A DNA stretch of 48,563 nt from contig JAPUDS010000026.1 in the NCBI GenBank assembly GCA_027492975.1, positions 1 through 48,563 of the forward strand, in the 5' to 3' direction. Below the pieces are notes generated by a model that was given only the letters and a program-made list of their open reading frames with translations, had not been told where the DNA came from and ran no database searches. Within the stretch, counting starts at the first letter, position 1. Each line of letters begins with the position of its first letter. A program made the translations under genes and the position numbers. This stretch comes from Candidatus Saccharimonadota bacterium. Its GTDB lineage: Bacteria; Patescibacteriota; Saccharimonadia; Saccharimonadales; Saccharimonadaceae. Below, in pieces: positions 1 through 48,563 of this stretch.

Positions 1-100
1 TTCTCACCCCTCTTATGGTTACTCATTCCAGCATTCTCACTTCCTAACGCTCCACAATTCTTTCCAAAACTGCTTCACTGCAGATAGGAACGCTCCTCTA

Positions 101-245
101 CCACGCATGCGCCTCACAAGTGCGAGGCGCACAGCAGAAAGATATAAGTAGAAAGATATAAGGATAATCGCAAAAACAATTTCCTTACTACTTGCCACTT
201 ACTACTTACTACTGCATCCTCACGCTAGTGAGACGCACACATCCA
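101..245 (-). other. Intervening-sequence-like insertion in 23S helix 45
   Basis: An insertion of about 120-140 nt sits at the tip of helix 45 (E. coli about 1164-1185), between the conserved blocks aacgctcctctacca and tcttcggtagtatac. Its ends are complementary: gcgcctcac (110-118) can pair with gtgagacgc (228-236), with one G-U pair in the RNA. Each end can alternatively fold into its own hairpin. The interior is low complexity, with a 13-bp tandem repeat agaaagatataag at 136-148 and 150-162 and several copies of ttactact between about 184 and 213. Helix 45 is a documented site of RNase III-excised intervening sequences in other bacteria; excision here is inferred, not seen. Confidence 0.8.
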
Positions 246-752
246 TGTCTTCGGTAGTATACTTAAGCCCCGTTACATTTTCCACGCAAGATCTCTTGAC
301 TAGTGAGCTGTTACGCACTCTTTAAATGAATGGCTGCTTCTAAGCCAACATCCTAGCTGTTTAAGAAATCTCACCTTGTTTCCCACTGAGTATACATTTA
401 GGGACCTTAGACGATGGTCTGGGCTGTTTCCCTTTCGAGCGCCGAGCTTAGCCCCGACGTTCTAACTGCCATGATTCCACAAACGGTATTCGTAGTTTGT
501 TAAGGGTGGGTAGGATTGCTCCCCCCAGTCCTTTACAGAGCTCTACCCCCGTTTGCTACCACATGACGCTAGCCCTAAAGCTATTTCGAGGAGAACCAGC
601 TATCTCCGAGTTCGATTGGCATTTCACCGCTAATCACAAGTCATCCAAGCCATTTGAAACTGACCCTGGTTCGGTCCTTCACTGCATGTTACTGCAGCTT
701 CAACCTGCTCATGATTAGGTCACCCGGTTTCGGGTCTACTCCTGTCAACTTC

Positions 753-914
753 AGGCTGCTCCACGCTGGACAAAATGCATCTGTGAGCACAGATAACCTA
801 TTTATGGCTTTGTGAAAATTGTGAAATGTACACGGAAGTACATTAAACAATTTTCACTTTGCCATAATTGGTTCTATGCGTTCACAGAGTATTTTGCTCA
901 GTGTGGAACAGCCT
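753..914 (-). other. Long hairpin insertion in 23S domain II
   Basis: About 160 nt are inserted between the conserved blocks ggtttcgggtctactcctg and tacgccctattcaggctcg (roughly E. coli 620-650). The element is closed by aggctg (753-758) with cagcct (909-914). It contains a nearly continuous inner hairpin: tatggc/gccata, tgtgaaaattgt/acaattttcac and aatgtac/gtacatt around an acggaa loop (about 812-875). It is A+T-rich relative to the rRNA. It has no ORF and no intron-core features that I recognise. It is either an expansion segment or a second excised intervening sequence. Confidence 0.8.
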
Positions 915-1280
915 ACGCCCTATTCAGGCTCGCTTTCACTGTGGCTCCGTCATTTGACTTAACCTTGCTGACAAAAGTAACTCGCTGGATCGTTCTACAA
1001 AAAGCACGCCGTCACCGGACAAGCCGGCTCCGACTCCTTGTAGGCACTGAGTTTCAGGATCTATTTCACTCCCCTCCCGGGGTTCTTTTCACCTTTCCAT
1101 CACTGTACTTGTTCACTATCGATCGTATATTATGTTTAGCCTTGGCAGGTGGTCCTGCCGGATTCAACCAGGATTTCTCGTGTCCCGGCCTACTCGAGAA
1201 AACAAATATAAGGTCAACGTCGCTTTCGTGTACGCGGTTATCACGCTGTTTCACGGAGCTTTCCAACTCCTTCCACTAGC

Positions 1281-1440
1281 AACGCCGATTTCTTACCTTA
1301 CTGAGAGAATGATAGTTCCTCATCGCAAATCAGATACCTGAAACGAATTTCAGTTCTCTGACTTGGTCATTTGTAAACTCACAACACCTCATAAGTATTC
1401 GCCTATCAGCTTATCTCTACTTGCGTAGAGAAACTTTATA
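1281..1440 (-). other. Expansion in 23S domain I
   Basis: About 150 extra nucleotides lie between the blocks complementary to ctagtggaag (near 1271) and cagccc (near 1447), where E. coli has only about 20-30 nt (near E. coli 270-290). Two perfect stable hairpins are visible: tctctac-ttgc-gtagaga (about 1413-1430; a GCAA tetraloop in the RNA) and ctgaaa-cgaa-tttcag (about 1338-1353; a UUCG tetraloop in the RNA). An outer pairing joins aacacctcataag and cttataaggtt. This looks like a structured expansion segment. Gram-positive bacteria also have a longer helix here, but not one this long. Confidence 0.65.
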
Positions 1441-1720
1441 AGGTTTGGGCTGTTCCCGTTTCGCTCGCCACTACTCCGAGAATCGTTATTTACTTTCTTT
1501 TCCTCGCCCTACTAAGATGTTTCAGTTCAGGCGGTTCCCTTTCAACTATCCTATGTATTCAGATAGAGATGCACATGACATGACTCATGGCGGGTTTCCC
1601 CATTCGGAGATCTCCGGATAATAGCTTGTTGACAGCTACCCGAAGCTTATCGCAGTCTTCCACGTCCTTCATCGGTAATATACGTCTAGGCATCCACTGT
1701 AGTGCCCTTGAGTACCTTTT

Positions 1721-2180
1721 TATGCATTGGTTTTGACTAGCAATTGGTTCGCACCAGTTGCTATTTGTTAACAACAAGTTTCCCTGTTGCTATGCCGTCA
1801 ATTCCTTTGTCTTATCATCATAAAATTTGAACAAATTGTTAAGTTGCTGTGTTCTCCCTTGAGATCACACGCTTGCTCCGGTTTTCGGCGCATTTCCGCG
1901 TGAGCTCAAGCTCAACTAGTGTATCAAGGAGTGTAACAGATTGTAAAGACTAAAGTCGTTGTTATTTTTCCGACACTATCACCTCTGTTACGTAAATTCT
2001 TAGGGGAATAAAATAACCCCTGTCGATCGTTGTTCAATCGCTAGAGGTTTCGTAGAAGAAACATTGCTTACCAACAGAAGATTATACGCTGTCGTAAGAT
2101 ATTTTGCAAGGGTTTTAACGGAATTTTTTGGTAAAAACAAAAATACTAGACTTACGATATACAAAACATCAAATTGCAAC
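1721..2180. other. Internal transcribed spacer between tRNA-Ile and 23S
   Basis: This is a 460-nt spacer of the rRNA operon. It contains several short inverted repeats (for example tagcaattgg/ccagttgcta near 1737-1762 and aggggaataaaataacccct near 2002-2021) that probably belong to the RNase III processing stems. I see no tRNA or protein-coding gene here. Confidence 0.6.
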
Positions 2181-2258
2181 TGGTGGGCGATGAGGGACTC
2201 GAACCTCCGACCTCGTCATTATCAGTGACGCGCTCTAACCAGCTGAGCTAATCGCCCA
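2181..2258 (-). tRNA. tRNA-Ile (anticodon GAT)
   Basis: A complete cloverleaf can be read on the minus strand: acceptor GGGCGAT/ATCGCCC, anticodon loop CTGATAA (anticodon GAT), T-arm with GGTTCGAGTCC and an encoded 3' CCA. It lies in the 16S-23S spacer, the usual place for tRNA-Ile, and is co-transcribed with the rRNAs. Confidence 0.97.
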
Positions 2259-2359
2259 CAAGTCGAAATTTGATGATGTGAAATGACCTTCAGGGTTATC
2301 TATTCACGAATAAAAGCCTGGTGGAGTGATCCAGGCGTAAACCTGGTTCACCCCGTATG

Positions 2360-2436
2360 TGGTGGAGATACAGAGACTCGAACTCTGGACCCCCTGCTTG
2401 CAAAGCAGGTGCTCTAGCCAACTGAGCTATATCCCC
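2360..2436 (-). tRNA. tRNA-Ala (anticodon TGC)
   Basis: On the minus strand this reads GGGGATATAGCTCAGTTGG, with anticodon loop TTGCAAA (anticodon TGC) and an encoded CCA. It is the second spacer tRNA of the rRNA operon, located between 16S and tRNA-Ile, about 480 nt from the 16S 3' end. Confidence 0.97.
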
Positions 2437-2531
2437 GCGTTAACGTACGACTTCTTTCAGAAGTCGAGAGCTATTGTATCTAAAAAACGCTCCTCTGACA
2501 AGTCGCTTCGATGTATACTGTTATACAGCTT

Positions 2532-2735
2532 ATGTTTCCCTACGCCATTCTCTACACTAGTCCCATCCTTATACCTATAGGTGTCCTGCTTATTATATTC
2601 AGCAAACAAGTTGCTAATTTTATGGGCAAGGTATTCAAAAACACCGTACGAGATGCCGCAAATCCATTTGTATATAAAATTGTTGGAGTTGTTGTTATCT
2701 TAACATCGATATTTGGATTTTTCTTCTTCAGATAG
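2532..2735 (+). CDS. Small two-TM membrane protein, antisense within the rRNA spacer
   Basis: I do not recognise the family. The frame encodes about 67 residues from ATG 2532, or 74 from ATG 2511. There are two clear hydrophobic segments, one near the N-terminus (ILIPIGVLLIIF) and one at the C-terminus (IVGVVVILTSIFGFFFF). A basic, amphipathic loop (SKQVANFMGKVFKNTVRDAA) joins them. A strong hairpin terminator follows the stop directly. The gene points against rRNA transcription, in the 480-nt gap between 16S and tRNA-Ala. A TATACT box at 2513-2518 could serve as its -10, but I see no convincing -35. Protein-like composition, exact abutment to a terminator and the lack of an rRNA role for this stretch argue for a real gene; expression is unproven. 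Confidence 0.55.
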   Translation: MFPYAILYTSPILIPIGVLLIIFSKQVANFMGKVFKNTVRDAANPFVYKIVGVVVILTSIFGFFFFR

Positions 2736-2763
2736 TAAAACTCACCCGCAAGAGGTGAGTTTT
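2736..2763 (+). terminator. Rho-independent terminator after the spacer gene
   Basis: The sequence aaaactcaccc-gcaag-aggtgagtttt forms a perfect stem followed by a T-rich tail, directly after the stop codon of the small plus-strand gene. Because it is A/T-flanked on both sides it could act on both strands, but the rRNA operon runs through it and is presumably protected by antitermination. Confidence 0.75.
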
Positions 2764-2917
2764 ATCTATTCACAGTTTGGCAGTGCAGTCATATCGTTTA
2801 AATTGGTGAACTTAGTCTTTCCCCGAGGGGATACATTGTTATGTAAGCTCAGCATAACAACAAGACCGACCTAGCTCAGATCATGATTTCTCGATAATCT
2901 GGCATAGAACTCCCTAG

Positions 2918-4419
<1,502 letters not shown>

Positions 4420-4522
4420 AGATAGTGTCAAAAGACACTATACTGACGAAATGACTTGCACTGCCAAATTGTGAACGTTCATATCTGTTGCCACCTCAAT
4501 AAAGTGCGTCAGACTGATACCC

Positions 4523-4551
4523 AGTCTACTCTTCAATGTATTAGATGTCAA
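4523..4551 (-). promoter_or_regulatory. rRNA operon promoter
   Basis: On the minus strand there is a consensus -35 TTGACA (4546-4551), a 17-nt spacer and -10 TAGACT (4523-4528), about 100 nt upstream of the 16S 5' end. It sits immediately after the stop of the preceding membrane-protein gene. A hairpin (atagtgtc-aaaa-gacactat, about 4423-4442) lies in the leader just before the mature 16S and may take part in processing. Confidence 0.85.
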
Positions 4552-4564
4552 CACTTATATTGGC

Positions 4565-4987
4565 TTATTTCGTTATAAATAATGCAACAATTACTCCGAT
4601 TACAATACCGAGAACAACACCGGCAACCACCTCTTTTACCGTGTGTCCAATTGCAACATACGGAGTTTTCGTGTCTGGTAGTACTTTATTCATAAGTCTG
4701 TTTAGCGCCGTTCCCTGCTCTCCCACCGAGCGTCGCAGAGAAACTGCGTCCTGGATAACTATAAGAGAGAAAACACCGGCAACTGCAAATAATGTACTCA
4801 CTCCTTCATGAACAAACAGTGCCGCCGTCAACGCAGTCACAACAGCCGTATGACCACTTGGAAAACCACCATTTGTCAACCAGAGCCTCCACGTCCGTTT
4901 ACTTTTGGGCTGCGAGAAATACTTTATAGTATGAGCAATAAAGTAGCCAAGAAAAGCAGCGAGAATGTACGCATAACTACTCTTCAC
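4565..4987 (-). CDS. Divergent PAP2-family membrane protein (DUF212, YuiD-like)
   Basis: An integral membrane protein of about 140 residues. It matches the DUF212 pattern: a first TM (AAFLGYFIAHTIKY), the motif NGGFPSGHTAVVTAL that resembles the PAP2 phosphatase SGH block, then VIQDAVSLRRSVGEQG and a C-terminal GHTVKEVVAGVVLG block. The family is distantly related to PAP2 lipid phosphatases; its substrate is unknown. I prefer the GTG start at 4987, which has AAGGAG six nucleotides upstream and overlaps the gyrA stop by 11 nt; an ATG at 5011 would overlap gyrA by 35 nt. It is the last gene of the gyrB-gyrA transcription unit and ends 14 nt from the rRNA promoter. Confidence 0.85.
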   Translation of the reverse strand: MKSSYAYILAAFLGYFIAHTIKYFSQPKSKRTWRLWLTNGGFPSGHTAVVTALTAALFVHEGVSTLFAVAGVFSLIVIQDAVSLRRSVGEQGTALNRLMNKVLPDTKTPYVAIGHTVKEVVAGVVLGIVIGVIVALFITK

Positions 4988-7478
4988 CGCCTTCTCCTTC
5001 CGGCTGCTCACCGATAAGCCCTATCGAAGCGATAGTGTCATCGTCGTTCAAACGCATCACACGCACGCCCTGGGTTGTTCGTCCGATAACCGGTATATCT
5101 TTTAGACCGACACGGATCGTTTGACCTTTGGTAGAGATCATGATGACCTCTGCTGTGTCGGCTTCAAGAGCCCGAACTGTTATAAGATTGCCTGTCTTGG
5201 CAGTCACAACGGCCGCCTTGATACCGATACCACCGCGTTTATGAGTTGGGAAGTTGGTAACTTTTGTCACTTTACCGTAGCCATTGACGCTCATAACAAG
5301 TAACTGGACATCCTCACGTGCGAGGTCCATACCAACAACCCGATCCCCTTGGCGCAAGCGTACACCACGAACGCCCCTGGCCGCACGACCCATCGGACGA
5401 GCATCCGACTCCTTGAATCGGATCGCCTGACCAAACGCTGTAGAAATAACAACTTCATCGTTGCCAGTGCTGAGCCGTACCCACCGAAGTTCATCATCAG
5501 CATCTAGGTTGATAGTGATAAGACCGCTATTGCGAATATTTGCATAGTCTTTGATGGGTGTCTTCTTGACAGTCCCATGCGTCGTCGCCATAAACAGAAA
5601 ACCTTCTTCTGCCTGATCTTTTTCAAGTTTGATCATCGATGTGATCTTCTCTTCTGGCTGTAGTTGGAGGAGGTTGACGACAGCAACACCCTTCGCCTGA
5701 AGCCCCGCCGCTGGGACTTCGTAGGCCTTTAGCCTAAAGACACGACCCTTGTTCGTAAAGAAGAGTAGCCAGTCATGCGTACTCGCCGTCACCAACTGAT
5801 CTATCACATCCTCCTCTTTGGTTGTCATGCCACGTTTACCCTTGCCGCCTCGATGCTGCTTCTTGTAGTCGGTAGCTAAGGTTCGCTTGATATAATTTTC
5901 CGTTGTTAGAAGCACAACTACATTTTCATCAGGGATAAGCTCTTCATCACTAAATTTTCCGAGCTCTTGATTGATAATCTTCGTCCGACGCTCATCACCG
6001 TACTTCTCTTTCATCTCCGTCAACTCATCCTTGATAATCTTGAGGATTTTTGCTTCATCCGAAAGAATACTTTCGAGTTTAGAGATAAGTGCCTTGAGCT
6101 CAGTAAGCTCATCTTCAATTGCCCGGCGCTCAAGACCCGTCAAACGACGAAGCTGCATCGCCAAAATTGCTTTGGCTTGTATTTCACTCAGGCCAAACTT
6201 CTCGATAAGTGCAGCTTCCGCCTCATCTTGTGTCTTGCTGGCACGTATGGTCTTAATGACTTCGTCGATATGATCAAGTGCTATCTTTAGGCCTTCGAGG
6301 ATATGTGCACGTTCTTTTGCTTTACGCAGCTCGAACTCGGTCCGACGGCGCACAACTTGTTGACGATGCTTGATGAATTCATGCAATATATCCTGTAAGC
6401 CAAGTACCCGCGGCTGAATACCGTCGACGAGTGCGAGGACATTATAGTGAAATGCTGACTGAAGCGCAGTATATTTATAGAGTTGGTTGAGTACCTTCTT
6501 TGGGTAAGCATCTTTCTTAAGTTCTATGACAACTCGGATATTACCCCTGGCGGATTCGTCACGAATATCAGCGATCTGTATCTTTTTCTCATGATGAAGG
6601 TCAGCTATCTTCTCTATAAGTGTTGCTTTATTTACACCATATGGCATTTCAGTAACGATGATCTGAAAACGACCTTTTTTCGTCTCTTCGATATCAGCAA
6701 CCGCCCGCATCATAACACTCCCGCTACCAGTTGCATACGCCTGGCGCATAGGAGCACCACCGTATACAATGGCCCCTGTTGGAAAATCCGGACCTTTGAC
6801 ATGCTGCAAAAGATCATCAACTGTCGCCTCAGGATGGTCGATAAGATGAATCGTCGCGTCAACCACTTCACCCAGATTGTGTGTTGGTATACTGGTCGCC
6901 ATACCGACTGCAATACCCACCTGACCATTCAGCAAGAGATTTGGTAATTTTGCTGGCAATACCTTTGGTTCTTGTCGCGTACCATCGTAGGTATCCTTAA
7001 AGTCTACTGTTTCTTTATCTATGTCGGATAAGACAGCCTCGGCAGCACGCGTCATCTTCGCCTCAGTGTAACGCATAGCCGCAGGTGGGTCGCCGTCCAT
7101 AGAACCGAAGTTACCTTGACCAAGGACTAGTGGATAGCGCATCACCCAGTCCTGAGCAAGGCGCACCATAGCGTCATAGATCGAGCTATCACCATGTGGG
7201 TGATATTTACCCATAACTTCACCGACAATCTGAGCACTTTTGACCGTCTTACTCGTCGGACCGATACCCATCTTATCCATAACATAAACGATTCGACGGT
7301 GTACCGGCTTCATACCATCACGAACATCTGGTAATGCACGGTCAACGATGACGCTCATTGAGTAGCGAAGGAAGTTGTCTTCCATAACCCGTTCGACCGT
7401 TCGACGCTCGAGTGACTTGGAGTGTGTGATCTGTTCTAGTACTTCGCCCTCTTCAACTGGTTTCATATTTTCATCCAT
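4977..7478 (-). CDS. gyrA: DNA gyrase subunit A
   Basis: This is the breakage-reunion subunit of type IIA topoisomerase, about 833 residues, which forms A2B2 with GyrB to introduce negative supercoils. The N-terminal winged-helix/tower domain contains the catalytic AARYTEAKM-type motif (here AAMRYTEAKMTRAAE) with the active Tyr. The quinolone-binding region HPHGDSSIYDAM keeps both the Ser and the acidic residue. A GyrA box (QHRGGKGKRG) precedes the C-terminal beta-pinwheel and marks it as gyrase rather than topoisomerase IV. The start is taken as ATG 7478, one nucleotide after the gyrB stop, with GAGGAG upstream inside gyrB; a TTG 21 nt upstream is less likely. The C-terminus is acidic (GEQPEGEGGEE). 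Confidence 0.97.
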   Translation of the reverse strand: MDENMKPVEEGEVLEQITHSKSLERRTVERVMEDNFLRYSMSVIVDRALPDVRDGMKPVHRRIVYVMDKMGIGPTSKTVKSAQIVGEVMGKYHPHGDSSIYDAMVRLAQDWVMRYPLVLGQGNFGSMDGDPPAAMRYTEAKMTRAAEAVLSDIDKETVDFKDTYDGTRQEPKVLPAKLPNLLLNGQVGIAVGMATSIPTHNLGEVVDATIHLIDHPEATVDDLLQHVKGPDFPTGAIVYGGAPMRQAYATGSGSVMMRAVADIEETKKGRFQIIVTEMPYGVNKATLIEKIADLHHEKKIQIADIRDESARGNIRVVIELKKDAYPKKVLNQLYKYTALQSAFHYNVLALVDGIQPRVLGLQDILHEFIKHRQQVVRRRTEFELRKAKERAHILEGLKIALDHIDEVIKTIRASKTQDEAEAALIEKFGLSEIQAKAILAMQLRRLTGLERRAIEDELTELKALISKLESILSDEAKILKIIKDELTEMKEKYGDERRTKIINQELGKFSDEELIPDENVVVLLTTENYIKRTLATDYKKQHRGGKGKRGMTTKEEDVIDQLVTASTHDWLLFFTNKGRVFRLKAYEVPAAGLQAKGVAVVNLLQLQPEEKITSMIKLEKDQAEEGFLFMATTHGTVKKTPIKDYANIRNSGLITINLDADDELRWVRLSTGNDEVVISTAFGQAIRFKESDARPMGRAARGVRGVRLRQGDRVVGMDLAREDVQLLVMSVNGYGKVTKVTNFPTHKRGGIGIKAAVVTAKTGNLITVRALEADTAEVIMISTKGQTIRVGLKDIPVIGRTTQGVRVMRLNDDDTIASIGLIGEQPEGEGGEE

Positions 7479-7479
7479 A

Positions 7480-9465
<1,986 letters not shown>

Positions 9466-9609
9466 TTATACCCCTCACTTATTGCTCGTGATACGAGCTA
9501 TTTACAACCTTTATAGTATAGCGGGCAATTATTGTTCAATCAAGTTACTTGCATTGAACATATTTCTTATGCTAAAGTCTTGTATAGGAGTAAAATAAAA
9601 AGTCAACCT

Positions 9610-11175
9610 ATGTTTCGGAAACTCGTATCAAACCTACCTTTCTCACCAGCACTTGTAAGTCAACTTGGATTTTATGCTCGTCGCTTGCGCAAAGAGGAGA
9701 CAACTCGGCGAATCGGTCTTTTCATGACTGCGCTTGCACTTATAGTTCAATCATTTACCGTATTTGTCCCAGCAACATCTGCTAACGGGAACGATTCAAA
9801 CGATATGTGTCCTGGTGTCTCGCGCGACGCCGCAGGAGCCAAAAAAATAAAGAAGTGCTACGATAACAATACTCGTCATTTCCGAGATGTTATGAATTAT
9901 TTCGGCATCAGCAAGTCCGAACTCTGGAAGGCACTCGACAGTAACGGCTCATGGCGATACACTACAACGTACAAAAACTGGTATACATTTGGACACGAGA
10001 GCCGTTCAAGCGATGTCAAAAACTACTCCGGCCAGGTACCAGGAAGCCTCTATGCAAGAAAATGGAAAAATACTATCGAAACCCGCCAATGGGGCTGGAA
10101 AGGTGGTACGGGTGATACGCAGTTTATCATCTTGGCAGACTGCGGCAACCTTGCCCTTAAGCGATTACTCAAGCCAAGCGCGGCATGCGTCAGCCTGACG
10201 GCTTCCAAGCGAGATATACTTGTCGGTGAATCGATTACTCTTACTGCAAAGGCCTCAACCGACGACGGTGCGGAAATCGCCGCATACAACTTTACCCAAA
10301 CTGGACCGGTTACGGACAAAACTACAGTGAAAACAGATAACGAGTCGGCGACATGGAAGCGCACTTTAGCGACAGCGGGTACCTACAAATACACCGTTAG
10401 TATAGATACCACAAACAATAAAGACAACATCACTTCAAAGTCGTGTGTTGAACAAGTGACCGTAAAGGAAAAACCAGTTCCTATAGAGTATTGTCCAATT
10501 CCTGGGAAAGAACATCTCAAAAAAGATGACCCAGGTTGCGTTGAAGAAAACTGCACCACAAATCCCAATCTCCCAGGTTGCGCTCCCGACATAGATGTCA
10601 ATAAAACTGCCGTAAATCGCGTGCAGGATAACAAAGACGCTACGCAAACCACAGCAAACGGCGGCGACATCCTCATCTTCACCATAACCGCCACCAACAG
10701 CGGCAAAACCGCCGGTACGGTTTTGCTTGAGGATAATCTAACGGATGCTCTCGAATATGCCAGTCTAACCGACAACGGAGGCGGTACCTTCGACGAGGCC
10801 AGTCAGACGTTATCGTGGGGCGATGTCTCTATAGAACCAAGCACAACCACTACTCGCACGTTCATAATGACAGTTAAGGATCCCGTTCCTGCTATGGCAC
10901 AGAACCACGGTACACCTGACTCCTACGACTGCGTCATAAGTAATGCTGTACGCAAAGACGGTGAAGGCATGATCAAAATTCCCGTCGCCTGCCCTGTCGC
11001 TAAAGAAGTTATCGAACAAACCATAGTCGAACAACTACCTTCGACCGGCCCCGGAGAAAACATGCTCTTCGGGGGAATACTCCTCACGATCGTCACGTTC
11101 TTCTGGGCGAGGTCGCGACAGCTTGGCAAGGAAGTACGTCTGATCCGTAAAGACTTTAGTGCGAGTACAATATAG
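9610..11175 (+). CDS. LPXTG-type cell-surface protein with DUF11 domain
   Basis: A secreted, wall-anchored protein of 521 residues from ATG 9610 (the frame is open further upstream, to 9532). The N-terminus has a basic stretch (YARRLRKEETTRR) and a hydrophobic signal segment ending at an Ala-rich site (VFVPATSANG, about 40-60). A conserved-looking Trp/Tyr-rich domain with paired Cys follows (residues about 60-180), then a PKD-like beta segment and a DUF11 repeat (about 335-450; DILIFTITATNSGKTAGTVLLEDNL). The C-terminus is a sorting signal: LPSTG, a TM segment (MLFGGILLTIVTFFWA) and a basic tail. The tail is longer than usual after the TM. No sortase gene is in the window. A role at the cell surface, perhaps in host contact, is inferred. 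Confidence 0.8.
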   Translation: MFRKLVSNLPFSPALVSQLGFYARRLRKEETTRRIGLFMTALALIVQSFTVFVPATSANGNDSNDMCPGVSRDAAGAKKIKKCYDNNTRHFRDVMNYFGISKSELWKALDSNGSWRYTTTYKNWYTFGHESRSSDVKNYSGQVPGSLYARKWKNTIETRQWGWKGGTGDTQFIILADCGNLALKRLLKPSAACVSLTASKRDILVGESITLTAKASTDDGAEIAAYNFTQTGPVTDKTTVKTDNESATWKRTLATAGTYKYTVSIDTTNNKDNITSKSCVEQVTVKEKPVPIEYCPIPGKEHLKKDDPGCVEENCTTNPNLPGCAPDIDVNKTAVNRVQDNKDATQTTANGGDILIFTITATNSGKTAGTVLLEDNLTDALEYASLTDNGGGTFDEASQTLSWGDVSIEPSTTTTRTFIMTVKDPVPAMAQNHGTPDSYDCVISNAVRKDGEGMIKIPVACPVAKEVIEQTIVEQLPSTGPGENMLFGGILLTIVTFFWARSRQLGKEVRLIRKDFSASTI

Positions 11176-11193
11176 CGAGCATAGGAGGGTGGA

Positions 11194-11775
11194 ATGAGTA
11201 ACAATCCTGAGGTAATAAAAGGTACTGTAGAATCAACCGTTGAGGCACAGGGTGCCGCTGGCGAGCGCAAGGCGGAACTCGCAAAGAATCTTGAAAACCA
11301 GGTCGAACAATCTCCGGAAGCACGGGCTGAAGCGATAGAAAATGCCCGCGCAGAAGCAAGCAAAGAAGCGCTCATGAGCAAAGAGCGCGGCGGTGCAGAA
11401 AATAAATCGGGAGGCGAGCCAACGGCAGCAACCGTCCGCAAAGTAACAAAAAAGCAAAAGTCTGCCGAGTACAAGAAAACGATGTCGGCCGTACAATCAC
11501 AAATGAATACCCCTTCCCGCGCGTTTAGCAAGGTAATTCATAATCCTGTTGTTGAAAAAACAAGCGAAGTTGTCGGCAGCACTATCGCGCGTCCCAACGC
11601 CATCCTTGCCGGCAGTACTACCGCTTTCATAACCGTGGCAATCGTCTATATCATCGCCAAGCAGTACGGATACGCCCTCTCGGGGTTTGAATCCATCGGT
11701 GCTTTTATCGTCGGCTGGCTGATCGGTATCGCGTTCGACTACATCCGTCTTCTTATACGCGGATCGACGAAGTAA
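11194..11775 (+). CDS. Hypothetical protein: charged N-terminus, two C-terminal TM segments
   Basis: I do not recognise a named family. It has 193 residues. The first ~120 are highly charged, Ala/Glu/Lys-rich and probably helical or coiled (ERKAELAKNLENQVEQ). Two hydrophobic segments follow (TTAFITVAIVYIIAKQYG and ESIGAFIVGWLIGIAFDYI), with a short basic tail. The predicted topology is a cytoplasmic N-domain with a C-terminal membrane hairpin. It lies 18 nt after the surface-protein gene with a strong AGGAGGGTGG ribosome binding site, so the two are probably co-transcribed. It converges with the VirD4-like gene, with 44 nt between the stops and no clear terminator. Confidence 0.75.
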   Translation: MSNNPEVIKGTVESTVEAQGAAGERKAELAKNLENQVEQSPEARAEAIENARAEASKEALMSKERGGAENKSGGEPTAATVRKVTKKQKSAEYKKTMSAVQSQMNTPSRAFSKVIHNPVVEKTSEVVGSTIARPNAILAGSTTAFITVAIVYIIAKQYGYALSGFESIGAFIVGWLIGIAFDYIRLLIRGSTK

Positions 11776-11819
11776 ATCTTTGGAGCTAAGGTCTGCTCAT
11801 AAAGTACACCCCTATCTAG

Positions 11820-14800
11820 TTAGTCCTGGGAATCCTCGTTCGTATGCGTGAGGTTACCTCTAAGATCAATAAATATTTCATCAGCTGAAGTCTCGGGCGT
11901 AGCGGTATCTGCGTCAAGTTCTCCGCTAGCAGCAGAACGAATACGAAGCGTGTCATGAGGTACATCGGATGCCTTTATGGTGTCGTCGTTCATTGCCTGC
12001 TGTAAGACACTTTCAGTCGCATACATATCATCCACGGTAGCTTTTGGCTGTTCGTCCGATGCGTGCGTCTGCGTCTGGACGTTCTCACCCAACCCTTTTG
12101 CCTGCAAAGCCTGTAGATCAGTAGCTGCGGATGTTTTTACTGGAGTTGGTGGGATTTTTGTGGCATGCGCCTGCGCAACCGGAGTATCCGCAACCACTTG
12201 CTTGATCGGGGTTTTACTATCAGTTTCCGTAGGTTTGGGTGAGATGATTTGAGCCGGAGACGACTGTGTAGCGGGGGGAGTGGATGTTTGTGTCTGCGGC
12301 TTTGCTTGACCCTGTTTACGCTTAGCAAGCCACTCATCTAAGAATGACGAGCCTGTAGCCCCGGTCGTAGCTCCACCGCCTCCAGATCCAACACTAGTTC
12401 CGCTATCGTGCGAAGCACCTAGTCGAGACTCAAACTCTTTCTTTTTCGCGTCCCTAGCCTCATCTCCGGCCCTCAGGCGCTTAAATATCTCTCGTTCGAC
12501 CTCCGACCGCGATTTGCCGTATTTCGCGGCAGAGAGGCGCTTGAGCGCTCCTGCAAGCTGCGGGTTTGGATGCCCAAGTGGCGGCGGAAACAGCATACTA
12601 AACGGATTTGAAGGAACACCATTGATCTGCGCCACCACAACCCCTTCATAGTTTGGTAGTTTTGTCAGATCCTCAGCGTCAAAAACGGGCATAAACTTTT
12701 TTGCCATCAGTTCAGCATCTGTTGTGCCTATACGCCCAGAAATAATAGTACCGACGTTACCGATGATCGCTTCTCGAATCTTATCAGTTAGCTGACTCAC
12801 AAACTGGTTAGCTAGTATGAGGTTTAGCCGATACTTACGAGCTTCAGACAGGATGGACTCAAAGCTATCCGTCGCAAAGTTCTGGAACTCATCAACATAA
12901 AGTGCAAAGTCCTCTCGCTGGGCCTCTGGGATATCCGCCCGCCCCATGGCAGCAGCCTGAAACTTCATGACAAAAATCATCCCAAGAAGCTGCGAGTTCA
13001 GCTCTCCCGTTTTCCCTTTCGACAGATTGACTAGAAGAATTTTTTTGTTGTCCATGATATCGCGCAGATTAAATCCGGATTTTGTCTGACCAATGATATT
13101 TCGCATCATTTCGTTTGAAAGAAACGCTCCGAACTTAGAAACAAACCACCCGAGCACTTCAGACTTGTGATAGTCGCTTGTCTGAGCCATTTCTTTGTTC
13201 CAGAAGTCGAGAACCGTCTGATCGGTAACATATTTCAGTTTCTCTTTCGCAAATGCATCATCGTTAAAAACTTGAGGAATATCGATAAAACTTGAACCAT
13301 TTGGATCGCTCATGATAGTCAGAGCCGCGTTCCTAAACCAGTGCTCGTACCGTGGACCGATAATACCTGTATGTCCCGGGTCATATAGGCGATACAGCAT
13401 AGCAATCGCTTCCTGTACCAGAAAATCACGCTGATCTGGTGTATCAAATTCAAACAAGTTGAGTCCGACAGGGTTTGTCATTTCACCTGGGTTGAAGTAG
13501 ATAACATCCTCGACTCGCTCTTTTGGCACCATCCCAAGAAGAGCTTCAGCGGAATCACCATGCGGATCTATGAAAGCAAAGCCTTTCCCATCAAGCATAT
13601 CTTGCAGCGCAAGATTTTCGAGAAGTTTAGACTTACCTGTACCAGTCTGACCTATGATATACGTATGCCTCCGACGATCATTCGTCCCGAGACGAATCTC
13701 TTTCTTAACTCCTCGGTACACGTTATAACCCAGCAAGAAGCCCTCTGTTAATAGTTCCCGTGGTCCGTCCACCTGCTTTGATGCTTGACGCTTGAGCTGT
13801 GACGTGGGGATATTCTTCTGATCCGGTAAGTGAAAAATCGTTGCAAGTTCTACACTATTTAATATTGTTCTGTTGGTTTGCTGAGGAAAGAACCGAAATA
13901 TAAACGCCGTCACAAACTGCTCGACATTCTTCGTTACGGCGAACTTAAATCCATTACTAGACGGTGAATCAAACAGCGCAAACGCCGCCACAACATTCTT
14001 CATTATCACCTGTGATCGTGCTGCTGTTGTAGATGAAGCAACAACCCTCACAAGGGTCTCATAGCCCGGATGGGCCGTTTTTTGTTCGATAGCTTCGATC
14101 TCTTTTTGTTCTATCGCTGTAAGTTGTACATCAACTTCTCGATCCTTCTTCTCATCAGCGCTTGGAGCTTTCCATAGCGCCTCAAGCATATCCCGAGCAA
14201 ACCTCCCGCCGTTAACAGTTGTTTTCCTCCCGAGAGCTCTGTCGCGTTTTATCTTTTCGGCCGTCTTTTTTGATAAGTGCGTCCAGCCATCTTGCGCCGG
14301 CCGTAGCAAAATCTGGATCCCTACACCGTCATCTTTCGTCGCAGCTGCTAAGGCATTCAAGATAGCTCGCATCGCATCGCGCTTAGACTCTTCGTATGTC
14401 GCTATGGGGTGTACAAATGATTTCTTGAGAGTGAACTCACCGCCAATCGTTCCACTAATCTTGCCCACTTTACTAAAGATATTCGGATCTTCCACCTCTT
14501 CGAGTCGGGCGGATGGATACGCCGCTGCAACCGCCTGCTGAACGACATCAAGAAGCACGATCGGCACCGCAACATAGTAGTCGATGAGCCCGTTTGCGGC
14601 GATTATCTCGAAAGCTACGTGTCGTTGTCCGTATACTCGACTCTTGAAGCCCTTTGTTGCCGTTGAAGCTATGATGTTATACAACACCTGGGCTTGAGAG
14701 ATAGTTTCCTCGGTCACATCTCTCTCATCACGCCCGCCCCCTTCGATATCATCACTCGTCGGGGGAAGATGAATCTTAAGTGGCACCATCTTAAGACCTC

Positions 14801-14915
14801 GTTCATAGTTTTTTGCTTCACGAAGTACTTTTCTATACTGCCAATAAAAAAAACCAACAACACCCCCTGCTAGAAGGATTACTGCCACAAAGCCGATTAT
14901 AGAACTAGGCGTCAT
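11820..14915 (-). CDS. VirD4/TraD/HerA-like membrane ATPase
   Basis: 1031 residues. A single N-terminal TM (GFVAVILLAGGVVGFFYW) is followed by a soluble region of about 380 residues. The P-loop ATPase core has Walker A GQTGTGKS near residue 421, FAFIDPHGDS just after it, and Walker B FALYVDEFQNF near residue 670. The last ~220 residues are Pro/Thr/Gln-rich and probably disordered. This arrangement is typical of TraG/TraD/VirD4 and HerA-like hexameric motors that move DNA or protein across membranes. No relaxase, VirB4 pilus genes or other conjugation genes lie nearby, so conjugation is not implied. It is preceded, 10 nt upstream, by a small partner gene, and the two form an operon. Confidence 0.85.
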   Translation of the reverse strand: MTPSSIIGFVAVILLAGGVVGFFYWQYRKVLREAKNYERGLKMVPLKIHLPPTSDDIEGGGRDERDVTEETISQAQVLYNIIASTATKGFKSRVYGQRHVAFEIIAANGLIDYYVAVPIVLLDVVQQAVAAAYPSARLEEVEDPNIFSKVGKISGTIGGEFTLKKSFVHPIATYEESKRDAMRAILNALAAATKDDGVGIQILLRPAQDGWTHLSKKTAEKIKRDRALGRKTTVNGGRFARDMLEALWKAPSADEKKDREVDVQLTAIEQKEIEAIEQKTAHPGYETLVRVVASSTTAARSQVIMKNVVAAFALFDSPSSNGFKFAVTKNVEQFVTAFIFRFFPQQTNRTILNSVELATIFHLPDQKNIPTSQLKRQASKQVDGPRELLTEGFLLGYNVYRGVKKEIRLGTNDRRRHTYIIGQTGTGKSKLLENLALQDMLDGKGFAFIDPHGDSAEALLGMVPKERVEDVIYFNPGEMTNPVGLNLFEFDTPDQRDFLVQEAIAMLYRLYDPGHTGIIGPRYEHWFRNAALTIMSDPNGSSFIDIPQVFNDDAFAKEKLKYVTDQTVLDFWNKEMAQTSDYHKSEVLGWFVSKFGAFLSNEMMRNIIGQTKSGFNLRDIMDNKKILLVNLSKGKTGELNSQLLGMIFVMKFQAAAMGRADIPEAQREDFALYVDEFQNFATDSFESILSEARKYRLNLILANQFVSQLTDKIREAIIGNVGTIISGRIGTTDAELMAKKFMPVFDAEDLTKLPNYEGVVVAQINGVPSNPFSMLFPPPLGHPNPQLAGALKRLSAAKYGKSRSEVEREIFKRLRAGDEARDAKKKEFESRLGASHDSGTSVGSGGGGATTGATGSSFLDEWLAKRKQGQAKPQTQTSTPPATQSSPAQIISPKPTETDSKTPIKQVVADTPVAQAHATKIPPTPVKTSAATDLQALQAKGLGENVQTQTHASDEQPKATVDDMYATESVLQQAMNDDTIKASDVPHDTLRIRSAASGELDADTATPETSADEIFIDLRGNLTHTNEDSQD

Positions 14916-14925
14916 ACAGGAAGCC

Positions 14926-15366
14926 CTACTCCTCTTTCGGTAATGAAATCACCTTACCGTACCGCTTTTTAAGGTAGTCGGCCTGAAGCTTACCCACCGC
15001 CACATCCTGGGCATGAGGGTCGTTACGCGTCTCAGCAACAACTTGCTTCGCCTTCTCCACCCATTCTCTCTCGATCAAATCATCATCCGATGCAACAGCG
15101 GGACTCACATCATCCTGTTGTACGGGATCGGAACTTGTAGTCTGAGCTGGACCAACCGTCGGCAAAGGAGGTGGTGTCACTGGTTGCACCATCACGGGGT
15201 CACCTTTCGGCCCATCCGTTATAGCCTCCCGGGTCTCCTTCCCCTGTTCAAGCGGCGCAACAGCTTCCGGAGTTGGCACTGTAAACATCTCACCACTCCG
15301 AACCGCGGACTGCCCCGAAGGAGCAGCCTCTGGGCTAAATTGTGGCTTGGGTAGCTGAGGTTCCAT
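14926..15366 (-). CDS. Hypothetical Pro-rich protein, partner of the VirD4-like ATPase
   Basis: 146 residues, with no family I can name. About 95 N-terminal residues are Pro/Gln/Val-rich and probably unstructured. The C-terminal ~50 residues are predicted helical (EREWVEKAKQVVAETRN, then VGKLQADYLKKRYGKVI) and look like the conserved part. There is no signal peptide or TM segment. A TATAAT box (15374-15379) lies exactly 7 nt before ATG 15366, so the mRNA is probably leaderless and this promoter probably serves the ATPase gene as well. Confidence 0.7.
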   Translation of the reverse strand: MEPQLPKPQFSPEAAPSGQSAVRSGEMFTVPTPEAVAPLEQGKETREAITDGPKGDPVMVQPVTPPPLPTVGPAQTTSSDPVQQDDVSPAVASDDDLIEREWVEKAKQVVAETRNDPHAQDVAVGKLQADYLKKRYGKVISLPKEE

Positions 15367-15409
15367 CGATAAAATTATAGCACAAGTGATTTACTAATTA
15401 CTCGTTCAT

Positions 15410-15808
15410 TTACCGTCGTTTGACGATGTAGAAAGTAACGATCGCAATAAATATAACAACAAGAGCAACATCAGCAACTCGAAGCTGTGAATACGCGTGC
15501 ATAGCGAGAAACGTCACTGGTGCAAAAGCAATCACACTTGCAATGTAGTAAGCCTTCCGTATACCCATGCGCTGCGGCGTTGACACCTTTGAATCTTTGC
15601 GGAGTTCTACTAATTTTCGCATCCAATACAAACCAAATCTTAGGAGAATAAACACAACGGTCAAGCACCCAAGATACAGCAGGATAAAAACACCCAGAAC
15701 CCCTCCTGGACCGATCGTTGCAGGATCAGTAAATTGAAATATCAAATACAACAAACCCGCTATGGCAAACGGAGAAACGAAAAGCAAGATTCTTAGACTA
15801 CGCTTCAT
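15410..15808 (-). CDS. Small multi-pass membrane protein
   Basis: 132 residues with four hydrophobic segments: ILLFVSPFAIAGLLYLIF, VLGVFILLYLGCLTVVFILL, IASVIAFAPVTFLAMHA and VALVVIFIAIVTFYIV. A basic loop (MRKLVELRKDSKVSTPQRMG) separates TM2 and TM3. The C-terminus ends VKRR. Family and function are not recognised. I prefer ATG 15808 over the ATG at 15817, because a GATAAT -10 box lies only 2 nt upstream of the latter. It ends 43 nt before the next leaderless promoter, so it is probably a separate unit. Confidence 0.7.
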   Translation of the reverse strand: MKRSLRILLFVSPFAIAGLLYLIFQFTDPATIGPGGVLGVFILLYLGCLTVVFILLRFGLYWMRKLVELRKDSKVSTPQRMGIRKAYYIASVIAFAPVTFLAMHAYSQLRVADVALVVIFIAIVTFYIVKRR

Positions 15809-15844
15809 ATCTATCATTGATTATCCCATAAGCACCATTGAAAT

Positions 15845-15867
15845 AAAAAGAGCCTGTGAGCAACAGG
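15845..15867 (-). terminator. Terminator of the ~330-nt RNA
   Basis: In the transcript, cctgt-tgctc-acagg is followed by ctcttttta. The stem is short (5 bp) but G+C-rich, and the U-run is good. It ends the unidentified RNA 28 nt before the 5' end of the next gene downstream. Confidence 0.6.
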
Positions 15868-16177
15868 TGTAAACGATGACACACGGCGACAACCGCCGCT
15901 GTAATTGAATATGGGGCGCGTGCCGTGTAAAGTCACCTGCCTGTCGCTCCAGGCGACTGACTGCTTCCTTCTAAAGAAGGGAGCATGGTGTCACTATCGG
16001 TTTTGTGACGCTTAGAGAAGTTGTCACCAAGTTCGATAGTGTTAGGCAACTTACAGTGTAATGAAGATTGTATAGTTGCCAGTTCACTATCGAAGCCGAT
16101 AGGTTAGTCAGATTCTAGATAAGGTGCGAAGCCTTCACGTTACGAAAATTTATTATTTTTGTTTTAGCAAAAGCTTA
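15845..16177 (-). ncRNA. Structured non-coding RNA of unknown family (~330 nt)
   Basis: There is no ORF here on either strand, but the segment is bounded by a strong promoter (TTGCTT-17 nt-TATAAA, 16184-16212) and a terminator hairpin with a T-tract (15845-15867). The predicted transcript is about 330 nt and rich in perfect short helices: ctatcg-gctt-cgatag; ggcaact...agttgcc; ctatcg...cgatag enclosing ggtgac...gtcac; gtcgc-ctgga-gcgac; and acacggc...gccgtgt. The motif actatcg/cgatag recurs, so alternative foldings are possible. It is not tmRNA or RNase P (both are elsewhere in this window), and I could not match the SRP hairpin. It lies between ydcF and a membrane-protein gene. The family is unknown to me. 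Confidence 0.6.
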
Positions 16178-16183
16178 CCCTCT

Positions 16184-16212
16184 TTTATAGCACAAGCATC
16201 ATGATTAAGCAA
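16184..16212 (-). promoter_or_regulatory. Promoter of the ~330-nt RNA
   Basis: On the minus strand, -35 TTGCTT (16207-16212), a 17-nt spacer and -10 TATAAA (16184-16189). The predicted start is near 16177. No coding frame follows, which supports an RNA gene. Confidence 0.7.
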
Positions 16213-16318
16213 TCCTTTTCTTGTACATTATCGTTGTAATTATAGCTTTTTGTATTTCATTTATATGATTTCATATCTGTTATTTTATATATAGTTGTTG
16301 TTATAACAATGTTGTAAA

Positions 16319-16984
16319 TTATTGCATTCTGTGTTTGATATATCCAGCAGCTACGAGCCGTTCCCAGGCATCTTGAGCCTCATCCGGAACCGCCTGCTTG
16401 GTTTGTAGACCATGCTCTGGGTATGTAAGAATGCGCTCAAAATCACCGACCATGATATTGATGAGTGTGTCATATGACTGTCGAGAATCCGGATAATTGC
16501 CAAACTCAATGCGCGGTGACGTCACAAAAAACCGAGCCTCTTTGTCCGGCCACTGCGCCTCAAACGTTGCCCGAGCACGGCGCTCCATGTACGGCTTCGT
16601 GACTATTTGTATGGTCGCGGGAACTTCGTTACCATTTCTAACAAGTAGTTCATACGACAATACCGCGTTCTGGCCAGTATTTTGTGCACTGGTTTCAAGC
16701 AACATGTGTCGCGCCCTCCCGCCGGTTTTTACAAAGATATCACGAAAGTGCTCCGCCTCACTTTCATTCCATGTGGTACGGAGCAGATCGTCGGCATGCG
16801 CCGCCCCGCCCGTAAAAAGAACTGTATCATAATCATATTTCCGTGATAGCTCGGCAGCGTATACCGCCACCCGTTCATCGATACTACCAAGCACTAGCAG
16901 CAAGCCGGCAGAAACAACCGGCTCATGCAGCAGCATATAGTCCCATACAATTTTCGCATCCATGGCGACCTGGTCATTCGTCAT
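16319..16984 (-). CDS. ydcF: YdcF-family protein (DUF218)
   Basis: 221 residues from ATG 16984. DUF218 features include the N-terminal strand LLLVLGSIDERVAVYAAELS, LFTGG, ETSAQNTGQNAVLS (a SxxTxENA-like motif), QIVTKPYMERRARATF and a C-terminal helical part ending EAQDAWERLVAAGYI. E. coli YdcF binds S-adenosylmethionine in vitro, but the reaction of the family is not firmly known. No signal peptide is seen, so it resembles cytoplasmic YdcF rather than the membrane-anchored SanA branch. The chosen start has TAAAAT (16992-16997) exactly 7 nt upstream, which fits a leaderless mRNA; upstream in-frame starts reach 17062 and cannot be excluded. The sRNA promoter at 17089 diverges from it. Confidence 0.8.
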   Translation of the reverse strand: MTNDQVAMDAKIVWDYMLLHEPVVSAGLLLVLGSIDERVAVYAAELSRKYDYDTVLFTGGAAHADDLLRTTWNESEAEHFRDIFVKTGGRARHMLLETSAQNTGQNAVLSYELLVRNGNEVPATIQIVTKPYMERRARATFEAQWPDKEARFFVTSPRIEFGNYPDSRQSYDTLINIMVGDFERILTYPEHGLQTKQAVPDEAQDAWERLVAAGYIKHRMQ

Positions 16985-17088
16985 AACAAGTATTTTATCA
17001 CTCACTAGCGTGCGCCTCATGAGAGAAACGCTATATATGTAGACTTTTCTCGACTTATCCACAGTTTTTTAATATGTAAAAATTACCA

Positions 17089-17117
17089 TTGACACTAGCA
17101 CTTTAAGTCATTATTAT
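17089..17117 (+). promoter_or_regulatory. Consensus promoter of a small RNA
   Basis: A consensus -35 TTGACA (17089-17094), a 17-nt spacer and -10 TATTAT (17112-17117). The predicted start is about 17124. This is among the best promoters in the window and no real protein gene follows it. Confidence 0.8.
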
Positions 17118-17123
17118 AGAGGT

Positions 17124-17219
17124 AGCTCTTGAATAAAAAACTTGTGCAAGAGCCAAAAATCAAAACAGATCCGAAATAAAAGAAACGACCGTACCTCGCA
17201 GGCGGTCGTTTCGTTTTTC
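17124..17219 (+). ncRNA. Small RNA of about 96 nt, unknown family
   Basis: Downstream of the consensus promoter is a short transcript with a 5' hairpin (gctcttg at 17125-17131 pairing with caagagc at 17147-17153). An A-rich unpaired linker of about 28 nt follows, then a 10-bp terminator hairpin (gaaacgaccg/cggtcgtttc) and a T-run. The organisation of 5' stem, A-rich single strand and terminator resembles bacterial regulatory RNAs. A 16-codon frame starting at TTG 17129 exists but would begin only about 5 nt into the transcript, so I prefer RNA. It converges with tmRNA and shares the terminator region with it. Confidence 0.6.
17182..17218 (+). terminator. Bidirectional terminator between sRNA and tmRNA
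   Basis: Stem gaaacgaccg (17182-17191) with cggtcgtttc (17203-17212), followed by gttttt on the plus strand and, on the minus strand, by cttttattt. It can end the plus-strand sRNA and back up tmRNA termination from the other side. Confidence 0.85.
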
Positions 17220-17259
17220 TGTAGTAAATCCTGGTAGCACAGTCAGAATAAACGACAAT

Positions 17260-17280
17260 ACCCGACCATCCAGGTCGGGT
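17260..17280 (-). terminator. Hairpin directly after tmRNA
   Basis: The inverted repeat acccgacc-atcca-ggtcgggt lies 8 nt beyond the tmRNA CCA end. There is only a weak T-rich tail on the minus strand. It probably acts as terminator or 3' processing signal together with the stronger hairpin at 17182-17212. Confidence 0.65.
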
Positions 17281-17288
17281 ACTTTCGT

Positions 17289-17680
17289 TGGTGGAGCTGC
17301 CGGGTATCGCACCCGGGTCCGGCTGGTAACCTATCATCCATCTACAAGCATAGTTTGTTTCGAGAATACGTTAGCTGCTGAAGGAACAAACAAAGACACA
17401 GCTTCCGGTCCATGAATAAATGTCGCAACTACACTCCACGGCTATGTAGCTACCAAGTCATATAAATATAACACCTCTTCGCGGTATATGACGTCGGCGG
17501 AAAGATGGCTAACCTAAATTAGGCAGCAAGCGCAAAAGCGGTTTGCTTGGGAGCAAAAAGCTCCGCCACAAAGGCTTTTACTGATGCAAATGGTTTTGCA
17601 GTTAAAATACTGATTACGTCAGTGGTCGACTTGCCAGATGATCTGTTAAAGTCCAGTCGTCGAAAGCGTATTTCAGCCCC
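17289..17680 (-). ncRNA. ssrA: Transfer-messenger RNA (tmRNA)
   Basis: A one-piece tmRNA of 392 nt that rescues stalled ribosomes and tags nascent chains for proteolysis. The 5' end GGGGCTG pairs with 3' CAGCTCC, followed by an encoded ACCA. The T-arm is CCGGG-TGCGATA-CCCGG. The 5' flank contains the typical CGACGACTGG block. The tag frame runs from resume codon GCA (17597-17599) to TAA (17519-17521): 26 residues beginning AKPFAS and ending AFALAA, the usual hydrophobic protease-recognition end. The tag is long compared with the common 8-15 residues. A TATACT -10 box lies about 12 nt upstream of the 5' end (about 17693-17698), divergent from comM. Confidence 0.95.
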
Positions 17681-17736
17681 CTACCAATGATTAGTATAGC
17701 ATAAAACAGAGATAAGCACTATACTTAAGGAGTAAT

Positions 17737-19242
17737 ATGACTTCGAAAGTACTATCCGCAACAGCGCTCGGCTTTGATGGACATATCATAGATATCGAAT
17801 GCGATGCAAAACAGGGATTGCCTGGTATTGCTATAGTCGGACTGGGAAATAAATCGATAGACGAGGCGAAAGAACGAATTCGCTCTGCTATTACGAACTC
17901 GCATTTTGATTTCCCGACTAGTAAGATAACCATAAATCTCGCACCGGCAGATCTTCCGAAGGACGGATCGCATTTTGACGTCCCGATGGCGGTTGCGATA
18001 CTCGTCGTCAGTGGGCAACTTAAGCAAGCCTCAACTGATGGCATTGCTTTTGCGGGCGAGCTTAGTCTAACAGGTAAGCTACGTCCTGTACGCGGTATCA
18101 TAAATATTGTTGAAACAGCTCGCAAAAATGGCGTTACTAGCGTTGTTGTCCCAAGTGCGAACGCAGCCCAGGCTTCTTTAGTAAAAGACGTCACCGTTAT
18201 CGGTGCAAAAACACTTGCCGATATATACCTACATCTCACGGGTGAGAAGCCTATCTCCCCCTCTCTTCGACCAGAAAAGTCAGCCACCGCTCACTACACG
18301 ACGGACCTAGGGGATATTCATGGCCAAGAACAGGCAAAACGGGCTCTTGTGATCGCAGCCGCAGGCGGTCACAATATCCTTTTTGACGGCCCGCCCGGAG
18401 CCGGAAAGACCATGCTCGCCAGGGCACTTGTTTCTATCTTACCTTTTCCGACATATGAAGAACAGATCGCTATCACAAAACTTCACAGTCTCGTCGGAGA
18501 AACAACCGAAGATATAGTAACAGAACTGCCTTTTCGCTCACCCCACCATACCGCAAGTCAGATTTCCCTCATAGGCGGAGGCGCAAAACCACTTCCTGGA
18601 GAGGTAAGTTTGGCGCACTGCGGTGTCCTTTTTCTAGATGAACTGCCGGAATACACGAGAAGCTCACTCGAAGCGCTTCGTCAGCCACTCGAAGATCGAG
18701 AAGTGAATGTCGCACGGGCAGCAGGAAGAGTAAAATATCCAGCAAAATTCATGCTCGTTGCTACCAGAAACCCCTGCCCTTGTGGTTACTATGGGGATCC
18801 GGACCATAGCTGCAGCTGTTCATTAAACCAAATTGTCGGCTATGAGAAACGAATCTCCGGTCCACTTCTCGATAGAATAGACATGCTCGTACCCGTTGCC
18901 CGAGTTAATGAAAAGCAATTGCTGGTCCATTCTCCGTCAGCGGAAAGCCCCGCCATACGCGAGCGCGTCACGAAGGCGAGAAGCCTACAGTACAAGCGAA
19001 ATAAAAACCGTACGAATGCCGAGCTCTCGAGTAAGAACATCGCGGCACTGACACGCCTAAGCAAGGAAGCAACCGATTTACTCAACGCAGCCGCAGATCG
19101 TATGAAGCTTTCGGCGCGAAGCTATTTTAAGGCTATAAAAGTGGCGAGAACGATTGCTGATCTTGATGATAGTGAAGATATTTTAGTCCCCCATATGGCA
19201 GAAGCACTGCAATACCGACAAAAAGAAGCTAAATTACACTAG
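17737..19242 (+). CDS. comM: YifB/ComM family Mg-chelatase-like AAA+ ATPase
   Basis: 501 residues. There is an N-terminal ChlI-like domain (GFDGHIIDIECDAKQGLPGIAIVGL) and a AAA+ core with Walker A GPPGAGKT near residues 217-224, Walker B VLFLDELPEY and the conserved LRQPLEDREV and RNPCPCGYYGD blocks. A small Cys cluster CPCGYYGDPDHSCSCS follows, then the C-terminal lid with SARSYFKAIKVARTIADL. ComM is a hexameric branch-migration helicase that helps integrate transformed DNA in naturally competent bacteria. A role in competence here is plausible, given the type IV pilus locus. ATG 17737 has AAGGAG six nucleotides upstream, and a TATACT box lies just before that. Confidence 0.93.
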   Translation: MTSKVLSATALGFDGHIIDIECDAKQGLPGIAIVGLGNKSIDEAKERIRSAITNSHFDFPTSKITINLAPADLPKDGSHFDVPMAVAILVVSGQLKQASTDGIAFAGELSLTGKLRPVRGIINIVETARKNGVTSVVVPSANAAQASLVKDVTVIGAKTLADIYLHLTGEKPISPSLRPEKSATAHYTTDLGDIHGQEQAKRALVIAAAGGHNILFDGPPGAGKTMLARALVSILPFPTYEEQIAITKLHSLVGETTEDIVTELPFRSPHHTASQISLIGGGAKPLPGEVSLAHCGVLFLDELPEYTRSSLEALRQPLEDREVNVARAAGRVKYPAKFMLVATRNPCPCGYYGDPDHSCSCSLNQIVGYEKRISGPLLDRIDMLVPVARVNEKQLLVHSPSAESPAIRERVTKARSLQYKRNKNRTNAELSSKNIAALTRLSKEATDLLNAAADRMKLSARSYFKAIKVARTIADLDDSEDILVPHMAEALQYRQKEAKLH

Positions 19243-19247
19243 ATTCA

Positions 19248-19276
19248 TTGCCTTTTAGAGATGTTTCTGCTAAAAT
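19248..19276 (+). promoter_or_regulatory. Promoter of the infC-rpmI-rplT operon
   Basis: -35 TTGCCT (19248-19253), 17-nt spacer, -10 TAAAAT (19271-19276), starting just after the comM stop. The predicted start near 19283 gives a leader of about 45 nt before infC. That is too short for a B. subtilis-type L20-binding leader. Confidence 0.7.
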
Positions 19277-19327
19277 ACCTCAGTAAATTAAACATGTTCA
19301 ACGTTTTACAAGGAGCAGAGTAAGGTT

Positions 19328-19834
19328 ATCAACACATCAATTCGCATAAACGGAGCAATCCGTGCTTCCGAACTTCGAGTCATCGGTGAAAATGGCGAAC
19401 AGCTCGGAATCATATCACGAACTGATGCTTTGAAGGCCGCCGAAAACGCAGGACTTGATTTGGTTGAGATCTCGCCACAAGCGACTCCGCCGGTTGCAAA
19501 AATCATCGACTGGGGTAAATACCAGTACCAAAAGATGAAAGAGCAGCAGCGGAACAAAAAGCGCGCTAAGGTGAGTGAGCTCAAGCAAATACGACTTGGT
19601 CTAAAGATTGGACAGCACGATCTCGACATCAAGCTCAAGAAAGTCCTATCATTCCTAGAGGACGGCGATAAGGTACGCATACAGTTGATGTACCGAGGTC
19701 GCGAAAACGCGCATCAGGAACTAGGTTTCGGGCTGATGGATAGAATCATCGCCGCTCTCGGTGAAAATATCATCGTTGAACAAAAACCTCAGATCAATGG
19801 ACGAAATCTGAGTATGATAATAAGGAGTAAGTAG
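19328..19834 (+). CDS. infC: Translation initiation factor IF-3 (non-canonical start)
   Basis: About 168 residues with both IF-3 domains: N-terminal RINGAIRASELRVIGENGEQLGI, the linker helix QKMKEQQRNKKRAKVSEL, and the C-terminal KQIRLGLKIGQHDLDIKLKK and MYRGRENAH blocks. IF-3 binds the 30S subunit, checks the initiator codon and prevents premature 50S joining. The frame has no ATG, GTG or TTG between the upstream stop at 19289 and TTG 19430, which is far inside the conserved domain. The start must therefore be a rare codon. AUC at 19328 fits, with AAGGAG 12 nt upstream and GAG 7 nt upstream. This is the known IF-3 autoregulation pattern (AUU in E. coli, AUC in Myxococcus). Confidence 0.92.
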   Translation: MNTSIRINGAIRASELRVIGENGEQLGIISRTDALKAAENAGLDLVEISPQATPPVAKIIDWGKYQYQKMKEQQRNKKRAKVSELKQIRLGLKIGQHDLDIKLKKVLSFLEDGDKVRIQLMYRGRENAHQELGFGLMDRIIAALGENIIVEQKPQINGRNLSMIIRSK

Positions 19835-20029
19835 ATGCCAAAGCTCAAAACTCATCGTGGTACCGCGAAACGTGTTCGCACCACTGCTACCGGCAAAGTT
19901 ATGCGACGCCGGGCTTTTGGTGGCCATTTTCTGGCCGGCAAAAGCGAGAGTCGCAAGCGCGTTATCGGAACACCAGCGGTCGTTTCGGGGAAAAACGCTA
20001 AAAATATTAAGCGAGCATTAGGAGTTTAG
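19835..20029 (+). CDS. rpmI: 50S ribosomal protein bL35
   Basis: 64 residues, very basic: [20 protein letters not shown], then [15 protein letters not shown] and a C-terminal KNIKRALGV. It binds 23S rRNA in the large subunit. The ATG abuts the infC stop with no gap, and TAAGGAG lies inside the infC 3' end 7 nt upstream. It is the second gene of the classic infC-rpmI-rplT operon. Confidence 0.95.
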
Positions 20030-20033
20030 TGAT

Positions 20034-20375
20034 ATGCGAGTAAAACGAGGCGTCCCTGCACGCGCAAAGCACAAGAAAATACTCAAGTCTGCCAAGGGCA
20101 TGCAACACAACCGCACCCGCTCTTTCCGACTTGCAAAGCAAGCAGTAATTCGTGCACTACAGTATGCATATCGTGATCGCCGCAATAAAAAACGCGACCT
20201 GCGAGAACTATGGATTACCCGAATAAATGCGGCTGCCCGAGAAAACGGCACGACATATGGCAAACTGATACACACCCTCAAGGAGGCTGGTGTTGAGCTG
20301 GATCGTAAAATTCTCGCTGAGCTTGCCGTTAAAGAACCGAAAGCCTTTTCGGCAATAGTTAAGCTGGCCAAATAG
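20034..20375 (+). CDS. rplT: 50S ribosomal protein bL20
   Basis: 113 residues, basic, with the signatures [17 protein letters not shown] and [17 protein letters not shown]. bL20 is an early assembly protein of the 50S subunit and, in several bacteria, represses its own operon by binding the leader. It begins 4 nt after the rpmI stop. A strong terminator follows. No obvious L20-binding mimic is visible in the short leader of this operon. Confidence 0.96.
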
Positions 20376-20387
20376 TACAGCCCTATC

Positions 20388-20427
20388 AGTTAAAAAACAC
20401 TCTTCATGCGAAGAGTGTTTTTTAACT
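20388..20427 (+). terminator. Bidirectional terminator after rplT and RNase P RNA
   Basis: A long perfect inverted repeat agttaaaaaacactctt-catgcg-aagagtgttttttaact. It has U-runs on both strands, so it ends the infC operon on the plus strand and the RNase P RNA coming from the minus strand. Confidence 0.92.
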
Positions 20428-20864
20428 GCCAGATTGCCTGTAAGCCGGGTTCTGGCCCGTACCCCATAGGGCACGGGGACGATCATCTATCTAGATCCGT
20501 AATCACTTACGGATTCAAGCGGCTTTCTTGACTCACGAGACGAACAGCCTCTACCCACAAGGGGTAGTTGTGAATCGCCTTGCAGCTGACAGGGTTTACC
20601 CCTCTCCTCTGTCACCAGAGAAGACTGTGGGCTCTTACCCCACTCTTTTCACCCTTACCCCGTAGTAGACTTTTGACAAGCAGCGACGCTGCAGAGTGTT
20701 TGCAAAGCAAACAGTGTCAAAAGCTCACTACGGGGCGGTATATGTTTCTGTGGCACTTTCCCTAGAGTCACCCCTGGTTGCCGTTAGCAACTGTCAATGT
20801 TCTATGCTGCCCGGACTTTCCTCCAGATAGGTTACCTACCGGGCGATCGTCCAGCAATCTGGCA
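20428..20864 (-). ncRNA. rnpB: RNase P RNA, bacterial type A
   Basis: This is the catalytic RNA of RNase P, which matures tRNA 5' ends. P1 is gccagattgc/gcaatctggc at the two ends. On the plus strand the complements of the universally conserved blocks are visible: gtaagccgggttctg near the 3' end and ctgcccggactttcctcc near the 5' end. P12 is unusually elaborate: a long stem (ccccgtagt/actacgggg, about 20660-20736) carries two small hairpins (gcagcgacgctgc and gtttgcaaagcaaac). A TATAAT box at 20871-20876 lies 6-7 nt upstream of the 5' end. Length is about 436 nt. Confidence 0.95.
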
Positions 20865-20895
20865 TGGGTCATTATAACATAAACAAACAGGGGTC

Positions 20896-21765
20896 TTACT
20901 TGGTGTGTTCGTCAAGCAGCCTGTTTACTACGCCATCGGCAAGCATATTTTTCTCGCGAGCAACGTGAGAAAAGGTTATTTTTTGAAACCGTGGCAGTAA
21001 CTCTTCGATACGGTTATATATTGAGGTAAGCTCGTTATCATTCGGCACATGTTCACCGTTCATCTGGTTTACTACCAACGTACTGTCAAGATACATATCG
21101 AGATTAGCCGCCCCGAGTGCGAGGGCTTTCTCAAGAGCAAGATACAGCGCCTGGTATTCTGCTATCGTATTAGTTGCGACACCCAGATACGCACCTCCTT
21201 CGGCAACGACCATTTCCGTTGTGTTAAATAACACAAAACCAGCTGCAGCCGGTCCTGGATTTCCTCTTGAACCCCCGTCACAATACCCAACCAGTCGTGT
21301 ATGTGTTGTATTTTTAGCATCTTTTTCTTCCACTACGTCTGGATATCTCCCTGGTGCAAATGGTACGGGCTGTAAGTCAAGAATCTGCTGAGTTGATTGA
21401 GTTATTTCATTTAGTTGTATATCTGACATCTTTTTCCATACGTACTTATCGTATTCCGGACTGAGATCGATGGTATTGTTACCAGGATTAAGAGTAGCCT
21501 TAAAGATAATGAAGACGTACTGAACCTCACGATCATCCGGATCAACAAACGACATAACGTCATTGAGCCTGGCGGTTCCAAGTGTGATGCCAAGATGAAT
21601 TTTTAAGGCATGCGACAGAGCGTCTTCCGGCTGTTGTTGTATGTGTACTCGCCCTCCAGGAAGCTCATAGAGTCCATCGATGCTTGGACGGCCACCATGC
21701 CTCCTAAGAAGTAGAATCTTCTCATCTTGCGTTATGATCGTCTTTACGACTACTTTTTGTTTCAT
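20896..21765 (-). CDS. Degenerate NUDIX domain fused to RNase HI
   Basis: 289 residues in two domains. Residues 1-130 have a NUDIX fold pattern (TIITQDEKILLLRR, LYELPGGRV). However, the Nudix box GX5EX7REUXEEXGU is lost: counted from G38 the expected E, R, E, E and E are Q44, H52, A53, I56 and H57. Hydrolysis by this domain is therefore unlikely. Residues 157-289 are an RNase HI domain with all four acidic residues in context: YCDGGSRGNPG (D163), TIAEYQAL (E203), DMYLDSTLVV (D227) and MLADGVVN (D277), so it should cleave the RNA strand of RNA-DNA hybrids. A linker of about 25 residues separates the domains. The NUDIX part may have become a binding module. Confidence 0.88.
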   Translation of the reverse strand: MKQKVVVKTIITQDEKILLLRRHGGRPSIDGLYELPGGRVHIQQQPEDALSHALKIHLGITLGTARLNDVMSFVDPDDREVQYVFIIFKATLNPGNNTIDLSPEYDKYVWKKMSDIQLNEITQSTQQILDLQPVPFAPGRYPDVVEEKDAKNTTHTRLVGYCDGGSRGNPGPAAAGFVLFNTTEMVVAEGGAYLGVATNTIAEYQALYLALEKALALGAANLDMYLDSTLVVNQMNGEHVPNDNELTSIYNRIEELLPRFQKITFSHVAREKNMLADGVVNRLLDEHTK

Positions 21766-21793
21766 ATAAATACTTTCTTGATTACGTTCAAAA

Positions 21794-21871
21794 TGGTCAG
21801 GGTGACAGGATTTGAACCTGCGATCTCTGCACCCCCAGCGCAGCGCTTTACCGGGCTAAGCTACACCCTGA
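21794..21871 (-). tRNA. tRNA-Pro (anticodon GGG)
   Basis: Minus-strand cloverleaf: acceptor TCAGGGT/ACCCTGA, anticodon stem CTGCG/TGCAG around the loop CTGGGGG (anticodon GGG), T-arm GCAGG-TTCAAAT-CCTGT, encoded CCA. The remaining 240 nt up to the protease gene contain nothing I recognise. Confidence 0.95.
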
Positions 21872-22115
21872 TTACATATAAATATCCTCCGAAGACCGTC
21901 GAGAGCAGATATCTCCCCGCGTATGCGCAAGGTGGGTCCTCTCATACGCCCAGCCACAATGAGCGGGCGCGAATATTGAGATCCCTTTCACGATTTGTTA
22001 GGAAATCATGAACCCTCGACGGACTTCGAAGGACACTCTTTATTATACCAGTAGCAACGAGAGAATGAAACTAGCTCGCTTGTCTTATTCCGAACAGATC
22101 CCGGCCCAACAAATG

Positions 22116-22754
22116 TTATACACCGAATAAACGACTAAAAATACTGATGAAAAAGTTAATTGCCGCTGACATAAACCGCCCGATAGCACCGCCGCTTAGA
22201 AGGATGAGGCCAAAGACGAGAATTATTCCATACCGCTCCACCCACTCCATACCCCGCCTGGCCCACTCAGGAGCAAGAGCGTAAAGTACTCGCGACCCGT
22301 CAAGTGGTGGAATCGGCAACATATTAAACACAAAAAAACCAAGATTAATTCCTACCGCAAGTTGCAATACAAGCCCAAGCGTTGTTGTTGCGGGAGGCTG
22401 ACCAACTGCGACGAAAACCGCAAACAAGAGAAAAGCGAGTAGAAAATTAGTTAGCGGCCCCGCAAGTCCGACAAGCGCCGCACCAAGCTCACCGTATCGT
22501 ACACGGCTGGGGTTAAAAGGTACTGGTTTTGCGCCTCCAAATACTGGCAAGTTAGCAGCAGCAAGTGCAAGAGGTAGAAGCAGCGTTAAGAACGGATCAA
22601 TATGCGCGATGGGGTTAAACGTTAAGCGCCCTTGTGCTTTTGCAGTGTCATCTCCCAGCCAATACGCAACATAGCCGTGCATTACTTCATGTAGTGTCAT
22701 CGACACCAAAATAACCCCGAAAACAGTAAATAAATATGTAATATCGATAACCAT
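22116..22754 (-). CDS. Site-2 protease family membrane protein (M50)
   Basis: 212 residues, five to six TM segments. The zinc metalloprotease motif HEVMH is in TM1 (VSMTLHEVMHGYVAYWLGD) and the third ligand motif NMLPIPPLDGSRVL is in a later TM segment. There is no PDZ domain, so it belongs to the compact M50 group related to SpoIVFB rather than RseP. The substrate is unknown. A TGG-TATAAT extended -10 box (TATAAT complement at 22761-22766) lies 6 nt before ATG 22754 with no Shine-Dalgarno, which indicates a leaderless transcript. It diverges from the rpmB promoter. Confidence 0.92.
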   Translation of the reverse strand: MVIDITYLFTVFGVILVSMTLHEVMHGYVAYWLGDDTAKAQGRLTFNPIAHIDPFLTLLLPLALAAANLPVFGGAKPVPFNPSRVRYGELGAALVGLAGPLTNFLLAFLLFAVFVAVGQPPATTTLGLVLQLAVGINLGFFVFNMLPIPPLDGSRVLYALAPEWARRGMEWVERYGIILVFGLILLSGGAIGRFMSAAINFFISIFSRLFGV

Positions 22755-22778
22755 CTTTCTATTATACCAGCTCACCCC

Positions 22779-22807
22779 TTGACCAAATGATGAAAAAACA
22801 GTAGTAT
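22779..22807 (+). promoter_or_regulatory. rpmB promoter
   Basis: -35 TTGACC (22779-22784), 17-nt spacer, -10 TAGTAT (22802-22807), back-to-back with the minus-strand promoter of the M50 protease. The leader to rpmB is about 30 nt and carries an AGAGGT ribosome binding site. Confidence 0.75.
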
Positions 22808-22844
22808 GGTACGGATATATTTACTGAAAGTTTAAAGAGGTAGT

Positions 22845-23042
22845 ATGGCGTCTCGATGTGAAATTACTGGCAAAGGCAAGCAACACGGCAACAACGTTAG
22901 CTTTTCTTTGCGCCGCACCAAAAGAGTATTCAAGCCAAATCTTCAGAAGAAAACCTTTGTGATCGATGGTCAAAAAGTAACGATGACCGTTTCAACGCAA
23001 GCTATTCGCACTCTGAAGAAAAAAGGCATATTGGCAAAATAG
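22845..23042 (+). CDS. rpmB: 50S ribosomal protein bL28
   Basis: 65 residues: MASRCEITGKGKQHGNNVSF, then LRRTKRVFKPNLQKK and C-terminal VSTQAIRTLKKKG, matching bL28. It lacks the CxxC zinc-type pair: a single Cys is present near the N-terminus. It is monocistronic, with its own promoter and a strong terminator. Confidence 0.96.
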   Translation: MASRCEITGKGKQHGNNVSFSLRRTKRVFKPNLQKKTFVIDGQKVTMTVSTQAIRTLKKKGILAK

Positions 23043-23058
23043 TTCAAATACTCGTTAG

Positions 23059-23094
23059 CAAAAAACCACTTTTATATAAATAAGTGGTTTTTTG
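23059..23094 (+). terminator. Bidirectional terminator after rpmB
   Basis: Inverted repeat caaaaaaccactt-ttatataaat-aagtggttttttg with T-runs on both strands. It ends rpmB from one side and the thrS-to-MBL operon from the other. Confidence 0.9.
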
Positions 23095-23116
23095 ATTGTT
23101 GAAGCAAGCCGCGCGA

Positions 23117-23740
23117 CTAACTTGTTCTAGTCAGCTCAATAATAGTCTGCGTTTCTGGAAGTGCACCGTTTTTGATCTTCCATTTCGGCATCACCTCATG
23201 AGCCGCACCCAGCTCCTTAATAAATGGCTCGAGCATATCCTGTGGTACTTCGTATTTTATATGAGAATCAGCGTAATGAGTTGGGATGACAACTTTCGGG
23301 TTGATTTTATGGACCGCCTCGACTGCGTGATGCGCATCAAGCGTATATCCCCCGCCCCCGACTGGCAAAACCAAGACATCCACCATACCCAGGCTTTCCA
23401 GCTGCTCATCTGTTAACGGCGTTGCGACGTGTCCTAGTACAGCGATGGTAAGATCCGGAAAGGCGAGACGATACATTGTAGCCTGTAATGATCCGTCATA
23501 ATCGATCATCCGTGCGGCCGCTACACCCAAAATCGAAATATCGTTTATCTCGTATTCACCCGGCATATCAACTACGACCCGACCAGTATCAACCGCAAGA
23601 CCTGACTGAGTTGAAAGCTCGATCGCATCTTTTGGCTCTATGTTTTTGAGCCCCACAGCGGATAATTTACCGTCAACAACGATCGTTCCCTGTTTTGACG
23701 TTATAACGATGCAGTTTCCGCCCTTGTATTCAAACTCCAT
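23117..23740 (-). CDS. MBL-fold protein, UlaG-like, lacking the HxHxDH motif
   Basis: 207 residues resembling the COG2220/UlaG branch of the metallo-beta-lactamase fold: GNCIVITSKQGTIVVDG at the N-terminus, MPGEYEI, LGHVATPLTDEQLESLGMVD, VLVLPVGGGGYTLDA and KVVIPTHY. The position where UlaG-like enzymes carry HxHxDH reads AIELSTQSGLA, so the main metal ligands are missing. It is either a non-catalytic relative or uses an altered metal site. It is the last gene of the thrS operon, 11 nt after the regulator gene, and is followed by a terminator. Confidence 0.75.
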   Translation of the reverse strand: MEFEYKGGNCIVITSKQGTIVVDGKLSAVGLKNIEPKDAIELSTQSGLAVDTGRVVVDMPGEYEINDISILGVAAARMIDYDGSLQATMYRLAFPDLTIAVLGHVATPLTDEQLESLGMVDVLVLPVGGGGYTLDAHHAVEAVHKINPKVVIPTHYADSHIKYEVPQDMLEPFIKELGAAHEVMPKWKIKNGALPETQTIIELTRTS

Positions 23741-23751
23741 ATACTTTCCTC

Positions 23752-24342
23752 CTATCCTAGTATTTGCTCGGTATCGGCAATTACAGTATGTTTAGTATTT
23801 ATAACACTCATCACGAAACGGTCTTTAATGCTCAAGCGGTAATAAAAATCCTGATACTCCATAACCGCATAATTAAGCTGTTTAGCCTCATCCTCCTCGA
23901 GCTCTTTGACAAATTTCTTCGCCTGAGTCTTGTTCACCGAACCTGCGATCAATACGTCCACCTCCGCCTCAGAGCCGTGAACAAGCTGACCGCTGAGAAT
24001 AGCTACGCGAACATCACCCAGCGTCTTCAGACGACCAGTCCAGTCTCCAACCGCCTCCACCTCCTTCAACGCTTTTGATTCTGGAGTAGCGGCGACAAAT
24101 ATCTGACGTAGTGGTTCGTAATGAACATACTCCTGGTTAACTTCATAGTACAGTTTATTATTTGAATTCTCGCTCTTTATAATACCAACGCTCAACATGT
24201 TCGCCAGTTCTCGTCGCACCGAATTTATCTGTTCGTCGATTTTACGAGTAATCTCACGTACGTAAAATGCACGGTCTGGATTACTGAGAAAAAGGTGAAG
24301 TAATTTCACTCGTGTTTTCGACCCAAAAAGCGCGTCAATCAT
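23752..24342 (-). CDS. Winged-helix protein with a nucleotidyltransferase-like C-domain
   Basis: 196 residues. Residues about 1-75 form a winged helix (LFGSKTRVKLLHLFLSN, REITRKIDEQINSVRRELANM, KSENSNNKLYYEVN). The C-terminal part (about 95-196) has DVRVAILSGQLVHGSEAEVDVLIAG, which resembles the GS...DxD core of minimal nucleotidyltransferases but with the first motif altered. Such HTH-NTase fusions are often found as putative transcription regulators. The ATG overlaps the miaA stop by 4 nt (ATGA), so translation is coupled. Function is not established. Confidence 0.7.
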   Translation of the reverse strand: MIDALFGSKTRVKLLHLFLSNPDRAFYVREITRKIDEQINSVRRELANMLSVGIIKSENSNNKLYYEVNQEYVHYEPLRQIFVAATPESKALKEVEAVGDWTGRLKTLGDVRVAILSGQLVHGSEAEVDVLIAGSVNKTQAKKFVKELEEDEAKQLNYAVMEYQDFYYRLSIKDRFVMSVINTKHTVIADTEQILG

Positions 24343-25268
24343 GTATCATCTACCCTTCTTACTTTCTTCTCCATGGTACCACTAAATTGTTCAGGCGTCA
24401 CGCTGTTTTGAAGAATAACCTCAATCTCTTCGCGCACCTCATCAACCGTACCCCATCGTACATAGTCATGGCGTTTCAACCATGTCACCTGGCGTTTCGC
24501 AAGTTGATAGTCGCGGGTAAGACATAGTTGCATCGCTTCCTCCGTCCCAATCTCTCCGCGAACAAGCTTCTGTGCAACTCGGTATATATTACCCGTCATA
24601 GCTTCATTGTTCGTGCCGTATTTTTGTAATAGATGTTGTGTTTCTAACACTATATTATTTGCAAACATATGCTCGATGCGCTCACGAATTTGCTCGCGCA
24701 GACGGTCTCGTTCGACACGGATACCAAACACGAAAGTATCTGTATCTGGCTGTTTGTTTCTCGAGGTAAAACTGTTGTTTTTTTCAACACTACGTATCAA
24801 ATACCGGCGGTTATTCTTATTTTCTGGAAGTGGTATATGTTGTTTTTCGTGCAACGAAATTAACTCTTCTACCGATAGCTCATTTAGCTCGTGCCGCCGC
24901 ACGATATCACTGTCTGGGCCGAACACAAAATGTAACACAACTGCGTCAATATAAAGCCCCGTTCCGCCAACTAGAAACGGAATTTTACCTCGCGATCGTA
25001 TGTCCTCAATAGCCGCATACGCCCGTTGCTGGAAATCGTGAACAGTAAAGCGCTCACCTGGTTCTACGATATCTAGCAACCAGTGATGAACAGATTTTTG
25101 TTCTGTTTTTGATGGTTTCGCAGTCCCGATATCCATGCCTTTATATACCGTTCGAGAATCAGCACAGAGTATCTCTCCGCCCCACTTTTTGGCAAGTGCA
25201 AGTGCAAGTGCAGACTTACCTGAAGCTGTCGGACCAGCGATAACGATCAAAGGAGTTACGGCCGCCAT
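24339..25268 (-). CDS. miaA: tRNA dimethylallyltransferase
   Basis: 309 residues. MiaA transfers a dimethylallyl group from DMAPP to N6 of A37 in tRNAs that read UNN codons. Visible signatures are the P-loop GPTASGKSALALAL (residues 10-23), CADSRTVYKGMDIGTAKPS, HHWLLDIVEPGERFTVHDF, VGGTGLYIDAVV and C-terminal RDYQLAKRQVTWLKRH. Length and motif order are normal. The ATG lies 13 nt inside the end of the ATL gene. The gene is the third of the thrS operon, grouping tRNA charging with tRNA modification. Confidence 0.95.
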   Translation of the reverse strand: MAAVTPLIVIAGPTASGKSALALALAKKWGGEILCADSRTVYKGMDIGTAKPSKTEQKSVHHWLLDIVEPGERFTVHDFQQRAYAAIEDIRSRGKIPFLVGGTGLYIDAVVLHFVFGPDSDIVRRHELNELSVEELISLHEKQHIPLPENKNNRRYLIRSVEKNNSFTSRNKQPDTDTFVFGIRVERDRLREQIRERIEHMFANNIVLETQHLLQKYGTNNEAMTGNIYRVAQKLVRGEIGTEEAMQLCLTRDYQLAKRQVTWLKRHDYVRWGTVDEVREEIEVILQNSVTPEQFSGTMEKKVRRVDDT

Positions 25269-25558
25269 CGTACTTTTTCAAATCCGATGATGCGATAATC
25301 CTCTACCTGTATGCCTTCTGCGAGAAGTGCCGCTTGGTGCCCTGCTTTACCCCCATAATAACCACTGGCACAGTCTCCAAGACGATTGACCACCCTATGC
25401 CAGGGTAATTCAGTTGGCCCAAAATGTGCTACACCACCGACCTGACGAGCCGCATACGGCCGGCCAACCAGTAAAGCAATATCTCCATAAGTCATCACGC
25501 GGCCCGCAGGAATTTGCGCCACCATACCATAAACAGCTTCTCTAAAACTTTCTTCCAT
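25256..25558 (-). CDS. Alkyltransferase-like (ATL) DNA-repair protein
   Basis: 100 residues with the MGMT C-terminal fold: VYGMVAQIPAGRVMTYGDIA, GRPYAARQVGGVA and WHRVVNRLG. The active-site PCHR of O6-alkylguanine methyltransferases is PWHR here: the acceptor Cys is Trp, the hallmark of ATL proteins. ATLs bind O6-alkylguanine without repairing it and channel lesions into nucleotide-excision repair. It starts 5 nt after the thrS stop and overlaps miaA by 13 nt. Confidence 0.92.
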   Translation of the reverse strand: MEESFREAVYGMVAQIPAGRVMTYGDIALLVGRPYAARQVGGVAHFGPTELPWHRVVNRLGDCASGYYGGKAGHQAALLAEGIQVEDYRIIGFEKVRWRP

Positions 25559-25563
25559 ACGTA

Positions 25564-27441
25564 CTAAAGCGAAGACCGGCTCACGCGGCCTCGGATTTCG
25601 TTTGCCATGCTCTGAAGAAATCGATCAACCTCAAGCGCTGTTTCAGGCCGGCCTTCAACAGCTATGTCAGATCGAATACGAGGCATCAACTTGCCTTCTG
25701 CGACTTCTTTCTCCCCGATGACAACCGTATACGGAACCTTCCAGCTTTCAGATGAGCGAATTTTCTTACCTACAGACTCATTGCTACTATCTACTGAAGT
25801 CCGGATACCGAATTCTTTTGCTTTCTCTGCAAGACGTCGCGCAAAATCAAGCGTCGCATCCTCCTGGTTGACACTGATTATACGAAGTTGTTCCGGCGAA
25901 CACCAGATAGGAAAACGTCCTGCAGTATGCTCGATATACACGCTTAGAAACCTCTCATGCGAGCCCATGATCGCACAGTGAAGCATGACGATGCGCTCGT
26001 CCTCGCCCGCCTCATTCTTGCATATCAGATCAAAACCCTCTGGTTGATTGAAATCAAGCTGGATGGTCGCCACCTGATGTTCGCGGCCGATGGCATCTTT
26101 CGCCATAAAGTCGATCTTTGGACCGTAGAACGCCGCTTCACCGACACCGGATATATACTCATCTCCGACCTTACTCTGGACGATACGAAGCAGCTGCTCC
26201 TCGGTTGAAATCCACTTCGACTCTTCGCCTGCGTAGGCCTCCATCTTGCTCGGATCATGTGTTGAAAGCCGAACTTTTAAAGACTCAAAGCCAAGGGAGC
26301 TATAAAATGTCTCTATAATCTCCCATATCTTCATAGCCTCTTCCTGAACTTGAGTTGCCCTACAAAACACGTGTGCATCATCCTGCGTGATACCTCGCAC
26401 CCGGCTAAGGCCACCGAGTTCACCACTTTGTTCATCTCGGTACACCATGGTCGTCTCACGGTAACGGATAGGGAGTTCTCGGTAGCTGCGCTGGCGGGCT
26501 GCGTAGAGCTGCGTATGATGCGGGCAATTCATCGGCTTCATCGCAAACTCATGACCATCACGGGTCGTGATACGAAACAACTCATCCTTAAACTTCTTCC
26601 AGTGGCCGCTTTTTTCATACAAATCTTTTTTCGTAATATGCGGTATCGAGACTTGTTGGTAGTCATAGCCATCTCGAAGCTCCTGGATATACCTGTCGAG
26701 CTCATTTTTAAGAATTGTCCCGCGCGGTGTCCAGAGCGGCAGGCCCGAGCCGACAAGATCCGAGAAAACAAACAGGTCCAGTTCTTGTCCTAATTTGCGA
26801 TGATCCCGCTTTTTCGCCTCTTCAAGCATGGTCAAATAGCCCTCCAGCTCCTCTTTTGTGGCAAATGCCACCCCGTAGAGCCGCTGCATTTGAGCATTTT
26901 TTTCATTGCCACGCCAATACGCACCGGCAACGCGCATAAGTTTGAACGCACCGACCTTACCCGTGCTCGCAACATGTGGACCGCGACAAAGATCGGTAAA
27001 ATCGCCATCGGTGTAGAATGACACATCGACAACACTCGCTACTTCGTTGTGCGCCGTACCACTTATACCGGCGGGCAATTCCATACCCATCATAGCCGCG
27101 TCGAGCTCGTGCGCCAGTGTCGTGCCTTCCCGTTTTAAGTCGTTCAGAAGCTCAACTTTATAGGGCTGGCCAATCTGTTTAGCCCAGGAAAGCGCCTCGT
27201 CGATAGGTTTTTCACTGCGCTCAAACGGATAGTCTTTGTTAATGATCGTTCGCATTTCTTTTTCGATTTTCTTGAAATCACTCTCGGATATTTTTACCTT
27301 GCCGAGATCTATGTCGTAGTAAAATCCGTTTTCTATGGCTGGCCCAACACCAAATTTCGCCTCTGGCCACAAGTGCTGTACCGCCTGCGCCATGATATGC
27401 GCCAGACTGTGTCTCATTGCATGTAGTTCTTCGTCATTCAT
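25564..27441 (-). CDS. thrS: Threonyl-tRNA synthetase without TGS domain
   Basis: 625 residues from ATG 27441, which has AAGGGG nine nucleotides upstream. The protein begins directly with the editing (N2) domain: HSLAHIMAQAVQHLWP and DLCRGPH supply the editing-site His/Cys residues. The usual N-terminal TGS domain is absent. The class II catalytic core has zinc ligand MNCPHH, motif 2 RYRETTMVYRDEQSGELGG and motif 3 MGSHERFLSVYIEH. The C-terminal anticodon-binding domain follows (PYTVVIGEKE). It charges tRNA-Thr and clears mischarged Ser-tRNA-Thr. A T-box-like leader precedes it, and it heads a five-gene operon. Confidence 0.96.
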   Translation of the reverse strand: MNDEELHAMRHSLAHIMAQAVQHLWPEAKFGVGPAIENGFYYDIDLGKVKISESDFKKIEKEMRTIINKDYPFERSEKPIDEALSWAKQIGQPYKVELLNDLKREGTTLAHELDAAMMGMELPAGISGTAHNEVASVVDVSFYTDGDFTDLCRGPHVASTGKVGAFKLMRVAGAYWRGNEKNAQMQRLYGVAFATKEELEGYLTMLEEAKKRDHRKLGQELDLFVFSDLVGSGLPLWTPRGTILKNELDRYIQELRDGYDYQQVSIPHITKKDLYEKSGHWKKFKDELFRITTRDGHEFAMKPMNCPHHTQLYAARQRSYRELPIRYRETTMVYRDEQSGELGGLSRVRGITQDDAHVFCRATQVQEEAMKIWEIIETFYSSLGFESLKVRLSTHDPSKMEAYAGEESKWISTEEQLLRIVQSKVGDEYISGVGEAAFYGPKIDFMAKDAIGREHQVATIQLDFNQPEGFDLICKNEAGEDERIVMLHCAIMGSHERFLSVYIEHTAGRFPIWCSPEQLRIISVNQEDATLDFARRLAEKAKEFGIRTSVDSSNESVGKKIRSSESWKVPYTVVIGEKEVAEGKLMPRIRSDIAVEGRPETALEVDRFLQSMANEIRGRVSRSSL

Positions 27442-27615
27442 CTGTCTCTTCCCCTTATATTTAAAAAACACGCGTACAGCACATCTCTGTGTCGCGTGCC
27501 TCGGTCCGTCTACGACGGAGGTTCCACCTTGGCTATTGCTCTTACTCCGGTATTTTTACGTGTTACCGCAATCGCTTCCACGCGCTCGAGAGGTGGTTAG
27601 TCCCTGTCATCACTT
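27442..27615 (-). promoter_or_regulatory. T-box riboswitch leader of thrS
   Basis: The ~170-nt leader contains the T-box core AAGGTGGAACCTCCG (GGTGGAACC complement at 27520-27528), where TGGA would pair with a tRNA 3' end UCCA. An antiterminator can form between CGGAG upstream and CTCCG after the bulge. A competing hairpin CCTCCGTC-gta-GACGGACCGAGG and a true terminator follow before thrS. The only tRNA-Thr in the window has U73 (TCCA end), which matches; every other tRNA here has A73 or G73. Stem I is short, and I could not assign the specifier codon with certainty. The promoter has an extended -10 (TGTTACAAT, 27622-27627). Confidence 0.72.
27463..27498 (-). terminator. Attenuator terminator in the thrS leader
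   Basis: In RNA sense, CACGCG-acac-agagat-gtg(c)tgt-a-CGCGTG is followed directly by TTTTTT. It lies between the T-box core and the thrS ribosome binding site, exactly where a transcription attenuator is expected. It should form when tRNA-Thr is charged. Confidence 0.8.
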
Positions 27616-27786
27616 ATTTTCATTGTAACACACCTTGCGTAACAGATGTATTTTTGATATTATCTTCCCTGTCGACTTCGACGAGAGTGATTAGTTCATT
27701 TGGGGAGCCTTCAGCAAAATAATAGTGCTGTGCTCTAGCCAAATACAAATTACCTAGCAGCTAAAGGTTGAACTTTACTCACATAC

Positions 27787-27863
27787 GGGCGATTAGCTCA
27801 TTTGGCTAGAGCGCTTCCTTGACGTGGAAGAGGTGAGAGGTTCGAATCCTCTATCGCCCACCA
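27787..27863 (+). tRNA. tRNA-Val (anticodon GAC)
   Basis: Cloverleaf on the plus strand: acceptor GGGCGAT/ATCGCCC, anticodon stem CTTCC/GGAAG around TTGACGT (anticodon GAC), T-arm GAGAGGTTCGAATCCTCT, encoded ACCA. It is divergent from the thrS operon. Confidence 0.96.
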
Positions 27864-27965
27864 GAGTAGAATTTTCAAAAATTTCACCCACTAGGGTGAT
27901 TTTTGATTTGCTATTGACCGCAGTGAGACCATGACGTACCATAACACCGATAGAAAGCTAGAACA

Positions 27966-28457
27966 ATGCAGAACATCGCAGAAGCCACCAAAGAGTACCC
28001 TAGATTTGCCGACGGACGAATTGATTACACGAATGAACGCGTATGTTTTGTTTTAAATTGTGTCGTGGTATCAGGCGACAACGTATTGCTCACTGAGCGT
28101 GGACCCGATGTCATCGCCTATCCAAATACGATCAATGGCATATCTGGATTTATCGATGATACGTCAAAAAAACTCGAGGAAATCGCAAAACAAGAGCTCG
28201 TCGAAGAGCTACATGCACCACTTGAAGCTATCCGTAAATTGACGATAAGCAAACCGTTCGTACAACACGACGATAAAATCAACCGTGAATGGCATGTCTA
28301 CGCAGTGCTCGTAGAGTTTGAAGATGAGTTCGTGCCGCAAACAAACTGGGAGAATAAGACCGCCAAGTGGTACCAGCTTGAAAAAGTACCGCACATGGAA
28401 CTCATGCGCGGGTTTCTTGAAACGTTTCGAACAGCATTACGGCTCAAAAGCAGCTAA
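27966..28457 (+). CDS. NUDIX hydrolase
   Basis: 163 residues. It has a central NUDIX domain with the strand CVVVSGDNVLLTERG and a Nudix box GFIDDTSKKLEEIAKQELVE followed by EL. The glutamates EL.EE are kept but the canonical Arg of REUXEE is Gln, so activity is likely but not certain. C-terminal NKTAKWYQLEKVPHMEL fits the family. The probable substrate is a nucleoside diphosphate derivative; its identity cannot be told. No typical ribosome binding site precedes the ATG at 27966. Confidence 0.85.
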   Translation: MQNIAEATKEYPRFADGRIDYTNERVCFVLNCVVVSGDNVLLTERGPDVIAYPNTINGISGFIDDTSKKLEEIAKQELVEELHAPLEAIRKLTISKPFVQHDDKINREWHVYAVLVEFEDEFVPQTNWENKTAKWYQLEKVPHMELMRGFLETFRTALRLKSS

Positions 28458-28500
28458 TCCATAACAGATACGACACGAGCTTTTGTGCTATAATCAACGT

Positions 28501-28974
28501 ATGGTTAAGACGATCGCTATCTATATAGGTTCGATTCTTATCTCTCTTGCTGCGGGCGTGATCGGTTCACTTGCGACTACACCAAATATACCCACATGGT
28601 ACGAACAGCTCGCGAAGCCGCCGCTACTACCACCAAACGAGATCTTCGGACCAGTATGGATAGTGTTGTACGTACTTATGGGCATCGCGCTGGCGCTACT
28701 CATCACACACGAGGCGCCGCATGACGAGAAAAACCCCGCCTATGCCTGGTTTGGCGTACAGTTGATACTCAACACGCTGTGGTCAATCGTATTTTTCGGT
28801 CTACATCTACCCTGGGTTGCGGCCGCCATCATCCTCGTACTTATCGGTACAATCATCGTGACGATACTCACCTTTCGTCGTTTTGTACCCTCGACAGCTT
28901 GGCTTTTGGCACCATACCTCGCGTGGGTATGTTTCGCCACCTACCTCAATATCGGCGTTGCTCTCCTAAATTAG
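28501..28974 (+). CDS. tspO: TspO/MBR-family membrane protein
   Basis: 157 residues with five TM segments and the family pattern: PTWYEQLAKPPLLPPNEIFG, PVWIVLYVLMGIALAL, an N-rich TM (LILNTLWSIVFFGLHLPWVA) and WLLAPYLAWVCFATYLN. TspO proteins bind porphyrins and may degrade or transport them; their role in bacteria is stress related. ATG 28501 is preceded by TATAAT (28489-28494) with exactly 6 nt between, so translation is probably leaderless; an upstream in-frame start at 28483 would lie upstream of the transcription start. Confidence 0.92.
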   Translation: MVKTIAIYIGSILISLAAGVIGSLATTPNIPTWYEQLAKPPLLPPNEIFGPVWIVLYVLMGIALALLITHEAPHDEKNPAYAWFGVQLILNTLWSIVFFGLHLPWVAAAIILVLIGTIIVTILTFRRFVPSTAWLLAPYLAWVCFATYLNIGVALLN

Positions 28975-29149
28975 CCTACCCGTCCTCGCATTGTTGGTAC
29001 TGTAGGCTTAGATAATGTCTCTTTCGTTCTGGAACGAACGTCTCTTTACTAGAGGTGATTTTACTTTTCCCGAGTTTTCCACGTGTGCAAATATCATTTT
29101 TTACCCCATATTATGCGTTTCATGAGATAGACGAAATCATACCTAGGTA
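28975..29149. other. Intergenic stretch with no recognised element
   Basis: 175 nt between tspO and the promoter of the small ORF. A few short inverted repeats (cgttctggaacg near 29022) are visible but no clear terminator, RNA or coding frame. Confidence 0.5.
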
Positions 29150-29178
29150 TTGACTTATTTTACAGTTTGTGCTAATAT
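29150..29178 (+). promoter_or_regulatory. Strong promoter of the 31-codon ORF
   Basis: -35 TTGACT (29150-29155), 17-nt spacer, -10 TAATAT (29173-29178). The ATG of the small ORF follows 6 nt after the -10 box, the same geometry as other putative leaderless genes in this window. Confidence 0.8.
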
Positions 29179-29184
29179 GAATAT

Positions 29185-29280
29185 ATGGCTACTCAAATCA
29201 CCATACAGAGTACCGAAAGTTCAAAACTTGATCATTTCCGCCTCTATTTTGAGGCAACTCCCCTCCCGAAACGGAGGTAA
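29185..29280 (+). CDS. 31-residue ORF with its own promoter and terminator
   Basis: Short frame ATG 29185 to TAA 29280 encoding 31 residues that start MATQITIQST and end EATPLPKRR. It is hydrophilic, with a basic C-terminus and no TM segment. A near-consensus promoter places the transcription start at or next to the ATG, and a perfect terminator follows within 20 nt, so the whole unit is about 140 nt. It may be a leaderless small protein, or a small RNA that happens to be open. I know no family. It converges on the glycosyltransferase gene. Confidence 0.5.
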   Translation: MATQITIQSTESSKLDHFRLYFEATPLPKRR

Positions 29281-29296
29281 GTAGTTCGTACTCACA

Positions 29297-29326
29297 ATAA
29301 AACCCTTCTATGAAGGGTTTTATTTA
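29297..29326 (+). terminator. Terminator between the small ORF and the GT2 gene
   Basis: aataaaaccctt-ctatg-aagggttttattt: a 9-11 bp stem with A/T flanks on both sides, usable on both strands for two convergent genes. Confidence 0.88.
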
Positions 29327-29353
29327 TACCCGAAATGACGAACTCTCACGCCC

Positions 29354-30988
29354 CTATTTGGTATCGTGTTTTACAACCATCTTCTCTGTTACATCGAATC
29401 TATCAAGATACTTCCCGAGAAGAAGCCGTGTCTGCGAATACAGCGAAGCGGCAGAACTGTACACTATGCCAAGAAGCGGCGCCATAACCCACTGCAGCAA
29501 CATACTGACGTTGCGGCGCCAAGTATATGTTTTTGGACGCTCAGGCAGCATACGAAACGACAGAACGATGATAACAGCCAGTCCGATAAGTGCTGTCTGC
29601 TGGATGCCGCTTGCGATAGTCGGCAGCTGGTGCGCGATGATACTCCGACTAGACTCGGAGCTAAGGAACAGAGGTGCAAAAGCACCAAGTAGCAAAATAA
29701 ACGGAGCGCTTGCCCAGCTTATGTGACTATCAACTAGCCGAATAAATTTCAAAAACGCATCCCAAAACGGCGCGGTACGTTTTCTAGTGAATACCCTTTC
29801 GGCAACATATGGGATGTCCGAGGCGCCATACGCCCATCGCCTGAGCTGAACATACTGAGCATGTAGTGTTCGAGTTAGCTTTTCGCTCATGACGGCATCC
29901 TGATAAATCGGCACAAAAATCGGTGTCACCCCGTAATGTCCATCATAGCGAAAATAACTACGCCAGAACTGGTGCCCATCCTCAACGATCGTCCGCGTAC
30001 TCCAAAAATCCGTATCTATAAGCGAAGCAAGTCCTTGAGAATGCGAAGCAAAATTCCGCAACATATTTGGTCGTTGGGAGATAACTATATTCCAAAAGGA
30101 GTTGCCTGTCGCGAGAACTCGGATGGGTGCCGGAACATCCCAGATATTGTTGAGATACAGCGAAAGCGGCTGAAACGACGTGTAGCGGGGCTCCGGGTGC
30201 ATGATGTATTCGTAGGTCATGTAGGAAAAATACGTTTTGTGCGGCCGGTTGTCGGAGTCAAGCGTCGTGACAATGACATGCTCCGGGTTGATGCCCAGTT
30301 TTTCGACTTCCGCCTCAAGAAATCGTCCGGCATACGTAATATTACCGCCCTTTCCGATAACTTCATTTGGAAGATCTTTGGGATGTTTGACGAGATAAAA
30401 ATGTGCAAATGCATGCTTATACTTCGCTTCGAGGGCCATCACGGTGTCTTCGATAGCACTTCCTCCCCGTTCTTCATACGCAATAACGAGCACGGCACGT
30501 TTCATATCATAGTCGCTTGCGAGCAGTGACTGCACTGTCGGCTCCAGTACATCGAGAGATTCGTTGTATGTGGCGATAATGATGGCATTGAGCATCTCTG
30601 ACGGCTTACGAGCACCTTCGCTCGCAAGCAATCGCTCGAGATTATGGTGATGAATTGCAGCCTTCCATTCACCATCATGACGCCAGTGTTTCAGAGCTTT
30701 CTCTGGATCTTCAAGATCACTGAGCCGATGGTGCCAGTCAACGCTTGTAGCATTTTTTAGAATCCTAAATCCCTGTATGGACCGAACAGACATGGCCATC
30801 GCCTTAACAAACCAGATGATAATGTAAACTATAACGAAAATAGCACCGGCAACAGGATTGATAAGACTGAGTAGTACTGGTAAGAGAATGATGGTATAGC
30901 TCAAAATTGCCGGTAGTATTTCAAACGCGCGATAAAACCGCGTCCTCTTCCCGAGCGGTATCTCAAGATCAAGTGGTCGCTCTTTCAT
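29354..30988 (-). CDS. Family 2 membrane glycosyltransferase
   Basis: 544 residues. Two N-terminal TM segments (PAILSYTIILLPVLLSLI, VAGAIFVIVYIIIWFV) precede a cytoplasmic GT2 domain: IIIATYNESLDVLEPTVQSL, TTLDSDNRPH (DxD-like metal site), IVEDGHQFWRSYF (ED acceptor base) and QLRRWAYG, matching the Q(Q/R)xRW motif of processive glycosyltransferases. Three or four C-terminal TM segments follow. The enzyme probably polymerises or exports a surface polysaccharide; the sugar is unknown. The ATG overlaps the preceding three-TM gene by 4 nt (ATGA), so the two are translated together. Confidence 0.88.
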   Translation of the reverse strand: MKERPLDLEIPLGKRTRFYRAFEILPAILSYTIILLPVLLSLINPVAGAIFVIVYIIIWFVKAMAMSVRSIQGFRILKNATSVDWHHRLSDLEDPEKALKHWRHDGEWKAAIHHHNLERLLASEGARKPSEMLNAIIIATYNESLDVLEPTVQSLLASDYDMKRAVLVIAYEERGGSAIEDTVMALEAKYKHAFAHFYLVKHPKDLPNEVIGKGGNITYAGRFLEAEVEKLGINPEHVIVTTLDSDNRPHKTYFSYMTYEYIMHPEPRYTSFQPLSLYLNNIWDVPAPIRVLATGNSFWNIVISQRPNMLRNFASHSQGLASLIDTDFWSTRTIVEDGHQFWRSYFRYDGHYGVTPIFVPIYQDAVMSEKLTRTLHAQYVQLRRWAYGASDIPYVAERVFTRKRTAPFWDAFLKFIRLVDSHISWASAPFILLLGAFAPLFLSSESSRSIIAHQLPTIASGIQQTALIGLAVIIVLSFRMLPERPKTYTWRRNVSMLLQWVMAPLLGIVYSSAASLYSQTRLLLGKYLDRFDVTEKMVVKHDTK

Positions 30989-31359
30989 TGGACGACCGAA
31001 ATAACCCTAAAGATCGCGGTAAGGATGATGAAGCATATAGCAAGCACGGCTACCGTCAACCACTGAAAGCTTATACCGTAACGACGGTCTTTGTTCACAT
31101 AAAGTTTTGCTGCTATAAAGGTGTTGAGAACGGCCACGAGAAGTGCAAACACAGCAAAGGAGAGCTCGTTGTACCACTGTTCGCGGTACGTAAAGGTGAT
31201 ACCAAAAACTGTATTACGGATAGGCACCTGTAGTTCATTGGGCCGAATCTCCACTATACAAAGAATAGTTATCGCAAGGAACACGAGAGCACTCGCGACA
31301 AGGGCCATTACAAACCCCCTGTCACTCACCGCTTGTCGAATTGATGCTTTGATATTCAT
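30985..31359 (-). CDS. Small three-TM membrane protein coupled to the GT2 gene
   Basis: 124 residues with TM segments GFVMALVASALVFLAITILCI, ELSFAVFALLVAVLNTFIAA and FQWLTVAVLAICFIILTAIF. Family not recognised. The true start is ATG 31359; the frame continues upstream only because it reads through the tRNA-Thr gene. A TATATT box (31365-31370) lies 5 nt before this ATG, inside or just beyond the tRNA 3' end. Because of the 4-nt overlap it is probably an accessory subunit for the glycosyltransferase or shares its pathway. Confidence 0.75.
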   Translation of the reverse strand: MNIKASIRQAVSDRGFVMALVASALVFLAITILCIVEIRPNELQVPIRNTVFGITFTYREQWYNELSFAVFALLVAVLNTFIAAKLYVNKDRRYGISFQWLTVAVLAICFIILTAIFRVISVVQ

Positions 31360-31376
31360 AGCAAAATATAGTGGCG

Positions 31377-31452
31377 TGGAGCCACCTGCCGGGATCGAAC
31401 CGGCGACCTTCTCGTTACGAATGAGATGCTCTACCAACTGAGCTAAGGTGGC
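31377..31452 (-). tRNA. tRNA-Thr (anticodon CGT), discriminator U73
   Basis: Minus-strand cloverleaf: acceptor GCCACCT/AGGTGGC, anticodon loop TTCGTAA (CGT), T-arm GCCGG-TTCGATC-CCGGC, then T73 and encoded CCA. U73 is notable because the thrS leader carries the T-box TGGA that would pair with UCCA. Confidence 0.96.
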
Positions 31453-31481
31453 GTCTACAGATATGTATTATAGCACAGAGA

Positions 31482-31496
31482 CGGGCCCGACCGGAT
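31482..31496. repeat. Copy of the tRNA-Asp 3' end
   Basis: The 15-mer cgggcccgaccggat occurs here and again at 31609-31623, where it is the acceptor/T-arm end of tRNA-Asp. The copies are in the same orientation and 127 nt apart. A duplicated tRNA 3' end is what an excised or decayed integrative element can leave, but no integrase or element lies between the copies. Confidence 0.6.
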
Positions 31497-31605
31497 GGTT
31501 GCTTCGCAACGCTTGCCGCCCGAACCTCCGGCTCTCATCCGACACGAGACTTCGTCTCTATAGAGTTCAAAAAACCGTCCAAAAAGAACGGTTTTCAAAT
31601 TCTAC

Positions 31606-31683
31606 TGGCGGGCCCGACCGGATTCGAACCGGCGATCTCCTCCGTGACAGGGAGGCGTGATAGGCCAGCTTCACTACGAGCCC
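31606..31683 (-). tRNA. tRNA-Asp (anticodon GTC)
   Basis: Minus-strand cloverleaf: acceptor GGGCTCG/CGGGCCC with one G-U pair, anticodon stem CCTCC/GGAGG around CTGTCAC (anticodon GTC), T-arm GCCGGTTCGAATCCGGT, discriminator G73 and encoded CCA. Confidence 0.96.
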
Positions 31684-31743
31684 ATATAGTACTTTTGGTG
31701 CAAAATCTGCTTCAAAAGCCCTGTTATCTTACCAAAAAACCGC

Positions 31744-32775
31744 TTACTGCGCAACAGAAATATATTCTTTGATTTTGTTTTGAGTGCGTAAATCGTCAAA
31801 TTGCTTATCGAAGACCGTCAGTTTTACTTTGATAACCCTATACTGAACGCTGTCGTTCGTTTTTGCAATAAGTTTTATGAGGTAGTAGCTATCAACACCC
31901 TGTATAAGTCTAGAAACTTGATCTGTTTCGAGTTTTGCCGCAACGGCTATAAGCCCATCGGTATCAAGGCTGTCTATAGGTAAAACCCCGCTATCACCTC
32001 CGTTGTTTTTGGTGGCCTCATCTTCCGAAGCCTCTTTGGCGACCGCCGCAAAGTCTTCTCCGGAAGATATACGCTGTAACAGCGTATCTGCTTTTTGTTT
32101 CGCCGCGGTATCTATCGCAAAACTCACTTTTCTCTTCAAGAGTTCACTTTTCACGATACTCTGATACTCGCCGAGCGACCAGTCATAGTAACTGTTGAGT
32201 ACTGTTTTTTCGTACGCGTTGAGACTGACTGACTTGGCATCAATGTCCTGTTTGATAAAATCAGACACCTCTTTATCGCTCACACTTAACTTTCGTTCTC
32301 GAGCGAGCTTCGCTACATAGGCGGCACGCTCAGCATTGGTTAGCTCCCGCTGCTGGTAATACGCGGCCTGGCGCTTACCATCTGGAGTACTGAGGTTGAT
32401 CGCATCTTGTTTTTGCATATAAAACAGAGAGCTGCGGTAACGCATCAGGTAGTCGCTATAGCGAACCGGCTCGCCGTCAACGCTAGCAACCCGCACCGGA
32501 ATAAGCTGCGTCATACGATACGTGAGTTTACTCGAGTCCTCTGCGACGTATAACTGGTACCAACCAAGTACAGACAGCAGAACCAACGCACCAACACCTA
32601 TGACTATGGTGTTGATAACCAGTTTGTGTCGCTGGTACTGTACCGGGTACTTAAATTTTCGACCGCCAGCAAGAACCTTTTCACGATGCTCAGCTACTGT
32701 TTCGTTCGTGATGCGCGACGGAAGGTCGTCCGGTTGCCCTTCGGCTGGTTTTTTACGTTTGAGGAAGTTCTTCAT
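31744..32775 (-). CDS. Membrane-anchored parvulin-type peptidyl-prolyl isomerase
   Basis: 343 residues from ATG 32775 (GGAG seven nucleotides upstream). A basic cytoplasmic N-terminus (~50 residues) precedes one TM segment (TIVIGVGALVLLSVLGWYQL). Then come a SurA/PrsA-like N-domain (VASVDGEPVRYSDYLMRYRS) and a parvulin core (QRISSGEDFAAVAKEASED, NNGGDSGVLPIDSL). It resembles PrsA-type extracytoplasmic foldases that help secreted proteins fold, but with a TM anchor instead of a lipid. The gene overlaps the upstream PH-domain gene by 23 nt. Confidence 0.88.
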   Translation of the reverse strand: MKNFLKRKKPAEGQPDDLPSRITNETVAEHREKVLAGGRKFKYPVQYQRHKLVINTIVIGVGALVLLSVLGWYQLYVAEDSSKLTYRMTQLIPVRVASVDGEPVRYSDYLMRYRSSLFYMQKQDAINLSTPDGKRQAAYYQQRELTNAERAAYVAKLARERKLSVSDKEVSDFIKQDIDAKSVSLNAYEKTVLNSYYDWSLGEYQSIVKSELLKRKVSFAIDTAAKQKADTLLQRISSGEDFAAVAKEASEDEATKNNGGDSGVLPIDSLDTDGLIAVAAKLETDQVSRLIQGVDSYYLIKLIAKTNDSVQYRVIKVKLTVFDKQFDDLRTQNKIKEYISVAQ

Positions 32776-33268
32776 TTCGTATCTCCAATATACCGCCATT
32801 GTCAAAAATGGCCTGTTGAATCTTGTTGTAAATTTTATCCGGCTTATGAACTTTATCGATGATCATATCCCCTACGTATGTCTGTAAAACTATCGTGCCA
32901 AAACCGAACAGCTCTCCTGAGAAGCCTGGTATATTATAGCTTATATTCTGGATCTTTGACAGGCTGAGGTCGATAACCGACTTACCAAAAAGTCCAGTCT
33001 GGGATGTTTGTTGAATCCGTTGGTTCGTAACGATGAAAATACTGTAGTACCACCCTATCCAATGGTAGAAAAAAATCAAAAGGCCAAGCACAAACCCACC
33101 GACACTCAACCAAAGTAACCATACGGTCTCAGGAGATATGAGCGACGGAAGCGAGCCGAGAGTAAATGGTATGAGTAAACCGTAAAAACCACGCCGCATA
33201 GCGATGATGTGCCGGCGAAATACGAACAGCACTTCTTCTTCCTCGCGCTGTCCATCAAAGCGTTCCAT
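32753..33268 (-). CDS. PH-domain membrane protein (bPH_2, YdbS-like)
   Basis: 171 residues. Two TM segments (GFYGLLIPFTLGSLPSLI; WLSVGGFVLGLLIFFYHWIG) are followed by a bacterial PH-like domain: IFIVTNQRIQQTSQTGLFGK, SKIQNISYNIPGFSGELFGF and GTIVLQTYVGD. The family is of unknown function; in Bacillus, YdbS/YdbT affect resistance to certain antimicrobials. TATAAT (33276-33281) lies 7 nt before ATG 33268, so a leaderless mRNA is likely; an ATG at 33277 lies on the -10 box itself and is rejected. It is co-transcribed with the parvulin gene. Confidence 0.85.
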   Translation of the reverse strand: MERFDGQREEEEVLFVFRRHIIAMRRGFYGLLIPFTLGSLPSLISPETVWLLWLSVGGFVLGLLIFFYHWIGWYYSIFIVTNQRIQQTSQTGLFGKSVIDLSLSKIQNISYNIPGFSGELFGFGTIVLQTYVGDMIIDKVHKPDKIYNKIQQAIFDNGGILEIRNEELPQT

Positions 33269-33288
33269 AGTATACATTATATCAAAGA

Positions 33289-33363
33289 TGGTGCCCCCGC
33301 CAGGATTCGAACCTAGAGCTTTTCCTTAGGACGGAATTGTTGTATCCATTGAACTACGGGGGC
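33289..33363 (-). tRNA. tRNA-Arg (anticodon CCT)
   Basis: Minus-strand cloverleaf: acceptor GCCCCCG/CGGGGGC, loop GTCCTAA (anticodon CCT), T-arm CTAGG-TTCGAAT-CCTGG, encoded ACCA. The first pair of the anticodon stem (A27-A43) is a mismatch. It lies just upstream of the PH-domain gene's promoter. Confidence 0.93.
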
Positions 33364-33384
33364 GCCCCTCTACTATAGCAAACT

Positions 33385-34008
33385 CTAGTAGTAGCGCGAG
33401 TACATCACTGCTTCAGAAGTGAGCTCGTAGCTCGGGATTTCTTCTTTTCCGAACCAAAGCTTGATTTCATTTTCGGCTTCAGCCGCAGTTTCCGATGCGT
33501 GGATGATGTTATGAATCGAGCGCTGTTCCGCATTTGCGACCGATGGACTATCGACCGAATAATCACCTCGGATCGTCCCAACACCAGCCTTAAACGGCAA
33601 CGTGTGGCCGCACAGTTTGCGAACCATGTCGATAGCCTGTATGCCCTCTATAACCATCGCGACAGTCGGCCCTGAGGTCAAGTACTGCACGAGTGCTTCA
33701 GTAACGTCTTTACCAAGTTTTAGCTTATCACCAGTTCCGAGCACCTCCTCGACCGTAACGTCGAGAGTATCAAAGCCCGACACCGCTTTGTCACCCAGTC
33801 GACTCACCCATGCTTCATCGCTCATCGGATAGTGCTTCCGAACCATCTCTGCGGTTGGCTGGATCATTTGTATGGCAACGATCTTGAGGCCGACTTTTTC
33901 AAAACGATGGATAACGTCGCCGATGACGCCGCGCTTCACCCCATCTGGTTTTATCATTGCAAATGTCCGCTCAAATTTGATCTTGGCTATCACTGGATGT
34001 GTAGACAC
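33385..34008 (-). CDS. ndk: Nucleoside diphosphate kinase (extended form)
   Basis: 207 residues. NDK equilibrates NTP and NDP pools through a phospho-His intermediate: ERTFAMIKPDGVKRGVIGDV, GPTVAMVIEGIQAIDMVRKL, GTIRGDYS and the active-site NIIHASET are all present. It is about 60 residues longer than typical bacterial NDK (~140): an insert of about 45 residues (between SDEAW and ALVQYLTSG) lies in the Kpn-loop region, and the C-terminus is extended. Similar long forms occur in CPR and archaeal lineages. A single-gene unit; the leader before ATG 34008 has AAAGGAG. Confidence 0.93.
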   Translation of the reverse strand: MSTHPVIAKIKFERTFAMIKPDGVKRGVIGDVIHRFEKVGLKIVAIQMIQPTAEMVRKHYPMSDEAWVSRLGDKAVSGFDTLDVTVEEVLGTGDKLKLGKDVTEALVQYLTSGPTVAMVIEGIQAIDMVRKLCGHTLPFKAGVGTIRGDYSVDSPSVANAEQRSIHNIIHASETAAEAENEIKLWFGKEEIPSYELTSEAVMYSRYY

Positions 34009-34047
34009 TAAGTGCTCCTTTCAAAAAAGTAAATAGATTCTTACTGA

Positions 34048-34842
34048 TTATTGTATCAGAAGTACCGCCCCTACGACTACTGCAAGCCCTAGACGATACC
34101 AACCAAACGGCGCCAAACTGTTTTTCTTTAGAAAACGCATCATGAACCCTACAGCGAACAAACCAGTCGCGAACGCAACCAAGTTCGCCACGAGCAGAAC
34201 CGGCATGTTTTCGACAAAATACGCTCTGTCGGCCGACGTTATGAACAATTTGAGTATCACTCCAAGCATGATCGGAATAGACACGAGAAAGCTAAACTCA
34301 GCTGCGTGTTCCCTGTTAAGTCCGGTCAGTCTACCAGCGATAATAGTACTTCCCGAACGAGACGTTCCGGGTATCAGAGCCAGTACTTGTGCGCAACCTA
34401 TCACCAAAGAACGCTGCCAAGATAGCTGTTCGACACCCTTAACCGGTGACAACCGGGGCAATTTCTCAAGTACGATCATAACAACACCGACAACAGCAAG
34501 AGCAACAATAACCGTCACAACGTTGCTAAAAAAACTACTTTGCTGGATAACGCCCGCAAGGACAAAACCAGCGATACCGGCCGGTACACAGGCGATAAGT
34601 ATGTTGAGAGCGAGCTTGTATTTTTTTTGTTCAACGATATCTTTTACGATACTAAAGATTCGGTGTCGAAAGAAAATAAGAAGCGCAAGCACCGTACCTA
34701 AGTTGATCCACTCAAGAAACAGATGACTGCTCGTCCCGCCAAATAAGCGCTCAGCCAGCACCACGTGACCGGAACTCGATACAGGGATGAACTCTGTTAG
34801 CCCCTGCACTGCACCCAGAACAATACTCTCGATAATAGTCAT
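34048..34842 (-). CDS. uppP: Undecaprenyl-diphosphatase
   Basis: 264 residues, about eight TM segments. UppP/BacA dephosphorylates undecaprenyl diphosphate to recycle the lipid carrier for peptidoglycan and surface polysaccharide. The two family motifs are intact: [20 protein letters not shown] and [10 protein letters not shown] with the catalytic Glu, Ser and Arg positions. Over-production in other bacteria gives bacitracin resistance. It is divergent from the recombinase gene, with about 60 nt between them. Confidence 0.95.
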
Positions 34843-34903
34843 CTACCTAGTGTATCACGTCACATGCGTCGCAAAATATTACAATAAGCGGTATAGTGGA
34901 GGT

Positions 34904-37084
34904 ATGTATCTGTCGGAACTTATCATCGACTTTGTCGAATCCCTGGAAGTCGAACGCGGACGAAGCCAAAAAACCGCCGAAAATTACCACCTCTACCTCG
35001 AACGGCTTGTCGAGTTTGCTGGAGATATAAAAGTTGACAAAATTACATCGGAGCTTGTGCGGAAATATCGCCTCTGGCTCAATCGTTATAAAAATGACAG
35101 CGGAAGCGAATTATCACTCCTCACCCAAAACTATCACCTGATCGCCCTTAGAAACTTCCTAAAGTACTGTGCAAAACGCGACATCACTACTCTCGCCGCT
35201 GAGAAAGTAGAATTGCCAAAAACAAAGCGGCGCCAAGTTAGTTTTTTAACAACAGATGAGACCGTGCGGCTGATCGATGCTGTCGATACAAATACAGTTG
35301 CAGGGATGCGTGACCGAGCAATACTCGAGCTGCTTTTCTCGAGTGGATTACGTGTCAGCGAACTTACCAACCTCAACCGCGATCATATAAACCTGGAGCG
35401 AGGCGAGTTTATGGTGCGCGGTAAAGGACAGAAAGACCGACCAGTATTTGTCAGCCCGGAAGCGACCGAGTGGCTCGCTCTGTACCTGAGATCCCGAACC
35501 GACAGCGCCGTTCCCTTGTTTGTGCGTTATAGCGGCTTCAAGACCGGTGATGAACGCGGCGAAAGCTTTCGCCTGAGTCCACGCTCAGTGCAGCGTGCTG
35601 TTTCGCAGTACGCCAAGCTAGCTGGTATCACAAAACATGTCAGCCCGCACACGCTTCGACACTGTCTCGATGCCGAAACAAGAATAAGCCTGCCAAGAAC
35701 CATCATATCTGCCGAAAAACTCTATCAAAGCAGTAAAGATGTTGTTAAAACAATCCATTGGCAGCATGGATATCAAACCACACGAAACATATCTCAGCGC
35801 TCTTCTCATACAACAGATACCTTACTGACAGTGCGGGCGGGCGGATTTGAATTAACGTGCACTCCTGAGCACCGGCTCTTCACCATTGGACCAAGTGGTA
35901 TCGAGGAAATCGTTGCACACGACCTTAAAATAGGAATGTATGTGGCGGGAGTGAAAAAAATATCCCAACAAAGCAAGCAATATTATAAACCGGAGGTATG
36001 GAGACTTATTGGTTATACCTGCGGTGACGGGACAGTGAGTGAACACCGGCATGGCGTGCTGCTTTCAGACAAAAATAAAAATAATCTGTTGTACTACCAA
36101 GAGCTTATCGAAAAACACTTCAAAAAAACTGCCTTCATCGAGAAAAATCATAACTCAAATGGCTATACTCTATTTTGCTACCATATGCCACTTGTTAAAC
36201 TACTAAAAAAACTTGGTCTTGCAGTGACGACACACGGCTTGCGAGTACCCGAAGAGTTGTTCGCATCATCCGAGAACGACATCGCGAATTTTTTGGCAGG
36301 ACTGTACGATGCCGATGGTAACAGCGGACAGCCAAAGCTATTTAGTGCCAATAAAGCCTTTATAAAAGATGTGCAGATGTTATTCCTTCGACTCGGTATT
36401 ACTGCACATTTGTATTCCAGAAATCGTACTGTCACCCTACCGAGACACACGACTCCCACGATACACGCTCTCCACTATCTCCAAATCCTCCATCTACCTG
36501 ATCAGGAAAAATTCGTTATTCGCATACCGACGCTCAAGACTATTCAGCTTAACCCTGATTATGTTGGCGAGAAACTGCCAGTTGGACCACTGCTGCGCGA
36601 GTTGCAAGCCATCGGCAAGACAAATGGCAAAAGTCTCCACTCGCTTCGACGAGATCAACAAAGTTTAAAGGACTATTCACGATATCTCAGTGGTAAAATT
36701 GTACCAACGAAAAAAACCGCCATGCGCTTTTACCACCGCTTTCGACGTATGGGCATCATTGACGAACGGCTTAATTTACTCCGTCGTCTTGCTAGTAGCA
36801 ATAATCAGTTGCGATGGTTACGTGTCAGCCAGATAACTTACACAAAAGGAGTCGTACAGGTGTATGATTTTGCCGTCGAGGAAACCGAGAATCTCATCAC
36901 TGACGGTTTCGTATCTCATAATTCTTTCGCCACTGATCTGCTCATGAACGGCGCCGATCTTCGTTCTGTACAGAGTATGCTGGGGCATAGTACCATAGCA
37001 ACGACCCAGGTATACACTCACGTAACAGATCAGCACCTCAAAGAAGTACACCGAAAATTTCACCGTACACGCAGCGATACGTAA
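34904..37084 (+). CDS. XerC/D-type tyrosine recombinase split by an intein
   Basis: 726 residues as translated; 306 residues after intein removal, a normal XerC/XerD length. The N-extein (1-253) has the SAM-like core-binding domain and the catalytic start: R150 (SSGLRVSEL), K174 (RGKGQKDRP), H249 and R252 (SPHTLRH). The C-extein (674-726) has [22 protein letters not shown] (H695) and the nucleophile Y704 (TTQVYTHV). Splicing would restore [15 protein letters not shown], the canonical motif, so the protein is inactive until spliced. It probably resolves chromosome dimers. A TATAGT box 6 nt upstream suggests a leaderless mRNA. It is the only recombinase in the window. Confidence 0.93.
35663..36922 (+). 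mobile_element. Intein with LAGLIDADG homing endonuclease
   Basis: 420 residues (C254 to N673). Splicing block A is [10 protein letters not shown] with Cys1. Block B has TCTPEHRL (T320...H323). The C-terminal block F/G is [12 protein letters not shown] followed by ITDGFVSHN, ending His-Asn, and the next residue is Ser, the +1 nucleophile. The middle carries two dodecapeptide motifs, LIGYTCGDG (368-376) and LAGLYDADG (464-472), both with the catalytic Asp. An extra ~120-residue basic region (about 540-650) may help DNA recognition. All splicing residues are present, so both splicing and homing look functional. The element is more A+T-rich than the exteins. Confidence 0.95.
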
Positions 37085-37102
37085 CATCTAGAACCGAGAG
37101 CA

Positions 37103-38239
37103 CTAATTACAGTTATTTGTACCGTTGTTAAGAGTGACAACCATGTCTTTGCAGATCGGAGCAGCCGAGTCAAGTGCATGACGCGGCAGAACAGTCGGCT
37201 GGGCGTATGAGACCTCGGCGCGAACGCGGCGGAATGCGTCGTTTGTGCGGCCAGTTGAGTCTATCCAGGGCTGTACGTTGTCAAAAAGTACCACCTGACC
37301 TGCGCTGTTTCGCGCAGCTAGCGTGAGATCGGTAGTGCTACCGTAAAGCAATGCTACTCTGACGTAGTACTGAGTACCCGACGGATTTCCTCCGCTAAAA
37401 CCATTCAGTGTTGTCGTACAGCTATAAAAGCCACCGGATGACGTACACTGGGCATATGAAATCGGAGCGATATCTGACCCTCTCATACTTCCTGTCGCTG
37501 CTCGAGCGTCATATGAAATATTCGGGGAAGTATTTGTGCATAACGCACCTGTACATGGCACGATATACAATGTTCTAGCCGCAGACTCCACCATGTTAAG
37601 ATCATTAAGCGGCAGAGTGAACGGGATGACCTGAAACTGCAGTACTGGTGCCTCATTACCCCAACTAGTCAAAACTGGCCAGTTCGCCAGAGACCCACTG
37701 CGAATCGATGACCCCATGCCGGTCCAGGTAACCTGTAGTCTGTTGAACGAGTCGACTGTTTTGAGCTGCTGGATATAGTCCGCGTCTGCCGTTAGCGTTG
37801 ACGTCGCAGATGGCGTTTTTGTCTGGATAGTGAGGCAGGTGTAGTGCTGCATATATTCCTCTGAGCCAGTAGTGCCAGTCATGCCCTCACCTTCAGCATT
37901 GACGTTCATTCCAAGTGTCGTAGCAAGAGCGCTGCCACGACCGCTAGTCAGGAGGTTGCAGCCACCCTGACTATTGAGTACGTCATCGGTACAATTCGCG
38001 TCGCCAGGATGAGACTGGCAGTACAGAAGGATCCGCTTACCATCCTCAACACCACTCCTAGCCGATGCAAGAGCGCTGGCGCTGAGGTCATTGTTCAGTG
38101 CCTGACGCTGATCTTCAACGACGATCGTGATAAAACCGACAGCAATAAGCGATATAAAGATCATGAAGAAAATAACCGTGAGAAGCGACACCAGCCCCTG
38201 CTCACTCTTTCTATATACGTCCGTCCTTGTAGTTATCAC
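37103..38239 (-). CDS. PilX-like minor pilin protein
   Basis: 378 residues. N-terminus KSEQGLVSLLTVIFFMIFIS resembles PilX-type proteins (a Gly followed by a long hydrophobic helix), then VVEDQRQALNNDLSASALAS and SGVEDGKRI. The remainder is an extracellular, Cys-containing, Ser/Thr-rich domain with a C-terminal Asn-rich tail. The start is GTG 38239, overlapping the upstream stop TAG by one base, with GGAGGA five nucleotides upstream. It is the last gene of the pilus operon, convergent with the recombinase gene (18 nt, no terminator seen). Confidence 0.75.
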   Translation of the reverse strand: MITTRTDVYRKSEQGLVSLLTVIFFMIFISLIAVGFITIVVEDQRQALNNDLSASALASARSGVEDGKRILLYCQSHPGDANCTDDVLNSQGGCNLLTSGRGSALATTLGMNVNAEGEGMTGTTGSEEYMQHYTCLTIQTKTPSATSTLTADADYIQQLKTVDSFNRLQVTWTGMGSSIRSGSLANWPVLTSWGNEAPVLQFQVIPFTLPLNDLNMVESAARTLYIVPCTGALCTNTSPNISYDARAATGSMRGSDIAPISYAQCTSSGGFYSCTTTLNGFSGGNPSGTQYYVRVALLYGSTTDLTLAARNSAGQVVLFDNVQPWIDSTGRTNDAFRRVRAEVSYAQPTVLPRHALDSAAPICKDMVVTLNNGTNNCN

Positions 38240-38844
38240 TACTGTCCTCCTCTCGAATATGCGGTTGTTTCAAAGTCGCCCAGAGCACAAAATTGATTCG
38301 TCCCGCAGGAAAACCCAAGAACTGACGACGCATCAGTAATTGCGATATTTTCACCAGATGTCGACAAAACGAGCGTGATACTCCACAGCCTACCTTGTTG
38401 TGTAACGGAAAATCTGAGTGGTGTTATATAGGCACCGACAAGGTCGGTTGATTTGCTTTTATCGACTTTAGCGGTAGAGCTTGCGCACAAACTACCCGTC
38501 GCATCTTGGACCGAAACAAACCGAAGTACAGTATCGTCAGTATACCTGTTGATCACCCCGCCATCGATACTCCAAACATAACTCTTCCCCCCGACGCATA
38601 GACGATTGTTGGTAAGCTGCGAGCCGTTCGGCTGAACACCTGTTCGCAGCGCCATACTGACATCGTCAACCAACTGCCGACCCGTCTGATCTATCTGGCG
38701 GATGGCCATGCCTTTAACATACTGTTTCGTCACCTGCATAACCGCTGCGACAGTAAAGAGTAGCAAAAACGCGATAAATGTCATAGCAAGCAACAGCTCG
38801 ATAAGTGTAAATCCACTTTCTTGTCTACGCTGTCTAGTTATCAT
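38239..38844 (-). CDS. Prepilin-like protein (PilW/GspJ type)
   Basis: 201 residues with a textbook class III prepilin signal: basic leader RQRRQES then G/FTLIELLLAMTFIAFLLL, with Glu at +5. The globular part has paired Cys (LCVGGK...SLCASS; FSCGTNQFCALG). Cut and methylated by the prepilin peptidase encoded upstream. Starts at ATG 38844, overlapping the preceding prepilin gene by 11 nt. Confidence 0.85.
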   Translation of the reverse strand: MITRQRRQESGFTLIELLLAMTFIAFLLLFTVAAVMQVTKQYVKGMAIRQIDQTGRQLVDDVSMALRTGVQPNGSQLTNNRLCVGGKSYVWSIDGGVINRYTDDTVLRFVSVQDATGSLCASSTAKVDKSKSTDLVGAYITPLRFSVTQQGRLWSITLVLSTSGENIAITDASSVLGFSCGTNQFCALGDFETTAYSRGGQ

Positions 38845-39424
38845 ACAACCTCACTACTGTTGAAATAACCTGTGTCACCGGGCTACTGTTCTGCTGCCAG
38901 CATGCGCGGATATAAAAGTCAGTGTATGGCACTGGATTGCCGCTACCCGACCGCACCTTTTGGATCCACAAACCATCTCCAGGCGCAGGAACCGCAGAAG
39001 CCTGAGCTCGGATGTTGGCGTTTGTAATATGCGTCAGAGACCCGTTTGCGGCAGTTGTCACCGCAAATGCGTTGCTCGTAGTGTTATTGCCATTGCCACA
39101 ACTACTCATGTTGGGCGCCCCACCGACAGAAGGAAGCCCTTTTATAGTGTTCCATAGCGTTGCAGCGGCTGTATCGTGTGGTGCTGTTAGGACGCTACCT
39201 CCCAGTTGTTGCATATGCATGTCACGCGCGTAGGTTAACATCTCTGTTTGGCGGTTCAGTAACAAGCGCACCTCTGAGCGCTCCATAGTGTCATACATCT
39301 GCGCCATACCTTTGTTCATGAGGGCAAATGTACCGACCAGTATGATACCAAACACAGATAGCGCCACCAGTACTTCGACGAGCGTGTCTCCCCTTTCTAG
39401 TCCGGCACGTTTTGTTATGAACAT
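38834..39424 (-). CDS. Prepilin-like protein (PilV/GspI type)
   Basis: 196 residues. Signal RAGLERG/DTLVEVLVALSVFG, cleaved after Gly and with Glu at +5, although +1 is Asp instead of Phe or Met. A mostly Ser/Thr/Asn-rich globular part with a few Cys follows. It overlaps its neighbours by 10-11 nt at both ends, so it is translated as part of the minor-pilin cluster. Confidence 0.82.
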   Translation of the reverse strand: MFITKRAGLERGDTLVEVLVALSVFGIILVGTFALMNKGMAQMYDTMERSEVRLLLNRQTEMLTYARDMHMQQLGGSVLTAPHDTAAATLWNTIKGLPSVGGAPNMSSCGNGNNTTSNAFAVTTAANGSLTHITNANIRAQASAVPAPGDGLWIQKVRSGSGNPVPYTDFYIRACWQQNSSPVTQVISTVVRLYDN

Positions 39425-40194
39425 AGTGCCCCCGGCGGCTGATAGTCAGTTGTGATACTTCCCGCTCCTTTACCTTGACCAAACGTTATCGCGGAACGAA
39501 CAGCGCTCGCAAAGTCGTTGTCGTTTCGTACGCAAACAGCAAGACTTGGGCTTGTAGAACTAGTAGACGCTGGATCAAAAGCAGCCGTATCACCGGTCAC
39601 CGCCGCTCGCAGACCAGTCGTATAATTACTACCAGAAACACTGTTGTAATACACCTGGACGACCCGACCAGAGTCAGGCATCTGTAGGAAGGCTACCGAG
39701 TTGACGCTTCCCCGCCCATTTCCAGCAGGCAATGCGGTTGAGCGCGTTGCTTGGGACACCCTGGCGCCCCACTTGAGCTCATAGGTGGACCGCCCCTCGG
39801 TGATCACTTTTAGCGAAGATGCGGCTAGCTTCTGAGGATCAGGCAATGCCGACTGTGCAGGATCAAGTGGTACTGTCGAGATAACATACGATGATGTAAT
39901 GGCTGTTCCGTCTATAGTAAGAAGTTTACCGAGCAAGAGACAATTACTCCGCCCAGGAGTCGAGTCGCCCAAGGAATTACACTCCGTACCCCCGGTGTTT
40001 CGACTGTTAACACCGTTCACCACTTCGTCGTACTGAGACTGAAAATACACCTGCAAGCTATCTGTCGTGTCTGAAAAACGCTGCCGTGCAGCCATAGAGC
40101 CAGTACCGATAAGAACCATCAAAAGCAATAGCCCACTGATCGCCAAAAACATCGTGACCTCTATAACGGTGAAACCTTTTGCACCTTCGAGCAT
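39415..40194 (-). CDS. Prepilin-like protein (GspH/FimU type)
   Basis: 259 residues from ATG 40194. The class III signal is very short: MLEGAKG/FTVIEVTMFLAISGL. A TATAAT box (40205-40210) overlaps an in-frame upstream ATG (40206), so that ATG cannot be in the transcript, and the second ATG, 10 nt after the box, is taken. The promoter probably drives the four minor pilin genes separately from pilD. The globular part has paired Cys (ECNSLGDSTPGRSNC) and ends PPGALCS. Confidence 0.8.
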   Translation of the reverse strand: MLEGAKGFTVIEVTMFLAISGLLLLMVLIGTGSMAARQRFSDTTDSLQVYFQSQYDEVVNGVNSRNTGGTECNSLGDSTPGRSNCLLLGKLLTIDGTAITSSYVISTVPLDPAQSALPDPQKLAASSLKVITEGRSTYELKWGARVSQATRSTALPAGNGRGSVNSVAFLQMPDSGRVVQVYYNSVSGSNYTTGLRAAVTGDTAAFDPASTSSTSPSLAVCVRNDNDFASAVRSAITFGQGKGAGSITTDYQPPGALCS

Positions 40195-40220
40195 CTTAGT
40201 GTTCATTATAGCATAACCAT

Positions 40221-41021
40221 TTATACAATCGGGCCAAATACAACGGATACGTACGCCGCAACGATCTGTTCGCCAAAAAGCAGCGCGAGTACGGTCGCAA
40301 GGATAAGGAATGGACCAAATGGGATGCGGGTTTTTTTAGTCATTTTCCCTGTCATGAGCCCTGGTATGATAATGAGAAATGCTATAACATTCGCGAGCAT
40401 AACAGCAAGCAAGCCGTGTTGCCAGCCGAGGACAAGTCCCATAAAAATTCCCAGTTTTACGTCGCCAAACCCGACCCACTCGCCCTTTGAGACAGCGTAC
40501 AACAGGCCATATAGTCCAGCAACGCTCGCGAGCCCTAGTAAGATGTTCGTAACGACCACGAGAGGCGCTACAGGTGCTAGAAAACTATAGTATAAAACGA
40601 CCCAGACAACACCTATTCCTATGAGTGGAAACATCAGAACATTCGGCAGTAGCGACCATTTCAGATCGTACAAAAATAACGCTGCAAGCAGCACTAGTGC
40701 AACAAGCCATAGGCCAAAGAGTACCCAGCCGACAGCAGTAAACCCGAGCGGCCAGAACAAGTACGAAACAGCGAAGACAGCGGCGACAGCCAGTTCGGTG
40801 AGCGGACTATCGTCAATCTTTTTGTGACAGTACCGGCACCTCCCTTTGAGCAGCGCCCAGCTCACTACTGGTACAAGGTCATACCAGGCAAGCACATGAT
40901 GACAGTGTGTGCATTCGCTGCGTTCGCGGACAAAATCCCGCTTTTTTTTGAGCCGCCAAACAAGCGCGTTGACGAAGCTGCCAAAACAGAGACCCAAAAG
41001 TAGAAGTATAAGCACTACCAT
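40221..41021 (-). CDS. pilD: Prepilin peptidase / N-methyltransferase
   Basis: 266 residues, about eight TM segments. PilD cuts class III signal peptides after Gly and methylates the new N-terminus. The two CxxC pairs of the zinc-binding loop (CTHCHHV, CRYCHKK) and both catalytic Asp contexts (LYDLKW, GFGDVKLG) are present, so the protein appears complete and active. It is placed between the pilin gene and the minor pilins it processes. A TATATA box lies a few bases upstream of ATG 41021. Confidence 0.94.
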   Translation of the reverse strand: MVVLILLLLGLCFGSFVNALVWRLKKKRDFVRERSECTHCHHVLAWYDLVPVVSWALLKGRCRYCHKKIDDSPLTELAVAAVFAVSYLFWPLGFTAVGWVLFGLWLVALVLLAALFLYDLKWSLLPNVLMFPLIGIGVVWVVLYYSFLAPVAPLVVVTNILLGLASVAGLYGLLYAVSKGEWVGFGDVKLGIFMGLVLGWQHGLLAVMLANVIAFLIIIPGLMTGKMTKKTRIPFGPFLILATVLALLFGEQIVAAYVSVVFGPIV

Positions 41022-41112
41022 AACCTATATACTAGCAAAAAACTTCCTCTAGCAATAGCGCCCCACTATATATGAGACGCTATTTATATAACTTAGGTTA
41101 GTTTTCTCTCGT

Positions 41113-41565
41113 CTAGTTTGCGTTATCCATGCAGGCAACGCCAGAGCCTTCGAGTTTCATGCGCACAGCAAAGTTTCGACCGCCAGCAGCCGTGATAGCC
41201 TCACCATTGCACTTAGATCCAGCCGTGTAGAACCATGTTCCCGGGGTAGTGGCTGAATCAACTGCAGTATCAGTGGCAGCTAGTGCGTACGCAGCGCCGC
41301 TAGTTGGGTCAGTCCAGTTAGATTTCATGTAATTAGTGACAAATGTACCAATATTAGCCGTCGTAGGGACAGCTCCCTTGTTATTTGCTTGATATTGCGT
41401 TATCCCTGCAGTAAACGAACTCAGAGAGCTCCTTCGCTGCGTGTCACGCTGACTTCTATTTAAAGCTGGAAGCGCTATAAAGACCATCAGAAAGATAAGC
41501 CCGGCGATAGCAAGCACCAGAACGACCTCGATGATGGTAAATCCTTGTTGTTTTCGTGTATTCAT
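41113..41565 (-). CDS. Type IV pilin (probable major subunit)
   Basis: 150 residues. MNTRKQQG/FTIIEVVLVLAIAGLIFL is a canonical short prepilin leader with Glu at +5. A C-terminal Cys pair (SKCNG...GVACMDN) forms the usual D-loop. AAGGGTGG lies upstream of ATG 41565. It has its own strong promoter inside the pilus locus, which fits a highly expressed major subunit; assignment as major pilin rather than minor is inferred from that and from its size. Confidence 0.85.
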   Translation of the reverse strand: MNTRKQQGFTIIEVVLVLAIAGLIFLMVFIALPALNRSQRDTQRRSSLSSFTAGITQYQANNKGAVPTTANIGTFVTNYMKSNWTDPTSGAAYALAATDTAVDSATTPGTWFYTAGSKCNGEAITAAGGRNFAVRMKLEGSGVACMDNAN

Positions 41566-41617
41566 AACCACCCTTTGTTATTGTTAAATTTATACTGGCT
41601 GACGCCGTATAGTGGCT

Positions 41618-41647
41618 ATTATAATCCGCTTGCACCATAAAACACAA
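41618..41647 (-). promoter_or_regulatory. Internal promoter for the pilin gene
   Basis: Minus strand: -35 TTGTGT (41642-41647), 18-nt spacer, -10 TATAAT (41618-41623), in the 87-nt gap between pilC and the pilin gene. The leader would be about 45 nt. Confidence 0.65.
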
Positions 41648-41652
41648 GCATT

Positions 41653-42873
41653 TTATCGACCAGTTGCCGCCCCGGAACCGACGAGCGAGTAGATCGGGAA
41701 CAGTACGGCGCCGATCATGAGGCCGGCAACACCGGCTAGCGCGACCATCAGTATCGGCTCTATCATGGTTGAGATCGCTTTTATAGACTGGTCGACCTCG
41801 TTCTCATAAAACGTTGCGGCCTTACCGAGCATAGCGTCGATACCGCCCGACTGTTCACCGATACTGATCATCTGCGGTACTAGCGGCAGTACGTACTCTT
41901 CGCCTTTGAGCGAGACTGACAGCGCCTTGCCATCTTTGACCTTGTCGGCAGCCCGCTCGATAGCCGCGGCGATATGCACGTTGTTCACGGCTCTCGCAGA
42001 AATCTTCAGTGTTTCAAGCATCTGAACGCCGGTTGACATGAGTGTTTCAGTAGTGCGTGCAAAGCGCGCCATATAGAGTTTGCGAAACAGTATGCCGAAC
42101 ATCGGGACGTTCAGCTTAAAACCGTCGATAAATTTCCTACCGGCTGTCGTTTTCGACCAGTTGATACCGAAGTAGATAAGAACACCGAGGATAGCTACTA
42201 CTAACCACCAGAAATTTATCACAAACTCCGACGCAGTTACCATAACGGCAGTTATAACAGGTAATTCCTGATGAAGGTCTTTGTAAAGTTTCTGTATCTG
42301 TGGAACAACTGTTACGAGCATAAAGATGATAACTCCAACCATGACGAGACTGACGATAAGCGGATACACCATAGCGCCCTTTACCTTACCCATGATCTCG
42401 GCGTTTTTTTCCTCCTGGTCGGCGATCCGCTCGAGTGCCCTATCCATAGTTCCGGAAACCTCCCCGGCAGAGATAAGCGCGATATAGACGTCATCAAACA
42501 CATCCGAATGCTTTGCAAACGCTACCGACAGAGCCGAGCCGCCCTCGACCGCAGTGATGATATCTTGAACGATAGCCTGGAGCCGCTTGTGTTCTGTCTG
42601 TTCCTTAACGGTGTGCAGACTCTGTGCGAGCGGTAGACCGGCGTTTATAAGTGTTGCAAGCTGTCTAGTAAAGACGATCCGGGATTTTGTCGGCACTTTG
42701 TTCGTTAGCTTCGAGAAGAAACCACCCGCTTCGGACTGCTCGACTATCTGGAGCGGCATAAGCCCCTGGGCTATAAGCAGCTTCGCCGCCGACTTCTCAC
42801 TATCTGCCTTGACGGTCGACTTCACGACCTTGTTTGAACTCGTGTCTTTTGCGGTGTAGTTAAAATCAAGCAT
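41653..42873 (-). CDS. pilC: Type IV pilus inner-membrane platform protein
   Basis: 406 residues. Two T2SSF domains (about 68-190 and 270-395; FTRQLATLINAGLPLAQSL and LMSTGVQMLETLKISARAV) and three TM segments (YPLIVSLVMVGVIIFMLVTV; WWLVVAILGVLIYFGI; IEPILMVALAGVAGLMIG). PilC is the membrane rotor or platform on which PilB and PilT act during extension and retraction. The N-terminus FNYTAKDTSSNKVVKSTVKA is typical. The gene lies 7 nt after pilT. Confidence 0.95.
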   Translation of the reverse strand: MLDFNYTAKDTSSNKVVKSTVKADSEKSAAKLLIAQGLMPLQIVEQSEAGGFFSKLTNKVPTKSRIVFTRQLATLINAGLPLAQSLHTVKEQTEHKRLQAIVQDIITAVEGGSALSVAFAKHSDVFDDVYIALISAGEVSGTMDRALERIADQEEKNAEIMGKVKGAMVYPLIVSLVMVGVIIFMLVTVVPQIQKLYKDLHQELPVITAVMVTASEFVINFWWLVVAILGVLIYFGINWSKTTAGRKFIDGFKLNVPMFGILFRKLYMARFARTTETLMSTGVQMLETLKISARAVNNVHIAAAIERAADKVKDGKALSVSLKGEEYVLPLVPQMISIGEQSGGIDAMLGKAATFYENEVDQSIKAISTMIEPILMVALAGVAGLMIGAVLFPIYSLVGSGAATGR

Positions 42874-42879
42874 CGCCCG

Positions 42880-43947
42880 TTACCCCCTCATCATTCTGTC
42901 GAATTCGCCTAAGTCGACTGCAAAGTTGCGTGCTTCTTCATAGGTGATCTGGCCTGCCTGTACGAGTCCAACGAGTGTCTTGTCCATAGACTGCATACTC
43001 TGGTCTCCACCCGTCTGGATAACGGCATCAAGCTGGTGAGTTTTGCCTTCGCGGATGATGTTGCGAACTGCCGGTGTTGCTATAAGAATCTCCGACGCAA
43101 CTGCCCGACCACCACCTATGGACGGGACGAGCCGCTGCGAACAGATCGCCATGAGGATATTCGCAAGCTGTGCACGAATCTGCGGCTGCTGGTGTGGTGG
43201 GAACACGTCGATCATACGGTCGATACTCTGTGCAGCACTGTTGGTGTGGAGCGTTGCAAAGACTAAGTGGCCCGTCTCTGCGATAGTGATAGCTGCGGAG
43301 ATAGTTTCGAGGTCACGCATCTCACCGATGAGAACAACGTCCGGATCCTGACGCAAGCTGGAACGAAGTGCCGCCGAAAAACTATAGGTGTCGTAGTGAA
43401 CTTCGCGCTGCACAACGACAGACTTTTTGCTCTTATGCGTAAACTCTATCGGATCTTCGATAGTGATGATATGGTGGGACTTTTCGGAGTTGATCTTGTC
43501 AACAAGTGCAGCAAGTGTCGTTGATTTACCAGAACCAGTCGGCCCTGTCACCAGCACGAGTCCGCGCGGGTATTCGGCAAAGGAACTAACTATTGGCGGC
43601 ATACCGAGTTCCTGGATGCCCAAAATTTCATTTGGAATCAAACGCAGCGCTGCCGCAAGATTTCCCCGCTCATGAAACGCATTGACGCGAAAACGACCCA
43701 GGTCGCCGAAAGCAAAGCTAAAGTCGAATTCTTTGTCTTTTAGAAGAATCTGTTGCTGATCCTGGTCAAGAATCGCAAAAACAAGCCGCTCAACGTCTTC
43801 CTCATTCAGGACATCCGCAGAAGCAACTGGCGCAAGCGCGCCGTCAACTCTGAGCATCGGTGGTAACCCCACCTGAATATGAAGGTCGGACGCTTTCTTG
43901 CGTATCACGTCCTCCAGTAGTGTTTCGATCCGTAATTCTGTTGCCAT
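42880..43947 (-). CDS. pilT: Pilus retraction ATPase
   Basis: 355 residues from ATG 43947 (AGGAG upstream; an in-frame start at 43980 is less likely). Walker A TGPTGSGKST (about 134-143), the Asp box TIEDPIEF, Walker B VVLIGEMRD, the His box FATLHTNSAAQSIDRM and the PilT-specific AVRNIIREGK motif are all seen. This last motif, needed for retraction, separates it from PilB. Its presence implies retractable pili able to pull cells or take up DNA. Confidence 0.96.
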   Translation of the reverse strand: MATELRIETLLEDVIRKKASDLHIQVGLPPMLRVDGALAPVASADVLNEEDVERLVFAILDQDQQQILLKDKEFDFSFAFGDLGRFRVNAFHERGNLAAALRLIPNEILGIQELGMPPIVSSFAEYPRGLVLVTGPTGSGKSTTLAALVDKINSEKSHHIITIEDPIEFTHKSKKSVVVQREVHYDTYSFSAALRSSLRQDPDVVLIGEMRDLETISAAITIAETGHLVFATLHTNSAAQSIDRMIDVFPPHQQPQIRAQLANILMAICSQRLVPSIGGGRAVASEILIATPAVRNIIREGKTHQLDAVIQTGGDQSMQSMDKTLVGLVQAGQITYEEARNFAVDLGEFDRMMRG

Positions 43948-43960
43948 ACCCACTCCTTTC

Positions 43961-45751
43961 CTATGCCATGTTCGCAGCAACGCGATTCACTTCCTCTAAT
44001 GTGGTTAATCCTTGTAGAGCCTTTAGATACCCGTCCTGGCGCATCGTTACCATACCTTCTGCTATCGCTTCGCGCTGAATCTCAGCACTCGTCGCTCGCT
44101 TGACTATGAGATTTTGGACTGCTTCGGTAACATCCATCACTTCATAGAGTCCAACGCGCCCCTTGTAACCGCCGGGTGTCTGAGGAGTATCGTCCCCCTT
44201 CATTAAAGTATAAGCGTTTTGGTCCGCAAGTGGAAGATCCTTATAGCCGAGATCTTCGGATACCTTCGCTACTTCCTCTTTTGTTTTCGGAAGTAGCATG
44301 TTGACCGTTTCTTTAATACTGAGAATTTCACGTTCATTTGCCGGGATGGGAGTTTTCTTGTCACTCAGGCGGCGGACGAGCCGCTGCCCGATGATAGTAT
44401 TTACCGTGCTCGCTATAAGGAACGGTTCGATACCCATATCAAGGAGACGCGGCAAGACGCCGGCAGCCGAGTTAGTGTGAAGCGTACTGAAAACGAGATG
44501 TCCCGTGAGCGCTGCCTGCACCGCAAGGTTCGCTGTTTCTTTGTCGCGAATCTCTCCCACCATAACGATGTCCGGGTCCTGGCGAAGGATAGATCGTAGA
44601 CCGGTTGCAAACGTCAGCCCGACTTCCGGGTTGACCTGGATCTGGTTCACGCCGGCCATTTTGTATTCAACCGGATCTTCGAGCGTTACGATATTTACCA
44701 TGTCACTTTTGATCTCGGAGATGAGCGCGTACAGGCTAGTTGACTTTCCCGAACCGGTTGGGCCAGACGTCAGAACCATACCGTTCGGCTTCGCGATACC
44801 TTTACGTATAGCTCGTAACGCACGGCCGGCATAGCCCATTTCTTCAAGCTTGAAGCTCGAACCGGATTTGTCGAGCAGACGCACGATCACTTGTTCACCC
44901 CAAACAACGGGGCTTATGGCGATGCGAAGGTCAACGTCCTTGTTTGAAACATGTACCGCAAATTGACCATCCTGAGGAACACGATGTTCGTCAATTTTCA
45001 AATTGGATAAAATTTTTATTCGACTTATCAGGGCTGGTTCGATACTTTTCGGAAGTTTCATGATCTCTCGCAACACGCCGTCGATCCGACAACGTATACG
45101 CAACGATGTCTCCGCTGGCTCTATATGGATATCAGAAGCGCGTGCCCGAACTGCGTACTCCAAGATAGTGTTAAGTGCACGAGATATCGGAGAATCCTGG
45201 CTTATGACAAGCGCGCTCGAACCGTCCGAAGCCCCTCCGCTACCAGTATCGGTCGCTGCCGTGATCGCTTCGCCAACACCTTTTGCAAGGTCAGTTTTGT
45301 ACTGATCTAAAACGTGCTGGACTCCTTGTTCCGAAGCCATATAGACTTTTAGTGGACGCTGAATTTTGTTCGCAAGGAAATCGACAGCTTGAACGTTGTT
45401 CGCATCTATCATCGCTATGGCAAGTCGCTTTGCACTCGAATTTGCTTCGTTTAGTTCGCCGAGAGGCACCGCCATATAGCGCTCGGCTGTCTCACTCGAC
45501 AAAAGCGCCAGCACCTTCTGGTCAACCGTCACGTCAGACAGGTTGACATACGGCACACCACTCGTAGTCGCGATCGCTCGTGTTAGCGACTCATTATCGA
45601 TAGCATGGCTCTGAACAAGCTCCGTCAGGAGCGGTGTTCCTGATGCTTTTGCAGACTTTCGGTGCTCCTCAAGCTGTTCGGTCGTCAGCGATCCGCCACT
45701 GACGAGCAACTGCTCGAGCTTGCCCTGAAGTTCTTCGGTCAAGACTGCCAT
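43961..45751 (-). CDS. pilB: Pilus extension ATPase
   Basis: 596 residues. The N-terminal GspE/MshE-like domain (about 1-160) is followed by RASDIHIEPAETSLRIRCRI, Walker A TSGPTGSGKSTSLYAL (about 328-336), Asp box TLEDPVEY, Walker B IVMVGEIRD and His box FSTLHTNSAAGVLPRL. Most PilB/GspE proteins carry a tetracysteine zinc motif near the C-terminal end of the ATPase; the matching segment here (about 455-535) has no Cys at all. Powers pilin assembly on PilC. Confidence 0.95.
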   Translation of the reverse strand: MAVLTEELQGKLEQLLVSGGSLTTEQLEEHRKSAKASGTPLLTELVQSHAIDNESLTRAIATTSGVPYVNLSDVTVDQKVLALLSSETAERYMAVPLGELNEANSSAKRLAIAMIDANNVQAVDFLANKIQRPLKVYMASEQGVQHVLDQYKTDLAKGVGEAITAATDTGSGGASDGSSALVISQDSPISRALNTILEYAVRARASDIHIEPAETSLRIRCRIDGVLREIMKLPKSIEPALISRIKILSNLKIDEHRVPQDGQFAVHVSNKDVDLRIAISPVVWGEQVIVRLLDKSGSSFKLEEMGYAGRALRAIRKGIAKPNGMVLTSGPTGSGKSTSLYALISEIKSDMVNIVTLEDPVEYKMAGVNQIQVNPEVGLTFATGLRSILRQDPDIVMVGEIRDKETANLAVQAALTGHLVFSTLHTNSAAGVLPRLLDMGIEPFLIASTVNTIIGQRLVRRLSDKKTPIPANEREILSIKETVNMLLPKTKEEVAKVSEDLGYKDLPLADQNAYTLMKGDDTPQTPGGYKGRVGLYEVMDVTEAVQNLIVKRATSAEIQREAIAEGMVTMRQDGYLKALQGLTTLEEVNRVAANMA

Positions 45752-45763
45752 CGCCGTCTAGCC

Positions 45764-46018
45764 TCAGTTCTGTATCGTGAAAGGTTGTTGATTCGACTGA
45801 TCGCCAATAGTCACATTCACCGCCGGATTGATAGCATCTTTGTTAAAAACGGTCGGGTCGGGCTCAACGCCATCAAGAGAAGTTGAGATAGCTGTTGTTG
45901 TTTTTACCTTAACTGGACTGAGTGCAGTCTGCCCAAACAAAGCATTGAAGAGCATATACGAAGCGGCAACAACGATACTGACAACTACTATGATAAGTGC
46001 TATTTCGTTTCGCTTCAC
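45764..46018 (-). CDS. Small single-TM protein of the pilus locus
   Basis: 84 residues. N-terminal TM (NEIALIIVVVSIVVAASYML) and a short extracellular tail with PDPTVFNKDAINPAVNVTIG. It occupies the place where pilP would be in classical pilMNOPQ operons but lacks the PilP domain, which fits the absence of the outer-membrane secretin PilQ. GTG start overlaps the pilO stop by 3-4 nt. Function unknown. Confidence 0.75.
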   Translation of the reverse strand: MKRNEIALIIVVVSIVVAASYMLFNALFGQTALSPVKVKTTTAISTSLDGVEPDPTVFNKDAINPAVNVTIGDQSNQQPFTIQN

Positions 46019-46701
46019 GGTTTTTTCTCCACTTCCTTGAGCTGAATGTCCTTTGCCGGCTGATAATACGTCGTCGCGCTGATATTGACACTCAACTTAT
46101 CTGATGTCCCCTGGACATCGATAGACTGAACGGTTATCGGCCGGATAGAGCGTTCCATGTTTTTGATAGCCTGCTGGATCTGGGCATATGTTCCAGTTAT
46201 AGAAAAGGTAAACTGAAACGACGACGCTTCGGTACCGGCAGCACCGGCACTAGCAGCGATACCTAGGCTAGACTCATCGCTCGAAACTGAGAACGAATCT
46301 ATCGTGACACCGGCCGGGCCGAGTACTTCGTTCTGCATGGATGTTGCGAGCGCCGAACGGTTTTCTTCGGTCGGTAACGCATCGATAATCACCTGTAGTG
46401 CAGTACTGTTTTCACCTTTTTTCAGAGCATTTAGGTTGCTATCTGCGACCAGTTTAACAACACTGTTTTTTAGACCATCATACGCCTGTATGTTTTTGTC
46501 GAGCGTTGAACTGGTTTCCGCAAGTACGCCGTAAATCGTATTGTTGAACATAAGCTGGCGTATCAAGAATTGTGCTGCTACTCCACAGATACCAACGACA
46601 AGCGATGCGGCAACAATCCAGGCAAAGACCATTTTGTTTGCCTTGTTTATCTGCTGACGTTTCTTCAAACCAGTCAGAGCTTCTTTGTTGCTAGCTTCCA
46701 T
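46015..46701 (-). CDS. pilO: PilO-like pilus alignment protein
   Basis: 228 residues. One TM near the N-terminus (AWIVAASLVVGICGVAAQFL), a coiled-coil (VLAETSSTLDKNIQAYDGLK) and a C-terminal ferredoxin-like domain (FQFTFSITGTYAQIQQAIKN). This is the bitopic arrangement of PilO, which dimerises with PilN to link cytoplasmic PilM to the pilus. Its ATG overlaps the pilN stop by one base. Confidence 0.82.
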   Translation of the reverse strand: MEASNKEALTGLKKRQQINKANKMVFAWIVAASLVVGICGVAAQFLIRQLMFNNTIYGVLAETSSTLDKNIQAYDGLKNSVVKLVADSNLNALKKGENSTALQVIIDALPTEENRSALATSMQNEVLGPAGVTIDSFSVSSDESSLGIAASAGAAGTEASSFQFTFSITGTYAQIQQAIKNMERSIRPITVQSIDVQGTSDKLSVNISATTYYQPAKDIQLKEVEKKP

Positions 46702-47414
46702 CAGTTCGACCCCCCATTGCTGCTACCGAACAGCTCATTTGGTGCATTTGTCTGTGCATCAGAAATTGTCAACTTTGGCACCGACAGCTGGTAATCGGTT
46801 ACTTCAGGACTGAATATTTCTTTGTTGTATGTCAAACTAAACTCAAACGAGACGCTCGTCGAGGTACTATCCTGCGACAACGAGCCAGACTTGAGGATAA
46901 CCGCTGAAAATAGTGCGACTTCTTTCGTTTCGTCGTCAGACTTGTACGTTAACTTAGCCTTTTCGAGCGTATTTTTGAACGTATCGAGCGCGTGAAAATC
47001 CTGCGTTTTCCCCTGTATAGAAACAGAAGTATCTTCGCTCTGGACGCGTACAGAACCAAGTTGAACGCTGTTCGGAGCTGCCGGGTTCAACTGCAGCAGA
47101 TAGTCGAACATACGACTATAAAGAATCTTGTTATCTGCGCCGTGTAGGACCCTTAGAGCCGTGAGTTGATTTTGGATCGTCAAATACTTCGTTACTTCCG
47201 GCTTGCTTTCAAACGTTGTTTGTTTGTCGCTAACGCTCTTTCTGACAGCACCGATAGCTGTATTTTGCCCAATATACACGAAAAGTGCTAGAAATACAGT
47301 TACTCCGCCAGCTACAAACATAGTCAGGATGGATATGCTGATAACGGTGTTGCGCATACGCTGCGCTTTAAGAAACTCTTTCTTGACATCGGGTAGAAGA
47401 TTTAGACCTATCAT
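46701..47414 (-). CDS. pilN: PilN-like pilus assembly protein
   Basis: 237 residues. The conserved cytoplasmic N-terminal motif that docks into PilM is present: MIGLNLLPDVKKEF. A TM segment (TVISISILTMFVAGGVTVFL) follows, then an extracytoplasmic coiled-coil and ferredoxin-like domain. The C-terminal ~40 residues are Ser/Asn/Thr-rich. ATG overlaps the pilM stop by 4 nt (ATGA). Confidence 0.88.
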   Translation of the reverse strand: MIGLNLLPDVKKEFLKAQRMRNTVISISILTMFVAGGVTVFLALFVYIGQNTAIGAVRKSVSDKQTTFESKPEVTKYLTIQNQLTALRVLHGADNKILYSRMFDYLLQLNPAAPNSVQLGSVRVQSEDTSVSIQGKTQDFHALDTFKNTLEKAKLTYKSDDETKEVALFSAVILKSGSLSQDSTSTSVSFEFSLTYNKEIFSPEVTDYQLSVPKLTISDAQTNAPNELFGSSNGGSN

Positions 47415-48454
47415 ATGTCCCCCTTTTGGGCTAGCCCGACAGCAACCGCAAACTGTGAAGCGATACCTTGCAGCGCCGCTTGATCAGACTGCGGTACTCG
47501 TACGTACTGCCATGGAGTTGCAAGTTTTGTTGGTAAACCGACTTTCTGGGAAATATACGCGTCAAAACCAGGTATGCTTGCTGCATAGCCTGAGAGTAGG
47601 ATTTCCGCAACAGGAACGTCCGGATACTTTGTCTGGAAAAATTTGATAGACTTTACGACTTCGGAAACAAACTGAGTCATCGTTGACTCGAGAGAACGAA
47701 GTATCTGCCCTTCAAGTTTGTCCGGGACCAGACCAAACTTCACTATAAACTGCGTTGCCTGTTGTTCCTGGATATTCAGGTTCTGTGCCGCTGCCTTTAC
47801 GAGACTTCGAAGACCAGTCGGTATAGAGCGGATGAGTCGTGGTGAATCCCCGAGAGCTACTACCAGGTCCGCTGTTACATCGCCAAAATCAAGCACCACC
47901 CTACCCCCTGTCGAACCGGCGGGTAGCAACGCACGACACACAGCGATCGAATCCGGCTCTATAGCTACTACATTTAGTCCGAGGGATTCTATGAGATCCA
48001 GCCGCTGTTCCGAGAAAGAGTTCGCTATACTTGCAAGTAAGACTTCATTCTTCGTTGGGTCTTTCGGTGATTTACCAAGCACCGCCCAGTCAACTTTCGC
48101 CTCGTCGAGGCTCATAGGGATATACTGTTCGGCTTGATATTTGATAGTACTCGCGAGCTCTGCCGGAGGCATGTCTGCGAGTTCTATAGCGGTTGCAAAC
48201 GTTCGCGTAGACGGCGCACCTAGGACGACATTTTTCGTTTTTATACCACTCTGGCCAACGGCTGTTGCGATAACTTCCGACAGTTTTCTCTGGTCATCGA
48301 CAGAGTCGCTCCCGGCTATTCGCATATCAACTGGAACGCTTGCATACTTTTCCAGGTTCCAGCCGCCATTTGTTTTCGAAAGTTGTAGCACACGCACAGC
48401 AGTAGTACCTATGTCGAGTGCAAAGAAGTCGCCCACCGAACCGAACATTTTCAT
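47411..48454 (-). CDS. pilM: PilM actin-like pilus assembly protein
   Basis: 347 residues. Actin-like ATPase fold: FFALDIGTTAVRVLQL (phosphate 1), RVVLDFGDVTADLVVALGD (phosphate 2) and EILLSGYAASIPGFDAYISQ (adenosine motif). PilM is the cytoplasmic ring component that binds the N-terminus of PilN and engages PilB/PilT. It is the first gene of the pilus operon; TATACT (48463-48468) lies 8 nt before ATG 48454, so the whole operon probably starts as a leaderless mRNA. ATG 48448 is an alternative start. Confidence 0.93.
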   Translation of the reverse strand: MKMFGSVGDFFALDIGTTAVRVLQLSKTNGGWNLEKYASVPVDMRIAGSDSVDDQRKLSEVIATAVGQSGIKTKNVVLGAPSTRTFATAIELADMPPAELASTIKYQAEQYIPMSLDEAKVDWAVLGKSPKDPTKNEVLLASIANSFSEQRLDLIESLGLNVVAIEPDSIAVCRALLPAGSTGGRVVLDFGDVTADLVVALGDSPRLIRSIPTGLRSLVKAAAQNLNIQEQQATQFIVKFGLVPDKLEGQILRSLESTMTQFVSEVVKSIKFFQTKYPDVPVAEILLSGYAASIPGFDAYISQKVGLPTKLATPWQYVRVPQSDQAALQGIASQFAVAVGLAQKGDI

Positions 48455-48509
48455 ATAGTTTTAGTATACCATAAGCGTTACGTCTGTGAACCGTTTTTTT
48501 ATGACTTTT

Positions 48510-48563
48510 CTAATACCTCGCCGGCAACTCCCTCTCATACTTCGTCGTCAGGAAGCTGGAGTT
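48510..48563 (-). CDS. Possible C-terminus of a gene upstream of pilM (partial)
   Basis: On the minus strand a frame enters from the window edge and ends at TAG (48510-48512) with residues reading SSFLTTKYERELPARY. The composition is plausible for a protein C-terminus, but only 17 codons are visible and no terminator follows. Too short to name. Confidence 0.3.
   Translation of the reverse strand, partial: NSSFLTTKYERELPARY

Follow-up and report, generated by a model that had tools for sequence, protein, structure and literature searches.

A stand-alone structured RNA of a proposed new family, widespread in Saccharimonadales and probably present in other classes of Patescibacteria

What is encoded in the gap of about 500 bp that separates a DUF218 gene (ending at 16319) from a membrane-protein gene (starting at 15817) in a 48,563-nt stretch of the genome of a Candidatus Saccharimonadota bacterium, the whole of which is referred to here as the window? 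The first-pass annotation of this DNA described a non-coding interval between two same-strand genes, and indeed both neighbours lie on the minus strand and no plausible protein gene is found in the gap on either strand. We consider it established, with a probability of about 0.97, that the locus is a genuine conserved non-coding RNA gene, and its product, as judged from the promoter, the covarying helices, the conserved motifs, the 3' hairpin/terminator, the single copy and the retention across the order, is a stand-alone structured RNA of an undescribed Patescibacteria family. Patescibacteria are a large and poorly understood bacterial group with reduced genomes, and the maintenance of an RNA gene so widely in such genomes makes an important and perhaps even essential function a strong possibility; the RNA likely represents a core RNA machine, overlooked so far, of these ultrasmall bacteria. 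Few large structured non-coding RNAs of bacteria are conserved throughout a major lineage, and among them only OLE RNA is, to our knowledge, tied to a membrane protein.

As to the transcribed strand, the interval folds at -119.3 kcal/mol when read on the minus strand (z -9.3, with 0 of 100 shuffles equal), which bears out the dense helices perceived at first pass. The plus-strand reading was rejected, its fold being weaker (z -7.3) and the conserved G-U pairs turning into C-A mismatches, and the near-invariance of the G-U pair of the 3' hairpin (31 of 36 sequences) fixes the strand of the RNA as minus. The predicted transcript starts near 16176, at the AAGCUUUU hairpin, and dense structure continues down to approximately 15852 (Table 1). 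The promoter was missed by a simple scan because its -35 element matches at only three of six positions; the extended -10 box is nevertheless seen, and TTGAC-N17-TGCTANNNT occupies the same place in relatives, the pattern TTGA[CT]-N14-20-TGNTANNN[TA] being found in 67 of 86 loci versus 2.1 expected from shuffles, a count in which, as in the -10 box count given below, near-duplicate loci from the same genome slightly overstate independence. The terminator that had also been claimed is recognised as the 3' hairpin with the U-run at 15850-15841, so in the window genome this hairpin would terminate transcription, while some lineages possess no U-run after it.

Table 1. Positions of the RNA gene, its parts and its neighbours in the window
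Feature	Position	Strand	Basis
Non-coding RNA gene, ~332 nt	15845..16176	minus	Fold z -9.3, no Rfam match, family-wide covariation; 5' end placed from the promoter
Promoter: -35 TTGCTT (16212-16207), 17-nt spacer, -10 TATAAA (16189-16184), extended TGC (16192-16190)	16184..16212	minus	Sequence; same position in relatives
5' hairpin, loop with conserved A-rich CAAAAA tract	16129..16176	minus	Stem covaries in relatives
Middle domain with four CTATCG/CGATAG arms; nested helices 1-4 and 2-3, inner helix GGCAAC:GUUGCC	15994..16102	minus	
Core hairpin AUGCUC...AAGC, then near-invariant GCGGUCAGUC motif (GCAGUCAGUC in the window)	15955..15991	minus	Alignments A2, A4, A10
Long 3' hairpin: conserved inner helix CGCC:GGCG, near-invariant G-U pair, two-base bulge	15852..15954	minus	R1/R2 matches, covariation
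AU-rich apical loop part of the 3' hairpin	15923-15885	minus	
U-run after the 3' hairpin	15841..15850	minus	Sequence
Membrane-protein gene, 135 aa, next downstream of the RNA	15410..15817	minus	Own -10 GATAAT at 15825-15820
DUF218 (YdcF-like) gene, upstream neighbour	16319..17062	minus	Adjacency not kept throughout the RNA family

The structure is supported by covariation, assessed with shuffle and slide controls in plain MAFFT alignments (A4 and A10) and in alignments fitted to models (A5 and A3), the latter leaning, by their nature, towards the models. In A10, representing the long form (24 sequences), two-sided changes are found in 31 of 46 pairs over five helices, with a score of 0.356 versus 0.209 in shuffled alignments, and the P4 helix alone presents such changes in 10 of its 11 pairs. 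The respective values are 13 of 18 pairs and 0.461 versus 0.229 for A4 (17 sequences), 17 of 28 pairs and 0.380 versus 0.195 for A3 (32 sequences), and 14 of 18 pairs and 0.537 versus 0.205 for A5 (36 sequences), which takes in six weakly matching sequences of other classes; half of these were later discarded. The covariation score was equalled by none of 500 shuffles, and covariation is seen in three sequence sets. Strong covariation over Saccharibacteria combined with the lack of an Rfam match, the outcome that had been proposed as the mark of a new RNA, is thus what was found. The stem of the 5' hairpin, for example, is represented in relatives by GCUUUU:AAAAGC, GGUUUU:AAAACC and GUAAGU:ACUUAC. 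In alignment A2, which shows the core hairpin motif, a single base is missing from one seed. Other elements are invariant or nearly so: the CAAAAACAAAA loop of the 5' hairpin, the tracts ACCUUAACAAUU and CGCACCUU, GAGCGGUCAGU, and the core of the 3' hairpin, with its CGCC:GGCG inner helix, G-U pair, two-base bulge and AU-rich apical loop. A long-range helix, CUGACCG:CGGUCAG, fits 83.7% of cells versus 11-36% when slid; the invariance of its 3' side makes a covariation test impossible there, and the window itself carries a paired change in this helix (CUGACU:AGUCAG).

The middle domain is where the first-pass annotation saw recurring actatcg/cgatag arms, at least three of them, and suspected switchable pairing. 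Four such arms are present, at 15994, 16034, 16087 and 16097, but their nested pairing (1-4, 2-3) is more stable than the alternative (1-2, 3-4) by 4.8 kcal/mol, and the four-arm repeat is not found in most relatives, including one of the same genus, which speaks against a switch. This domain is probably the counterpart of the covarying P3 helix in other family members. At three loci, from two genera, a shared GGUAAUUUCUAGCCAUAAAUUAC...GGAAUUACC-like element is found in place of the middle domain.

How widely is the RNA distributed? BLAST recovers syntenic relatives within the genus and the family. Two covariance models, R1 for the 3' domain and R2 for the reduced version of that domain, match, respectively, 107 and 173 of the same 295 Saccharimonadales genomes, and the union, counted from both result tables, amounts to 213 genomes, nearly always with one copy. 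This number is probably a lower bound, since all four of the model-negative genomes that were read directly carry the RNA, with its GCGGUCA core, upstream of the membrane-protein gene. A pattern scan over 84,980 named species returned 95 stretches, all titled Saccharibacteria, Saccharimonas, Saccharimonadia/-dales, Patescibacteria, or unnamed bacterium MAGs. The length, 332 nt in the window, varies between about 200 and 500 nt in relatives, with reduced forms of approximately 200 nt. The suggestion of a lineage-specific RNA was therefore correct as to the lineage and too narrow as to its reach, the RNA being conserved in the whole order and probably outside the class as well; confinement to the window genome, considered earlier as the outcome that would speak against the RNA, is contradicted by the 213 genomes. 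The covariance models give annotators a means to find the gene. Three genomes possess two R2 matches each, from possible duplication or assembly redundancy. Three weak R2 matches located inside coding sequence were discarded.

The gene directly downstream of the RNA in essentially all of the Saccharimonadia loci read is that of the membrane protein. Across families of Saccharimonadales the RNA is followed in turn by the genes of the membrane protein, p146 and a VirB4/TraG-like ATPase, while tmRNA and ComM lie on its other side; the 146-aa protein (14926-15366, minus strand), for which there is no Pfam family, is kept between the membrane protein and the ATPase across the order. In G190, from a different order of the class, the arrangement is TrpS, RNA, membrane protein, PheS, so that only the pair of RNA and membrane protein is retained. 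Four helices are predicted in the protein (mean pLDDT 87, pTM 0.59), and the loop between TM2 and TM3 has a net charge of +2 to +9, with a mean of +5. Neither CNNM/DUF21 nor any other convincing family was recognised by Pfam and NCBIfam over 21 members, and a PDB fold search produced no match. One member of the protein alignment has a GTG start, written as M. Profile matches adjoining disA, and a number of further ones beyond the class, seem unrelated and are not counted as evidence.

Other classes of Patescibacteria encode similar RNAs as well, in no fewer than nine families, as detected via weak R2 matches and in regions upstream of membrane-protein homologues. These RNAs possess an A-rich AAAACAAAAACAAA tract, in many cases GCACCUU, and end in a hairpin with an inner helix and an AU-rich loop. 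A model of the terminal hairpin (R3), five of whose ten seeds are from other classes, matched 39 of 371 genomes, and the non-seed matches in families f62, f72, f79, f81, f101, f147 and f170 bear the A-rich tract, most of them also the 5' stem domain. Members of f62 and f72 share with G190 the order RNA, membrane protein, PheS; given hairpin and synteny, their RNAs are likely homologous to the Saccharimonadia RNA, although one f62 member has no typical hairpin, and for the remaining families homology is probable. In f79 the order is recA, RNA, dksA, lspA, and in f59 and f167 the RNA likewise adjoins unrelated genes (lgt, rny). As, in addition, the membrane-protein profile finds no match in the f79 genomes, the pairing of RNA and membrane protein is not obligatory.

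What could such an RNA do? We tentatively propose, by analogy, that it may serve as the scaffold of a membrane ribonucleoprotein, in which proteins would be held by the A-rich 5' loop, the GCGGUCAGUC strand and the 3' hairpin with its bulged G-U and AU-loop features, and the neighbouring four-TM protein, with its basic cytoplasmic loop, would anchor the particle at the membrane, the two acting in the manner of OLE RNA and OapA, and this in bacteria for which neither SRP RNA nor Ffh is detected. In favour of this proposal is the adjacency kept in G190, f62 and f72 despite the change of other neighbours. Against it, conservation of neighbours is high anyway in such small genomes (tmRNA and ComM being examples), a basic TM2-TM3 loop is also expected under the positive-inside rule, and the fold search with the protein gave no match. 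Because the pairing is not universal outside the class, we give the membrane ribonucleoprotein somewhat less than an even chance, regard a trans-acting RNA unrelated to the neighbour as no less plausible, and consider a cis-acting leader unlikely. The model for the proposal, OLE RNA of Bacillota, is a structured stand-alone non-coding RNA whose gene is clustered with housekeeping genes, whose commonest immediate downstream neighbour is a membrane protein of four TM helices bearing a basic patch on its cytoplasmic side, and which is brought to the membrane by that protein (PMC12265935). The new RNA is alike in being stand-alone and structured, in its clustering with housekeeping genes and in having a four-TM protein gene with a basic loop immediately downstream. 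It differs in length (330-450 nt, or about 200 nt in reduced forms, versus about 600 nt for OLE), in the lack of an OLE match in Rfam, in phylum, and in its neighbour, which, in contrast to the CNNM-like OapA, shows no CNNM-type family, as set apart by Pfam/NCBIfam profiles and PDB fold only. Our best guess is that the new RNA, though likened to OLE/OapA, is not an OLE member, and that it may localise to the membrane by analogy. A broader version seems to us quite improbable: Patescibacteria would have in the RNA and the four-TM protein a membrane-targeting or membrane-organising ribonucleoprotein of their own, already present in the ancestor of much of the phylum and secondarily reduced or elaborated by lineage. 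Genetic tools exist for cultivated Saccharibacteria (PMC10633639), and the role of the RNA is thus directly testable.

An RNA acting in trans with no tie to the membrane protein would be a cytosolic housekeeping or regulatory molecule, for example protein-sequestering or ribosome-associated, and the neighbour would be kept by compactness and a shared terminator/promoter region. The unrelated gene contexts in other classes and the generally high synteny agree with this, and the unpaired conserved A-rich and ACCUUAACAAUU/CGCACCUU tracts could contact protein or mRNA. The adjacency retained in G190, f62 and f72 is harder to reconcile with it, and so are two further observations. No Hfq, which would be the obvious partner of (AAN)n tracts, turned up in 14 genomes, on which ground an Hfq-type small RNA was rejected. 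Complementarity to rRNA is short, the best run being 10 nt to 16S and no run of at least 10 nt existing to the partial 23S, and an antisense role towards rRNA was rejected as well.

That the RNA might instead be a riboswitch or attenuator leading the membrane-protein operon is suggested by its location, at every Saccharimonadia locus read, immediately ahead of that operon on the same strand, and by the U-rich tract in which the 3' hairpin often ends. However, a -10 box lies 5-20 nt ahead of the ATG of the downstream gene in 54 of 80 loci versus 18.3 expected, a pattern read from sequence only that suggests a leaderless membrane-protein mRNA, and about a dozen loci possess a separate intrinsic terminator between the RNA and the next gene; with its own -10 box and these extra terminators, the downstream gene most likely does not have the RNA as its leader. 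Moreover, the RNA adjoins unrelated genes in f59, f79 and f167, and no structure of the RNA is more conserved than the candidate terminator itself.

That the RNA belongs, in diverged form, to a known family (SRP RNA, 6S, tmRNA, RNase P or OLE) appears highly improbable, even if its size and its single copy are what one would expect of a housekeeping RNA. The Rfam search proposed at first pass has been run: Rfam 15 returned only chance-level matches at the RNA locus up to E 10, including no match to RF00013 (6S) or RF00169 (SRP), and none to the RNA, OLE included, at E <= 5 in 23 related loci, so the RNA is still unassigned. It had been argued that it is neither tmRNA nor RNase P RNA, and both have strong Rfam matches elsewhere in the window (17289-17680 and 20425-20862, respectively), the tmRNA gene being about 1.1 kb upstream of the RNA gene; they are comparable to it in size, with no sequence similarity. 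A 6S identity had been left open. While 6S is likewise a housekeeping-type regulatory RNA of the same genomes, a separate candidate exists at 21880-22037 (minus strand), adjoining a tRNA and lying about 1 kb upstream of RNase P; it scores 38.2 bits, below the Rfam gathering score, has a counterpart near RNase P in another genome, and is, by these sequence criteria, probably 6S RNA. For SRP RNA, a membrane-related housekeeping RNA expected in such genomes, it speaks in favour that none is otherwise found in the lineage (0 of 192 Patescibacteria genomes). The GNRA-capped helix 8 signature, however, is not recognised in the new RNA, and Ffh was found over the cut-off in none of 33 Patescibacteria genomes (13 + 20) versus 14 of 14 controls, so an SRP RNA would lack its partner. 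In its own right, the SRP system (RNA and Ffh) appears to be missing from the sampled Patescibacteria lineages, with controls that worked. No report of the RNA was found in the literature, while a large, automatically compiled catalogue of microbiome RNAs (PMC8040213) may contain fragments.

Finally, there is a negligible chance that we are dealing with a chance fold, a coding region or a mobile element: dyad-rich, AT-rich DNA can fold, but the z of -9.3 together with the covariation argues against chance, the longest ATG-initiated ORF of the final ~350 nt is in most cases short (median 25.5 aa), and the RNA is usually single copy, with no match in plasmids or phages.

Two other RNA genes of the window are longer than their models. 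The RNase P RNA (minus strand) comprises 438 nt versus a model of 367 positions, with lineage-specific insertions, and the 23S rRNA match at 1-1721 (minus strand) takes 1721 bases to cover 1327 model positions, which suggests that about 400 nt are inserted inside the 23S gene.
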